Assembly (NCBI GenBank): GCA_029210545.1
Contig: JARGFV010000002.1
Location: 1 to 53,590, forward strand
Reading direction: 5' to 3'
Length of the DNA: 53,590 nt
Source of the DNA: a bacterium
GTDB taxonomy: Bacteria; BMS3Abin14
The notes under the pieces are model-generated. The model did not search any database. It saw only the letters and a list, made by a program, of their open reading frames with translations, and was not told the DNA's origin. Positions within the stretch are counted from its first letter, which is position 1. Each line of letters starts with the position of its first letter. The translations under genes were made by a program, and so were the position numbers. Of the stretch, positions 1-53,590 are shown one piece after another.

Positions 1-77
1 TAAGGAAAGGGAAAACGACGCTTTTCCCTTTCCGTGGAGCGAAAAGTCCCGGATTGGACTTTTTGCGACTCTATCAA
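1..77 (+). repeat. Multi-hairpin element, copy A (right part, cut by window edge)
   Basis: Right half of the dispersed element also found at 21571, 42886, 49703 and 53534. It holds stem S4 (GGAAAGGGAAAA / TTTTCCCTTTCC, loop CGACGC), stem S5 (AAAAGTCC / GGACTTTT) and the right terminal inverted repeat ending CTCTATCAA. It is identical or nearly so to the same part of the copies at 21653 and 42968. The left half lies outside the window. It sits about 250 bp upstream of lptC. Confidence 0.85.
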
Positions 78-327
78 GAATGATCGAATAATTTCAATCT
101 CGACTGGACCGATCCGGACGGCCGATCGAGGGGCAACCTCGTCAGGAAGACGCTGGTAGACCCCGCAGGGGGGTCATCCAATATGCAGGCCCTTTACACC
201 TAACTTCCCCAGTGTCAGAGACCCTGGGGAAATTCAAAACCCAAAACCTGGAACTCCGGCCTTCGGCCGGCATGCAACTTCCACGCCATTTCTTTCTTTT
301 CACTCGAACGTGTGCTAGTCTTTCAGC
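78..327. other. Non-coding leader upstream of lptC with short hairpins
   Basis: No convincing gene. Several small inverted repeats are visible: a GACCCC / GGGGTC stem near 157-174, CCCCAG / CTGGGG near 209-231, and GGCC-TTC-GGCC near 261-272. An open frame on the - strand (142-639) mostly overlaps lptC antisense and has no family signature. No clear sigma-70 promoter was recognised. Confidence 0.5.
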
Positions 328-867
328 ATGCATTCCTGGTTTGCTGGCTGGATGAGAGGCGGCTTGTGCATCGGTTTTGCGCTGCTGGTTCCCGGGATGA
401 TGACCCTGTCCATTCCGGCTGCTACCGCCGCCGCCCCCGAAGTTGAGATGACCGGATTTACCATCCTTCAGGAGACCGACTCCGGCAGGTGGGAGATCGA
501 GTCCGCAAAGGCCCGGTATGATGGCGCCGGTGACGTCCTTCTGACAGGAGTTACGGCGACCCTGAAGAGCCCCCAGGGATCTGTCCTGGAGGTTGTCAGC
601 GACCGGGGCCGTTTCGAATCGGACCGGCTGCTTCTGCACCTGGAGGGCAACGTGGGGGTCACGAGCGCCCTGGGGGCGAGCTTCGAGGCGCCCCGTGTCC
701 GCTGGGACGGATCAGGTTCCGTTCTCGACGCCGACGGGGGAGTGAGGCTGACGAGGGGGCCGCTGCGGGTGACGGGCAGCTCCGTACGGTACGTGGTGAG
801 CACGGGTACGGCTTTCCTGGGCGGTGGAGTGAAGTCCGTGTGGAGCGAAGGGAGTCTCCGACATTGA
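328..867 (+). CDS. lptC: LPS export system protein LptC
   Basis: 179 aa. LptC is a bitopic inner-membrane protein of the Lpt bridge that receives LPS from LptB2FG and passes it to LptA. Visible here: one N-terminal hydrophobic segment (about residues 9-34) and a beta-rich remainder with the alternating pattern of the LptC/OstA jelly roll (MTGFTILQETDSGRWEIES, VLEVVSDRGRFES). Length is close to the E. coli protein (about 190 aa). Context is decisive: lptA and lptB follow immediately with overlapping ends. No strong ribosome site precedes the ATG at 328, and an in-frame ATG at 352 would leave a shorter anchor. The sequence itself is divergent, so the name leans on synteny. Confidence 0.8.
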   Translation: MHSWFAGWMRGGLCIGFALLVPGMMTLSIPAATAAAPEVEMTGFTILQETDSGRWEIESAKARYDGAGDVLLTGVTATLKSPQGSVLEVVSDRGRFESDRLLLHLEGNVGVTSALGASFEAPRVRWDGSGSVLDADGGVRLTRGPLRVTGSSVRYVVSTGTAFLGGGVKSVWSEGSLRH

Positions 868-1331
868 GGTACCTTAAAGTTTCCCGGTTGTTCTCAGCGT
901 TGTTCCTTTTATTGTTCCTGACGATCCCTGCCTGGTCCGCGAACGGTGGTGTGGAGGTCGCCTCCGACAACCTTCGCCTCGAGGAACGCTCCGGAATCGT
1001 CAATTTCGAGGGGAATGTCCATGTCCGCCTTACCGATGCGGCTCTCACCTGCGATCTCCTCACGGTCAGGACTTCAAAGGATGACCCCTCCACTGTCAGG
1101 GCGGGGGAAGCGTCCGGAAACGTTGTCCTCCAGAGGGGTGGCGATCGTGTCGAAGCAGGGAAAGCGGCCTTCGATCTTGAAAAAGGGACGGTGGAACTGA
1201 CCGGCAGCCCTCGTCTGGTCAGGACCGGTTCGACCATTACCGCCGGGAGGATCACCTATTCCCTGGAGGACGGGACGGCCAGCTTCGAGGGGCCTGTGAA
1301 TGCGGTCTTTACATCCCCGGGGGACCGGTGA
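840..1331 (+). CDS. lptA: LPS transport periplasmic protein LptA (OstA-like)
   Basis: 163 aa with a signal peptide (hydrophobic LFSALFLLLFLTIPAWSA) followed by an OstA/LptA beta-jelly-roll domain with repeating strands (VEVASDNLRLEERSG, VNFEGNVHVRL, GEASGNVVLQRGGDRVEAG, GTVELTGSPRLVRTG). LptA forms the periplasmic bridge for LPS between LptC and LptD. The start shown is GTG 840 with GGTGGAG ten bases upstream. TTG 864 is an equally good start: it has AAGGGAG nine bases upstream, overlaps the lptC stop as TTGA and gives a normal signal peptide. It overlaps lptB downstream as GTGA, indicating translational coupling. Confidence 0.9.
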   Translation: MERRESPTLRYLKVSRLFSALFLLLFLTIPAWSANGGVEVASDNLRLEERSGIVNFEGNVHVRLTDAALTCDLLTVRTSKDDPSTVRAGEASGNVVLQRGGDRVEAGKAAFDLEKGTVELTGSPRLVRTGSTITAGRITYSLEDGTASFEGPVNAVFTSPGDR

Positions 1332-2056
1332 GGATGAGCACTCTCAGCGCGAGGAACCTGACGAAATCGTACCGCGGACGGACAGTGGTCAAGGATGTTT
1401 CGATCACTCTCTCCCCGGGGGAGGTCGTGGGACTTCTGGGCCCCAACGGAGCCGGGAAGACCACGACCTTTTACATGATATCGGGCCTTGTGCAGCCAAG
1501 CGGCGGTGCCGTTTACCTCGATGATACGGCTATCACATCCTGGCCCATTCACCGCCGGGCCAGGGCCGGGATCGGTTACCTTCCCCAGGAGGCCTCCATC
1601 TTCCGGGGGATGACGGTGGACGACAACCTTCTCGCCGTGATGGAAGCGGTCCGGGTGCCGGGACCCGACCGGGAAGGCCGCCTGGCTGAACTCAAGGAAT
1701 CCATGGGGCTGACCCACCTGTCCAGGACCCTTGGAGGCTCCCTGTCGGGCGGTGAGCGCCGCCGGGCGGAGATCGCCAGGGCTCTCGTTCCCGAACCGTC
1801 GTTCCTGCTCCTTGATGAGCCGTTTGCGGGGATCGACCCCATCACCGTGATGGAGCTTCAAAAGCTTATCGGCGCTCTCAGGGAAGATGGGTTGGGTATC
1901 CTGATAACGGACCACAACGTCCGGGAGACACTGGGCACCACGGACCGGGCGTATATCCTGGCTTCCGGGGTCATCCTCGAGGAGGGTCCCCCTGAACAGA
2001 TCATCGGAAGCGAGAAGGTAAGGAAGACGTATCTGGGGGAGGAGTTCAAGTTGTAA
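1328..2056 (+). CDS. lptB: LPS export ABC transporter ATP-binding protein LptB
   Basis: 242 aa, normal for LptB. A complete ABC ATPase: Walker A GPNGAGKTT near residue 38, Q-loop region (YLPQEASIF), signature LSGGERRR, Walker B FLLLDEPFAGIDP and H-loop ITDHNVRE. The GERRR signature and the DHNV switch are typical of LptB. It powers LPS extraction with the permeases LptF and LptG, which are encoded at 12204-14446 on the other strand. Start GTG 1328 overlaps the lptA stop; ATG 1334 is an alternative. Confidence 0.96.
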   Translation: MRMSTLSARNLTKSYRGRTVVKDVSITLSPGEVVGLLGPNGAGKTTTFYMISGLVQPSGGAVYLDDTAITSWPIHRRARAGIGYLPQEASIFRGMTVDDNLLAVMEAVRVPGPDREGRLAELKESMGLTHLSRTLGGSLSGGERRRAEIARALVPEPSFLLLDEPFAGIDPITVMELQKLIGALREDGLGILITDHNVRETLGTTDRAYILASGVILEEGPPEQIIGSEKVRKTYLGEEFKL

Positions 2057-2060
2057 AAGC

Positions 2061-2137
2061 CGTGACTGGTAACTCGTGACTCGTGACTGGTTCAACTGGT
2101 TCAACCTCGAATCACGAATAACAAATCGCGAATTACG
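2061..2137. repeat. Heptad array lptB-rpoN (CGTGACT / AATCACG)
   Basis: Eleven consecutive 7-base words in one register: CGTGACT, GGTAACT, CGTGACT, CGTGACT, GGTTCAA, CTGGTTC, AACCTCG, AATCACG, AATAACA, AATCGCG, AATTACG. The first words and the last words are near reverse complements, so the array can fold on itself. It fills almost the whole 111-bp spacer, starting four bases after the lptB stop. Confidence 0.8.
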
Positions 2138-2167
2138 GATTTTTCAAACCGGACGGGAAGTGTGTGA

Positions 2168-3616
2168 GTGGACCTTAAGACTCAACTCCTGATGAAGCAG
2201 ACGCAGCAGCTGGTGATGACGCCCCAGCTGCAGCAGGCTATCCGTCTGCTCCAGCTGTCCCGGATGGAACTGGTTGAAATGGTTCAGCAGGAGATGCTGG
2301 AAAACCCTGTCCTCGATGAATATGCCCTCCCCGACAACGAGAACGAGGTCTCCATCGATCGCCCGGACGGTCCCGAAACACCTCCTGAGAACAGTTCGGA
2401 CAAGGAAAACGAGATAGATATCTCCTCCATTCCACAGGATGTCGCGGAATGGGAGTCGTACCTGGAGTCCAATCAGAGCCTGCCTTACCATGTGCGGGAA
2501 GAGCAGGAACGGCCCCCCATCGAGGCCATGATCACGCGCCCCGCCACTCTTCACGAGCACCTCCGCTGGCAGCTTCAGATGACCCGTCTGACCGAGCCTG
2601 AGGTCACCGCCGGGGAGGCCATCATAGGCCACCTGGACGACAACGGCTATCTGGTCAGCCCTATCGACGAGATCCTCGACCCCCTGGGCCCGGAAGTGGC
2701 TGAGGCGGGCGCGCGGGTCCTGTCGGTGATCCAGGAGTTCGACCCGGCGGGTGTTGGAGCGAAGGACCTGTCTGAGTGTCTCCTGATCCAGATCAGACAG
2801 GCAGGGTTGGAGGGGAGCCTCGTCGAAAAGATCATCCGTCAGCACCTCGACAACGTGGCCCGGGGTGATGTGGACAGGATCGTGCGTGAAACCGGTGAGC
2901 CCCGGTCGGACGTGCTGCAGGCTGTGGCGTTTCTCAAGGAACTCGAACCGAAACCCGGCCGGCCTTTCGGGGGCTCGGAATCGATCTACGTAACGCCGGA
3001 CGCCTACCTGTTCAAATTGGGCGGGGAGTGGACCATTACCCTCAACGATGACGGGATGCCGAAACTCCAGATCAACAGCTACTACAGGGAACTCATGAAA
3101 TTTGGAGCCAAGTTGAAGCCGGAGGAAAGGGAGTTCCTCCTCGAAAAGATCAGGTCCGCGTCGTGGCTTATCAAGAGTATCGACCAGAGGCAGCGGACCA
3201 TCTATCGTGTTACGAAGAGTATCCTGGAAAAGCAGCTGAATTTCTTCGAAAGAGGGATCCGGTATCTCAAGCCCATGGTGCTCAGGGATGTGGCCGATGA
3301 CATCGGTGTTCACGAATCAACGGTGAGCCGTGTCACGACCCAAAAATACCTCCACTGTCCCCAGGGTTTATTCGAGCTCAAGTTCTTCTTTAACCCGGGC
3401 ATCCAGACCCTCTCCGGGGAGATGCTCGCCTCCGAGAGTGTGCGGGCCAAGATCCGGGATGTCGTGTCCGTCGAGGACAACGGAAAACCTCTCAGCGACC
3501 AGGCCATCTCGGAGATGCTCAGGCTTGAAGGGATCGATATCGCACGCAGGACAGTGGCGAAATACAGGGAAGCAATGAATATCCTCCCGTCGTCCAGGAG
3601 GAAGAAACTGACGTGA
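2168..3616 (+). CDS. rpoN: RNA polymerase sigma-54 factor RpoN
   Basis: 482 aa, full length. Region I (residues 1-45) is glutamine- and leucine-rich (MKQTQQLVMTPQLQQAIRLL), followed by an acidic region II, the core-binding domain, a helix-turn-helix (DVADDIGVHESTVSR) and the diagnostic RpoN box ARRTVAKYRE at residues 459-468. Sigma-54 binds -24/-12 promoters and needs an AAA+ activator. Start is GTG 2168, chosen because region I begins at once (MDLKTQLLMKQ). The order lptB-rpoN-hpf-ptsN is widely conserved in Proteobacteria. No -24/-12 promoter was recognised in this window. Confidence 0.97.
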   Translation: MDLKTQLLMKQTQQLVMTPQLQQAIRLLQLSRMELVEMVQQEMLENPVLDEYALPDNENEVSIDRPDGPETPPENSSDKENEIDISSIPQDVAEWESYLESNQSLPYHVREEQERPPIEAMITRPATLHEHLRWQLQMTRLTEPEVTAGEAIIGHLDDNGYLVSPIDEILDPLGPEVAEAGARVLSVIQEFDPAGVGAKDLSECLLIQIRQAGLEGSLVEKIIRQHLDNVARGDVDRIVRETGEPRSDVLQAVAFLKELEPKPGRPFGGSESIYVTPDAYLFKLGGEWTITLNDDGMPKLQINSYYRELMKFGAKLKPEEREFLLEKIRSASWLIKSIDQRQRTIYRVTKSILEKQLNFFERGIRYLKPMVLRDVADDIGVHESTVSRVTTQKYLHCPQGLFELKFFFNPGIQTLSGEMLASESVRAKIRDVVSVEDNGKPLSDQAISEMLRLEGIDIARRTVAKYREAMNILPSSRRKKLT

Positions 3617-3709
3617 TCACGCTCATCAGCTGCCTGCCATGGGGGCAGGGTTGACTTTGATTTTTTTCTGTGTTTACGTCCATTTATTTCGGAGGGAGGT
3701 TCGATAACA

Positions 3710-4255
3710 ATGCAGATCGAGGTATCCTTCAAGCAGATGGAACAAAGCGAACCGTTGAGGGAATACATCACCGATAAGCTCGAGAAGGTCCTCAAAACCC
3801 TCTCGGAACCGATCAGCGCGCAATCAGTACTTCAGGTGGAAAAATACAGGCATATCGCGAAGGTCACCATCCACGCCAACGGTATCATCATCAAGGGCAA
3901 GGAAGAGACGAACGATATGTACAGCTCCATCGACCTCGTCCTCGACAAGCTGGACCGCCAGGTCAGAAAGTACAAGGAGAAGATCAGCCGCCACGGCGAC
4001 AGGGAGGCTGTCAGGGAGTACCGGGCGAGCCATTCCGTTATTCCCGAAGAGGTTGTTGACGCGGGAACCGCCGAGGTCATCAAACACAAGGAGATCATTC
4101 TCAAACCCATGACCGTCGATGAGGCCATCATGCAGATGGAACTCATGAACAAGAGCTTCCTGCTTTTCAACAACTCCAGGACGGGATTGTTGAGCGTGAT
4201 CTACATCCGGGACGACGGTCATTTCGGCATAATCCAGCCACAGGCAGAAGGGTAG
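3710..4255 (+). CDS. hpf: Ribosome hibernation promoting factor, long form
   Basis: 181 aa. N-terminal sigma-54 modulation / S30EA domain (residues 1-100, MQIEVSFKQMEQSEPLREYI) plus the C-terminal dimerisation domain (about 125-181, LKPMTVDEAIMQMELMNKSFLLF) that defines long HPF. It pairs 70S ribosomes into inactive 100S dimers in stationary phase. GGAGGGAGG lies 14-20 bases before the ATG. The spacer after rpoN has a weak CCTGCC / GGCAGG hairpin followed by T-rich sequence (about 3632-3667), possibly partial termination. Confidence 0.95.
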   Translation: MQIEVSFKQMEQSEPLREYITDKLEKVLKTLSEPISAQSVLQVEKYRHIAKVTIHANGIIIKGKEETNDMYSSIDLVLDKLDRQVRKYKEKISRHGDREAVREYRASHSVIPEEVVDAGTAEVIKHKEIILKPMTVDEAIMQMELMNKSFLLFNNSRTGLLSVIYIRDDGHFGIIQPQAEG

Positions 4256-4268
4256 AGTGGAATACCAT

Positions 4269-4730
4269 ATGAAGATAGTCGATTTTCTGACTTTCAGCGA
4301 TGTCATATCCGACCTGCGGGCCACCACGCGGGAAGGGGTCTTGCGGGAGATGGTCGATCACCTGAAGGAAGCCGGGAAGATAACAGACAGCAACAGGCTC
4401 GTGGAGATACTCCTCGATCGGGAGATGCTCGGAAACACCGGTATCGGTTATGGAGTTGCCATCCCCCACGGCCGTCTGGAGGGCCTCAAGGATATCCTCC
4501 TCGTTTTCGGAAAATCCGTCGACGGGATCGAGTTCGATGCCCACGACGGCCAACCGGTCAACCTGTTTTTCCTCCTTGTCGCACCCGAGGATTCGGCGGG
4601 CCTGCATTTGAAAGCCCTGGCAAGGATTTCGCGCATCGTCAAGAACCCTGAATGCCGCAAGGCCCTTCTGGAAAGCGGGGACAGCGAGTCCCTCTTCCAG
4701 GTTATCCAGGCTGAGGACGAGCGGCACTGA
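4269..4730 (+). CDS. ptsN: PTS IIA-like nitrogen regulatory protein PtsN
   Basis: 153 aa, one PTS EIIA type-2 (fructose/Ntr) domain. The phosphorylated histidine is H67 in GVAIPHG. EIIA-Ntr receives phosphate from an HPr-type carrier and controls transporters and regulators by contact rather than moving sugar. ATG 4269 was chosen because the family begins close to MKIVDFL and GGTAGAGTGG precedes it; GTG 4257 would add four residues. It lies between hpf and hprK, the usual place in this lineage. Confidence 0.92.
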   Translation: MKIVDFLTFSDVISDLRATTREGVLREMVDHLKEAGKITDSNRLVEILLDREMLGNTGIGYGVAIPHGRLEGLKDILLVFGKSVDGIEFDAHDGQPVNLFFLLVAPEDSAGLHLKALARISRIVKNPECRKALLESGDSESLFQVIQAEDERH

Positions 4731-4746
4731 TAGAAAAAAGGGTCGG

Positions 4747-5718
4747 ATGATCAGTATCCCAGTCCGCTGTCTATACGAACATACCATCGAAGATCTCGAA
4801 CTCGAGATCCTCGCCGGTGGAAGGGGAATGGACCGGGCTATCCGGATTCCCCGGATCCAGAAGCCGGGGCTTGCCCTTGCCGGGTTCCTTGACCAACTCC
4901 ACCGTGACAGGGTTCAGATCCTGGGGCAGACAGAGCTTTCCTACCTCGAGACTCTCGAAGGAGGGATCGCCGACCGGCGCCTTGAGGACCTGTGCAGTGC
5001 AGGGGTTTCCTGCGTCATCATCGCAAAAAAACTCAAGGCGCCCGATTCCCTGATAAGGCTTTGCGATCAGCACGGCGTCCCCCTTTTCCGCAGCCCTGAA
5101 GTCACCTCTCTCCTCATCCGCAGGGTTACCACCTATCTTGAGGACATTCTCGCGCCCGAGACCTCTGTCCACGGTTGCCTCGTGGACGTCTACGGCGTGG
5201 GGATCCTTCTCATCGGAAAGAGCGGGATCGGCAAGAGCGAATGCGCCCTGGGACTTGTAGAGCGCGGTCACAGGCTGGTGGGTGACGATGTGGTCGTCAT
5301 CAGGAGGAAGGTTCCGGGGACCCTTTTCGGCAGCGCCGCCGATCTCATCAAGTATCACATGGAGATCCGCGGGCTTGGGATCATCAACATCAAGGACCTT
5401 TTCGGCGTCAGTTCCATCCGTCAGAACAAGAAGATCGAACTGGTGGTCGAACTGGTGGAATGGCTCCAGGATCTGAAAGTCGAGCGTCTCGGCCTGGACG
5501 AACACACCTACTCCATCCTTGATGTGAATATCCCGTACCTGATGATCCCTGTGCGGCCGGCACGGGATCTGACCCTGATCATCGAGGTCGCTGCCCGAAA
5601 CCTTCTGCTTAAACGCATGGGGTATAATGCCGCCAGGGAGTTCGACAACACTCTTTACCAGAGGATGTCTGACCGGTCCCGAACCCTTGACAAGCCTGAC
5701 CTGGAATCGGTCGAGTGA
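4747..5718 (+). CDS. hprK: HPr kinase/phosphorylase
   Basis: 323 aa. N-terminal domain to about residue 130, then the catalytic domain with the conserved His in SVHG (142), P-loop GKSGIGKS (157-164), GDD (179-181) and the HprK signature EIRGLGIINIKDLFG (206-220). It phosphorylates HPr on Ser46 using ATP or PPi and reverses the reaction with phosphate. Its substrate HPr is encoded 3.2 kb downstream and retains Ser46. The end overlaps rapZ by four bases (GTGA). Confidence 0.97.
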   Translation: MISIPVRCLYEHTIEDLELEILAGGRGMDRAIRIPRIQKPGLALAGFLDQLHRDRVQILGQTELSYLETLEGGIADRRLEDLCSAGVSCVIIAKKLKAPDSLIRLCDQHGVPLFRSPEVTSLLIRRVTTYLEDILAPETSVHGCLVDVYGVGILLIGKSGIGKSECALGLVERGHRLVGDDVVVIRRKVPGTLFGSAADLIKYHMEIRGLGIINIKDLFGVSSIRQNKKIELVVELVEWLQDLKVERLGLDEHTYSILDVNIPYLMIPVRPARDLTLIIEVAARNLLLKRMGYNAAREFDNTLYQRMSDRSRTLDKPDLESVE

Positions 5719-6584
5719 ACAAAAAACGGTTTCTCATCATTTCCGGGTATTCCGGCTCGGGAAAAACCACCGTGCTTCGTACTCTCGAAGACATCGGGTA
5801 TTACACGGTGGACAACCTGCCGGTGGGTCTGCTGCCCTCCTTCGTCCACCTGGCGGGCACCGCGAACTTCTCCATCGGGCACGCTGCCATGGTCATGGAT
5901 ATCAGGGGGAAGGACTCGGTTGTCCGGTATCCCCAGGTGATCCGGTCCCTCAAGGACGCCGGATACGATATCTCGGTTGTTTTCCTCGAAGCGTCCATCG
6001 ACAGTTTGCAGAAACGTTTCAGCGAAACGAGGAGGGTCCATCCCCTGGACCCCTCCATGCCCCTGGGAGAGGCGCTGGAACAAGAGCGGGAGATACTCGA
6101 ACCCCTCAGACAACTGGCTGACGTTCATCTCGACACGACCGATTTCGGAATCCACGATCTTCGAAAACTTGTTCGCGACCGGTTCGGTACCTCCACAGAC
6201 AGGGAAAGGATGCTGCTCTCCTTCGTTTCCTTCGGGTACAAGAACGGGATTCCCAAGGAAGCGGACATGGTGATCGACGTCCGTTTCCTGGCTAACCCCT
6301 ATTTCGTGGAGAGGCTCAAGGATATGGATGGACGAGACCCTGAAGTGAGGGAATTCGTCGAAAGTGCCGAGGGAGCGGGTGAGTTCGTTGACCGTCTTCG
6401 CTCCTTTCTTGAATTTCTGCTGCCCCTTTACATCGCCGAGGGCAGGGGGTATCTCACCGTGGCTATCGGCTGCACGGGTGGGCGCCACCGGTCGGTGGCC
6501 ATCGTGGAAGGATTGTCAGGGTATTTCAGGGACCGGGGGCCGATCTGGGTCCAGGTCCGCCATCGCGATCTGCCGGAGGGTTGA
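5715..6584 (+). CDS. rapZ: RNase adapter / nucleotide-binding protein RapZ
   Basis: 289 aa, usual RapZ length. N-terminal P-loop GYSGSGKTT (residues 11-19) with DNLPVGL following, and the C-terminal RapZ domain motif IGCTGGRHRSVAIVE (about 251-265). In enterobacteria RapZ guides RNase E to the sRNA GlmZ; in other phyla only nucleotide binding and a link to cell-wall precursor supply are known, so the adapter role is not implied here. GTG start overlaps the hprK stop. The hprK-rapZ pair is conserved in Firmicutes and Deltaproteobacteria. Confidence 0.95.
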   Translation: MNKKRFLIISGYSGSGKTTVLRTLEDIGYYTVDNLPVGLLPSFVHLAGTANFSIGHAAMVMDIRGKDSVVRYPQVIRSLKDAGYDISVVFLEASIDSLQKRFSETRRVHPLDPSMPLGEALEQEREILEPLRQLADVHLDTTDFGIHDLRKLVRDRFGTSTDRERMLLSFVSFGYKNGIPKEADMVIDVRFLANPYFVERLKDMDGRDPEVREFVESAEGAGEFVDRLRSFLEFLLPLYIAEGRGYLTVAIGCTGGRHRSVAIVEGLSGYFRDRGPIWVQVRHRDLPEG

Positions 6585-6589
6585 GTGTT

Positions 6590-7000
6590 ATGGAGGAAGG
6601 TTTTGGCGTTGTCATCGTGACCCATGGAGACCTGGGAGACTCTCTTCTTGCCACCTGTCGCATGATCACCGGCGAAAGGCCGGGGATCTCCTCGGTGGCG
6701 GTACGTGCAGGGGATGAGGTCGAGGAGATCCAGACCCGGATCGCGGCTGCCATCGGGGAGGTGAGAGGGAACAAGGGCGTCATCCTTCTCGTGGACATGT
6801 TCGGAGGCACACCGTCCAACATCAGCCTTTCGTTCCTCGGTGAGAAGGATGTGGAGGTGGTGACGGGTGTCAACCTTCCCATGCTGACCAAGTTAAGGGG
6901 GCTTCCTCCCGAACTTACCCTGAGGGAGACAGCCGCCAGCCTCAGGGATTACGGGAGGGAACACATCAAGGTTGCCACGGAATATCTTGCCGGGGACTGA
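6590..7000 (+). CDS. PTS mannose-family EIIA component
   Basis: 136 aa, EIIA-Man type fold (VVIVTHGDLGDSLL), with the predicted phosphohistidine H12. The motif LLVDMFGGTPSN in the middle is typical of the family. It would take phosphate from HPr and pass it to the EIIB next door. ATG 6590 was chosen because GGAGGG ends nine bases upstream; TTG 6581, overlapping the rapZ stop, is an alternative. First of four contiguous mannose-type PTS subunits. The sugar is not identifiable from sequence. Confidence 0.93.
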   Translation: MEEGFGVVIVTHGDLGDSLLATCRMITGERPGISSVAVRAGDEVEEIQTRIAAAIGEVRGNKGVILLVDMFGGTPSNISLSFLGEKDVEVVTGVNLPMLTKLRGLPPELTLRETAASLRDYGREHIKVATEYLAGD

Positions 7001-7002
7001 TC

Positions 7003-7491
7003 ATGCCCATTGTTCTTGCCAGGGTCGATGACCGTCTCCTGCACGGCCAGATCGTGGAGAGTTGGGCGCCTCACGTGCGCGCCGACGCCATCGTCGTCGT
7101 CAGCGACACGGTGTGCGTCGACAAGGGCCGCTGCAGGCTCATGGAACTCATCGCTCCGGAAAATATTGAACTTTGCGTGATACCGGCCAGCGGACTCGGG
7201 GAGGTCCTGACACGCTTCCCCCGTGCCAATATCCTCCTGCTCTTCGCCGACCTTGAGGGGATCCTTGAAGTTCTCGAAACGGGTGTCGCGCTGGACCACG
7301 TCAACGTCGGGAACCTCCATCATCTCAGAGGTGGAATTGAGGTTACCCCTTCTGTGTTTCTGAACCGTAAGGACCTGGGAGCGGTGCGGTGTCTGGCGGA
7401 CAGGGGGATCGCAGTCGAGGCAAGGGAAGTGCCGGACGGACGGTCTTTCGATATCGTGGATTATCTCAATGAGAATGGGGAGGGATGTTGA
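7003..7491 (+). CDS. PTS mannose/fructose/sorbose-family EIIB component
   Basis: 162 aa, complete EIIB-Man domain beginning MPIVLARVDDRLLHGQ; H14 in LLHGQ is the phosphorylated residue. It transfers phosphate from EIIA to the sugar bound by the EIIC/EIID membrane pair. It starts two bases after the EIIA stop and ends overlapping the EIIC start. Confidence 0.94.
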   Translation: MPIVLARVDDRLLHGQIVESWAPHVRADAIVVVSDTVCVDKGRCRLMELIAPENIELCVIPASGLGEVLTRFPRANILLLFADLEGILEVLETGVALDHVNVGNLHHLRGGIEVTPSVFLNRKDLGAVRCLADRGIAVEAREVPDGRSFDIVDYLNENGEGC

Positions 7492-8186
7492 TGGGGATCG
7501 CGGGCAGCGTCGTACTTTCGGCTCTGCTGGCCGGCATCATCAGTATCGACCGCAGCGCTTTCGGCCAGTTCCAGATCTCGAGGCCGCTTGTGGCTGCGCC
7601 GATCATGGGTTTTGTTCTCGGGTGCCCCGCTGAAGGTGCCCTCATCGGTCTCGCCTACGAACTCCTGTTCCTCAGGTCCCTCCCTGTGGGCTCTTTCATC
7701 CCAGCCCACCCGCTGTTCCCATCCCTGGTGAGCGTTCTTCTCGTGGGGACCTACAGCGGTCCGGAATCCGGAACGGCTCTCATCGGACCTGCCATCCTCT
7801 TCGGTCTGCCCGCCACCGCTCTTGATCAGGCGGTCAACGTCCTGTGGCGCCGCAGTAACGAAGGGACCTTCTACCGGGCAGAGTCGTACGTCCGGTTGGG
7901 CAGGGAAAAACTTGCCGAGCGGGCCCATCTTTTCGCGCTGGCGCGGGCCGGTGTGTTTCACGCCGTCGCCTTCCTCCTGTCGGGCGGGATCATCGTGCCC
8001 CTCTTCGGGGCGGTCATGGGGGAGTTCAAGAACCTGGCCGGGCTGCTGGCGGTGGTGGCGGTGGTCCCTTTCCTGACAGGGCTTGCCGGACTTGCCGCCG
8101 ACAGGACGGATCGGCGGGGATGGCTGGGGTTCGCCTCGGGCCTGGCCGTGGGGATCGGTACCGGCGTCTGGAGGATGCTGGCATGA
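7491..8186 (+). CDS. PTS mannose-family EIIC permease component
   Basis: 231 aa, strongly hydrophobic with several membrane segments (VVLSALLAGIISI, LVAAPIMGFVLG, AVAFLLSGGIIVPLFG, LLAVVAVVPFLTGLAGL). The pattern SRPLVAAPIMGFVLGCPAEG matches EIIC of the mannose family. With EIID it forms the sugar channel. ATG 7491 overlaps the EIIB stop by one base and has GGGGAGGG six bases upstream; ATG 7485 is an alternative. It ends overlapping EIID as ATGA. Confidence 0.9.
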   Translation: MGIAGSVVLSALLAGIISIDRSAFGQFQISRPLVAAPIMGFVLGCPAEGALIGLAYELLFLRSLPVGSFIPAHPLFPSLVSVLLVGTYSGPESGTALIGPAILFGLPATALDQAVNVLWRRSNEGTFYRAESYVRLGREKLAERAHLFALARAGVFHAVAFLLSGGIIVPLFGAVMGEFKNLAGLLAVVAVVPFLTGLAGLAADRTDRRGWLGFASGLAVGIGTGVWRMLA

Positions 8187-8911
8187 GCTTTTCGCGTCGC
8201 GACCGTCTGCGTCTCCTGTTTCGCTCCTTCGCCCTCCAGGGGTCGTGGAACTTCCCGCGGATGCAGGGACTGGGGTTTCTGTACGCCATCGCGCCCTGGC
8301 TGCGTAAGGCCGCGGGTAAGGACGCCAGGAGCGTTTTCAGACTTCATCTGGGGTATTTCAACACGAACCCCTACATGGCCACATATGTCCTGGGTGTGGT
8401 GGCCCGGCTGGAAGAAGAGGGGCGGGGTGAGGAGAGCGTCCAGATGCGCACCAACCTGATGGGCCCCCTGGGGGCCATTGGAGACGGGCTTTACTGGGCG
8501 AGTTTCAGACCACTGTGCCTGCTCTCGGCCCTGCTTATCGCCACTGTCCGGGTTGAGGCCGCCCCGGTGTTCTTTATTATCGCGTACAATGCCGTCCACA
8601 TCGCCGACCGCTGGTTCTACCTGAATTTCGGGTACGAAAAGGCTCACGAGGCCATCAAGGGGGCCCTCTCCCTCAAGGATCGATCCGTGGGCCGGGTCTC
8701 CCGGATACTCATCACACCCCTGGCAGGGTTCCTCCTTGGTTTTACCGTTTTTGCAACCGGGACCCCGGGCATAGCCCTGCTGGTCTTTGCCTCCGCCTTC
8801 ATCCTGTACCGCAGGAAGTGGAGAACGCCCGTGGTCCTGGCCGTGATACTCTTCCTTGCCATCGTCCTGGGTTTTTTCGGCGCCCGAACGTCGGTCCCAT
8901 GGTCCGTGTAG
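8183..8911 (+). CDS. PTS mannose-family EIID permease component
   Basis: 242 aa. The N-terminal sequence FALQGSWNFPRMQGLGFLYAI is the hallmark of EIID, followed by the conserved MGPLGAIGDGLYW region and hydrophobic C-terminal helices. ATG 8183 overlaps the EIIC stop as ATGA. The C-terminus overlaps the HPr gene by 13 bases. With EIIA, EIIB and EIIC it makes a complete mannose-type enzyme II. Confidence 0.93.
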   Translation: MSFSRRDRLRLLFRSFALQGSWNFPRMQGLGFLYAIAPWLRKAAGKDARSVFRLHLGYFNTNPYMATYVLGVVARLEEEGRGEESVQMRTNLMGPLGAIGDGLYWASFRPLCLLSALLIATVRVEAAPVFFIIAYNAVHIADRWFYLNFGYEKAHEAIKGALSLKDRSVGRVSRILITPLAGFLLGFTVFATGTPGIALLVFASAFILYRRKWRTPVVLAVILFLAIVLGFFGARTSVPWSV

Positions 8912-9168
8912 ATGTCATCATATCCAACGAACTCGGCCTACACGCCCGGGCCGCGGCCAGGTTCGTTGAGGCGGCAGCCCGTTTCACATGCGAAGTGTGG
9001 CTCTCCAAGGACGGCCACAAGGTCAACGGCAAAAGTATCATGGGGATCCTGACCCTGGCAGCCGCCCGGGGCGAGAAGGTGACGATCGAGGTCGAGGGAG
9101 TAAACGAGACCATGGCCCTTGCTGAGCTCAAGGTCCTCATTGAGGGAGGGTTCGGGGAGAAAAGGTAA
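8899..9168 (+). CDS. ptsH: Phosphocarrier protein HPr
   Basis: 89 aa, a complete HPr. Both control sites are present at canonical positions: His15 in LGLHARAA (phosphorylated by enzyme I) and Ser46 in NGKSIMG (phosphorylated by HprK). Start ATG 8899 was chosen because the HPr fold begins MVRVDVIISN; upstream in-frame starts add non-homologous residues inside the EIID frame. Enzyme I (ptsI), often the next gene, is absent: a heptad array and metK follow. Confidence 0.95.
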   Translation: MVRVDVIISNELGLHARAAARFVEAAARFTCEVWLSKDGHKVNGKSIMGILTLAAARGEKVTIEVEGVNETMALAELKVLIEGGFGEKR

Positions 9169-9172
9169 ACGG

Positions 9173-9291
9173 TTCACAGTTCACAGTTCACAGTTCACAG
9201 TTCACAGTTTATAATTCAAAGTTTATAGTTTACAGTTGACAGTGAACCGTGAGCCAAAAACTGTAAACCGATTACCGTAAACCGTAAACTT
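9173..9291. repeat. Heptad array HPr-metK (TTCACAG / TAAACCG), 17 units
   Basis: Five perfect TTCACAG copies (9173-9207) are followed in the same 7-base register by TTTATAA, TTCAAAG, TTTATAG, TTTACAG, TTGACAG, TGAACCG, TGAGCCA, AAAACTG, TAAACCG, ATTACCG, TAAACCG, TAAACTT. The second half is the approximate reverse complement of the first (CTGTAAA against TTTACAG), giving a long imperfect hairpin. It starts four bases after the HPr stop. Confidence 0.88.
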
Positions 9292-9297
9292 CAACTC

Positions 9298-9326
9298 TTG
9301 CCCTGCAATGCTTGTTCTGATATTTA
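9298..9326 (+). promoter_or_regulatory. Candidate sigma-70-type promoter of metK-ahcY
   Basis: TTGCCC (9298-9303), 17-base spacer, TATTTA (9321-9326), just after the heptad array and about 50 bases before metK. The stretch CTTGTTCTGATA inside it recurs at the same offset in the candidate promoter at 33091, which supports both as promoters. Match to consensus is modest. Confidence 0.4.
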
Positions 9327-9377
9327 GGGAAGCTCCGCGACAATATCAATCCATTCCATGATTCAAAGGAGTATGAC

Positions 9378-11789
<2,412 letters not shown>

Positions 11790-11790
<1 letters not shown>

Positions 11791-11820
11791 CAAACAAGGC
11801 CCTCGATGGGCCTTGTTTGT
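11790..11820 (+). terminator. Hairpin at the ahcY 3' end
   Basis: A perfect 13-bp stem ACAAACAAGGCCC / GGGCCTTGTTTGT with loop TCGAT begins at the ahcY stop codon. There is no T-run after it (TGGTGC follows), so it may be an RNA-stabilising or weak termination hairpin, backed by the better terminator at 11852. Confidence 0.6.
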
Positions 11821-11851
11821 TGGTGCTAGGTACTAAGAGCTAAGGAAATAC

Positions 11852-11880
11852 AAGGGCCCGCGAAAGCGGGCCTTTTTATT
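11852..11880 (+). terminator. Rho-independent terminator downstream of metK-ahcY
   Basis: Stem GGCCCGC / GCGGGCC closed by a GAAA tetraloop, followed by TTTTTATTTG and another T-run. Good intrinsic terminator for the + strand transcript before the convergent lptG. Confidence 0.82.
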
Positions 11881-12203
<323 letters not shown>

Positions 12204-13295
12204 TTAATGCAGTCTAGGATGCCTCAACAGCGCCAGGGCCGCGAGTCCGAGGACCAGGAACAGTACCTGGGCGGACCATGCGGCCACGGGGGGGGAGATC
12301 ACCCCGGCGTGGCCGAGGGAGAGGGACAGGGAAAACAGGGTCCAGTAAACCAGGGCCAGCATGATGCTCAAGCCCGTTCCCAGTGGGACCCCGCCCCGGA
12401 CAGGTACCGCGAAACTTACCGGAAGGGCGATCACCGTAAAGATGAGGGAGATGACCGCGGCCGAAAGCTTCTGATAGAGGCTGACCTGGTAGGTGATGTG
12501 GGGCAGTCCGGCGGCCTTGAGGTTCTCGATGTAGTCAGCCAGTTGAGCCAGGCCCATCTCCTCAGGTCTCCGGCGGACCTGGTAAAACTCTTCGGGTGTG
12601 ATGTGCACCGGGATCCTCTGGTCGATGAGGGTCCGGGTGTCGGTGACATGACCGTTGATGAACCTTCTTGAAACCATTTTTTCCGCGATCCACGATCCGT
12701 TCTCCCAACGAGCCAGTTCCGAATCCATGCGAAGGTTCAACTGTCGCAGTCCATTCCCCTCGAACTGGAGGACCGTGGGCTCCACCAGGACCGTTCCCCT
12801 CTCCTGTACGGCGCTGATGTGGATGACGCGGTTCCCTTCCAGGAGCCAGATGCGCCGATCCCCCACGACCGAGGCGCCGGGGCCCTTCTTTTTGCTCACG
12901 ATATCCCGGCTGACGCGGTTAGCGCCCGGGGCCAGCGACTCTGTCAGATAGAAGGAGCCGATGCTCACACCGATAGCGGCCGCAAGGATGGGAGCGCTCA
13001 TCCGTATCCCACCGATCCCGGTGGCGAACATGGCTGTCATCTCACCCGTCCTTTTCAGTCCCGTCAGGGTGAGAAGCGTGGCCAGGAGGCATGCGATGGG
13101 GGACATCTCGTAAAGGATATTCGGGATCATCAGTGCGAAATGAAGAGCGATGGCAGCCGGGGCGATCCCACGCCGGATGTAATCCCAGACGGTGAAGGAC
13201 GCGTCAGATGCGAGGTACGCCGCCATGAGAACGACCAGGGCCGGGAAAAAAGTCAGGAGCCACCGCCTGATGATGTACCTGTTCAGGCGGCTCAT
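12204..13295 (-). CDS. lptG: LPS export ABC transporter permease LptG
   Basis: 363 aa, YjgP/YjgQ family. Starts MSRLNRYIIRRWLLTFF with an N-terminal coupling helix, then three membrane helices, a periplasmic beta-jelly-roll middle domain (about 140-260), and three C-terminal helices (LSAAVISLIFTVIALPVSFAV). Start was set at 13295 because AGAGGGGA precedes it; a longer frame would add 42 residues from within lptF. It overlaps lptF by four bases (ATGA). With LptF and LptB it extracts LPS from the inner membrane. Confidence 0.93.
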   Translation of the reverse strand: MSRLNRYIIRRWLLTFFPALVVLMAAYLASDASFTVWDYIRRGIAPAAIALHFALMIPNILYEMSPIACLLATLLTLTGLKRTGEMTAMFATGIGGIRMSAPILAAAIGVSIGSFYLTESLAPGANRVSRDIVSKKKGPGASVVGDRRIWLLEGNRVIHISAVQERGTVLVEPTVLQFEGNGLRQLNLRMDSELARWENGSWIAEKMVSRRFINGHVTDTRTLIDQRIPVHITPEEFYQVRRRPEEMGLAQLADYIENLKAAGLPHITYQVSLYQKLSAAVISLIFTVIALPVSFAVPVRGGVPLGTGLSIMLALVYWTLFSLSLSLGHAGVISPPVAAWSAQVLFLVLGLAALALLRHPRLH

Positions 13296-14446
13296 ATCTG
13301 TCCCCTCTGCCGGCAGTACCAGCCCGATGCGTGGGTGAACCAGTAGGGGAGGAACACCGCCCCGCCGGCCAGGATCAGGAAAATGTCCGGGAACCAGGCA
13401 CCGATGGACCCCGGTACCCAACCCTGGTAGGCCAGGGTCGAACCCACAGAAGACAGGAAAAAACTCAGGATGAAAAGGAGCAGGCTGACCGTGAACGCCG
13501 CGGCTTTCCCGCGTTTTCGCAGAGTCACGGCGGCCGGGAAGACCACGAAGGGATACAGAAGGATGGTGACCGGAAAGGCCAGGCGCCGATGTAGCTCGAT
13601 GGCGTACATGGCCTCCTTTTTACCACCCTTGCCGGGTTCCATTCCCGCAAGGCCGCTTCTGAGTTCCCTGTTTGAGGAGGCCATGAGGAGCTTCCGGGTT
13701 CTCAATTCCGGCTCGGCGGGATTGCCGGCGATCCTGGAGATCAGCTTCCGAAAGGAGCCTGAACGGTACTCTGCCTTTGCCGATCCGACGGGGTGGATCG
13801 TTCCGTCTGTGAGTTCCACGACGATGTCGCTGTCACCGGCGGCAGGGGACCGGACCTGACCGGTCCTGGCGAGGATCATCTCTCCGGACTCACCCTCCGC
13901 CAGGTCGCTTCGCACCATGACAAGCCCGTCGATCTGACCGGTCTCCCTGTCGAACCCTCCCACAAGCAGCAGTGTGCCCGGGATCCCGTTGTAGAACATC
14001 CCCGGTTTAAGATCGTTGACGAAGCTTTGTCTGGCGAGGTCCGAAAGCCGTTCGTTGTAGACCTGAAAACTGGCAGGCCCTGCGTGGGCGGTGACGAACC
14101 AGGCGATAAGAAATGTCAAGAGTGAGGCGCCCAGGAAAGGGGGCATCAACCGGACGGGAGAGACGCCGGTGGCCATGACGGCCACGATCTCACGGTCCTG
14201 CTTCATCTGTTCCAGGGTCCAGATCATGGCCATGAGAAAAGCCAGGGGGACGGTGTACGTCAGCAGGGGAGGGGACATGACCAGGAAAGTGATGACGAAA
14301 TCCTTCAGGCTTTTTGCGGTAGGGGCCAGCTGTTCGACCTGCCTTGAGGCCTGGTCCATGAGGAGAAGGACGGTGAATACGGCAAGAGCCGCCACGAAGG
14401 TGGAAGTGAACTTGCCGAGGATGTAGCGGTAAAGTCTAAGGGGCAA
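13292..14446 (-). CDS. lptF: LPS export ABC transporter permease LptF
   Basis: 384 aa, same family as LptG and its operon partner. N-terminal LYRYILGKFTSTFVAALAVF, a typical coupling region EQMKQDREIVAVMATGVSP, a central periplasmic domain and C-terminal helices (VTILLYPFVVFPAAVTLRKRG). Start is TTG 14446 with only a weak GAGATG upstream, so low translation or a slightly different start is possible. LptF and LptG are separated from lptCAB by 10 kb, a common arrangement. Confidence 0.92.
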   Translation of the reverse strand: MPLRLYRYILGKFTSTFVAALAVFTVLLLMDQASRQVEQLAPTAKSLKDFVITFLVMSPPLLTYTVPLAFLMAMIWTLEQMKQDREIVAVMATGVSPVRLMPPFLGASLLTFLIAWFVTAHAGPASFQVYNERLSDLARQSFVNDLKPGMFYNGIPGTLLLVGGFDRETGQIDGLVMVRSDLAEGESGEMILARTGQVRSPAAGDSDIVVELTDGTIHPVGSAKAEYRSGSFRKLISRIAGNPAEPELRTRKLLMASSNRELRSGLAGMEPGKGGKKEAMYAIELHRRLAFPVTILLYPFVVFPAAVTLRKRGKAAAFTVSLLLFILSFFLSSVGSTLAYQGWVPGSIGAWFPDIFLILAGGAVFLPYWFTHASGWYCRQRGQI

Positions 14447-14680
14447 AATTACATCTCACATTTTGGCAGCGTATCGGAAAACCGTGATCACGCCGAAGGC
14501 GTGACCAGATAATGTTTGCCGGAAGATAATATTTTCCAACAAACGATGACCAGGAGCCTGTGGCCTGTTTGCCAGACAGGTAGGGATGTTCTCCGACAGG
14601 CTCCTGATAAAATATCAAAATTCCGGGAAGAAAAAACAGTTAATGTGAACCTAACATATTTAAAGGGTTGTACCATCTTG
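14447..14680. other. Divergent lptF / cheW-like intergenic region
   Basis: No gene. Holds a GTCACGCC-TTC-GGCGTGATC hairpin (about 14484-14503), a copy of the CAGGAGCCTG / CAGGCTCCTG element (14550-14606, listed separately) and AT-rich sequence that should contain the lptF promoter. No clear -35/-10 pair was identified. Confidence 0.5.
14550..14606 (-). repeat. TGTCGGAGAAC...CAGGCTCCTG short element, copy 1
   Basis: A 57-bp inverted-repeat unit. Outer arms CAGGAGCCTG and CAGGCTCCTG; on the - strand it reads CCTGTCGGAGAACATCCCT, then an inner CCTGT / ACAGG hairpin, then CACAGGCTCCTGG. The same order is seen at 49907 and 53428 on the + strand; shorter relatives are at 27600 and 48877. Confidence 0.65.
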
Positions 14681-14722
14681 ACAAAAAAATGCGGCGAGCG
14701 GCCGCTCGCCGCATTTTTTTGT
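14681..14722. terminator. Perfect 42-bp palindromic bidirectional terminator
   Basis: A 21-base half-site (ACAAAAAAATGCGGCGAGC, then GG) is followed by its exact reverse complement, giving a GC-rich stem flanked by A7 and T7. It can terminate in both directions. It lies between divergent genes, 85 bases before the cheW-like start, so whichever transcript ends here is not one of the annotated genes, unless it acts as an attenuator. Confidence 0.85.
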
Positions 14723-14807
14723 TACCTTTCAGGTACTTCGGTTGACTCAAAACGATGGGAATGGTAGTTTTGGTGCATGAGCTTTTCACAAGGGGGACGA
14801 TTGCAGC

Positions 14808-15251
14808 ATGGCTGACAGAGTGGTTATCGTAAGGGAGGGCGTGCACCTTCTCAGCCTTCCGTTCACTTCCATCGATGAAATTCTCGGAACCGAAAGGATC
14901 GTTTCTCTTGCGGACCTGCCTGAAGACGCTGCCCCGGAGGGTGCCGACGATCCCCATTGGGTTCATACCAGGGGGGAGTGGCTGCCCCTGGCCATGTTCC
15001 TGCCCGATTCCGTAGTGACGGACCGCTCCCAGATCGTTATTGTCCGCTGGGGTCAGACAGGGCGTGCCTACATCGTCGACCAGGTCCTGGGGATCGAGTC
15101 CCTGGGCAGGATGATCCAGTTCCCCGAGGCGGCGATTCCTTTCACGGATATTCCCTTCGCGGGTGTACGGCTGTGGAAGGGCCGCCCCGTATTGGAACTT
15201 GACCTTTCACGTCTGATTTCATTAGATTTAGGGGGCCGTCAGGATGGGTGA
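14808..15251 (+). CDS. CheW-like domain protein
   Basis: 147 aa, a single CheW-type fold: VHLLSLPFTSIDEILG at the start, WLPLAMFLPDSV in the middle, IVIVRWGQTGRAYIVDQVLGIESLG, and a C-terminal LDLSRLISL. CheW proteins couple receptors to CheA. Here no CheA, receptor or CheY neighbour exists; the partners are a second CheW-like gene (8-base overlap) and a receiver protein. The sequence is more divergent than the second copy, so the exact role is inferred. Confidence 0.78.
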   Translation: MADRVVIVREGVHLLSLPFTSIDEILGTERIVSLADLPEDAAPEGADDPHWVHTRGEWLPLAMFLPDSVVTDRSQIVIVRWGQTGRAYIVDQVLGIESLGRMIQFPEAAIPFTDIPFAGVRLWKGRPVLELDLSRLISLDLGGRQDG

Positions 15252-15663
15252 TACGAGGATGATCACCTTCGCCCTCGGGAGACATCGCTTTGCCATCCCC
15301 ATCGAGGATATCAGGGAGGTCATCAACATCGAATCAGTGGTACCGGTCCCTGGTGGAAGGAGGCCCCTGGAAGGGATCATTCCTTACCGGGATAACGCGG
15401 TCCTCCCGGTTTTTTCACTCCTCGATCTCCTGGGTCACGAACATGAAGAGAAGAGCAATCTGGTGGTCGTGACCGGCACCCGGGACACCCCTGTCGGTTT
15501 CAGGGTGAGACAGATGGGGGGCGTGATGGCCAGCGTGGCCGAGGACAAGATCGTGGCCTATGACGGGGCTCTTGGTGGCGGTGGGAAAGCTGTGTCCGGC
15601 GTCCTGATAAAGCCGGGAGGGGAACATATACTCCTCAGCATGAAACACGTGTTCGCATTCTGA
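15244..15663 (+). CDS. CheW-type coupling protein
   Basis: 139 aa, clear CheW: ITFALGRHRFAIPIEDIREVINI, VPVPGGRRPLEGIIPYRDNAVLPVFSL split over conserved positions, VVVTGTRDTPVGFRV, and the typical ending VLIKPGGEHILLSMKHVFAF. It likely scaffolds a kinase-receptor array or a related signalling complex. Translationally coupled to the preceding CheW-like gene. Confidence 0.88.
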   Translation: MGDTRMITFALGRHRFAIPIEDIREVINIESVVPVPGGRRPLEGIIPYRDNAVLPVFSLLDLLGHEHEEKSNLVVVTGTRDTPVGFRVRQMGGVMASVAEDKIVAYDGALGGGGKAVSGVLIKPGGEHILLSMKHVFAF

Positions 15664-15978
15664 ATCCAGGCGCTTTCAAGGGTCCGGGAACCTGATCGGG
15701 AACCCCTGGCAGGCTTATGGATATCGTTTACAGGAAGGTGTTATACCCCCGTGATGAAAAACTGGTGACATTCAGGCTGTTAAAACCCGAAACCATTGTC
15801 CGTATTGATTTTTTGGGTTTTTCTTCACCCGGCACCGCGGAGCTTGACGTGTCATGGCGATCCCGGGACGTCCGACAAACTTCACCGGCTGCGTGTCAAG
15901 GCTTGAGACACGCTTCTGGTGGCCGAACCGTTCACCCCCGACGGGTCGCGATTTCCGGCATGGGGGGGAGGGAAAAAG
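15664..15978. other. Spacer between cheW-type gene and receiver gene
   Basis: 315 bases. A 94-codon frame (15717-16001) is open but has no recognisable domain and runs into the next gene in another frame; it is not called. A GTGTC / GACAC hairpin lies at 15894-15912. Nothing else was recognised. Confidence 0.5.
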
Positions 15979-17445
15979 ATGAAAAGGATCCTTGTTGCTG
16001 ACGACAGTGTCACCATCCAGAAGGTGATCGCCCTTACCTTTGCCGATGAACCGTTCGAGGTCCAGTCTGTTGGAACAGGGGCGGAAGCCCTGGAGTTCAT
16101 GAAGAACTATACCCCTGACATTGTGCTGGCTGACGTGATCATGCCCCAGATGAACGGATATGAACTGTGCCGTGCCGTAAAACAGCAGGAAGAAACATCC
16201 CGGATTCCCGTACTGCTCCTCGCAGGCACTTTCGAGGCTTTCGACGAGGGGGAGGCCAGGTCTGTCGGCGCCGACGATTTCATCACGAAACCTTTTGAAT
16301 CCGGTGAACTCATCGAAAAGGTCAAGGGGCTCCTCGGGCAAGGCCCGGCACCGGCGGCAGCGCCTCCCCGGGCGGAAACACCGGCGGTTGCCGCTGTCCC
16401 GACGCCTGCTCCACCAGCTTCTCCGGCAGTTGAAGCGGCTCCGCCCCGACCAGCCGTGGTGCCGGCGGCCCATGCCGCCGCCGCGCCGCCTCAGAATGCC
16501 GGGGGGCCCGAGCCGGACATCTGGGATATCCTGAGCGATGCGGGTGACGAGATCAAACCGCCGACAGCTGGTCCGCCGGCGGGGGGCAGCGCCGCCGGTT
16601 TCCCCGGGTTCGGTCCCATTGAGGATACCGGCGTCGTGGACGTCGGTAGTTTTGACGTCGGGTTGGACAGGCCCGAGTCGGCCCCGCCGGTCTCCGTTCC
16701 GGCACCTCCCATCCCGGAAGCTGCTCCGGCCGCAGTTACCGGAACTGTCCAGCCGCCTGGCCAGGCACCCGCTCCCCAGGAGACTGTTCCCCAGGAGCCT
16801 GTTCCCGTAGTCGTGGAACCGCCGTCCATGACCGGAGTCGAGGAAACGTTGGAAAGGAGCCGTGTCGAGGACAGGGAAAAAGATTTCTTCGGGTTCAGGA
16901 ACGGCGCGGTGGAAGAGGTCTCCGGCGTGGATATCATGTCTGAAGCGATCGAAGAGGTCACCTTCGACATGGATGATGTCCCTGCAGCAGGCCCGGGAGC
17001 CTCGCCCGAAGCCTCCTTTGTCGTACCGGAACCGGCCTTCAACGAACCCCGGGCCGCAGGTGAGACCGAGGCACCCTCCACTCCGCCCGCACCGGCTCCG
17101 GGACCTCCGGAACCTGTTTCCATTGCCGCGGAGCCGTCATTCGAGCCCGCCCCTGAACCACCTTCGGTACCCGCTGCGGACCTGCGGGTGATGGACAGCC
17201 CTGAACCGGCTCCGGCGGCGGGACCCACGGTTCCCGTGATGCCCGAACCAGCGCCGGTTCCGTTACCTGAGCCCCCATTGGAGCTTGCGGCACCCGAGGC
17301 TGCCGAGGGAACCGGAGCTGTTGACGACGCCATGATCAGGAAGATCATTGAAGAGAAGGTCGAAAGGATCGCCTGGGAAGTTGTCCCCGAGATGGCCGAG
17401 GTGTTCATCAGGGAGGCCCTGGAGAAGATCAAGGGCGGATCCTGA
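15979..17445 (+). CDS. Receiver-domain protein with long Pro/Ala/Glu linker and conserved C-terminal helix
   Basis: 488 aa. Residues 1-118 are a REC domain (MKRILVADDS; phosphoacceptor D52 in VLADVIMP; conserved Lys in DFITKPF). Residues 120-450 are low complexity, rich in Pro, Ala, Glu and Val, with short ordered islands (PDIWDILSDAGDE, DFFGFRNGAVEEVSGV, MSEAIEEVTFDMDD). The last 35 residues form a charged amphipathic helix (IIEEKVERIAWEVVPEMAE...). The REC-linker-terminal helix layout resembles polarity regulators such as Myxococcus RomR, but homology is not claimed. ATG 15979 has GGGGGGAGGG upstream. It follows two CheW-like genes without CheA. Confidence 0.82.
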   Translation: MKRILVADDSVTIQKVIALTFADEPFEVQSVGTGAEALEFMKNYTPDIVLADVIMPQMNGYELCRAVKQQEETSRIPVLLLAGTFEAFDEGEARSVGADDFITKPFESGELIEKVKGLLGQGPAPAAAPPRAETPAVAAVPTPAPPASPAVEAAPPRPAVVPAAHAAAAPPQNAGGPEPDIWDILSDAGDEIKPPTAGPPAGGSAAGFPGFGPIEDTGVVDVGSFDVGLDRPESAPPVSVPAPPIPEAAPAAVTGTVQPPGQAPAPQETVPQEPVPVVVEPPSMTGVEETLERSRVEDREKDFFGFRNGAVEEVSGVDIMSEAIEEVTFDMDDVPAAGPGASPEASFVVPEPAFNEPRAAGETEAPSTPPAPAPGPPEPVSIAAEPSFEPAPEPPSVPAADLRVMDSPEPAPAAGPTVPVMPEPAPVPLPEPPLELAAPEAAEGTGAVDDAMIRKIIEEKVERIAWEVVPEMAEVFIREALEKIKGGS

Positions 17446-17514
17446 TAATCCAAACTTCGCAGGTACATCGTAATGAAGGGTGAAAAAGATCGGCCCAGCG
17501 AAGTTTGAATTATC
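17444..17514. repeat. Long hairpin overlapping the receiver-gene stop codon
   Basis: Left arm GATAATCCAAACTTCGC (17444-17460) pairs with GCGAAGTTTGAATTATC (17498-17514), 16 of 17 bases, loop 37. The left arm starts within the TGA stop. No T-run follows, so it is not a standard terminator. Confidence 0.75.
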
Positions 17515-17533
17515 ATTCTGGTTCAAAAAAGCG

Positions 17534-17649
17534 GGATAACAAAAAGTGCCTTCCGACAAATTTCCCTATCAGCGTCACGAGGTTTTCCGACACACTGATA
17601 GCAGATACCAGAGGGCTGACGGGGAACCGGAAGCCCTTTGTTGTTATGG
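17534..17649. repeat. Nested inverted repeat (MITE-like) in the spacer before valS
   Basis: Outer arms GGATAACAAAAAGTGCCTTCC (split: 17534-17554) and its near complement 17629-17649; inner arms CTATCAG (17566-17572) and CTGATAG (17595-17601). It also contains TTTTCCGACAC, reminiscent of the TGTCGGAGAAC element. Together with 17444-17514 and the heptad array it fills the 342-bp gap before valS. Confidence 0.6.
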
Positions 17650-17657
17650 AGTACCCC

Positions 17658-17771
17658 GTGATCAGTGAACAGTGATTGGTGGTTAGTAGTAATGTATCTT
17701 GCCCATTATGGATTATTTATTTCGAATCATCGATAAATAATACCAATCACAAATCACTAATCACGAATCAC
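17658..17771. repeat. Heptad array before valS (GTGATTG / NAATCAC)
   Basis: Left arm in 7-base register: GTGATCA, GTGAACA, GTGATTG, GTGGTTA, GTAGTAA (17658-17692). Right arm: CAATCAC, AAATCAC, TAATCAC, GAATCAC (17744-17771). Between them ATTATTTAT and ATAAATAAT (17712-17741) form a perfect 9-bp inner stem. The whole spacer can fold into one long cruciform ending 16 bases before the valS ATG. Confidence 0.82.
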
Positions 17772-17787
17772 CCAGCGAGGAACGCAA

Positions 17788-20439
17788 ATGACCAAAGAGA
17801 TGCCAAAGCACTTCGACCCCGCGTCATCCGAGACAAAATGGTACGCATTCTGGATGGAGAAGGGGTATTTTCATGCCGATGAGGGATCAGCGCGCCCGCC
17901 TTACAGCATCGTCATCCCTCCTCCCAACGTAACCGGTTCCCTGCACATGGGGCACGCCCTCAACAACACACTCCAGGACATCCTCGTCCGCTACCACCGG
18001 ATGAATGGGTGCGAGGCGCTCTGGATGCCCGGCACGGACCATGCCGGGATCGCCACCCAGAACGTTGTGGAAAAAGAGCTGGACTCCCGGGGAACCGACC
18101 GGCATGCCCTCGGCCGTGAGAAATTCGTGGACAGGGTGTGGGAGTGGCGGGAAAAGTACGGCGGGGTCATCCTCCAGCAGCTCCACAGGCTGGGGTCCTC
18201 CTGCGACTGGGAACGGGAGCGGTTCACCATGGACGAGGGGCTGTCCCGGGCGGTCAGGGAAGTGTTCGTCAGGCTCCATGACGAGGGGCTCATCTACCAG
18301 GGAGATTACATTATCAACTGGTGTCCCCGTTGCCACACCGCCCTGTCCGACCTCGAGGTCGAGCACCATGACCGGAAGGGGAAGATGTACCACCTGCGTT
18401 ATCCGTCCGTGGACGGGACGTCGGAGGTTGTGGTGGCGACTACGAGGCCGGAGACCATGCTGGGAGACACGGCCGTTGCGGTGAACCCGGCCGACGAACG
18501 GTACAAGGGGATGCTGGGCAAGAGCTTTCATCTGCCCATGACAAGGCGTGACATCCCCCTTATCGCGGACGACTACTGTGACATGGAGTTCGGGACCGGC
18601 GCCGTGAAGGTCACTCCGGCCCACGATTCCAACGATTTCGAGATCGGGGAACGTCACGACCTTCCCAATGTGTCCGTCATCTCCATGGAGGGCACCATGA
18701 CCCACGAGGCCGGGGAACGTTACGAGGGCATGGACCGTTACGAGTGCCGCAGGATTCTCATCGATGATCTCGATAAAGGCGGGTTTCTCGTCAAGGTGGA
18801 AGATTATGAGCACGCCGTCGGCCAGTGCTACCGGTGTCAGACCGTCATCGAACCGATCATCTCGAGGCAGTGGTTCGTTCGTACGAAGGAACTGGCCAAA
18901 CCGGCCATTGAAGCCGTCCAGGATGGGCGGATCAGGATTGTCCCCGCCAGTTGGGAGAAGACCTACTTCGAGTGGATGGTCAACATCCGTGACTGGTGCA
19001 TTTCGAGGCAGATCTGGTGGGGACACAGGATCCCTGTCTGGTATTGCGGAGACTGCGGAAAGGTTGTCGTCCAGGTGGAGGAGCCCACGGCGTGCCCGGA
19101 CTGTTCCAGCCCGGATCTGAGACAGGAAGAGGATGTCCTCGATACCTGGTTCTCTTCTGCCCTGTGGCCATTTTCCACTTTGGGTTGGCCCGACAGGACC
19201 CCTGCCCTGGAAAAGTTCTATCCAACAAGCTGCCTCGTGACCGGTTTCGACATCCTATTCTTCTGGGTGGCCCGGATGATCATGATGGGGATGAAGTTCA
19301 TGGGAGACGTGCCGTTCAGGGAGGTTTACATCCACGCCCTGGTTCGGGACGCCGAAGGTCAGAAGATGAGCAAATCCCGGGGTAACGTCATCGATCCCCT
19401 TGTGATCATCGACGAGTACGGCGCTGACGCCTTCAGGTTCACCCTTGCCGCTTTCGCTGCAATGGGCAGGGATATCAAGCTTGCCGAGGACAGGATCGAG
19501 GGGTACCGCAACTTCATCAACAAGATATGGAACGCTTCCAGGCTGGTGCTCTCCTACCTTGAGGGCGTTACCCCGGACCAGCTGGCCGACCCGGATCCGC
19601 CGACGGAAGAGCACAACCGGTGGATAAGGAGCAGGCTGGCTGTGGTCACGGACCAGATCCGCGGTGCTGTAGAAGACTACCGGTTCAACGACGTGGCCAA
19701 CACCCTGTACCAGTTCTTCTGGCACGAGTTCTGCGACTGGTACCTGGAACTGGCCAAACCCTCCCTGTACGGGGACCGGGGAGAGAGGGCACTCCTGGAG
19801 ACCAGGGTCACCGCAGGCATGGTCCTGGAAAACTTCCTGAGGCTGCTTCATCCCGTCATGCCCTTTGTCACGGAGGAGATCTGGCAGAAGCTTCCCGTCG
19901 AGGGCGAGAGCATCATGACCGCGTCTTTCCCCGAGGCGAGGAGCGGGGATGCGGATGCCGAGGCGGACGAGAATATGGCGGTAGTCATGGATTTCATCAC
20001 CGCTGTCAGGAATCTGAGGACCGAGTTGGGGATCCCTCCCGGCCGCATGGTCCGGGCCACCATCGTGTGCAGGGACCGCGGCATTGCCGGGATCCTGGAA
20101 GGTGCGGTCCCGGACATGACCCGGCTGGCCCGGCTCAGTGAGGTCCTGATCACCGAAGTGAGACCGGAACAGGACCCGGGGTCCGCAGCCGTGGTAAGGG
20201 GACAGGAAGTTCTCATCTCGGCCGAGGAAGAGATGGACAAGGATGCCGAGATCCAGAGGCTTACAAGGGAGTTGACAAAGGTGACCGGCGAACTTGCGAA
20301 GGTGGAGAAGAAGCTGGGCAACCCGCAGTTCGTCCAGAAAGCTCCCGAGGAAGTGGTGCTGAAAAACCGCGGTGTCCTGGAGGAGCTTCAAGCCCAGAAG
20401 GGCAAGCTGGAAGAGAACCTGGAGAGGCTCAATGATTAA
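17788..20439 (+). CDS. valS: Valyl-tRNA synthetase
   Basis: 883 aa, class I synthetase. HIGH motif as HMGH (53-56) after PPPNVTGSL, the CP1 editing domain (about 200-330), cysteine pairs of the zinc ribbon region (YCGDCGK, CPDC), KMSKS at 526-530, anticodon-binding domain, and the C-terminal ValRS tRNA-binding coiled coil (about 815-883). It charges tRNA-Val and edits Thr. GCGAGGAACGC precedes ATG 17788. It overlaps nadC by eight bases. Confidence 0.98.
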   Translation: MTKEMPKHFDPASSETKWYAFWMEKGYFHADEGSARPPYSIVIPPPNVTGSLHMGHALNNTLQDILVRYHRMNGCEALWMPGTDHAGIATQNVVEKELDSRGTDRHALGREKFVDRVWEWREKYGGVILQQLHRLGSSCDWERERFTMDEGLSRAVREVFVRLHDEGLIYQGDYIINWCPRCHTALSDLEVEHHDRKGKMYHLRYPSVDGTSEVVVATTRPETMLGDTAVAVNPADERYKGMLGKSFHLPMTRRDIPLIADDYCDMEFGTGAVKVTPAHDSNDFEIGERHDLPNVSVISMEGTMTHEAGERYEGMDRYECRRILIDDLDKGGFLVKVEDYEHAVGQCYRCQTVIEPIISRQWFVRTKELAKPAIEAVQDGRIRIVPASWEKTYFEWMVNIRDWCISRQIWWGHRIPVWYCGDCGKVVVQVEEPTACPDCSSPDLRQEEDVLDTWFSSALWPFSTLGWPDRTPALEKFYPTSCLVTGFDILFFWVARMIMMGMKFMGDVPFREVYIHALVRDAEGQKMSKSRGNVIDPLVIIDEYGADAFRFTLAAFAAMGRDIKLAEDRIEGYRNFINKIWNASRLVLSYLEGVTPDQLADPDPPTEEHNRWIRSRLAVVTDQIRGAVEDYRFNDVANTLYQFFWHEFCDWYLELAKPSLYGDRGERALLETRVTAGMVLENFLRLLHPVMPFVTEEIWQKLPVEGESIMTASFPEARSGDADAEADENMAVVMDFITAVRNLRTELGIPPGRMVRATIVCRDRGIAGILEGAVPDMTRLARLSEVLITEVRPEQDPGSAAVVRGQEVLISAEEEMDKDAEIQRLTRELTKVTGELAKVEKKLGNPQFVQKAPEEVVLKNRGVLEELQAQKGKLEENLERLND

Positions 20440-21343
20440 GTTTCCACTGAATGTTCACCGCCTCATCGACCTTGCCGTGGAGGAGGACCTGGGGACGGGG
20501 GATGTCACAGGGAAGGCGATCCTGGACGAGAACGCTCAGGGGGAAGCGGTCATCCTGGCCAGGCAGGAGCTGGTGCTGTGCGGCCTTGACGTGGCTCGGG
20601 AGGTATACAGGCGGATCGGTGCGGGCGTGGTCCTCACTTCCTCCATATCCGAGGGGCAGACGGTCGGGCAAGGTGCTGTATTGGCCGAACTGACCGGCCC
20701 CGTCACGGTCCTCCTGACAGGGGAGAGGATCGCCCTGAACTTCCTCCAGCGCCTTTGTGGTATCGCCACCCTCGCGGGCCGCTACGCCGCCGCCGCCGGG
20801 GGAAGGACGACGATCCTGGACAGCCGGAAAACGGTGCCCGGCTGGCGCTGGCTGGACAAGATGGCAGTGAGGGTGGGTGGGTGTACCAACCACCGCATGG
20901 GTCTTTTCGACGGTATCCTCATCAAGGACAACCACATCGCGGCCAGCGGCGGCATCCCGGAGGCGCTTGCCCGGGCGAGGGAAAGGGCCCCCGCGGGGAT
21001 GGAGATCGAGATCGAGGTCGAGGACCTGGACGGTGTCAGGGAAGCCATGGAAAACGGAGCTGACATCATCATGCTGGATAATTTCGATCCTCCAGACGTG
21101 GTCCGGGCGGTCCGGATCAACGCTGGCAAGGCGCGCCTGGAACTTTCAGGCGGGATAGACCTCACCAACCTCGGGGAGTACCTGGATGCTGCCGGGCTGG
21201 GTTCCGGCAGAGGCGTCGATTTTATCTCGATAGGTGCCCTGACACACTCGGCGCCGGCGGCCGATATCGCCATGGAGATAAGGTCCGGCAATCCGGCGGC
21301 CGAAAGACACGGAGACACGGGGACACGGGGACGCGGGGAATAA
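20432..21343 (+). CDS. nadC: Nicotinate-nucleotide pyrophosphorylase (carboxylating)
   Basis: 303 aa, quinolinate phosphoribosyltransferase. Motifs: EEDLGTGDVTG, ERIALNFLQRLCGIAT, DSRKTVPGWRWLDKMAV, GGCTNHRMGLFDGILIKDNHI, IMLDNF and the terminal FISIGALTHSAPAADIAMEI. It makes NaMN from quinolinate in de novo NAD synthesis; nadB is at 51311. ATG 20432 lies inside the end of valS. The last ~20 residues (GNPAAERHGDTGTRGRGE) follow the normal NadC end and are partly encoded by four 8-bp GACACGGG-type repeats, so the tail is probably not functional. Confidence 0.96.
   Translation: MIKFPLNVHRLIDLAVEEDLGTGDVTGKAILDENAQGEAVILARQELVLCGLDVAREVYRRIGAGVVLTSSISEGQTVGQGAVLAELTGPVTVLLTGERIALNFLQRLCGIATLAGRYAAAAGGRTTILDSRKTVPGWRWLDKMAVRVGGCTNHRMGLFDGILIKDNHIAASGGIPEALARARERAPAGMEIEIEVEDLDGVREAMENGADIIMLDNFDPPDVVRAVRINAGKARLELSGGIDLTNLGEYLDAAGLGSGRGVDFISIGALTHSAPAADIAMEIRSGNPAAERHGDTGTRGRGE
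21306..21337. repeat. 8-bp tandem repeat at the nadC 3' end
   Basis: Four 8-base units in phase: GACACGGA, GACACGGG, GACACGGG, GACGCGGG. They encode part of the extra C-terminal tail of NadC. This is one of the few spacer-type repeats here with period 8 rather than 7. Confidence 0.75.
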
Positions 21344-21450
21344 AGTGCGGGCGTATGTGAGCGTGGGAGCAGGGGAGAAGAGTCGAGGGGGCGACGGTGC
21401 TCCCTGGGCGTGTCACTGAGAGTCATAAAGTGAACAAGGCAGTTATAGCC

Positions 21451-21827
21451 GACCGGCGTCAGGTCTGGAATTTAACCACAGGGTACACCCTTCGACAGGC
21501 TCAGGACAGGCGGGGTGACACAGGGTAAGACTACAACCAGGGAAGGATTTGAAAAGAAACATGCGTAACATTGATGGACTCGCAAAAAGTCCATCAACGC
21601 ACCCCGCGCGGGGTGCCCAAATCAATGACCCGCCCCCTAAGTCATTGATTTGTAAGGAAAGGGAAAACGACGCTTTTCCCTTTCCGTGGAGCGAAAAGTC
21701 CCGGACTGGACTTTTTGCGACTCTTTCAACATTGATCTACCCTGTGAAACCCTGTGGTGTGACCTGAAAAAAGGTCACGCTGTGGTTGAATGGTTTATCA
21801 GAATTCGACTGTTCGACCGGCGTCAGG
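21451..21827. mobile_element. Composite repeat block around element copy B (nadC-birA spacer)
   Basis: The 516-bp nadC-birA gap has no gene. A 13-bp direct repeat GACCGGCGTCAGG bounds the block (21451-21463 and 21815-21827). Inside it are inverted copies of TTTAACCACAG (21471) and CTGTGGTTGAA (21780), a CCTTCGACAGGCTCAGGAC repeat (about 21489-21507) of a type widespread in environmental genomes, and the whole multi-hairpin element B. A GTGACCT / AGGTCAC hairpin lies near 21760-21778. No transposase is present. Confidence 0.5.
21571..21729 (+). repeat. Multi-hairpin element, copy B (complete)
   Basis: About 158 bp. Terminal inverted repeats: left TTGATGGACTCGCAAAAAG..., right the complement of TTGAAAGAGTCGCAAAAAG... 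Five stems in order: S1 TTGATGGACT / AGTCCATCAA; S2 GCACCCCGC / GCGGGGTGC; S3 CAAATCAATGAC / GTCATTGATTTG; S4 GGAAAGGGAAAA / TTTTCCCTTTCC; S5 AAAAGTCC / GGACTTTT. The 9-mer AACATTGAT occurs at both borders. No coding capacity. Confidence 0.9.
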
Positions 21828-21859
21828 ACATGTAAGGTCGCCTCGGGAGCCAAAAGGCC

Positions 21860-22585
21860 ATGATCCATCGCTTCGAGAGCCTGGGATCAACCAATGATCA
21901 ACTCGTACGGATGGCGGAGGAAGGGGCACCGGAGTACACGGCGGTTCTGGCCGAAAGACAGACCCGGGGAAAGGGACGGGCCGACAGGGGCTGGTGGTCT
22001 CCCCCGGGGAACCTGTACCTTTCGGTCCTCCTCCGGCCCGGGATCAACGCCAGGCGGCTTCCGAGGGTATCCATCCTGGCGTCCCTGGCCCTTTTCCGGG
22101 CGATCGACGACAGGACCGGAACCGTTTCCCTTAAATGGCCCAATGACCTGCTCCTTGACGGCAGGAAATTGGCGGGCATCCTGCCGGCTGGCAGGATCGA
22201 GGGAGACAAGGTGGCCTGGGTCGTGACCGGGTTCGGTGTGAACGTGGTCAAACCGGAACAGGGTGTGCCCGGGGAACTGGAAGACCGGGTCGCTTTTCTC
22301 GATGAGATCGTCGAGACATCCCTTGACGACCTGGTTCACAGGATCATCGGCGAGTTCAAGGGCCTGGCCGGGTCTTTCGAGGGCCCGGCGTGGCAGAGGG
22401 CCCGGGAAGAATGGTCGCGCAGCGCCGTTTTCGGTCCTCACTATACACTGAGGGACGGTAAGAGGCGGATCGTTGGAACGCCCGTGGGCCTTGCCCATGA
22501 CGGCGGGCTGGTCATGGAAACGGAGCAGGGAACGGTTACAGTTTATGCGGGGGAACTGGAAGAGAGTGCAGAGTGTAGAGTGTAG
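21860..22585 (+). CDS. birA: Biotin--[acetyl-CoA-carboxylase] ligase
   Basis: 241 aa, monofunctional BirA without the N-terminal DNA-binding domain. Motifs: FESLGSTNDQLVR, AERQTRGKGRADRGWWSPPGNLY (biotinyl-AMP loop, here quoted in parts), LKWPNDLLLDGRKLAGIL, and GFGVNV. It attaches biotin to the carrier protein of biotin carboxylases. The stop TAG lies inside an AGAGTGT heptad array, which supplies the last residues (AECRV). Confidence 0.93.
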   Translation: MIHRFESLGSTNDQLVRMAEEGAPEYTAVLAERQTRGKGRADRGWWSPPGNLYLSVLLRPGINARRLPRVSILASLALFRAIDDRTGTVSLKWPNDLLLDGRKLAGILPAGRIEGDKVAWVVTGFGVNVVKPEQGVPGELEDRVAFLDEIVETSLDDLVHRIIGEFKGLAGSFEGPAWQRAREEWSRSAVFGPHYTLRDGKRRIVGTPVGLAHDGGLVMETEQGTVTVYAGELEESAECRV

Positions 22586-22740
22586 AGTGCAGAGCAGAGT
22601 GTAGAGCAGAGTGTAGAGTGTAGAGCAGAGTGCAGAGTGTAGAGTGTAGAGTTCAGAGTGCAGAGTTTATATGCTGAGGTTGCTGAGTTATTACCAGAGA
22701 ATTACTTCCTCTGCACCCTGCACCCTGCACTTTACACTCT
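22563..22740. repeat. Heptad array birA-coaX (AGAGTGT/AGAGTGC, then CTGCACC)
   Basis: Left arm 22563-22668: thirteen AGAGTGY-type heptads in series, interrupted by three 5-base AGAGC units. Right arm 22711-22738: CTGCACC, CTGCACC, CTGCACT, TTACACT, the reverse complement of the left words. The two arms can form a long stem with about 42 bases between them. The array overlaps the birA stop codon and ends about 20 bases before the coaX start. Confidence 0.88.
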
Positions 22741-22758
22741 AAAGCAGGAGTGTCCGTT

Positions 22759-23532
22759 ATGAAGGACTTGCTTTTATGTGTCGACGTCGGCAACACCCAG
22801 ACTGTCCTGGGCATCTTCAGGGGGAAGGAGATCACTTCCCGCTGGAGGATCAGGTCCGACAGGGACCGCACCGCCGACGAGTACGGCCACCTCATCCGTG
22901 ACCTGCTTCGGGGCGACGACATCGACGAGGCGGACCTTACCGGGATGTCGGTCAGTTCCGTTGTTCCGCCCGCCAGGCAGGCCCTCATGGAAATGGCGAA
23001 AACGACCTTTGGTATAGAACCCCTCATGGTGGGCCCGGGGATAAAGACAGGGATGCCGATCCTGTACGACAACCCACGGGAGGTCGGGGCGGACAGGATC
23101 GCCAACGCGGTCGCAGCCTACGAGCGTTTCGGAAGAGACCTTATCGTCATCGATTTCGGCACAGCCATCACCTTCGACGTCATCACCGCGGCCGGCCAGT
23201 ACCAGGGCGGGGTCATCTTCCCCGGAGTGCAGATCAGCCTTGACGCCCTTTTCCTGAAAGCGGCCAGGCTGCCCAGGGTCGAGCTGGAAAAGCCTGCCAG
23301 GGTGGTAGGACGGGACACAACAAGCAGCATCCAGTCCGGGATCGTCAACGGATATGCCGGACTCGTGGACAGCCTCGTGGGCAGGATCGCGGCGGAGTGC
23401 GGTACAAAGCCCCTCGTTGTGGCCACGGGCGGACTGTCCGGGATCATCGCTTCGGAAACAACCACCATCACCGAGATCCTCCCGGATCTCACACTGGAGG
23501 GTTTGAAGATCCTGTGGGAGAGGAACAGATAG
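22759..23532 (+). CDS. coaX: Type III pantothenate kinase
   Basis: 257 aa, CoaX family (ASKHA fold). Motifs: CVDVGNTQTVLGIF (phosphate 1), MPILYDNPREVGADRIANAVAAYE (quoted core DNPREVGADRIAN), VIDFGTAITFDVI (phosphate 2) and GGVIFPGVQISLDAL. It catalyses the first step of CoA synthesis and, unlike type I kinase, is not feedback-inhibited by CoA. ATG 22759 has GCAGGAG eight bases upstream; GTG 22750 is possible. Neighbouring birA is the common arrangement in several phyla. Confidence 0.96.
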   Translation: MKDLLLCVDVGNTQTVLGIFRGKEITSRWRIRSDRDRTADEYGHLIRDLLRGDDIDEADLTGMSVSSVVPPARQALMEMAKTTFGIEPLMVGPGIKTGMPILYDNPREVGADRIANAVAAYERFGRDLIVIDFGTAITFDVITAAGQYQGGVIFPGVQISLDALFLKAARLPRVELEKPARVVGRDTTSSIQSGIVNGYAGLVDSLVGRIAAECGTKPLVVATGGLSGIIASETTTITEILPDLTLEGLKILWERNR

Positions 23533-23535
23533 AAG

Positions 23536-23685
23536 GTAAAAGTGAAAAGGGGCAAGGGGAAAGGGGAAAGTGAAAAGGGAGGAGGGAGAGACCGTATGTG
23601 CGTAAAGCGTGTGGGCGTCAGATCTTTCGCACGTACGCACGTACGCTTCACTCACACACGGTTTTTCCCGGGATTTTCCCTTTCC
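23536..23685. repeat. Heptad array and fold-back after coaX
   Basis: GTAAAAG, TGAAAAG, GGGCAAG, GGGAAAG, GGGAAAG, TGAAAAG in phase (23536-23577), starting a few bases after the coaX stop. The complement reappears as TTTTCCCGGGATTTTCCC (about 23661-23680). Inside this, CGTATGTGCGTAAAGCGTGTG pairs imperfectly with GCACGTACGCTTCACTCACACACG on the other side (both read in parts). Overall a nested fold-back. Confidence 0.65.
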
Positions 23686-23760
23686 ACCCTGAAATCTTGA
23701 TTGATTCTATTTTTGAGATTTTGGGGATAAAAAAACCTTGTTGGCAACCGGCTTCGCAGG

Positions 23761-23931
23761 ATGTGGGTGAGCGGTGGTCTTTATGGGCTTAATCAGGTCA
23801 TTCGCAAGGTCCTGACCCAGTCACCGCGAGATGATGGTCACGAGTCATACACAGTGGATATTGACGCGACAGCTATCGAGGCGGGCAAGAAGTTGGCGCG
23901 CATGACGTACAAGGGATTTCGCGGCTACACA
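23761..23931 (+). pseudogene. IS1380-family-like transposase remnant
   Basis: About 55 codons translate to QVIRKVLTQSPRDDG...YTVDIDATAIEAGKKLARMTYKGFRGYT. The string (D)IDAT-IEA-K--A--TYKG-RGY matches the region around the first catalytic Asp of IS1380-type transposases, as I remember the family. Nothing upstream or downstream continues the protein; the frame runs on into a palindrome. A decayed insertion sequence is the simplest reading. The exact family is less certain than the transposase origin. Confidence 0.6.
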
Positions 23932-24213
23932 CGGAATCCGGACGCGTCCGGATTCCGTGTTCCTGAGCCTGCCTGCCGCAGGCAGGGGGGAACCATACCC
24001 GAAATCCGGCCCAAACCAATCTCGGATTTCGGGTTTCCACTTTCACCTTGTCCCTTTATTTTTCCGATGGTAACCTTGCTCTGTTTATTTGGTTGATCTT
24101 TCATATCTCATCTCACCCGGCGGGGATTCATACTGACACCGTGGCCGCCTTGGAAGGTGTCATGGGGTGACCCTTACCGAGGCTGTACCAGTCGCTACTT
24201 AAGGAGCCATTGT
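23932..24213. other. Palindrome-rich spacer upstream of the EF-G-like gene
   Basis: A perfect 32-bp palindrome (half-site ACACGGAATCCGGACG) is followed by a CCTGCCTGC / GCAGGCAGG hairpin (about 23970-23987) and a CCGAAATCCG / CGGATTTCGG stem (about 23999-24036). A GACACC / GGTGTC pair flanks 24137-24162. No gene. The EF-G-like ribosome site AAGGAG is at its end. Confidence 0.6.
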
Positions 24214-26298
24214 ATGAAGAAGATTGAGACCGACAACATCCGCAACATCGCCATCATCGCCCACGGCGGTGCGGGCAAGACTTCTCTTTGTGAAGCGGTC
24301 ATGTTCAACGCTGGAGCAGTCACCCGCCTCGGGAAGGTCGAGGAGGGCAACACCGTAATGGATTTTCTGCCGGAGGAGATCTCCCGGCAGATCAGCGCAA
24401 GCTCGGCCACGGCTACCGTGGAGTGGAAAGATCACCAGATCAACATCGTGGACACCCCCGGCTACCAGGATTTCATCGCCGACTCCCTTTACGCGATCAG
24501 GGTCTGTGGCGGCGTTGTCGGGGTTGTCAGCGCGGTCTCCGGAGTTGAAGTCAACACCGAAAGACTCTGGAAAGAGGCCCGCCGCAAGAAGCTTGCGGGT
24601 GCCATTTTCATCAACAAGATGGACAGGGAAAGAGCAGATTTTAACAGGGCGATCAAGGATGTGGAATCCAAGCTCAGGGCCAGGCCGGTCCTGTTGCAGC
24701 TGCCCATCGGCGCTGAGGCCGATTTCAAGGGGGTCGTGGATCTCATCTCCATGAAAGCGTGCCTTTACGAAATGGACGGGAGCGGGAAGTTCACCGAGCA
24801 CGATATCCCCGATGACCTTTCAGCCATGGCCGCCGAATACAGGGAAAAGCTGGTGGAGTTCGCTGCCGAGGGGGACGACACCCTGATGGAGAAGTACCTC
24901 GAGACCTTCGAACTCACCGACGAGGAGGTGTACCAGGGGTTGAGGGCGGGTGTCCTTGACGGGGACATCGTGCCCGTATTCTGCGGCTCCGCGACCCTCA
25001 ACATCGGCGTCCGCAAGCTCCTCGATGCCATGGTGGCGCTGATGCCCTCGCCTGTGGACGCAGGTGCTGTCCTCGGGGTCGACGGCAAGGGAGAGGAAGC
25101 CCGGAGGGAACCAAAAGAGAGCGAGCCTTTCGCCGCCTTCGTATACAAGACTCTGGCCGACCCTTACGCCGGCAAGCTCACATTGTTCAAGGTGGTTTCC
25201 GGAGCCCTGAAATCGGACAGCGGTTTTTTCAATACCACCCGTGACGCCAAGGAACGCTTCGGCAACCTGTTCCTGCTCCAGGGCAAGAAACAGATCAACG
25301 TTCCGGAGGTGGTGGCCGGTCAGTTGGCAGGTGTCGCCAAGCTGAAGGAGACCCGCACCGGTGACACCCTGTGCGCCGATGGAAAACCGTTCATCCTGCC
25401 GGGTGTGGACCTCCCCACTCCGGCTCTGTCCTATGCCATCAAGCCAAAGTCCAAGGGGGACGAGGAGAAGGTGAGCCAGTCACTGGCCAGGCTCCTGGAC
25501 GAGGATCCCTCCCTCCACGTTCAACGGGACGACGCCACCAGGGAAAACATTCTTTCCGGGATGGGTCAGCAGCACATCGAGGTCACCGTGGAACGCCTCA
25601 AGACCAAGTTCGGCGTTGAGGTGGAGATGGCCGTGCCCAAAGTCCCCTACAAGGAGACGATCAAGGGCAAGACCCAGCTTCAGAGCCGGTACAAGAAACA
25701 GACCGGCGGGCGGGGGCAGTTCGGGGACGTGTGGCTGGAGATCGAACCACAGCCCAGGGGCGGAGATTTCCAGTTCGTCGACAAGATCGTTGGCGGCGCC
25801 ATCCCCAGGAATTACATCCCTGCGGTGGAAAAGGGAATCCGGGAGGCCCTGGTAGAAGGCGTTCTGGCCGGGTATCCGGTCACCGATGTGAAAGTGACCC
25901 TCTACGATGGGTCCTATCACACGGTTGACTCATCGGAGATGGCGTTCAAGATCGCCGCGTCCATGGGTTTCAAAAAAGGGTTCCTGCAGTGTAAACCTGT
26001 TCTCCTCGAACCCATCGTCAACCTTGACATCACGGTCCCCGACGAATTCATGGGGGCTGTCATCGGAGATCTCAATTCGAGGAGGGGCAAGGTTCTGGGC
26101 ATGGACCCTCAGAGTGATGTCCAGATCGTCAAGGCCCAGGTCGCCATGGCGGAGATCCTGAGTTATGCCCCTGACCTGAGATCCATGACCGAAGGCAGGG
26201 CATCTTTTGCCGTCTCTTTCTCCCATTACGAGGAAGTGCCAGCGCACCTGGCCGAGAAGGTTATCGCGGAGTCTCAGAAAGGGAAGGAGAAGGAATAA
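24214..26298 (+). CDS. Elongation factor G-like GTPase (EF-G paralogue)
   Basis: 694 aa with all EF-G domains: G domain (P-loop AHGGAGKT 16-23, DTPGY, NKMD), domain II, and domains III-V (LLDEDPSLHVQRDD, GGRGQFGDVWLEIEP, MGAVIGDLNSRRGKVLGM). It differs from housekeeping EF-G: the P-loop reads HGGAGKT rather than HIDAGKT, and the switch I region has ISRQISASSATATVEW in place of the RGITI motif. That places it with the EF-G2/FusA2-like group, whose role in most bacteria is unclear. ATG 24214 has AAGGAG upstream. No rpsL/rpsG/tuf neighbours, unlike canonical fusA. It precedes an SPOR gene by three bases. Confidence 0.9.
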   Translation: MKKIETDNIRNIAIIAHGGAGKTSLCEAVMFNAGAVTRLGKVEEGNTVMDFLPEEISRQISASSATATVEWKDHQINIVDTPGYQDFIADSLYAIRVCGGVVGVVSAVSGVEVNTERLWKEARRKKLAGAIFINKMDRERADFNRAIKDVESKLRARPVLLQLPIGAEADFKGVVDLISMKACLYEMDGSGKFTEHDIPDDLSAMAAEYREKLVEFAAEGDDTLMEKYLETFELTDEEVYQGLRAGVLDGDIVPVFCGSATLNIGVRKLLDAMVALMPSPVDAGAVLGVDGKGEEARREPKESEPFAAFVYKTLADPYAGKLTLFKVVSGALKSDSGFFNTTRDAKERFGNLFLLQGKKQINVPEVVAGQLAGVAKLKETRTGDTLCADGKPFILPGVDLPTPALSYAIKPKSKGDEEKVSQSLARLLDEDPSLHVQRDDATRENILSGMGQQHIEVTVERLKTKFGVEVEMAVPKVPYKETIKGKTQLQSRYKKQTGGRGQFGDVWLEIEPQPRGGDFQFVDKIVGGAIPRNYIPAVEKGIREALVEGVLAGYPVTDVKVTLYDGSYHTVDSSEMAFKIAASMGFKKGFLQCKPVLLEPIVNLDITVPDEFMGAVIGDLNSRRGKVLGMDPQSDVQIVKAQVAMAEILSYAPDLRSMTEGRASFAVSFSHYEEVPAHLAEKVIAESQKGKEKE

Positions 26299-26301
26299 AG
26301 T

Positions 26302-27570
26302 ATGGGCGACGATTTTGATCTTTTTCCAAAACGGGAAAACCTGGACCCATTTTCCTTTGGAACCCGGGAGAAAAAGAGCGAAGCCGAGCTGAAAGAGAAG
26401 GGGACCGAGGATCTGTTCGGGCAGGAAGATCAACCGCCCGCCCCGCCCCCCCTTCCTGATCTGCCTCTCGATCTGCCTGGCGCGGAGCCTGCGGCTGTTG
26501 GAGAGGGTCTGCCGTCTCTGGAGCCCACCATACCGGAACCCCCACCTCTGCCGCCACCGCCGCCCCCGCCATCCGGACCCGTTGCCTCTCCATCGGACTT
26601 CTCCAGCGACGGTCCCATCTCGGAGGAAAAAACCTTCGACGAACCCGTTTTCGACGACAGTAAGCCGACACCCGCTCCAGGGAAGAAATCAGGCAGGAAA
26701 ACGCCGTCCCCATTTGTTTTCGTGGGCGGCGCCCTCCTCATCATCATCGGGTTGCTCTTCGGTGCCTACACCTACCTCATGAAAGGCAGGGCGCCTGAAC
26801 CCCGTGCGGCCCTCCCACCGGTGAGCGTATCTGTACCCGTACCAAGTCCCGCACCGGTTCCAGCATCCGGACCCGAGACCCAAACGGAACCGGCCAAGCC
26901 TTCCCCTCCGGAAAGCGCTGTGAAGTCCGGGACTCCTCCATCTCCCACACCCGCTCCCGCACCGGTTCCGGAACCCGCGAAGCCTGAACCGCCAGAATCC
27001 GAACCGGTGAAACCTGAGCCGGGTACCCCTCCGGAACCGGCCAGGACAGCAGCGGCACAACCTTCGCCACCTCGGGTTCCCCAGCCCGGCGCAGCCGCGG
27101 TTTCTCCAGGTGACGTCCAGTATTCCATCCAGGTCGGGGCCTTCATCCTCCAGTCCAGCGTGCTGGAACTGGAAAATAAGCTCAGATCCCTCGGGCACGA
27201 GCCGTTCCGGAAGGAAGGGTCGACGACAGTCATGATGAACATGCTGACCGTGGGGCCGTTCGCTTCTGTGGCCGAGGCCCGGAGCGCCTTGTTCCGGCTT
27301 AAGGCCGCCGACGTCGATTCAAACGTCAGGCGCAGGGCCGATGGGGGGGCCATCGTCAACGCGGGAAGCTATCTACTGGAGGAGAACGCCGACAGCGTCA
27401 TGAAAAAGATCCGCTCGCTGGGATACCCGGTTCGGATGTCCAAAAACGAAGCCAGACTTCCCATGACCTTCGTCAGGGTGGGAAGGTACCCGGATATGGA
27501 GGAGGCTTCGGTGCTGAAGGATGAACTCAGGGGGAAGGGGTTCGACGCCATCGTCGTCAAACTCCAGTAG
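26302..27570 (+). CDS. Membrane protein with Pro-rich linkers and two C-terminal SPOR domains
   Basis: 422 aa. Residues 1-135 are cytoplasmic and Pro/acid-rich (a PPPLPPPPPPP run), a single membrane helix spans about 136-158 (FVFVGGALLIIIGLLFGAYTYL), a periplasmic Pro/Val/Glu linker covers 160-270, then two tandem SPOR-like repeats (YSIQVGAFILQSSVLELENKL, and VNAGSYLLEENADSVMKKI). SPOR domains bind glycan strands lacking stem peptides at division sites, as in FtsN. Start is three bases after the EF-G-like stop with AAGGAGAAGGAATAA upstream. A cell-division or envelope role is inferred. Confidence 0.85.
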   Translation: MGDDFDLFPKRENLDPFSFGTREKKSEAELKEKGTEDLFGQEDQPPAPPPLPDLPLDLPGAEPAAVGEGLPSLEPTIPEPPPLPPPPPPPSGPVASPSDFSSDGPISEEKTFDEPVFDDSKPTPAPGKKSGRKTPSPFVFVGGALLIIIGLLFGAYTYLMKGRAPEPRAALPPVSVSVPVPSPAPVPASGPETQTEPAKPSPPESAVKSGTPPSPTPAPAPVPEPAKPEPPESEPVKPEPGTPPEPARTAAAQPSPPRVPQPGAAAVSPGDVQYSIQVGAFILQSSVLELENKLRSLGHEPFRKEGSTTVMMNMLTVGPFASVAEARSALFRLKAADVDSNVRRRADGGAIVNAGSYLLEENADSVMKKIRSLGYPVRMSKNEARLPMTFVRVGRYPDMEEASVLKDELRGKGFDAIVVKLQ

Positions 27571-27599
27571 ACGGATGCCTTACATTTTTTCGGTCCTAC

Positions 27600-27634
27600 C
27601 AGGAGCTTGGCGGATAGCCTCACGCAGGCTCCTG
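27600..27634 (+). repeat. Short CAGGAGC...CAGGCTCCTG element, copy 2
   Basis: 35-bp relative of the element at 14550: CAGGAGCTTGG ... CGCAGGCTCCTG. The inner hairpin differs. It lies 30 bases after the SPOR-protein stop. Confidence 0.5.
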
Positions 27635-27668
27635 CTGTTTTGGTCACATGATGTTCTCTCGTTTCAGA

Positions 27669-27730
27669 CACACAGGATTAAACGGCAGCGTGCGCAGGTT
27701 TCCCGATACGCTCCCGGTTGATCCTGTGTG
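27669..27730. repeat. 17-bp stem-loop ahead of the HEAT-like gene
   Basis: CACACAGGATTAAACGG (27669-27685) pairs with CCGGTTGATCCTGTGTG (27714-27730), 15 of 17 bases, with a 28-base loop. It ends 12 bases before the next start codon, so it could influence translation of the HEAT-like gene, or be a mobile remnant. Confidence 0.6.
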
Positions 27731-27742
27731 GGAAGGTGATTC

Positions 27743-28495
27743 ATGTCCGGGGATTCCCAACCTGGTACCGGGATAGACGCACATCAGCTCAGCATCATCA
27801 TAAAGATGATGAGGGCCCAGGACCCGAAGACCAGGGACGTGGCTGTCCGTGCTCTCAAGGATGTGGATCCGGAGAAGATTACTGCTCTCCTGAGCGATCC
27901 TGAGCTCACTTCCGAAGCTGCTGCCTACTTTGCACGGCATGCCGGCGAACGACGGGACTGGATCGAGGCTCTTCTTGCCAACCCGTCATTGTCCGATGAA
28001 GACAGCGCTCTTCTGACATCTGCAGGGGCCTCCACTCCGGAGAAGAAGGTTTCGGCCCCAGGGGATGAGGCAGAGGAACACCTCAGTGTCGGCCAGCGGA
28101 TCGCCCGGATGAACGTGGGACAGAAGATCAAGGCTGCCATGCAGGGGGACAAGGAAGTACGCACCATCCTCATCAAGGACACCAACCGGGAAGTCTACAA
28201 GGCGGTCCTCAATAACCCCGGCCTGAAGGAGGCCGAGGTCGAGATGATGGCGAAGAATACCGGGACGAGCACCGAGATCCTCAGGGCAATTGCCGCCAAC
28301 CGGGAGTGGGTCGCCAACCGTAATATCATGCACGCCCTTGTCATGAACCCGAAGACACCGGTGAACCTGAGTATCAGGTTCCTGTCACGCCTGGGCCGGA
28401 AGGAGATCGAATTCATCGCCAAGAGCAGATCCATGCCCCAGGCCCTTCGAAACAACGCCAAAAGAATCGTGTCCGCCAAATCCAAGGGGAAATAA
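27743..28495 (+). CDS. HEAT-like helical repeat protein of unknown function
   Basis: 250 aa, no signal peptide or membrane segment. Residues 10-90 and 125-235 are short alpha-helical repeats of the VRxxLIxDxNxxVxxAVLxNP type (EVRTILIKDTNREVYKAVL, ILRAIAANREWVANRNIMHA, LVMNPKTPVNLSIRFLS). Similar proteins are common in Deltaproteobacteria without an assigned role, as I recall. It is four bases upstream of the MglA-like GTPase gene and likely co-translated with it. A scaffold or effector for the GTPase is a guess from position. Confidence 0.75.
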   Translation: MSGDSQPGTGIDAHQLSIIIKMMRAQDPKTRDVAVRALKDVDPEKITALLSDPELTSEAAAYFARHAGERRDWIEALLANPSLSDEDSALLTSAGASTPEKKVSAPGDEAEEHLSVGQRIARMNVGQKIKAAMQGDKEVRTILIKDTNREVYKAVLNNPGLKEAEVEMMAKNTGTSTEILRAIAANREWVANRNIMHALVMNPKTPVNLSIRFLSRLGRKEIEFIAKSRSMPQALRNNAKRIVSAKSKGK

Positions 28496-28498
28496 CCG

Positions 28499-29848
28499 AT
28501 GCCTGTGTTCAATTACGCCAAGAAGGAAGTGAACGTAAAGGTGGTCTACTATGGGCCCGGGCTGTCCGGCAAGACCACCAACCTTCAGCAGATCCACGAA
28601 GGGATCAAGCCGGAGTTCAAGGGCAAGCTCGTTTCCCTGGCGACCCAGACCGACCGGACCCTCTTCTTCGATTTCATGCCCCTGGAGTTGGGCTCCCTGG
28701 GCGGCTACAAGGTTCGGCTGCACATTTACACCGTGCCCGGGCAGGTTCATTACAACGCGACACGCAAACTGGTCCTCAAGGGCGTTGACGGGGTCGTTTT
28801 CATCGCCGACTCCCAGCGAGCCATGAGCGATGCCAACGTGGAAAGTTTCCTCAACCTGGAAAAAAACCTCCAGTCCTACGGGAAAGCCCTTGTGGACCTC
28901 CCCCACCTCATTCAGGCCAACAAGAGGGACCTGGATGATATTGCCTCTATGGACGAGATCGGGGCTCTTCTCAACCGCTATGGTGCTCCCCTGACCGAAG
29001 CGGTGGCTTCCGAGGGAAAGGGGGCCCTCGAGACCCTCACGGAGATCGTCCGCATGGTGATGAGAGGGCTGAGGGATCAGTTCAGACGTCAAATTAATGA
29101 AAGGGAAGATGAAGCCTCAGTCACAGACGCAGTCTCAGCTCCAGAACCCCCACCTGCGCCTGCTCCGGTGGCCGAACCGATGGTAGTCTCAGACACAGTC
29201 TCAGACCCGGTGCCGGAACCACCCCGCCCTGATCCCAGTCGAGGGGAACCGGAAACTGCTGTCACTGATAGGGCGCAGCCCATTCGAGTGAATATCCCTG
29301 TTGAGGGGATCGGGACGCTGGAGCTTTCCATTATGGTCACCGCGAAGATAGTGGAAGAGGACAGGAGTCTCGAAGTGCAGGTTGAAAGCGCTGCCATCGA
29401 GGGCGCGGAGCCTGAAATAGACACAGACACGGACACAGACACAGTGCTGGAACCGGTATTCACTTCCGGCGAGGCTGTAGTGGACAAACCAGAGCCGGAA
29501 CCTGAGACCGAGACCGTGACTGAGACTGAGACTCCCCCCCCGCTGGGGGAAGAGAGTGCTGAACCCCTCGGGGCTCCCCTGGATGGCCAGGAAATGGATC
29601 CTGAGGTCGAACCACTGGATGTTCCGGAAGCGCCCCTGCCGGAAGTGTTCCTCGACGACGAGAAGATCCTCACCGACGATGATGCCGCGCCTGCAGATAC
29701 AATAGCCACGGACTCGACGGAACACCCGCTTGACCGGTACGACCCCACGGCCAAACCCATCGCTCTCTTTGCAGAGAGCGGGGACGAACCGGCCCCGCAG
29801 GAGCCGGCTCCGAAGAAGAAGGGGTTTTTCGGAAGGTTCAAAAAATAG
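28499..29848 (+). CDS. MglA-like small GTPase with long acidic C-terminal extension
   Basis: 449 aa. Residues 1-197 are an MglA-type Ras-like GTPase: P-loop GPGLSGKTT (19-27), TQTDRTLFFDF with Arg53, TVPGQ with Gln82 and NKRD (141-144); Arg53 and Gln82 match the numbering of the Myxococcus MglA catalytic residues. Residues 200-438 are an acidic, Pro/Val/Thr-rich extension (TDTDTDT run, LEPVFTSGEAVV) with one ordered island (IRVNIPVEGIGTLELSIMV). The end KKKGFFGRFKK is strongly basic. M. xanthus MglA is 195 aa with no tail, so the fusion is unusual. MglA sets cell polarity and motility; no mglB is adjacent. Confidence 0.88.
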   Translation: MPVFNYAKKEVNVKVVYYGPGLSGKTTNLQQIHEGIKPEFKGKLVSLATQTDRTLFFDFMPLELGSLGGYKVRLHIYTVPGQVHYNATRKLVLKGVDGVVFIADSQRAMSDANVESFLNLEKNLQSYGKALVDLPHLIQANKRDLDDIASMDEIGALLNRYGAPLTEAVASEGKGALETLTEIVRMVMRGLRDQFRRQINEREDEASVTDAVSAPEPPPAPAPVAEPMVVSDTVSDPVPEPPRPDPSRGEPETAVTDRAQPIRVNIPVEGIGTLELSIMVTAKIVEEDRSLEVQVESAAIEGAEPEIDTDTDTDTVLEPVFTSGEAVVDKPEPEPETETVTETETPPPLGEESAEPLGAPLDGQEMDPEVEPLDVPEAPLPEVFLDDEKILTDDDAAPADTIATDSTEHPLDRYDPTAKPIALFAESGDEPAPQEPAPKKKGFFGRFKK

Positions 29849-29880
29849 TAGAAAGTCGCAGACCCTGAGCTTGTCGAAGG

Positions 29881-29929
29881 GTGGAAAGGGGAAAGGGGAA
29901 AGTTAAAAGGGGAAAGTGGAAGGTGGAAA
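29881..29929. repeat. Heptad array after the MglA-like gene (GGGGAAA)
   Basis: Seven units in phase: GTGGAAA, GGGGAAA, GGGGAAA, GTTAAAA, GGGGAAA, GTGGAAG, GTGGAAA. Just upstream (about 29861-29879) is CCTGAGCTTGTCGAAGGGT, a copy of the TTCGACAGGCTCAGG-type repeat also present near 21490. A further short run CCTCCTC, CCTCCTC, CCTGCTT lies at 30092-30112. Confidence 0.8.
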
Positions 29930-29937
29930 AGAAATCA

Positions 29938-29966
29938 TGGGCGGCCTGCGGGCCGCCTTTTTTTAT
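29938..29966 (+). terminator. Rho-independent terminator of the EF-G-like/SPOR/HEAT/MglA operon
   Basis: Stem GGCGGCC / GGCCGCC with loop TGCG followed by seven T. Strong intrinsic terminator about 90 bases after the MglA-like stop, implying the four genes 24214-29848 can end in a common transcript. Confidence 0.85.
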
Positions 29967-30144
29967 TATTTGAGCAAAGCGCAAAGGGAGAAGCAAAGAA
30001 TTGATGTTGGATTCCGGCTCAGGGCTATGCCGTGTCCGGAATGACGGATAAAAACACTCCGCGTCCCCGTGTCCCCGCGTCGAAAGGTTTTCCTCCTCCC
30101 TCCTCCCTGCTTTCCCTTGGCCCCCATCTTGCTCTTCCCCGTGA

Positions 30145-32595
30145 ATGAACTCAAGAATCCATAAAAGTCTCAAGATCCCCCTTCTCCCTCCTGCCTGTAT
30201 TCCTGCCCTGATCCTTGCCGTCAGCCTTGCCGTGGGCTGCCTGGCGGGGCGTCCGGATACCGGACTACCTTTTCACGTCGCCCTGCCTGCCGGTTCCGGA
30301 GCGGTGCTCGCGGCACTGCTGTGTCCCAACCCGATCACTGTGGCGGCGGCAGGCCTACTTGCCGGCAGCATTGTGGAAGGTGCCAGGCACTCCAGGGAGG
30401 AGACGTGCATGGGCCTGTTTATCCCGGAGACGACTCTCCGGGGTGTGGTCACCAGAACCAGGCCCGGGACCCACGGGTCGGTGCAGGTCACTCTCGATGT
30501 GAGCGAACTCCTTACCACGGAAAAGATCCCGGTGTGCTTCCCGGCGACCTTTTCCATGCCTGCATCAATGGCTGCCGGCAGCGTTACCGACGGATTACCG
30601 GAGTCGGGGAACACTGTGACCGTTCGTTCCGCTCTGGGGATGGGTGTTAACTCCCTTATGAGTGGACAGGGAGGCGCTGCGCACTGGAAGGGGGAAAGTG
30701 ATCAAGGGGGGGTCGTCGCCGCCGCAAGAAGGCGTCTCGCAGGGGCGATAGACCAGAGCGAAAGCCCTATGGCCGGCCTTCTCGCCTCCATGGCCCTGGG
30801 TGAGCGCTGGCGGGTTCACAGCCAGGTCCGGGATCTTCTCAGGCGCAGCGGAACGTACCACCTCCTGGCGGTCTCCGGGGTGCACATCGCCGCGGCCATC
30901 CTGTTCCCCTCCCTTGTTCTTCGTATGTGCTGCGCCATGTTCGGAGTATCGATGGTTGGCTGGAGCAGGATGGCACTGCTTGTCGTGTCGGCGGGCGCAG
31001 CCCTTTTCTACCTGTCCTTTACCGGTTCGAGCCCCTCGGCCATCCGTGCCTTTCTTTTTCTCCTCCTGTTTCATCTGGCAGCCGCGTCCGGCCGCCAAAG
31101 GCTCCCATTAGCTCTCCTGGCCTGGTGCGCTGTTCTCATCATCGCTTTTTCCCCGGCCAGTCAGCCCGACCTGGCCCTCGTCATGTCGGTGCTGGCCGTG
31201 ACCGGAATCCTGGCGGCATCACAGGCAAAAGGCGGACGTTGTGAAAAAGGGCATTGGCGCGCTGGGGCGGGTGAGCATGGACGTGGAGCAGGCCCGGGAC
31301 CATGGGCAGGAAAAGCGTGGCGTCAGGCATGGGGTGTTGTACTGGGTGCTGCCATATTCACCATGCCCGTGGTGGCCTGGTGCGCCTCCGGGATCTCCCT
31401 GGTGGGTCCGGTCGCCAACTTCCTCCTGTCGATCCCCTTCGGTCTCATCCTGATCCCATGGGCTGTCATGCTTGATATCCTCGCCCTCTGCCCGTGGGTG
31501 GATCTGGAGAGGATGGTCCGTTCCTGGGAGACCGCGGCCGGGTTTGTCATGGCCGCTGCGGATCTCATCACGAGTTTCCCACTTTCCTTCATACCCCTGT
31601 CGTGGACAGGCCGGGCAGCGGCGACCTTGTCGGCAGTCGGTGCGGCGTGGATCTGGGGACGGGCAGGATGGGGAATCCGCCGGGGGGCGCTCCTCTTCCT
31701 CACAATTGGGTGTATTTCAGGAACGATACATTACGTGGACGAGATGGTGAGAGGGCGTGACCTGACCGTCTTCTTCCCTTCCCTCGGCCAGGCGGACGGG
31801 TCTGTCCTCCGGGTAAAAGGGCAGACCGTCCTCATCGACTGCGGGCCGCCGGGTTCGCCGGGCCGGCCGGCACCCATGGCAGGAGCGCTGGAAAAGCTGG
31901 GCATCAGGCGCGTGGATGCTCTTTTCATCTCGCACCCCCATCCCGACCATGGGGGAGGCCTGGGGGAGATCGCGGCCCGGTGGCCCATAGACCGTGTATT
32001 CCTGGCGGGCGACCACCGAAACCTGGGGGACTGGGAAACGGTGCTGGAAGCGGTTCCGGTAAACACCCCTGTCCGCCTTCTCCTGGCCGGGGACAAGGTC
32101 TGCCTGGGCGAGCTTGAGTTCAGAACACTGGGCCCGAGGGATGGGGCCGCCCTTTCGGCCGATCCCAACGGCGGGTCCATGATCCTGCTGGTCACCGGCG
32201 ACCGATTCAGGGGGCTGTTCACCGGGGATGCTCCGTGGAGCCTGGTAGCTGGAGCTTTACCGGGGGTAGGGGAGCTTGACCTTTTCAAGGTGCCTCATCA
32301 CGGGAGCGCCACCGGGTTTGCCGGGTCCGGGATGGAGGAGGTCATCGAATCGATGAGAGTCTCCGGGAACACAACGGATAGCACATGGGGCGGCCGCACA
32401 CGGTTCCTTTGCCCCTCACGAACTCCGGGACAGGGGACACTGCCCTCCAGGAAAGTGGTCAAATGGTTCGCCTCCCGGGGCATCCAGTTCATTTATCCGG
32501 AATATCCTGGAATTACCCTGCGGTATCTCAAGGATCGCCCAACGAAGTTCTCACGGCCGCACTTTGGCTGCCGCCTTCCCCTTATGACTCCGTAA
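30145..32595 (+). CDS. comEC: DNA internalization competence protein ComEC/Rec2
   Basis: 816 aa. N-terminal membrane segments and OB-like DUF4131 region (1-170), the competence-domain core with DLLRRSGTYHLLAVSGVHIA (about 230-250) and multiple helices (to about 510), then a metallo-beta-lactamase-like domain (ISHPHPDHGGGLG near residue 596, VPHHGSATGF near 715). It forms the inner-membrane channel for single-stranded DNA in natural transformation. No strong ribosome site was seen before ATG 30145. Downstream the element copy F begins within about 10 bases of the stop. Confidence 0.93.
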   Translation: MNSRIHKSLKIPLLPPACIPALILAVSLAVGCLAGRPDTGLPFHVALPAGSGAVLAALLCPNPITVAAAGLLAGSIVEGARHSREETCMGLFIPETTLRGVVTRTRPGTHGSVQVTLDVSELLTTEKIPVCFPATFSMPASMAAGSVTDGLPESGNTVTVRSALGMGVNSLMSGQGGAAHWKGESDQGGVVAAARRRLAGAIDQSESPMAGLLASMALGERWRVHSQVRDLLRRSGTYHLLAVSGVHIAAAILFPSLVLRMCCAMFGVSMVGWSRMALLVVSAGAALFYLSFTGSSPSAIRAFLFLLLFHLAAASGRQRLPLALLAWCAVLIIAFSPASQPDLALVMSVLAVTGILAASQAKGGRCEKGHWRAGAGEHGRGAGPGPWAGKAWRQAWGVVLGAAIFTMPVVAWCASGISLVGPVANFLLSIPFGLILIPWAVMLDILALCPWVDLERMVRSWETAAGFVMAAADLITSFPLSFIPLSWTGRAAATLSAVGAAWIWGRAGWGIRRGALLFLTIGCISGTIHYVDEMVRGRDLTVFFPSLGQADGSVLRVKGQTVLIDCGPPGSPGRPAPMAGALEKLGIRRVDALFISHPHPDHGGGLGEIAARWPIDRVFLAGDHRNLGDWETVLEAVPVNTPVRLLLAGDKVCLGELEFRTLGPRDGAALSADPNGGSMILLVTGDRFRGLFTGDAPWSLVAGALPGVGELDLFKVPHHGSATGFAGSGMEEVIESMRVSGNTTDSTWGGRTRFLCPSRTPGQGTLPSRKVVKWFASRGIQFIYPEYPGITLRYLKDRPTKFSRPHFGCRLPLMTP

Positions 32596-32605
32596 TATGT
32601 TCTCG

Positions 32606-33020
32606 GGCGGCGCGCCCAAATCAATGAATAGCCGCGCCTGGGAATGGCGCCCGGATCGATGATCGACCATCTACCGCGCCTGGGAATGGCGCCCGGATCG
32701 ATGATCGACCATCTACCGCGCCTGGGAATGGCGCCCGGATCAGTGACTGAAATACAGGTCACTGATCCGTGAGGGAACCGAAAACCACGCTTTTCGGTTT
32801 CCGTTGAGCCAAAGTCCTACTCGGACTTTGGCGATTTACAGTAGTCACCGTGAGGGAACCGAAAACCACGCTTTTCGGTTTCCGTTGAGCCAAAGTCCTA
32901 CCCGGACTTTGGCGATTTACAGTAGTCACCGTGAGGAAAGGGAAAACGACGCTTTTCCCTTCCCCCAGGACATTAATGAGCCAGGAAAAGTTCCGCCTGG
33001 ACTTTTTGCGACTCTATCAA
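32606..33020 (+). repeat. Multi-hairpin element, copy F (expanded variant)
   Basis: A rearranged copy filling most of the 573-bp comEC to REC-GGDEF gap. Left: degenerate S2/S3 (CGCGCCCAAATCAATGA). Then 42-bp units CCGCGCCTGGGAATGGCGCC... (2.6 copies, 32632-32741), a perfect 11-bp stem GGATCAGTGAC / GTCACTGATCC, two 81-bp units (32769-32849, 32850-32930) that differ by one loop base, and finally the standard right end (32931-33020) finishing GCGACTCTATCAA. The 81-bp units carry S4 as AACCGAAAA / TTTTCGGTT and S5 as CAAAGTCC / GGACTTTG, i.e. stems changed on both sides. Confidence 0.85.
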
Positions 33021-33040
33021 AATTGTGTTGTGTTTTCCCT

Positions 33041-33068
33041 CCAGACACCAGACACTAGACTCCAGACG
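33041..33068. repeat. Heptad run CCAGACA
   Basis: Four units in phase: CCAGACA, CCAGACA, CTAGACT, CCAGACG, between element copy F and the promoter at 33091. Confidence 0.7.
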
Positions 33069-33090
33069 CTTTGTCTAATCCCTGCTCCTG

Positions 33091-33119
33091 TTGACAAGGG
33101 TCACTTGTTCTGATACTAA
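33091..33119 (+). promoter_or_regulatory. Candidate sigma-70-type promoter of the REC-GAF-GGDEF gene
   Basis: TTGACA (33091-33096), 17-base spacer, TACTAA (33114-33119), about 50 bases before the start codon. The spacer contains CTTGTTCTGATA at the same offset as in the candidate metK promoter (9298), an independent coincidence in favour of a real promoter. Confidence 0.5.
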
Positions 33120-33168
33120 AAACTGTTATTTTCTATATCTTTAGGCATTTTTCATCCGGGGAGATCCA

Positions 33169-34614
33169 ATGGCCAGATACAAGATTCTGGTCGTCGACGA
33201 CGACCAGTTTTCCCGCACATTCTGCCGACAGATCCTGGAAGAGGGCGATGACCTTTCTGTGGTCGAGGCTAACCAGGTCGATGAGGCGCTTCGGATCATT
33301 GCCGAAGGCGGCATCGATCTCGTCATTTCCGACCTCGTCATGCCTGAAAAGACCGGGCTCGACCTGGTTGAGATACTCCGTCTCGAGGCGCCCAGCCTCA
33401 AGGTGATCCTGATCACAGGGCACGGTACGGTTGAAAGCGCCGTCAAGGCCATGAAGCTGGGTGCCATTGATTATATCCGGAAGCCTCTTAACCCGGCGGA
33501 ATTCATGATCGTTGTCCGCAGGGCCCTTGAGCAGATCCGTCTTTCCGAAGAGAACCAGGCGCTCAAGAGCAGCCTCAAGCTTTACGATGTGAGCAGCCGG
33601 ATATCACGGACCATCGAGATCGAGGAACTCTACCAGACGATCTTCGATCTCATGATCCAGGAAACGGGAGCGACCAGAGGTTTCCTTTACGTGGTGGACC
33701 AGGAGCAGGGCGATTCCAACATCATCCTGTCCGAGGGGTTCGATGCTGACGACAACGAGGACCTTGACCGGAAGCTGTTCGAAGAGTACCAGATGGAACT
33801 CACCGATATCACGACCCCGTTTGTCCCCGGCAGCCCTCCGCTGGTCAAGATAAATTGCCGTTCCGTCTCGGATAGCATCCAGTCGGTCATGTTCGTTCCC
33901 CTCAGGAACAAGTCCGACATGGTAGGGATGGTGGTATTTTTTGACACCGAGCGGCTGGCGGTTTTCGGTGATGAGGAGATGAGGGTAGCGACTTTTCTCT
34001 GTGAACAGGCTAACGCCGCCCTGGAAAATGCCCTGCTTTACTCCCAGGCCAAGATCCTCACCATCACCGACGACCTCACCAACGTCTACAACTACCGTTA
34101 CCTCAACAATATCCTTGACCGGGAACTGGTGCGGGCTCAGCGGCTGAACTCATCCATGTCCGTCCTGTTCCTGGATCTCGATTCGTTCAAAAAGGTCAAC
34201 GATCACCACGGGCACCTTCTGGGCAGCAAGATCCTCATCGAGCTGGCCGGCCTGCTCAAGGGAGCCGTCCGAAAGGTGGACGCCGTGGCCCGGTATGGTG
34301 GCGACGAATACATTGTCGTCCTTACTGATACCAACTCCAAAGGCGCCATGATCGTGGCCGAGAGGATCCGGCAGATGGTGGAGGAGCACACCTTCACCGT
34401 GAGCGAGGGGTATCCCGTGAAGCTCACAATTTCCATCGGTGTAGCCTCCTATCCCGAACACGGGGTCAGCAAGGTGGAGCTGCTGCACCTTGCCGATGAA
34501 GCCATGTACCGCGGCAAGTACGGAAGGAAGAACATCGTTTACGTGGCGACGCCGGACGAAAAGACCCTGACTGGTCCGATCAGCCCGCCCGAGTCCATCC
34601 CAGATAGTCAATAA
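33169..34614 (+). CDS. Response regulator with GAF and diguanylate cyclase (GGDEF) domains
   Basis: 481 aa. REC domain 4-125 (VVDDDQFS; phosphoacceptor D55 in ISDLVMP), GAF-like domain about 150-300, GGDEF domain about 305-465. The active site is GGDEY (377-381), an accepted variant, and the product-inhibition site RxxD is present five residues before it (RKVD 368-371), so cyclic-di-GMP synthesis with feedback is likely. Start ATG 33169 follows GGGGAGATCCA. No adjacent histidine kinase; hisS follows by 12 bases. Confidence 0.92.
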   Translation: MARYKILVVDDDQFSRTFCRQILEEGDDLSVVEANQVDEALRIIAEGGIDLVISDLVMPEKTGLDLVEILRLEAPSLKVILITGHGTVESAVKAMKLGAIDYIRKPLNPAEFMIVVRRALEQIRLSEENQALKSSLKLYDVSSRISRTIEIEELYQTIFDLMIQETGATRGFLYVVDQEQGDSNIILSEGFDADDNEDLDRKLFEEYQMELTDITTPFVPGSPPLVKINCRSVSDSIQSVMFVPLRNKSDMVGMVVFFDTERLAVFGDEEMRVATFLCEQANAALENALLYSQAKILTITDDLTNVYNYRYLNNILDRELVRAQRLNSSMSVLFLDLDSFKKVNDHHGHLLGSKILIELAGLLKGAVRKVDAVARYGGDEYIVVLTDTNSKGAMIVAERIRQMVEEHTFTVSEGYPVKLTISIGVASYPEHGVSKVELLHLADEAMYRGKYGRKNIVYVATPDEKTLTGPISPPESIPDSQ

Positions 34615-34626
34615 AGGATCACCACC

Positions 34627-35901
34627 ATGAGCTTGCTGATAAGGGGTATCCGGGGGTTCAGGGATATCCCCGCTGAGGAAGCTTTTCGGCATCGCTACGC
34701 AGAGGACCGGACCAGGGAGCATTTCGCCCTTTACGGTTACAGGGAGGTCCGCCTCCCCCTGGTAGAATCCACCGAACTGTTCGCCAGAGGTATCGGTGAG
34801 GCCACCGATATCGTCGAAAAGGAGATGTACACCTTCGAGGATCGGAACGGAGCCAGCCTGACCCTCCGCCCCGAGGGGACCGCTTCGGCCGTGCGAGCCT
34901 ATCTCGAGGGTGGGTGGAAGTCCCAGGGCAGAATCGCCAAGATCTTTTACACAGGGCCCATGTTCCGTTACGAACGTCCCCAGAAGGGCCGGTACAGGCA
35001 GTTCTACCAGGTCGGCCTCGAAGCTGTCGGGGGGGCCGGTCCCATGGTGGACGCCGAGGTCATCGACCTCCTTCACCGGCTTTTCGTGCGGCTCAAAGTG
35101 GACAATGTCAAGATCCTGGTCAACTCCCTTGGCTGTTCCGAATGCCGTCCGGCGTTCAGGGAAAAACTGCTCGCCTTCATCCAGGGAAAGACGGAAGAGC
35201 TTTGCGCCAACTGTGTCCGAAGGACGGGTTCCAACCCTCTCAGGGTGCTGGACTGCAAGGTCCCGTCGTGTCGTGAGGCCCTGACGGGGGCACCGGTGAT
35301 CCTCGACGACCTGTGCGCTGAGTGCGACGATCATTTCAAACGCGTACTCGAGGCGCTGACCGGCCTGGACGTGCCCCACGAGGTGGACCCGGGGATCGTC
35401 AGGGGCCTCGATTACTACAACCGGACAGCTTTCGAGGCCGTGTGTACAGGCCTCGGGGCCCAGAACGCCGTGGCTGCAGGCGGTCGTTACGACGGGCTGG
35501 CCCGGGAGATCGGCGGAGACGTGCCGGGCATCGGTTTTGCCATCGGTCTGGAGAGGCTGACCCTGGTCATGGACTGGGAGGGCCTGGAAGAGGCCGGTCC
35601 CGATTTTTTCGTCGCCTCGGCCACGACAGCCGCAAGGGTCCCGGCCATGGCCCTGGCCGACACTTTGCGAGAGCAGGGGTTCGCGGTCCAGACTGACCTG
35701 GAGGACCGAAGCCTGAAGGCCCAGTTCAGAAGTGCCCACCGCATGGGCGCGGCCCGGGTCCTCATCCTCGGTGACGACGAGTTGGCTGAGGGGTCCGTGC
35801 AGGTCAAGGATTTTGCCACAGGTGAACAGGTAAAGGTGGTACAAGAAAAGTTCGTTGAAGGTCTAAAGGGGCCGCCGCGCCTCTCCGGCAGCATAAAGTA
35901 G
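34627..35901 (+). CDS. hisS: Histidyl-tRNA synthetase
   Basis: 424 aa, class II synthetase. Motifs: IRGIRGFRDIPAEEA, motif 1 region YREVRLPLVESTELFARGIG, motif 2 FYTGPMFRYERPQKGRYRQFYQ (parts: MFRYERPQKGRYRQF), the HisA signature RGLDYYNRTAFE, motif 3 GIGFAIGLERL, and the C-terminal anticodon-binding domain. ATG 34627 is preceded by AAAGGATC. It lies in the same direction as the diguanylate cyclase upstream and the PATAN regulator downstream. Confidence 0.97.
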   Translation: MSLLIRGIRGFRDIPAEEAFRHRYAEDRTREHFALYGYREVRLPLVESTELFARGIGEATDIVEKEMYTFEDRNGASLTLRPEGTASAVRAYLEGGWKSQGRIAKIFYTGPMFRYERPQKGRYRQFYQVGLEAVGGAGPMVDAEVIDLLHRLFVRLKVDNVKILVNSLGCSECRPAFREKLLAFIQGKTEELCANCVRRTGSNPLRVLDCKVPSCREALTGAPVILDDLCAECDDHFKRVLEALTGLDVPHEVDPGIVRGLDYYNRTAFEAVCTGLGAQNAVAAGGRYDGLAREIGGDVPGIGFAIGLERLTLVMDWEGLEEAGPDFFVASATTAARVPAMALADTLREQGFAVQTDLEDRSLKAQFRSAHRMGAARVLILGDDELAEGSVQVKDFATGEQVKVVQEKFVEGLKGPPRLSGSIK

Positions 35902-36015
35902 CGTGAAAATCTCATCCCCGGAATCGCACGGTTTTTCATGTCTTGGCGGTTCCGGGGTTTCCGGCAGCATGGCTTGCTCTCTCCAGGCACTGCCGGAAAG
36001 GGAAGGAGAACGGCG

Positions 36016-37674
36016 ATGATCACATCGGGAAGTCTGAAGAGCATGGATCTGCTCAAGATCCTGAAGAATGCCGTAGCCAAGTCCTTTACCGGGACCATCA
36101 CCCTCAAGGGCAAGACCGGGCTGGCCTCCATCACCCTCAAGGGAGGCGAGGTCGTCTTTATCAGGGAACCGCGGATCAGGAGCAGGCTGGGGCGGTACCT
36201 TGTCAGCCGGAACATCATCACTGAAAAGGAGCTCCAAGGCGCCTTGAACGCGCAGAAAAAGAAAGGGGGCACTTTCCTCGGGGAAGTCCTCATCGAGCAG
36301 GGCGTTATCGACAAGGAGTCGCTGGACCAGGCTATGAAAAACGTGGCCGAAGAGTCTCTGGTGCACCTTTTCACCTGGGAGGAGGGCCTGTTCCGGGTGG
36401 AGGAGGAGGATGTCCCGGGCGACTCCATAGGGGACATCGATTACGAGGCCCTTGCCGGATCGGCCAGGCAGCTGGCTTCCGCCGTGGTGGACGACTGGGC
36501 CATCGACGAGATGATGCCCAAGGAAACCCGGATAAAGGATGACATCCGGGAGGAGATCTTCACGGCCGTCCGCCGCGTCAGCCAGAAACTCCGGGAGCTC
36601 AAGCCCGACGAGGTTGTTCTTCTCGTCGAGGACGAGATGCTCATGCGCGAGATGTTCCGGGACAAGCTCACTACCTTCGGGTTCGAGGTGGACGCGGTGG
36701 AATCTCCCCACAAGGCTCTCGAATTGCTGTCACAGTACGAGGAGGACGGCAAGATACCCATCGTCATCACCGATCTCATTATGCCCACCTTGAGCGGGAA
36801 GGGGATCTTCGGGGGACTCGAGCTTCTCGAGGAGATCCAGAAGACACACGGGCACATCCCGGTCATCGTCAACACGGCCTACCCGGACCCCTCGATCCGC
36901 AGACGGGCCCTCTTTCTGGGAGCCACCTACTATATCAACAAGCCGGAACGCAAGGATATCGCCCCTGACCAGCTGGAAAACCAGCTCAACCTTTTCATCG
37001 AGGAGGTCGCCCTCTGTATCCAGAACGTGATCCAGCGCCACGAGGTCTACTTCGAACGCGATCATCAGAACATCCTGAGAGAGGAACTCCTTTCCCAGCT
37101 CATCCAGTCCCGTGAGGAGCTGCAGAAGGTGGGAGAGGTCGTCCAGAGGGACTCGGGGGACATCAAGTTCCTGTCGGAGACGAGCGCAAAGATGGTGCGG
37201 GACAAGAGCCTGGGTAAAATGGCGGAGGTCATTGTGAACTTCGCTGCTGCCGAGATGGACCGTTGCGCGATCCTGCTCGTCCGCAAGGACGACGTCACAG
37301 GGTTCTACGGCTCAGACCGGCGCCCGAGGGGGGAGGGGTTCGGCGGGGCGATCAAGGGGCTGGCCATGAGCGTGTCCGATTCCCCCCTGCTCAGGCAGGC
37401 CGTGGAAGGGAAGAAGGTTGTCACCATGGAAAACCCCGGCGATCAGCTGGGAGCTGTCCTGAAGGGTGTCCTGGGTGACCCGCCCCCCCATCACACGGTG
37501 GTTCTTCCCATCATGGTGCAGAACATGGCCGTTGCCCTGCTCTATGGTGACGTGGTCCCCGGCGGGCCGCCGCCCAGGGAGATCGAGTCCCTCGAGATCC
37601 TGATGAACCTGGCCTCCCTTTCCCTCGAGATCCAGCAGCAGCAGGTCATGATCAAGAGGTTGAAAGGGAGTTAG
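36016..37674 (+). CDS. PATAN (DUF4388)-REC-GAF signalling protein
   Basis: 552 aa. Residues 1-150: PATAN/DUF4388-type domain (GSLKSMDLLKILKNAVAKS, GTITLKGKTGLASITLKGGEVVFI in parts, then LVSRNIITEKELQGALNAQKKKGG, the second motif resembling the MshEN-like segment). Residues 200-335: receiver domain (VLLVEDEMLMREMF, D253 in ITDLIMP). Residues 370-410 are helical; 395-550 a GAF-like domain (LGKMAEVIVNFAAAEMDRCAILL). No output enzyme is seen. ATG 36016 has GGAAGGAG upstream; an upstream in-frame ATG (35938) lacks support. Placed between hisS and aspS, probably without functional relation. Confidence 0.83.
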   Translation: MITSGSLKSMDLLKILKNAVAKSFTGTITLKGKTGLASITLKGGEVVFIREPRIRSRLGRYLVSRNIITEKELQGALNAQKKKGGTFLGEVLIEQGVIDKESLDQAMKNVAEESLVHLFTWEEGLFRVEEEDVPGDSIGDIDYEALAGSARQLASAVVDDWAIDEMMPKETRIKDDIREEIFTAVRRVSQKLRELKPDEVVLLVEDEMLMREMFRDKLTTFGFEVDAVESPHKALELLSQYEEDGKIPIVITDLIMPTLSGKGIFGGLELLEEIQKTHGHIPVIVNTAYPDPSIRRRALFLGATYYINKPERKDIAPDQLENQLNLFIEEVALCIQNVIQRHEVYFERDHQNILREELLSQLIQSREELQKVGEVVQRDSGDIKFLSETSAKMVRDKSLGKMAEVIVNFAAAEMDRCAILLVRKDDVTGFYGSDRRPRGEGFGGAIKGLAMSVSDSPLLRQAVEGKKVVTMENPGDQLGAVLKGVLGDPPPHHTVVLPIMVQNMAVALLYGDVVPGGPPPREIESLEILMNLASLSLEIQQQQVMIKRLKGS

Positions 37675-37703
37675 TTAACAGTGAAACGTGTATGGCTTAT
37701 TCC

Positions 37704-37724
37704 CAATCACGAATCACGAGTCAC
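37704..37724. repeat. Heptad run before aspS (CAATCAC, GAATCAC, GAGTCAC)
   Basis: Three in-phase units ending seven bases before TTAAGGAG, the aspS ribosome site. The left partner (GTTAACAGTGAAACGTG, 37674-37690) is degenerate. Words are of the same NAATCAC type as before valS and aroQ. Confidence 0.65.
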
Positions 37725-37745
37725 GGCTAATTAAGGAGAACCACC

Positions 37746-39548
37746 TTGGAAAAGAGATCAAGCAAACTGGACCTGCTCGGAGACTGGCAACGCACTCATC
37801 ACTGCAGTCAACTCACCGAGGCAGACGTCGGTGAGAAGGTTCTCCTCATGGGCTGGATCCTGAGGCGCCGTGACCATGGAGGTCTCATCTTCGTCGATCT
37901 CAGGGACAGGTGGGGGATCACCCAGGTCGTGTTCAACCCGGAGAACGAACCGGTTTCCCACAAAAAGGCCGAGGCCCTCCGGTCCGAATGGGTCATCGCT
38001 GTCAGGGGAAAGGTGATCGCGCGTCCCGAAGGGATGCAGAACCCGGATCTCACCACGGGCGCAATCGAAGTCATGGCCAGTGAACTGAGGATCCTCAACA
38101 CCAGCGCGACCCCTCCTTTTGCCATTGATGAACGGGAAGGTACCGATATCGCCGAAAACCTCCGGCTCACGTACCGCTACCTGGACCTCCGGAGGGAGAG
38201 CCTGAAGAAGAACATGGTCTTAAGGTCCCTGGTGAGCAAGCGGGTCCGGGATTTCTTCTACAACGAAGAGTTCCTGGAGATCGAAACGCCGTTTCTGACC
38301 AAAAGCACCCCGGAGGGGGCCCGTGACTACCTTGTTCCCAGCCGCATCCAGCACGGGCACATGTATGCCCTTCCCCAGTCCCCCCAACTGTTCAAGCAGC
38401 TGCTCATGGTGTCCGGCTATGACCGCTACTTCCAGATCGTCCACTGTTTCAGGGACGAGGACCTCAGGGCAGACCGCCAGCCGGAGTTCACCCAGATAGA
38501 CGTGGAGATGTCGTTTATCACCGAAGACGTCCTGTTCGACGTTATGGAACGAATGATCACCGACCTGTTCAGCTTTGCCCTGGACACCCGGATCCAGTCG
38601 TCTTTCCCAAGGTTGTCCTATTCGGAGGCCCTGGACCGGTTCGGTCTGGACCGGCCCGACACCCGGTTCGCCATGGAACTCGTTGACCTGAGCGGACCGC
38701 TGAGCCGGACAGAGGCCAGACTTTTTTCAGAGACGGTGGCCGGCGGCGGGATCGTCAAGGCCATCAACGTTAAAGAAGGTGCGCGGCTGTCACGGAAAGA
38801 GCTGGACGAACTTGCCGATCACGTTGCCATTTACGGCGCAAAGGGTCTTGCGTGGTTCAAGAACAACCCCGACGGCTGGCAGTCGCCCCTGGCCAAGTTC
38901 ATCGGTGAGGATGTCCGCGGCCAGATCGCGCAGGCCGCCGGGTTTGAAACCGGCGATCTGCTCCTGGTCGTTGCCGGTGACTCCGCCATGGTCAACGAGT
39001 CCCTCGGACAGCTCAGGCTCCATGTTGCCCAGAAACTGGACCTCATCCCCGCGGGGCGGTTCGACTTCCTCTGGGTGGTTGATTTCCCCCTTTTCGAATA
39101 CGATGCCAGGGACGGACGCTACTATTCCATGCACCACCCCTTCACCTCCCCGGTGGAGGACGATATCCCCCTGCTTGGGACCGATCCCGGGAAGGTGAGG
39201 GCACGGGCCTACGACATGGTCCTCAACGGTTCGGAGATCGGCGGCGGAAGCATCAGGATCCACCGTCAGGATATCCAGAGCGCCGTCTTCCAGCTTCTCA
39301 ACATCGGTCCCGAGGAGGCAAGGGAGAAGTTCGGATTTCTCCTCGACGCCCTCCAGTATGGCGCCCCGCCCCACGGCGGCATCGCCTTCGGACTGGACAG
39401 GATCATGATGCTCCTTACTGGCGCAACCTCCATCAGGGACGTGATCCCCTTCCCCAAAACCCAGAAGGCAACCTGCCTGCTCACCGGCGCGCCGAGCGCG
39501 GTGGACCCCGCACAGCTGGCGGAGCTGGGGTTGCGGCTGAAGAAATAG
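37746..39548 (+). CDS. aspS: Aspartyl-tRNA synthetase
   Basis: 600 aa, bacterial-type AspRS. N-terminal OB fold anticodon-binding domain ([23 protein letters not shown] in parts), motif 2 [18 protein letters not shown], the bacterial GAD insertion (about 290-420), and motif 3 [17 protein letters not shown] start is supported by TTAAGGAG at an ideal distance. Whether it is discriminating or also charges tRNA-Asn cannot be settled without knowing whether gatCAB is present. Confidence 0.97.
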
Positions 39549-39566
39549 CTGTTTCCTCAGTCGAGT

Positions 39567-39594
39567 ATCCAGTCCCTGATATCCAGTGCCTGGG
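39567..39594. repeat. Period-7/14 run ATCCAGT
   Basis: ATCCAGT, CCCTGAT, ATCCAGT, GCCTGGG: an alternating heptad pattern 20 bases after the aspS stop. The rest of the spacer up to 39730 shows no gene or recognisable site. Confidence 0.5.
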
Positions 39595-39730
39595 AAAACA
39601 GGGCGAAGTTTCATGGAGCTGAGAACGAAGAAATACTGCTTCGCGCTTCGTCCTTTGCCCTTGTGCTGGTAGTCGAACCAGACACTGCTCCGGAATCGCC
39701 TGAAAAAGGCGATCTCCTCACACAAAACCC

Positions 39731-39759
39731 TTGACAGCTGAAGATCAGGTATATATAGG
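39731..39759 (+). promoter_or_regulatory. Candidate promoter of a non-coding transcription unit
   Basis: TTGACA (39731-39736), 17-base spacer, TATAGG (39754-39759); an alternative -10 TATATA lies two bases earlier. The -10 end runs into a 28-bp palindrome. Confidence 0.55.
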
Positions 39760-39782
39760 TATACTGTATACAGTATACCTAT
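39755..39782. promoter_or_regulatory. 28-bp perfect palindrome, likely operator
   Basis: The half-site ATAGGTATACTGTA is followed by its exact reverse complement. AT-rich palindromes overlapping a -10 element are typical operators for dimeric repressors. No regulator gene is adjacent, so the cognate protein is unknown. Confidence 0.65.
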
Positions 39783-39906
39783 GGTGACTGTTAAATCCAG
39801 TGTCAGGCCTCTGCCGACCTGGATCGGCGATCCCCCCTCCGCCGGTTCAGACGGAAGGCCGGTTCGAAGGGGGCGCGGCATCTATGCCGCACCCCCTTCT
39901 TTTTTT
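39766..39906 (+). ncRNA. Candidate structured small RNA
   Basis: From the predicted start just after 39759 to the terminator at 39869-39906 is about 140 nt without a convincing reading frame (a 49-codon frame from ATG 39781 runs through the terminator). The RNA contains GCCGACCTGGATCGGC (stem GCCGA / TCGGC) and TCCGCCGGTTCAGACGGA (stem TCCG / CGGA), plus CCCCCC near 39832 that could pair with the terminator-side GGGGG, suggesting alternative folds. No known RNA family was recognised. Confidence 0.45.
39869..39906 (+). terminator. Rho-independent terminator of the candidate small RNA
   Basis: Stem GGGGG-C-GCGGCA / TGCCGC-A-CCCCC with loop TCTA (one internal mismatch), followed by TTCTTTTTTT. 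A strong terminator more than 300 bases downstream of aspS, so it is more likely to serve the unit starting at 39731. Confidence 0.82.
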
Positions 39907-41187
<1,281 letters not shown>

Positions 41188-41217
41188 TGAGAGACAGCGT
41201 TTCGGTTCACTAGTTCA

Positions 41218-41265
41218 GGGAGGCAGATCGCTGGCTGGTTCAGTGGCTGCCTCCCTCTCTTTTTC
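41218..41265 (+). terminator. Rho-independent terminator of mdh
   Basis: Stem GGGAGGCAG / CTGCCTCCC with a 20-base loop, followed by TCTCTTTTT. It separates mdh from the fumarase genes. Confidence 0.75.
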
Positions 41266-41348
41266 CCGATGCCCGTTCCACTATTCGGACCAGCCGGTCC
41301 GCTGCTTAAGGACAGGTGGAAGCGGGTAATACACCGGAGGGGGAGATA

Positions 41349-42188
41349 ATGAGAGAAATTTCAGTTGGCCAGATCACGGGCGCGGTCAAGGATCTCTCCA
41401 TGAGTGCCGCTTATCACCTGGGCGACGACGTGGTCAAGGCCCTGGAAAAAGGTCTCGAGAACGAGACCTCGCCCACTGGGAAAGATGTCCTCAATCAGCT
41501 CCTGGAAAACGCCCGGATCGCCGACGAGGGAAAGTTCCCCATGTGCCAGGACACTGGTTTCGCCGTTGTATTTGTGGAACTGGGCCAGGACGTCCACGTC
41601 GCTGGAGGAGACCTTAACGAGGCCATCCACGAAGGTGTGCGTCAGGGCTACCAGGAAGCGTACCTTCGCAAGAGCGTCTGCCACCCCTTCACACGGAAGA
41701 ACACCGGGGACAATACCCCCGCCATCATCCACGTGAAGATCGTTCCGGGCGACAGGATCAAACTCACCCTCGCCGGCAAGGGCGGCGGCAGTGAGAACAT
41801 GAGCCGCGTCATGATGCTCAAACCCTCTGACGGGAAGCAGGGAATCATCGATTACGTGGTCCAGAGGGTCAAGGAATCCGGTCCCAACCCCTGTCCGCCC
41901 ATCATCGTGGGTGTGGGCATCGGGGGGACCTTTGAAAAAGCGGCCATGCTTGCCAAGGAGTCCCTTTTACGGCACCTGGGAGAACCCAACCCCGATCCCG
42001 AACTCGCTGAGATGGAACAGACCATTCTAGAGCTTGTCAACAAGCTGGGTGTGGGTCCGGCGGGCCTGGGCGGACGGACCACTTCGCTGGCTGTTCACGT
42101 GGAGATGCATCCGTGCCACATCGCCAGCCTGCCCGTCGCCGTCAACATCAACTGCCATGCCCATCGGCACAAGGAATTAATTATTTAG
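41349..42188 (+). CDS. Fumarate hydratase class I, alpha subunit
   Basis: 279 aa, alpha half of the two-subunit, oxygen-sensitive [4Fe-4S] fumarase (TtdA/FumA N-terminal type). Motifs: FPMCQDTGFAVVF with a cluster-ligand Cys, NTGDNTPAIIHV, GKGGGSENMSR, and the Cys/His-rich end (MHPCHIASLPVAVNINCHAHR, quoted in part). ATG 41349 follows GGGGGAGATA. Members of this family can be fumarase or tartrate dehydratase; mdh next door favours fumarase. A strong hairpin follows within the operon. Confidence 0.93.
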   Translation: MREISVGQITGAVKDLSMSAAYHLGDDVVKALEKGLENETSPTGKDVLNQLLENARIADEGKFPMCQDTGFAVVFVELGQDVHVAGGDLNEAIHEGVRQGYQEAYLRKSVCHPFTRKNTGDNTPAIIHVKIVPGDRIKLTLAGKGGGSENMSRVMMLKPSDGKQGIIDYVVQRVKESGPNPCPPIIVGVGIGGTFEKAAMLAKESLLRHLGEPNPDPELAEMEQTILELVNKLGVGPAGLGGRTTSLAVHVEMHPCHIASLPVAVNINCHAHRHKELII

Positions 42189-42228
42189 GAACCCGCTAAA
42201 CAGATGTGCGGTTTCCTAAATAATTAAT
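42176..42228. repeat. 21-bp stem-loop between the fumarase subunit genes
   Basis: ATTAATTATTTAGGAACCCG + C (42176-42196) pairs with 42208-42228 at 20 of 21 positions, loop of 11. The left arm includes the last codons and stop of the alpha gene. There is no T-run, so RNA processing or stability between the two subunits is more likely than termination. Confidence 0.75.
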
Positions 42229-42324
42229 CTGAAAGGGAGTCAGGGTCCTGGATAAAGGGGAATATTAGTCTTGATTTCAGACATCGTTTCCGGATTCTGC
42301 GAAACGATGTTCAGGAGAAATAAA

Positions 42325-42882
42325 ATGTCTGATCCAATCGTACTTACCCCTCCGCTCACCGACGAGGACGTGGCCGGCCTGAGGGCGGGAGACCGGGTGC
42401 TCATCACAGGGTCGATTCTCACCGGCCGGGACGCGGCCCACAAGAGGCTGGTGGACCTGCTCGACAAAGGGGAAGAACTCCCTGTGGATGTCAAGGGACA
42501 GATCATCTATTTCGTTGGCCCGTCCCCGACGAGACCGGGTGAGGCCATCGGCTCTGCAGGACCGACTACGAGCTACCGCATGGACGCCTATTCACCCATC
42601 CTCATCGAGATGGGGCTGAAAGGGATGATCGGCAAGGGGACCCGCTCACGGGAGGTCAGGGACGCCATGTCGGAGCACAAGGCCGTCTACTTCGCTGCCG
42701 TTGGCGGCGCCGCGGCTCTCATCTCCAGACGCATCGAGTCCTGCGAGATCCTCGCCTACGAGGACCTCGGGCCCGAGGCGATCCGGAGGCTGGAGGTAAA
42801 GGATTTTCCGGTCATCGTCGTCAACGACACGGTGGGAAACGATCTGTATGAGCAGGGCGTCGAGGAATACAAGATAGCCTGA
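42325..42882 (+). CDS. Fumarate hydratase class I, beta subunit
   Basis: 185 aa, beta half of class I fumarase (FumA C-terminal / TtdB type). Motifs: LRAGDRVLITGSILTGRDAAHKR in parts, YFVGPSPTRPGEAIGSAGPTTS, MIGKGTRS and FAAVGGAAAL. ATG 42325 has AGGAG eight bases upstream; an earlier in-frame ATG (42271) adds non-homologous residues. Element copy C begins three bases after the stop. Confidence 0.94.
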   Translation: MSDPIVLTPPLTDEDVAGLRAGDRVLITGSILTGRDAAHKRLVDLLDKGEELPVDVKGQIIYFVGPSPTRPGEAIGSAGPTTSYRMDAYSPILIEMGLKGMIGKGTRSREVRDAMSEHKAVYFAAVGGAAALISRRIESCEILAYEDLGPEAIRRLEVKDFPVIVVNDTVGNDLYEQGVEEYKIA

Positions 42883-42885
42883 AAA

Positions 42886-43044
42886 TTGATGGACTCGCAA
42901 AAAGTCCATCAATGCGCCCCGCGCGGGGCGCCCAAATCAATGACTCACTCCGTAAGTCATTGATTTGTAAGGAAAGGGAAAACGACGCTTTTCCCTTTCC
43001 GTGGAGCGAAAAGTCCCGGATTGGACTTTTTGCGACCCTGTCAA
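42886..43044 (+). repeat. Multi-hairpin element, copy C (complete)
   Basis: 159 bp with the same five stems and terminal inverted repeats as copy B. S2 differs from B as GCGCCCCGC / GCGGGGCGC against GCACCCCGC / GCGGGGTGC, a paired change (G-C for A-T). It fills the fumarase-mqnD spacer: it begins three bases after one stop codon and ends 12 bases before the next start, so mqnD's ribosome site (AAGGTGG) starts at its edge. Confidence 0.92.
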
Positions 43045-43056
43045 AGGTGGATCTGA

Positions 43057-43893
43057 ATGGAAATATCTGAGCAATATTCCGAAACCCGCCGGCTATTGAC
43101 CCTGGGGTTTTCACCCTGCCCTAACGACACTTTTATTTTCCATGGAATCGCCAGTGGAAAGCTGACGATGCCGGGGTATGAATTTACCTCCGAGTTGCAC
43201 GATGTTGAGACCCTCAACCAGATGGCAGCAGAGGGCACTCTTGATATAACAAAGCTGTCCTTTCACGCCTGGCTCAGGGTCAAACCCAGGTACCGGATGC
43301 TGGCGAGCGGCGGCGCCCTGGGCTATGGATGCGGGCCTGTCGTCATGGCCCGCAGCCAATTGACAAGAGTCGATATCGCGCACTGCAGGGTCGTGCTCCC
43401 TGGTGATTGGACGACAGCCCACCTTCTTTTTCGCCTCTGGGCTCCCGAAGCGGAAGACCGATATTTCCTTCCCTACGATCACATCTTCAGGGCCGTGGCG
43501 TCAGGAGAGGCGGATTGTGGGGTGATCATCCATGAAAACCGGTTCACTTTTGAACAGGCCGGTTTTCACGCCATCGTCGATCTCGGGGCCTGGTGGGAAA
43601 GGGAGACCAACCTGCCGATCCCTCTGGGGTGCATTGCCGCCCGGCGTTCTCTTTCAGCCGAGACCACCTGCGCCATTGAAGATTTAATCCGCCGGAGCAT
43701 CCGGATGGCGATAGACGATCCGGAGAGCGTATTCCCCTACGTCCGTCAACACGCCCAGGAAATGGATGATCCCGTAATCGCGCGGCACATCCGGACCTTC
43801 GTAAATGACCTCAGCCTGGACCTTGGAGAGAATGGACACGCTGCGGTTGCCGCCCTCGAAAAAAAAGCCCTCATGGCTGGAGTGTTGGGATGA
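43057..43893 (+). CDS. mqnD: 1,4-dihydroxy-6-naphthoate synthase MqnD
   Basis: 278 aa. The start LTLGFSPCPNDTFIFHG is diagnostic of MqnD, followed by HDVETLNQMA, DITKLSFHAW, GGALGYGCGPVV, GEADCGVIIHENRFTF and PIPLGCIAARR. It converts cyclic dehypoxanthinyl futalosine to 1,4-dihydroxy-6-naphthoate in menaquinone synthesis. First gene of the cluster; it overlaps mqnB by four bases. Confidence 0.95.
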   Translation: MEISEQYSETRRLLTLGFSPCPNDTFIFHGIASGKLTMPGYEFTSELHDVETLNQMAAEGTLDITKLSFHAWLRVKPRYRMLASGGALGYGCGPVVMARSQLTRVDIAHCRVVLPGDWTTAHLLFRLWAPEAEDRYFLPYDHIFRAVASGEADCGVIIHENRFTFEQAGFHAIVDLGAWWERETNLPIPLGCIAARRSLSAETTCAIEDLIRRSIRMAIDDPESVFPYVRQHAQEMDDPVIARHIRTFVNDLSLDLGENGHAAVAALEKKALMAGVLG

Positions 43894-44525
43894 TCGGGCT
43901 GGTTTATGCAACCAGGGCGGAAGCAGACCCGTTCCTGAAAATGGCCAAAGCCCGCGCAGTGCAGGGCAAACCGTTTGAACTGTTCGAGATCATCGTGCAG
44001 GGGATTAGCGAAACAATGGTTGTCGTCAGCGGGATGGGAAAAGTGCCGGCGGCTCTGGCGACCCAGATGCTGATCCGTGACAACCCCCTGAAACTTGTCG
44101 TCAACGCCGGTATCTGCGGCTCTCTTACGGATCGCCCGGGCGTGAAACCCGGCGCCGTGTTTCGAGTGGACTCAGTCTCCGGGGGAGAGTCCGTCCATGG
44201 AATACCTGAGGTATCCGCGGAGTGCTGTACCGGAATGTTCGTAGAACTCGAAGGGACCACGTTGGTGACCTTTGACCGGCCGGTATTTGACAGTCAGGAG
44301 CGCCTTGCCCTGTCCAGACGGGGGGAACTGGTCGACATGGAAGGCTATTCCGTGGCTCATGTTGCCGGGATGAACGGTGTTTCCTGCGCCATAATCAAAG
44401 GTGTGACCGACCTCGCCGGGGAAGGCGACCGCCGTATGCTGCGCCTCAATCTTGCACCCGTCGCGGAAAAAGTTGCCGGCCTTGTGTGGCACGAAATCGT
44501 TCGATTGATGGAGGTTCGACGTTGA
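43890..44525 (+). CDS. mqnB: Futalosine hydrolase / MTA-SAH nucleosidase-like MqnB
   Basis: 211 aa, PNP/MTAN-type nucleosidase fold: YATRAEADPFL, VVSGMGKVPAALATQ, NAGICGSL, VDMEGYSVAHVA (ribose-binding Glu) and KGVTDLAGEGD (catalytic Asp). It removes the base from (amino)futalosine to give dehypoxanthinyl futalosine. No separate aminofutalosine deaminase is in the cluster, so direct action on aminofutalosine is plausible. Overlaps mqnD and mqnP. Confidence 0.9.
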   Translation: MIGLVYATRAEADPFLKMAKARAVQGKPFELFEIIVQGISETMVVVSGMGKVPAALATQMLIRDNPLKLVVNAGICGSLTDRPGVKPGAVFRVDSVSGGESVHGIPEVSAECCTGMFVELEGTTLVTFDRPVFDSQERLALSRRGELVDMEGYSVAHVAGMNGVSCAIIKGVTDLAGEGDRRMLRLNLAPVAEKVAGLVWHEIVRLMEVRR

Positions 44526-45352
44526 CAGGTAGCATCCTCAATTTCATCAAGATCTTTCACACGGCCTTCAGTCTGCCTACAGTATTTGCCGGAGCCTGGC
44601 TGGGAAACACCGGCCGTTTCCCGTCATTATGGATCCTGTTGCTGGTCATTGCGGCGGCAACAGGCGCCCGCACCTTCGGATTCTCCTTCAATCGTATTTT
44701 CGATCGACACATCGATGCGCAAAACCCCAGGACCGCCTCGAGGGAACTGCCCCGCGGCGCCCTGTCGGTACAGGCGGCTCTTGCTGTGACAACGGCCGGT
44801 CTGGTCATGTATCTTGCCTCCTGCGCCGCCCTGGGAGGCTGGTGCCTGGTCTTGGCACCGATCCCGTTGGTCCCTCTTCTGTTCTACTCGCTGCTCAAGC
44901 GGTTCACTCCACTTTGTCACTTCGGTATCGGGCTTTGTCTGGCCCTCGCCCCCCTGGGAGCGTTCGTGGCGACGGCCGGCCACATCCGTTTTTCCCTACC
45001 CGTCATCCTGTTCGCGGTCTATGTGTTTTTCTGGATGAGCGGAGCCGACATTCTCTACGCCATTCTTGACATTGAGAGCGATCGTCAGAACGGCATACAT
45101 AGCCTGCCCGCATTCTACGGAAGAGCAGCGGCAATGCGGATGGCGGCCTGCTGCCACATTACAGCCACAGCTCTGATCGCAGGCGTTCTATTCGTAATCG
45201 GCGGAGGCGTCGGGTCTTTCATCGCTCTGGGCCTGTCAACGCTTTTCCTGGGAGCGGCGCATGTCACGGTGATCCCGGTGGAGCTGCGGTTTTTCCCCAT
45301 CTCAACAATGGCGGGAGTGGCGGCGGCCTTTGTCCCCATCCTTGGCAGTTGA
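44522..45352 (+). CDS. mqnP: UbiA-family prenyltransferase MqnP
   Basis: 276 aa, multi-pass membrane protein. The first Asp-rich motif NRIFDRHIDAQNPRT and the second DIESDRQNGIHSLP bind Mg and polyprenyl diphosphate. It prenylates 1,4-dihydroxy-6-naphthoate. TTG 44522 overlaps the mqnB stop as TTGA with GGAGG seven bases upstream; the longer frame from 44486 would be unusual. Position between mqnB and ubiX/ubiD fixes the pathway role. Confidence 0.92.
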   Translation: MTGSILNFIKIFHTAFSLPTVFAGAWLGNTGRFPSLWILLLVIAAATGARTFGFSFNRIFDRHIDAQNPRTASRELPRGALSVQAALAVTTAGLVMYLASCAALGGWCLVLAPIPLVPLLFYSLLKRFTPLCHFGIGLCLALAPLGAFVATAGHIRFSLPVILFAVYVFFWMSGADILYAILDIESDRQNGIHSLPAFYGRAAAMRMAACCHITATALIAGVLFVIGGGVGSFIALGLSTLFLGAAHVTVIPVELRFFPISTMAGVAAAFVPILGS

Positions 45353-45398
45353 TGGACTTATAAGGTGTATTAAATCCACCAGGTAAGGAAGCAGCATC

Positions 45399-45971
45399 AT
45401 GACGGAGAATAAACATCTGGTTCTCGCAGTAACGGGCGCGTCCGGCGCTTACGCGGCCGAACAATTGATCGCCGCATCGCCCTGGCCGGTGGCCCTCGTC
45501 GTAAGCCGGTGGGGGAAAACGGTGTTCGCTGAAGAGCGTGGAGACCTTGAACGACTGTTTTCCGGGGCCGACAGTATTCACGATAACGATGATCTCAGAT
45601 CGCCCCTTGCTTCCGGGTCGGTGGCGACCCGTGGGATGGTCGTTCTCCCCTGTTCGACCCATACGCTGGGAAGTATTGCGGCTGGCCTGGGGAACACCCT
45701 GATTCCACGTGCGGCCCATTGTCACCTGAAAGAGCGGCGGACCCTGGTCCTCTGCCTGAGGGAATCGCCGCTGACCCTCATCGACCTGGATAACGCGAAC
45801 AAAGTGGCGACGGCCGGGGGGATCATCATGCCCCTTTCCCCGCCATTTTTCATGTTCAGCGGCCGGCTCCCGGAAGAGATTTCACTCACCGACATCATGG
45901 ACTCGTTTGTGGATCGGGTGCTGTCGGTATTCGGTCATGAACCAGGGCGGAATTGGGAGGATGTGCGATGA
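45399..45971 (+). CDS. ubiX: UbiX-type flavin prenyltransferase (MqnM-like)
   Basis: 190 aa. Rossmann-like flavoprotein: LAVTGASGAYAAEQLI, VVLPCSTHTLGSIAAGLGNTLIPRAAH in parts, and LCLRESPLTLIDLDNANKVATAGGII in parts. It makes prenylated FMN, the cofactor of the UbiD decarboxylase whose gene overlaps its stop as ATGA. The role is decarboxylation of 6-carboxy-demethylmenaquinone. Confidence 0.94.
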   Translation: MTENKHLVLAVTGASGAYAAEQLIAASPWPVALVVSRWGKTVFAEERGDLERLFSGADSIHDNDDLRSPLASGSVATRGMVVLPCSTHTLGSIAAGLGNTLIPRAAHCHLKERRTLVLCLRESPLTLIDLDNANKVATAGGIIMPLSPPFFMFSGRLPEEISLTDIMDSFVDRVLSVFGHEPGRNWEDVR

Positions 45972-47743
45972 TCTTTCCGGACCTGCGATCCTTCATTCAG
46001 CACCTTGAAGCACAAGGGGAACTGGTTCGCATCAGAGCCGAGGTCGATCCCGACCAAGAGATCAACATCATTCAGCATCGGGTCATGGCACATAACGGTC
46101 CTGCGCTTCTGTTCGAGAATGTCATCGGGTCCCCGTACCAGATCGTTTCCAATCTGTTCGGGACAAAAGACCGGGTCGAACGGGTGTTCGGTGGTCACCC
46201 GTCCGAAGTGGGTGAGACAGTCGTACGCCTTGCCGCAGGGATGATGCCGCCGCAAATCGAGACGATCTGGAAAGAGAGGCGCCGCATCCGGCGTCTGCTC
46301 AACGCCAGACTTCGCAACGTTTTTAAAGGTCCGGTAATGGCAACTGTTTCCGAGCCGGCCGACCTGGAATGTCTGCCGGTCTTGAAGTGCTGGCCGGAGG
46401 ACGGTGGGCATTTCTTCACGCTTCCACTGGTTCATACGGTCGACCCCGTGACCGGTTGCGGCAACACCGGCATCTACCGTCTTCAGCGATACGGCCCCGG
46501 CTCAACGGGAATGCATTGGCAGATCGAAAAGGGCGGAGGATTTCATTTTCAAAAAGCCCGGGAACTCGGCCAGCCGCTTCCGGTCAGCGTTTTTCTCGGT
46601 GGCCCGCCCGCCCTGACCATTGCCGCTGTGACCCCGCTTCCAGAGGGGATGGACGAAAGGATACTGGCCGCCTTGCTTTTGGGAAAACCGCTTGACGTCA
46701 TCAAGCGAACGAAAACAGGGCACCTGATTCCGGCACAGGCGGAGTTCGTGCTGGAGGGAACGGTAACGGACGGAGACTTGCGGCGGGAAGGTCCTTTCGG
46801 GGATCATTTCGGTCATTACTCCCACAGCGCCGATTTCCCGGTCTACCGGGTCCACCGGGTGCTGGCCCGCAAAAACGCGATTTATCCCGCCACTGTGGTG
46901 GGGAAACCGGTCCAGGAGGACTTTCACATCGGGGTCGCGCTTCAGGAAATGGCCATGCCTCTTCTGAAGCTGACCAGGCCCGCTGTAACAGCGATCTGGG
47001 CCTATCCGGAAACCGGTTTTCACCCCCTCGCCGTCATGGCAGTGAAGCAGAGATATCCGAGGGAAGCCCTGAAACATACTCTCGGAATGCTGGGTGAAGG
47101 CCAGGTCTCCCTGACCAAGATCATGATCACCGTCGACAGCGATGTGGACGTGAAGGATTTCGAGGCGGTGAGCCGAGCGCTCTGGCAGCATCTCGACACG
47201 GGAGACGGCTTGCACCTGCTTTCGCCCACGGCCCAGGACACCCTCGATTTCACCGGTCCGGCCATGAACTCCGGTTCCCGGCTTATTCTGATCGCCTGTC
47301 GGGGAAGCGGACGGCCGGTCCCAGGAGAGACACCGCCGCCGCCGCCGGAAGCCGACATGGTTGATCCCGGGATCCAGGGATTGAGGAAATGGGGTCCGGC
47401 GTTTCTCATGGTCCAACTGAAATCCGGCGGTGTGGACATCGACCGGGTCCGCCGATCGCTGGCGGCCCACCCGTCCACCAGCCAATACATGTTCCGCGTT
47501 CTTCTATCGCCGGATATCCCTCTGGACGACCCCACCATGACCCTCTGGGGTTGGTTCACGCGGTTCGATCCCCTGCTTGACATCCATCCTGCCGGACGCC
47601 GCCTGGATGGCAACCGTTTGATCCTCAACCTCCCGCTCGACATCGATGCGCGGTGGAAAGACGGCTACCCCAAACCGGTTCAATTCGATCCCGGGGTGGA
47701 GAAGAATGTGGATAAACGGTGGAAGAGCTTCGGGCTGGATTGA
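45968..47743 (+). CDS. UbiD-family decarboxylase (MqnL-like)
   Basis: 591 aa, full-length UbiD: PDLRSFIQHLEAQGELVRI, LLFENVIGSPYQIVSNLFG, GCGNTGIYRLQRYGP, EGPFGDHFGHYS and a long C-terminal domain. It needs prenylated FMN from the neighbouring UbiX. In this context it should decarboxylate the prenylated naphthoate (the MqnL step). ATG 45968 overlaps the ubiX stop. Family members act on many aromatic acids; the assignment rests on the cluster. Confidence 0.92.
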   Translation: MIFPDLRSFIQHLEAQGELVRIRAEVDPDQEINIIQHRVMAHNGPALLFENVIGSPYQIVSNLFGTKDRVERVFGGHPSEVGETVVRLAAGMMPPQIETIWKERRRIRRLLNARLRNVFKGPVMATVSEPADLECLPVLKCWPEDGGHFFTLPLVHTVDPVTGCGNTGIYRLQRYGPGSTGMHWQIEKGGGFHFQKARELGQPLPVSVFLGGPPALTIAAVTPLPEGMDERILAALLLGKPLDVIKRTKTGHLIPAQAEFVLEGTVTDGDLRREGPFGDHFGHYSHSADFPVYRVHRVLARKNAIYPATVVGKPVQEDFHIGVALQEMAMPLLKLTRPAVTAIWAYPETGFHPLAVMAVKQRYPREALKHTLGMLGEGQVSLTKIMITVDSDVDVKDFEAVSRALWQHLDTGDGLHLLSPTAQDTLDFTGPAMNSGSRLILIACRGSGRPVPGETPPPPPEADMVDPGIQGLRKWGPAFLMVQLKSGGVDIDRVRRSLAAHPSTSQYMFRVLLSPDIPLDDPTMTLWGWFTRFDPLLDIHPAGRRLDGNRLILNLPLDIDARWKDGYPKPVQFDPGVEKNVDKRWKSFGLD

Positions 47744-47745
47744 AA

Positions 47746-48891
47746 ATGAAGACGATCATGAACGCCGCGTTTTCAACATCCATTGAAAAGGGCGCCGCCG
47801 GGCAGCGGTTGACCCGTGCAGAGGCCTTTGCCCTGATCGGGGCTGTCACACCCGACACGCTTCACCTTCTGGGGGAGGCCGCTCTGGAAAACCGGACACG
47901 GCGTTGGGGCAATGACGCGACCTATATCTTCAACATCCAGATAAACCCGGCGAACATCTGCACCACGGGATGCGCCTTCTGCAATTACGCTGCCCGTCCC
48001 GAAGAAGCGCACGCCTACATCCTCAGTGAAGAGGAGATCATCGAGAAAGTGGGAAAACTGGCCCCCACCGAGGTACACATCGTGGGCGGCTTGAACAGTG
48101 TGTGGCCCTATGAGCGCAACCTCGGCCTGGTCCGTGAACTGCGCAGGAGATTTCCTGTTCTTCATATCAAGGCGTTCACCGCAGTTGAAATTGCTTTTTT
48201 TGCCCGGACTGCGGCAAAGAGCGAGAGGAGGGTCATTGAAGAACTTATTGAAGCCGGCATAGACGCCATGCCCGGCGGCGGCGCGGAAATTTTTTCCGGG
48301 CGCCTCCGTGAAAAATACTGGAAGAACAAGATCAGGCCGTCCGAATGGATCCATATCCACCAACTGGCCCATTCAATGGGAGTGTCGACCAATGCGACCA
48401 TGCTGTTCGGCTTCGGGGAAACCTGGACTGAAAGGGTGGAGCACCTGCTGACGCTCAGGGATGCCCAGGACACTTCAGATGGTTTTAGCTGTTTCATTCC
48501 CCTGGCGTTTCAGCCCGGTGAAGGTCGGTTTATCGAGCAGGGTCCGACCCCGCTCGACACCTTGTCCGTGCTTGCGGTGTCAAGGTTGGTACTGGACAAT
48601 ATCTCCCATCTTAAATCCTACTGGCCTATGATCGGACTCGAAACTGCAGCCGCCGGTCTTAGCTGGGGCGCCGATGACCTGGACGGAACCATCGGCGAGG
48701 AAAAAATAGCCCACATGGCAGGGGCAAAAACACCTTTTGGACTGGCGCGTGACCGGATGGTGGAAACAATTTCAACCGCAGGGTTCCGCCCACGGGAACG
48801 GGACGGCCGTTTCACGCCGATGAACGCCCCTTCCCCATCGACCGGTGTCCTGCCGGGTGACGTTACAGCATCGGACCAGGAGCCTGCCTGA
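47746..48891 (+). CDS. mqnE: Aminofutalosine synthase MqnE
   Basis: 381 aa, radical SAM enzyme. The cluster motif is CTTGCAFC (CxxxCxxC) after NIQINPANI, with GGLNSVWPYE, MPGGGAEIFS and TNATMLFGFGET further on. It joins 3-(1-carboxyvinyl)oxybenzoate and SAM to give aminofutalosine. ATG 47746 lies two bases after the ubiD stop. The C-terminal tail (SPSTGVLPGDVTASDQEPA) ends inside a CAGGAGCCTG repeat. Confidence 0.93.
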   Translation: MKTIMNAAFSTSIEKGAAGQRLTRAEAFALIGAVTPDTLHLLGEAALENRTRRWGNDATYIFNIQINPANICTTGCAFCNYAARPEEAHAYILSEEEIIEKVGKLAPTEVHIVGGLNSVWPYERNLGLVRELRRRFPVLHIKAFTAVEIAFFARTAAKSERRVIEELIEAGIDAMPGGGAEIFSGRLREKYWKNKIRPSEWIHIHQLAHSMGVSTNATMLFGFGETWTERVEHLLTLRDAQDTSDGFSCFIPLAFQPGEGRFIEQGPTPLDTLSVLAVSRLVLDNISHLKSYWPMIGLETAAAGLSWGADDLDGTIGEEKIAHMAGAKTPFGLARDRMVETISTAGFRPRERDGRFTPMNAPSPSTGVLPGDVTASDQEPA

Positions 48892-48912
48892 TAACCCCAC
48901 AAAGACTCCTGG
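48877..48912. repeat. Short CAGGAGCCTG...GACTCCTGG element, copy 3
   Basis: CAGGAGCCTGCC ... AAAGACTCCTGG, a 36-bp relative of the element at 49907. The mqnE stop codon is inside it. Confidence 0.45.
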
Positions 48913-48940
48913 CAATGGTCAAGTGACGCGAGGTTCAACG

Positions 48941-49789
48941 ATGACTCATCCTGTCGCAATTATCCCCTACACGAACATGGCGCCTCTACAGGTTTTCGGT
49001 CCTCCGCAGGGGTGCCGGTTCGTGCCGATGGTTCCCCGGGAGAGCATAACCGCCCTTCTGGAGAAACGTGTGATCGCCGCGGCTGTACCGGTGGGTGGGC
49101 TGCCGGCTCTCGACTCCGCCGTCGACCTGCTGGGGCCTTTCGGTATCGCCGCACGGGAACGGTCCATGAGCGTCCTGCTGTTTTCGAAGCGGCCGTTTGC
49201 CGATATCCCACCCGACGCCCGATTCCGATTGACCTCTGAATCCGCCTCCAGCGTCCGGCTCCTCTACCTTCTCCACGGATATCGAAACGGGTTTAAAAAA
49301 AAACCCACTTCGGCCGGTAACGGACGTAGTGCGGACGGAGAGCTTCTTATCGGCGATGCCGCCCTGCTCATGAGGAAATCGCATCGGGAAAACAGGTCAC
49401 ACGAATACCCTTTTGTGACGGACCTGGCGGAGGAATGGTTTGCCATGCACAGCCTGCCTTTCGTCTTCGCCAGATGGGTGATACGCAAAGATGCTCCTGG
49501 CACCGCCCGCAGGGCACTCGAAAACTGGCTTGATGAGTTCAGAGTCAATGAGTTCGACCTGATCCATCGTGCGGCGCCGCCGGCTGCCAGAAGCCTCGGC
49601 TTGCCCCTGCAGGAGGTGCTGGACTATTTCCGAACTGTCCGCCGGGTCCTCGACCAGGATGATCTTGCCGGGCAGGAACGTTTTTTAACCGATCTTGAGC
49701 TATTGAAAGAGTCGCAAAAAGCCCAGGCGGGACTTTTTGCTCAACGGAAAGCGAAAAGTGTCATTTTCGCTTTCCTCACAGATCATTGA
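48941..49789 (+). CDS. mqnA: Chorismate dehydratase MqnA
   Basis: 282 aa, MqnA/periplasmic-binding-like fold: YTNMAPLQVFG, VAAVPVGGLPAL-type AAAVPVGGLPALDS, SMSVLLFSKRP, LTSESASSVRLLYLL, LLIGDAALL, and LAEEWFAMHSLPFVFARWVI in parts. It dehydrates chorismate to 3-(1-carboxyvinyl)oxybenzoate, the first committed step. ATG 48941 fits the family start. The last ~27 codons (from SQKAQAGLF) are encoded by the multi-hairpin element copy D, which also supplies the stop, so the native C-terminus was replaced or extended. Confidence 0.9.
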   Translation: MTHPVAIIPYTNMAPLQVFGPPQGCRFVPMVPRESITALLEKRVIAAAVPVGGLPALDSAVDLLGPFGIAARERSMSVLLFSKRPFADIPPDARFRLTSESASSVRLLYLLHGYRNGFKKKPTSAGNGRSADGELLIGDAALLMRKSHRENRSHEYPFVTDLAEEWFAMHSLPFVFARWVIRKDAPGTARRALENWLDEFRVNEFDLIHRAAPPAARSLGLPLQEVLDYFRTVRRVLDQDDLAGQERFLTDLELLKESQKAQAGLFAQRKAKSVIFAFLTDH

Positions 49790-49855
49790 CTTCTATTGCC
49801 GGTCATTGATCTGGGCGCCCCACCTGGGGCGTGTTGATGACTTTTTGCGAGGTCA
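49703..49855 (-). repeat. Multi-hairpin element, copy D (divergent, inverted, overlaps mqnA)
   Basis: Read on the - strand it has the left end (GACCTCGCAAAAAGTCATC), an S2 with GCCCC / GGGGCG, an S3-like GATCAATGAC stem, S4 as GGAAAGCGAAAA / TTTTCGCTTTCC and an S5 with GCAAAAAGCCC. Relative to copies B and C, S4 carries paired changes (GGG/CCC to GCG/CGC). Its right end (TTGAAAGAGTCGCAAAAAG, + strand) starts inside mqnA and the element separates mqnA from mqnC. Confidence 0.85.
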
Positions 49856-49906
49856 CCAACTATTATATGTGGGAGTAACAGCCCCTCGGAAGCCGCATCC
49901 CTCCCT

Positions 49907-49941
49907 GGGTGTCTGTCGGAGAACCTGACACAGACTCCTGG
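49907..49941 (+). repeat. TGTCGGAGAAC...CTCCTGG short element, copy 4
   Basis: GTGTCTGTCGGAGAACCTG followed by ACACAGACTCCTGG. It shares TGTCGGAGAAC and CTCCTGG with the copies at 14550 (- strand) and 53428. It lies 20 bases before the mqnC start, over its leader. Confidence 0.6.
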
Positions 49942-49960
49942 TGAAAAGGGAACAGTCATT

Positions 49961-51070
49961 GTGGAGGACGATCCATTGAAAAAGTCGCGCACGGGGGAAA
50001 GAATAGCTGCCCGACGCATGGGCGAACGGTTCGAGCGCGGTGATGCGCTGGAGCTGCTCAGGGAAATGCCCATGGGGCGCCTGATGGCTATGGCTCACGG
50101 TGCGCGTCTCGATCGCTACCCGGAGCCCGCTGTGACCTTCGTAATAGATACCAATCCGAACTACACGAACATCTGCGTCACCCGGTGCCTTTTCTGCGCC
50201 TTCTGCCGCCCGGGAAACGACGCGGATGCCTACACCCTTTCCCCGAAGCAGCTGGGCGAAAGGGTTAAGGCCGCTCACGACATCGGGGCGACAACCGTGC
50301 TGCTGCAGGGGGGGCACAACCCGGCTATCGGGCTGGGGGAATGGACAGCATACATCCGGGAGATCCGGAAAGCCTGTCCGGACATCCACATTCATCCTTT
50401 CAGCCCTGCCGAATACGTCTTCATGGCAGCTAAGGAGAAGATCAGCTACGAAGAGGCACTGCGGTCCGTATACCTCGAAGGAGTGGACACCATCCCTGGC
50501 GGAGGCGCCGAAATCCTGACCGAACGGGTACGACAGGCAATCGCGCCGGACAAGGCAACGACGAACGAATGGCTGGAGCTTAGTGAGACCGCACACCGGA
50601 TAGGGTTTAGAACTACCGCGACCATGATGTTCGGTCACATTGAAACAGATATGGACATTGTAGACCATCTTCTGTCGCTTCGGGCGGTGCAGGATCGTAC
50701 TGGAGGGTTTACCAGCTTTATTCCCTGGTCGTTCAAACCGGGCTGTTCACACCTCAGCCGGAAGGTTCCGTCCCCGGTACACCCGGCAAAGTATGTGCGA
50801 ATAATTGCTCTGGCACGCCTGGTGCTCGACAACTTCCCTCACATTCAATCTTCCTGGTTCAGCGAGAGCGTTCAGGCAGGGCAGCTGGGGCTGCTTGCCG
50901 GGGCAGACGATTTCGGAGGGGTGCTGATAGAAGAAAATGTGCTCAAGACAACCGGATACCGGAATACTTCCACGGTCGAAGAGGTTAAAAACATCATCCG
51001 AAGAGCGGGGTTCACACCGGCACAGAGAAACGGCTATTATCAGACCATTTGCGTCCAGAAGCCTGTGTGA
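49961..51070 (+). CDS. mqnC: Cyclic dehypoxanthinyl futalosine synthase MqnC
   Basis: 369 aa, radical SAM enzyme of the MqnC/CofH-like group. Cluster motif CVTRCLFCAFC (CxxxCxxC) after TNPNYTNI, then LLQGGHNPAIGL, IHPFSPAEY, GVDTIPGGGAEIL, TTATMMFGHIET and SFKPGCS. It cyclises dehypoxanthinyl futalosine, the substrate of MqnD. GTG start at 49961 with AAGGGAACA upstream. It is separated from mqnA by element copy D and a short repeat, so it may have its own promoter. Confidence 0.94.
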   Translation: MEDDPLKKSRTGERIAARRMGERFERGDALELLREMPMGRLMAMAHGARLDRYPEPAVTFVIDTNPNYTNICVTRCLFCAFCRPGNDADAYTLSPKQLGERVKAAHDIGATTVLLQGGHNPAIGLGEWTAYIREIRKACPDIHIHPFSPAEYVFMAAKEKISYEEALRSVYLEGVDTIPGGGAEILTERVRQAIAPDKATTNEWLELSETAHRIGFRTTATMMFGHIETDMDIVDHLLSLRAVQDRTGGFTSFIPWSFKPGCSHLSRKVPSPVHPAKYVRIIALARLVLDNFPHIQSSWFSESVQAGQLGLLAGADDFGGVLIEENVLKTTGYRNTSTVEEVKNIIRRAGFTPAQRNGYYQTICVQKPV

Positions 51071-51310
51071 GGTTCTCCGACCCGATACCCGCGATTGTAT
51101 TTATCGACCTCCGGTCGGCGGGCAAGAGATGCCGCTTTTTCGATCCGGGTCCAGAAAATGTGTCCGGGCAACGTCAGGAACCGGCAACCCGCACTTCTTG
51201 TATTCTTCTGCCGGCGACGCCGGAACCCCGGCCGGAGGGGCCCAATCGGCGGATTTCGGGGTGACACTGCCCTCTGGCAAGCGTCCCGATTATCTGGTAT
51301 TTAAGGAAAC

Positions 51311-52927
51311 ATGGAAACCGACGTTCTTATCATTGGATCGGGGGTGGCCGGTTTCATGACCGCCCTCAAGGTGGCAAGATTCGCAGACGTGACTCTTGTC
51401 ACCAAGCGATCGGCCGATGACACCTCCACCTCCAAGGCCCAGGGCGGTATCGCCACCGTCATGGACGACGCGGACCGGTTCGAATACCACATCCGGGACA
51501 CCCTCACCGCGGGAGCCGACCTCTGCCACGAGGACGTGGTGGAAACGATCATCAAGAACGGCCCGAGGGCCCTGAGGGAACTCATCGACCTGGGCGCTCA
51601 TTTCGACCTGTCTGCCAAAGGTACACTTGACCTTGGACGGGAGGGCGGACACAGCCATCGGCGCATCGTCCACGCGAAGGACATGACCGGGCGCGAGATC
51701 CAGCGGGTCATCCATGCCGCAGCCGACCGCAACGAACGGATCCGGGTCCTCGAAAACCACATGGCTCTGAACCTCGTGACCCTGGGCACCCTGGCCAACC
51801 GCCTGCCCGACGACCCGGCCACCGACCGGTGCCTGGGATGCTACATCCACAACGCGGTCACCGGTGAGATCTTTCCTCTCCTTGCAAGAACTGTTGTCCT
51901 GGCAACCGGCGGCGCCGGGAAAGCATACCTTTATACAAGCAACCCCGACGTCGTCTCCGGAGCGGGGATTTCCCTGGCCTATCGCATCGGGGCCGACATC
52001 GCCAACATGGAGTTCGTCCAGTTCCATCCCACCTGCCTTTATCACCCGGCGGCCAAATCGTTCCTCATCAGCGAAGCGGTCCGGGGCGAGGGGGCCGTGC
52101 TCAGGACCCTCGACGGAAACGCCTTCATGGGAGCCTATCACGAGATGAAGGACCTCGCACCAAGGGACATCGTGGCGAGGGCCATCGACAGCGAACTGAA
52201 AAAACGGGGCGACGACCACGCCCTGCTGGACATCACCCACAAGCCGGCCCGTGAGATCATCGACCGGTTTCCCAACATCTACCAGCAATGCCTCGAATAC
52301 GGATTCGACATGACGAAAGAACCCCTCCCCGTGGTCCCGGCGGCCCATTACCTTTGCGGAGGGGTCCGGACCGACCTGGACGGGAAAACCGCGGTCCCAG
52401 GGCTTTACGCCTGCGGGGAAACGGCGTGCACGGGACTTCACGGCGCCAACCGCCTGGCCAGCAACTCCCTTCTCGAAGCCCTCGTCATGGCCGACAGGAT
52501 CGCCTGCTCCATGGAGGCCGAATGGGATTCCCTCGCTCACCCCACGGCCTTGGACATTCCTGCCTGGGACCCGGGTGATGCCGTGGACTCCGACGAGAAC
52601 GTTGTCATCTCCCACAACTGGGACGAGATCAGGCGCACCATGTGGAACTACGTGGGGATCGTTCGTACCGACCGGCGCCTTGAAAGGGCCCTTCACCGCA
52701 TCGAGCTGTTGAAGCGGGAGGTGGAGGAGTACTACTGGAACTTCCGCATCACCAGGGATCTCATCGAACTGAGGAACCTTGTCTACGTCGCGCTCCTCAC
52801 GGTGCGCTGCGCCATGGCCCGCAAGGAGAGCCGCGGCCTCCACTACACCCTGGACTACCCGGAAAGGGACGAGGCGTACCGGAAGGACACGGTGATCAAC
52901 CGAAGGCAGTATATTAAAAGGCCGTGA
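51311..52927 (+). CDS. nadB: L-aspartate oxidase
   Basis: 538 aa flavoprotein of the succinate dehydrogenase/fumarate reductase family. FAD-binding LIIGSGVAGFMTAL, TSKAQGGIA, GGHSHRRIVHAKDMTG, EFVQFHPTCLYH, EAVRGEGAVLRT (catalytic Arg region), AAHYLCGGVRTD, and GETACTGLHGANRLASNSLLEA in parts. It oxidises aspartate to iminoaspartate for NAD synthesis, using fumarate or oxygen. TAAGGAAAC precedes ATG 51311. nadC is at 20432; nadA is not in the window. A CGTGACT heptad array starts within its stop codon. Confidence 0.96.
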   Translation: METDVLIIGSGVAGFMTALKVARFADVTLVTKRSADDTSTSKAQGGIATVMDDADRFEYHIRDTLTAGADLCHEDVVETIIKNGPRALRELIDLGAHFDLSAKGTLDLGREGGHSHRRIVHAKDMTGREIQRVIHAAADRNERIRVLENHMALNLVTLGTLANRLPDDPATDRCLGCYIHNAVTGEIFPLLARTVVLATGGAGKAYLYTSNPDVVSGAGISLAYRIGADIANMEFVQFHPTCLYHPAAKSFLISEAVRGEGAVLRTLDGNAFMGAYHEMKDLAPRDIVARAIDSELKKRGDDHALLDITHKPAREIIDRFPNIYQQCLEYGFDMTKEPLPVVPAAHYLCGGVRTDLDGKTAVPGLYACGETACTGLHGANRLASNSLLEALVMADRIACSMEAEWDSLAHPTALDIPAWDPGDAVDSDENVVISHNWDEIRRTMWNYVGIVRTDRRLERALHRIELLKREVEEYYWNFRITRDLIELRNLVYVALLTVRCAMARKESRGLHYTLDYPERDEAYRKDTVINRRQYIKRP

Positions 52928-53101
52928 CTCGTGACTCGTGATTAGTACTTAGGGAACCCCCCGGCTTTGCCGGGGGTACATGGCTGACTCGCAACCCGTA
53001 ATCCGATAAGGTCTTTGTGAATTGCGATTAAATGGTTTTTGCAAACAGAACCAGGAATTTCCGCGATTTTTTCTAATTACGAATCACAAATTACGAATCA
53101 C
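52923..53101. repeat. Heptad array nadB-aroQ (CGTGACT / GAATCAC)
   Basis: Left arm CGTGACT, CGTGACT, CGTGATT (52923-52943), overlapping the nadB TGA. Right arm TAATTAC, GAATCAC, AAATTAC, GAATCAC (53074-53101). Between them is a CCCCCGGC-TTT-GCCGGGGG hairpin (52958-52976) without a T-run, possibly a weak terminator. The left words are identical to those after lptB, 50 kb away. Confidence 0.8.
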
Positions 53102-53143
53102 GGCATCCATTTTTACTTGAAATCCGAAACAAGGATAAAAAAA

Positions 53144-53425
53144 ATGGAAAGTCCTCCTCCCGACCAGCGGATCCTCAACCTTCGAAACGCCATCGACACC
53201 GTGGACAGCCGCATTATCGAGCTTCTGCAGGAACGGGCCTCCCTCGCCCAGGAGATCGGCCAGGTGAAAAAGAAGATCGGCATGGCCATCCTGGATCCGG
53301 GCCGGGAGGGGAAGGTGAAAAAGAAGCTCGCCGCCGGCGCCCAGGGCCCCATGGACACCGAACAGCTGGTGAGGATCTACGAGGTCATCATGGCGGAAAG
53401 CCGGCGGTTGCAGGAGGAGGACTAG
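53144..53425 (+). CDS. Chorismate mutase, AroQ type
   Basis: 93 aa, a free-standing AroQ domain: LRNAIDTVDSRIIELLQERASLAQEIG, followed by KKKIGMAILDPGREGKVKKKL, helix 2-3 with the conserved Arg/Lys and a C-terminal helix ending in MAESRRLQEED (first string quoted in two overlapping parts). It rearranges chorismate to prephenate for Phe/Tyr. In many relatives this domain is the N-terminus of prephenate dehydratase; here a TAG stop follows at once. ATG 53144 was chosen with AAGGAT upstream; a longer frame would run through the heptad array. Confidence 0.9.
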   Translation: MESPPPDQRILNLRNAIDTVDSRIIELLQERASLAQEIGQVKKKIGMAILDPGREGKVKKKLAAGAQGPMDTEQLVRIYEVIMAESRRLQEED

Positions 53426-53427
53426 CA

Positions 53428-53477
53428 GCGTGTCGGAGAACCTCCCTTTTTCTTAGCAGGGAGGGCACAGGCTCCTA
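53428..53477 (+). repeat. TGTCGGAGAAC...CAGGCTCCT short element, copy 5
   Basis: GCGTGTCGGAGAACCTCCC, a CCTCCC / GGGAGG inner hairpin, then GGCACAGGCTCCTAG. It starts three bases after the chorismate mutase stop. The inner stem differs from copy 1 while the flanking words are kept. Confidence 0.65.
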
Positions 53478-53533
53478 GCCCGCATTATTCATGATGCAAA
53501 TGAGATGTCAGCCAACTGTGTGGCAATTAAAGA

Positions 53534-53590
53534 TGATGGACTCGCAAAAAGTCCATCAACGCGCCCCGCGCGGGGCGCCCAAATCAATGA
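53534..53590 (+). repeat. Multi-hairpin element, copy E (left part, cut by window edge)
   Basis: Left end with S1 (TGATGGACT / AGTCCATCA), S2 (GCGCCCCGC / GCGGGGCGC) and the start of S3 (CAAATCAATGA). It matches copies B and C to the last base of the window. Confidence 0.88.

Follow-up and report, generated by a model that had tools for sequence, protein, structure and literature searches.

The multi-hairpin repeat at positions 42886-43044 is very probably one copy of a high-copy family of non-autonomous MITEs inserted at AANNTT-like sites, and selection on its folded state (RNA or single-stranded DNA) is probably a better reading of its matched stem changes than conversion between the stem arms. 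The element is short and non-coding, has terminal inverted repeats (TIRs) and target duplications (TSDs), occurs as dispersed copies with an empty site, and shares its ends with autonomous elements in its own genome (contig C1) and at two further loci (L145, L146). A preliminary description of this DNA had set the element apart from a non-autonomous transposon alone. That contrast falls away, because a non-autonomous transposon is what the TIRs, the 6-8 bp TSDs, the IS1182-like end-sharer and the empty site indicate.

The window, which is the whole 53,590-nt stretch analysed, comprises all of contig C2 from a source genome of 2.72 Mb in 241 contigs. It holds six copies (Table 1) at the places first noted, with one end corrected from 49855 to 49859 and one start from 53534 to 53533. 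Both ends of the contig fall within copies, meaning that the assembly breaks inside the repeat. The copy at 42886 contains all five of the stems described earlier, in the same order, has at least 40 genomic copies at 92-100% identity, and takes up the space separating a gene for a fumarase C-terminal domain (stop at 42882) from an MqnA-like menaquinone gene that starts at 43057. The protein of the latter gene is matched in none of the phylum's 11 other genomes, and an empty-site test there is uninformative since the gene is present in this genome alone within the phylum. Futalosine-type menaquinone genes (MqnA-like, PNP, MqnA/D-like and MqnC-like) extend over 43057-51070, with MITE copies interspersed. 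The view that all copies are intergenic or at gene ends holds for most of them; by a rough gene call, 3 of 47 copies lie inside called genes, and the ORF at 48845-49789 ends within a copy, which supplies its last ~29 codons and stop. The window also contains simple-sequence repeats of the AGAGTGTAGAGTGCAG, AAAGGGG and CGTGACTCGTGA types (22565-22680, 23530-23579, 29876-29939, 37696-37734 and 52914-52952), and some MITE flanks lie within GTGAACNGTGAA sequence that resembles them.

Table 1. Copies of the element in the window, and the parts of the copy at 42886-43044.
Feature	Positions	Strand	Remarks
Right half of copy	1..77	+	Truncated by contig start
Complete copy	21571..21729	+	Between nadC-like and birA-like genes; exact TSD AACATT on both sides, at 21567-21572 and 21728-21733
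Expanded copy	32606..33020	+	Tandem 42-bp (32632, 32674, 32716) and 81-bp (32767, 32848) hairpin modules
Complete copy	42886..43044	+	159 bp including TT/AA of target; element proper 42888-43042
S1 hairpin (left TIR)	42886..42912	+	TTGATGGACT-cgcaaaa-AGTCCATCAA
S2 hairpin	42914..42931	+	GCGCCCC/GGGGCGC; one pair with two-sided GC<->AU change in 12/85 copies
S3 hairpin	42933..42967	+	CAAATCAATGACT/AGTCATTGATTTG; two-sided changes at 7/13 pairs
S4 hairpin	42971..43000	+	GGAAAGGGAAAA/TTTTCCCTTTCC; one pair occurs as GC, UG, CG and UA
S5 hairpin	43006..43033	+	GCGAAAAGTCC/GGACTTTTTGC; 3' arm within right TIR
Right TIR	43023..43044	-	TTGACAGGGTCGCAAAAAGTCC; from end-pattern search
Diverged complete copy	49703..49859	-	Flanks AGCTATT/AACTATT
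Left part of copy	53533..53590	+	Truncated by contig end

Comparison of flanks places the limits of the element proper (~155 bp, GATRGASTCGCAAAAAGTCC … GCGASTCTATC) at GATRGASTCGC and GCGASTCTATC, and assigns the TT/AA outside these to the target sequence. The TIRs are 20 bp long, and the element has no coding capacity. A 22-bp end pattern, TTGATRGASTCGCAAAAAGTCC, has eight matches in the window with up to three mismatches, compared to none in 100 shuffles. The 20/22 identity reported earlier between the left end TTGATGGACTCGCAAAAAGTCC and the A and F right ends (TTGATAGAGTCGCAAAAAGTCC) is correct, while the two ends of copy 42886 agree at 18/22 positions. The TSDs measure 6-8 bp and have the consensus AANNTT. 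Exact 6-bp duplications flank 20 of 44 two-ended elements, mostly from the source genome (shuffled-flank mean 1.2, maximum 5), and exact 6-8 bp duplications flank 34 of 40 copies in the related genome G003 (shuffled mean 2.8, maximum 8). Departures from the consensus are repeated on both flanks (AACAGT, AAAGGT, AAGTAT). No exact duplication was found in the flanks of copy 42886. Copies frequently adjoin the ends of other copies, and at one locus two of them (L028:1501-1659 and L028:2032-2134) stand immediately 3' of tRNA-3'-end-like sequences.

The preliminary description had proposed searching the genome and its relatives with a covariance model and comparing empty sites. The search returned at least 148 copies in the source genome. 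Of the 12 genomes of the phylum examined (one family, eight genera), 11 contain the five-hairpin form; in the 10 besides the source genome, counts range from 18 to at least 151, and the model found no five-hairpin copies in the single-contig genome G001. The core 12-mer of the ends, TCGCAAAAAGTC, occurs 376 times in the whole source genome (reversed control 0), and only at background counts in 133 genomes of other families. We found no relatives of the element among phages, plasmids or viral contigs. As for empty sites, the gap between nadC and birA contains the element in this genome only; none was detected in those relatives that show this gene pair, and their gaps are mostly short. Between genomes, the identity of the best copies reaches 97.5% (G003), while the nadC protein is only ~61% identical there and about 51-65% across genomes. 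This difference suggests recent horizontal spread of the element, with mis-binned contigs another possible source of the high identity.

The exact ends also occur with other interiors in MAGs, mostly named as Desulfobacterota groups. At several loci (L066, L078, L082, L085, L089, L092) the same ends enclose an unrelated interior, which folds into a single long hairpin. Another repeat, sharing the end GATGGACTCGCAAAAAGTCCTCATCAAATAAC, is found at contig ends (L073, L074, L076, L080, L081, L095, L099) in the MAGs SpSt-1226 and ZodW_Metabat.303. It is possibly an autonomous IS, and the SpSt-1226 contigs stop inside it.

Because the two have their ends in common, we infer that an IS1182-like transposase mobilises the MITE in trans. 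The candidate in the source genome is P0001 (contig C1), a DDE_Tnp_1 gene of 520 aa with DUF772 and DDE_Tnp_1 domains, lying between the ends TTGACGGCATCGCAAAAAGTAT and TTGATGGACCCGCAATTAGTC. Among NCBIfam models, IS1182 matches it best (E 1.6e-33), at 116 bits against a family cut-off of 270 bits, and the one intact copy of its element in this genome is without a matching TSD. Relatives of the transposase are bracketed by similar ends in a Desulfobulbaceae genome (L145), with a MITE on either side, and in Desulfocapsa (L146). SZUA-204 has a broken relative with the upstream end TTGATGGCTTCGCAAAAAGTATC, and in Microvirga a relative at 36% identity is flanked by the 18-bp ends GACGGGGCGGTAAAAAGT. 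A full-length relative sharing the ends, together with only a few copies, had been named beforehand as grounds against a selected fold; such a relative exists, but the copies are numerous. Two other candidates were rejected. TIR pairs 1.6-2 kb apart (G004, G006 and contig C3 of the source genome) enclose ordinary genes rather than forming autonomous elements. An IS1634 transposase (contig C154) is half a gene cut beside a MITE copy, and has more likely been damaged by the element than mobilised it; at L108:1291-2064, the IS1634-family transposase lacks its first ~224 profile positions and is cut at a contig end beside a MITE copy.

Folding is often ascribed to bacterial MITEs, but selection on the fold has seldom been tested. 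In the present case, one family-level lineage supplies hundreds of copies, and with them enough paired and private changes to do so; end-sharing relatives with other or no interiors serve as natural controls. In 20 sequences aligned without structure (A1), we counted 11 two-sided pairs, compared to 6.0±1.3 when shuffled and at most 4 when slid. In 85 distinct copies from the phylum (A3), aligned to the model and hence leaning toward it, there were 19 two-sided pairs (8.5±1.5 shuffled) and 107 cells (23 in the control, at most 24 when slid). The covariation first seen among the window's copies thus exceeds both controls in both alignments, and two-sided changes are seen in every helix.

Private changes point the same way. 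In copies ranked by BLAST, 98 stem sites carry 16 such changes and 58 unpaired sites carry 25 (p 0.003), ~2.6 times fewer per stem site; the comparison assumes that both kinds of site mutate at equal rates. The contrast is larger in alignments A4/A5 (p 3e-6), but these are biased because their copies were ranked by the structure model, and we therefore rely on the BLAST-ranked set. Selection on the fold is favoured because covariation exceeds the controls and private stem changes are fewer even in these BLAST-ranked copies.

The preliminary description had offered selection on a folded form or arm-to-arm conversion. Our data support the former and disfavour the latter, as only 4 of 35 private stem changes, counted in the model-ranked copies, are in a Watson-Crick state. 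It is accordingly unlikely that the stems are maintained without selection by a mutational process, such as template switching or intramolecular conversion between quasi-palindrome arms. Such a process would account for two-sided changes in all helices, and also for the similar numbers of private G-U (9) and A-C (11) changes, as expected if it acts on DNA and is strand-neutral. However, unbiased conversion predicts gain and removal of the paired state in about equal measure, which 4/35 does not resemble, and wobble or mismatch pairs in S5 stay fixed without correction in many copies (G-U in 42, C-A in 17).

A functional structured RNA, either a regulator or a processing signal, carried by the element is similarly improbable. 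The covariation does span genera, conserved linkers (TGTRAGG and CCGTGGAG) adjoin S4, and on the S1-to-S5 strand G-U mildly exceeds A-C at the genome level (58 vs 32, counting non-independent events). Against this, the private changes show no G-U excess, Rfam covariance models had no match in the window at gathering thresholds, and the element is absent from relatives at the single orthologous site examined (nadC-birA). Its orientation relative to co-directional neighbour genes is also neutral (12 same and 11 opposite by a rough gene call), and so offers no hint that it acts in one particular sense of the mRNA.

The same linkers beside S4, together with the overlap of S1 and S5 with the ends, would fit interior hairpins required for transposition, through binding of transposase or a host factor, in which case selection would act on mobile elements only. 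We doubt this explanation too. Copies of 46 bp consisting of TIRs only exist, one of them with an exact 6-bp TSD, and hence mobility probably does not depend on the hairpins. Other Desulfobacterota have unrelated interiors between the same ends, and in individual copies the unpaired end positions change more than the stems.

Returning to selection on the folded state, an insertion may be tolerated only if any RNA transcribed across it, from whichever side, forms compact hairpins; compact folding would avoid ending or destabilising the host message. We consider the chances evenly balanced that this is why the stems are kept. Some copies are expanded by tandem 81-bp S4+S5 and 42-bp S2/S3-like units, each with its own matched stems; the example in the window has three of the 42-bp repeats (S2-like/S3-like) as well as 81-bp S4+S5 repeats. 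Perhaps, though here we are more tentative, the interior is a selected module of several hairpins under purifying selection at each insertion. Such a structured RNA or single-stranded DNA domain would keep insertions into transcribed regions from doing harm, or make them beneficial, and its modules could be multiplied.

The literature we searched contained no description of this MITE family. The earlier statement that no described family has this layout stands for the detail, and fails for the kind, as modular hairpin-rich repeats of MITE type are already known, such as BOX (PMC3049150). A family of REP/BIME-like palindromes that depends on a Y1 tyrosine transposase for its movement would also be short, palindromic, high-copy and mostly intergenic, but is very hard to reconcile with true TIRs, 6-8 bp TSDs and a candidate partner of DDE type that shares these ends. 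Among transposase families, the one closest to the candidate mobiliser is IS1182; its member IS1272 replaces target stem-loops and leaves no TSD (PMC5678879). Here, AANNTT is instead duplicated, and the exact TSDs of most G003 copies do not fit stem-loop replacement of this type. Correia, ERIC, Nezha, QMITE and others are non-autonomous elements of 100-250 bp with TIRs and TSDs, stable folded transcripts and up to hundreds of copies (PMC10969869). Going by their descriptions, our element is set apart by its separate covarying hairpins in fixed order and by its module expansion. The Chunjie element of Geobacter uraniireducens (178-235 bp), as cited in the same source, is also a MITE, and the likeness is one of description only. 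BOX of Streptococcus pneumoniae is a high-copy, intergenic modular hairpin repeat with TIRs and a variable number of boxB modules, thought to be mobilised by an IS with matching ends (PMC3049150). Its resemblance to our element was judged on layout: both have modular hairpins, TIRs, an internal module that can be multiplied and a high copy number. Unlike BOX, the element described here belongs to an unrelated host, has five hairpins with measured covariation and clear 6-8 bp TSDs, and is accompanied by a candidate IS1182-like DDE partner and by end-sharing relatives with other interiors.
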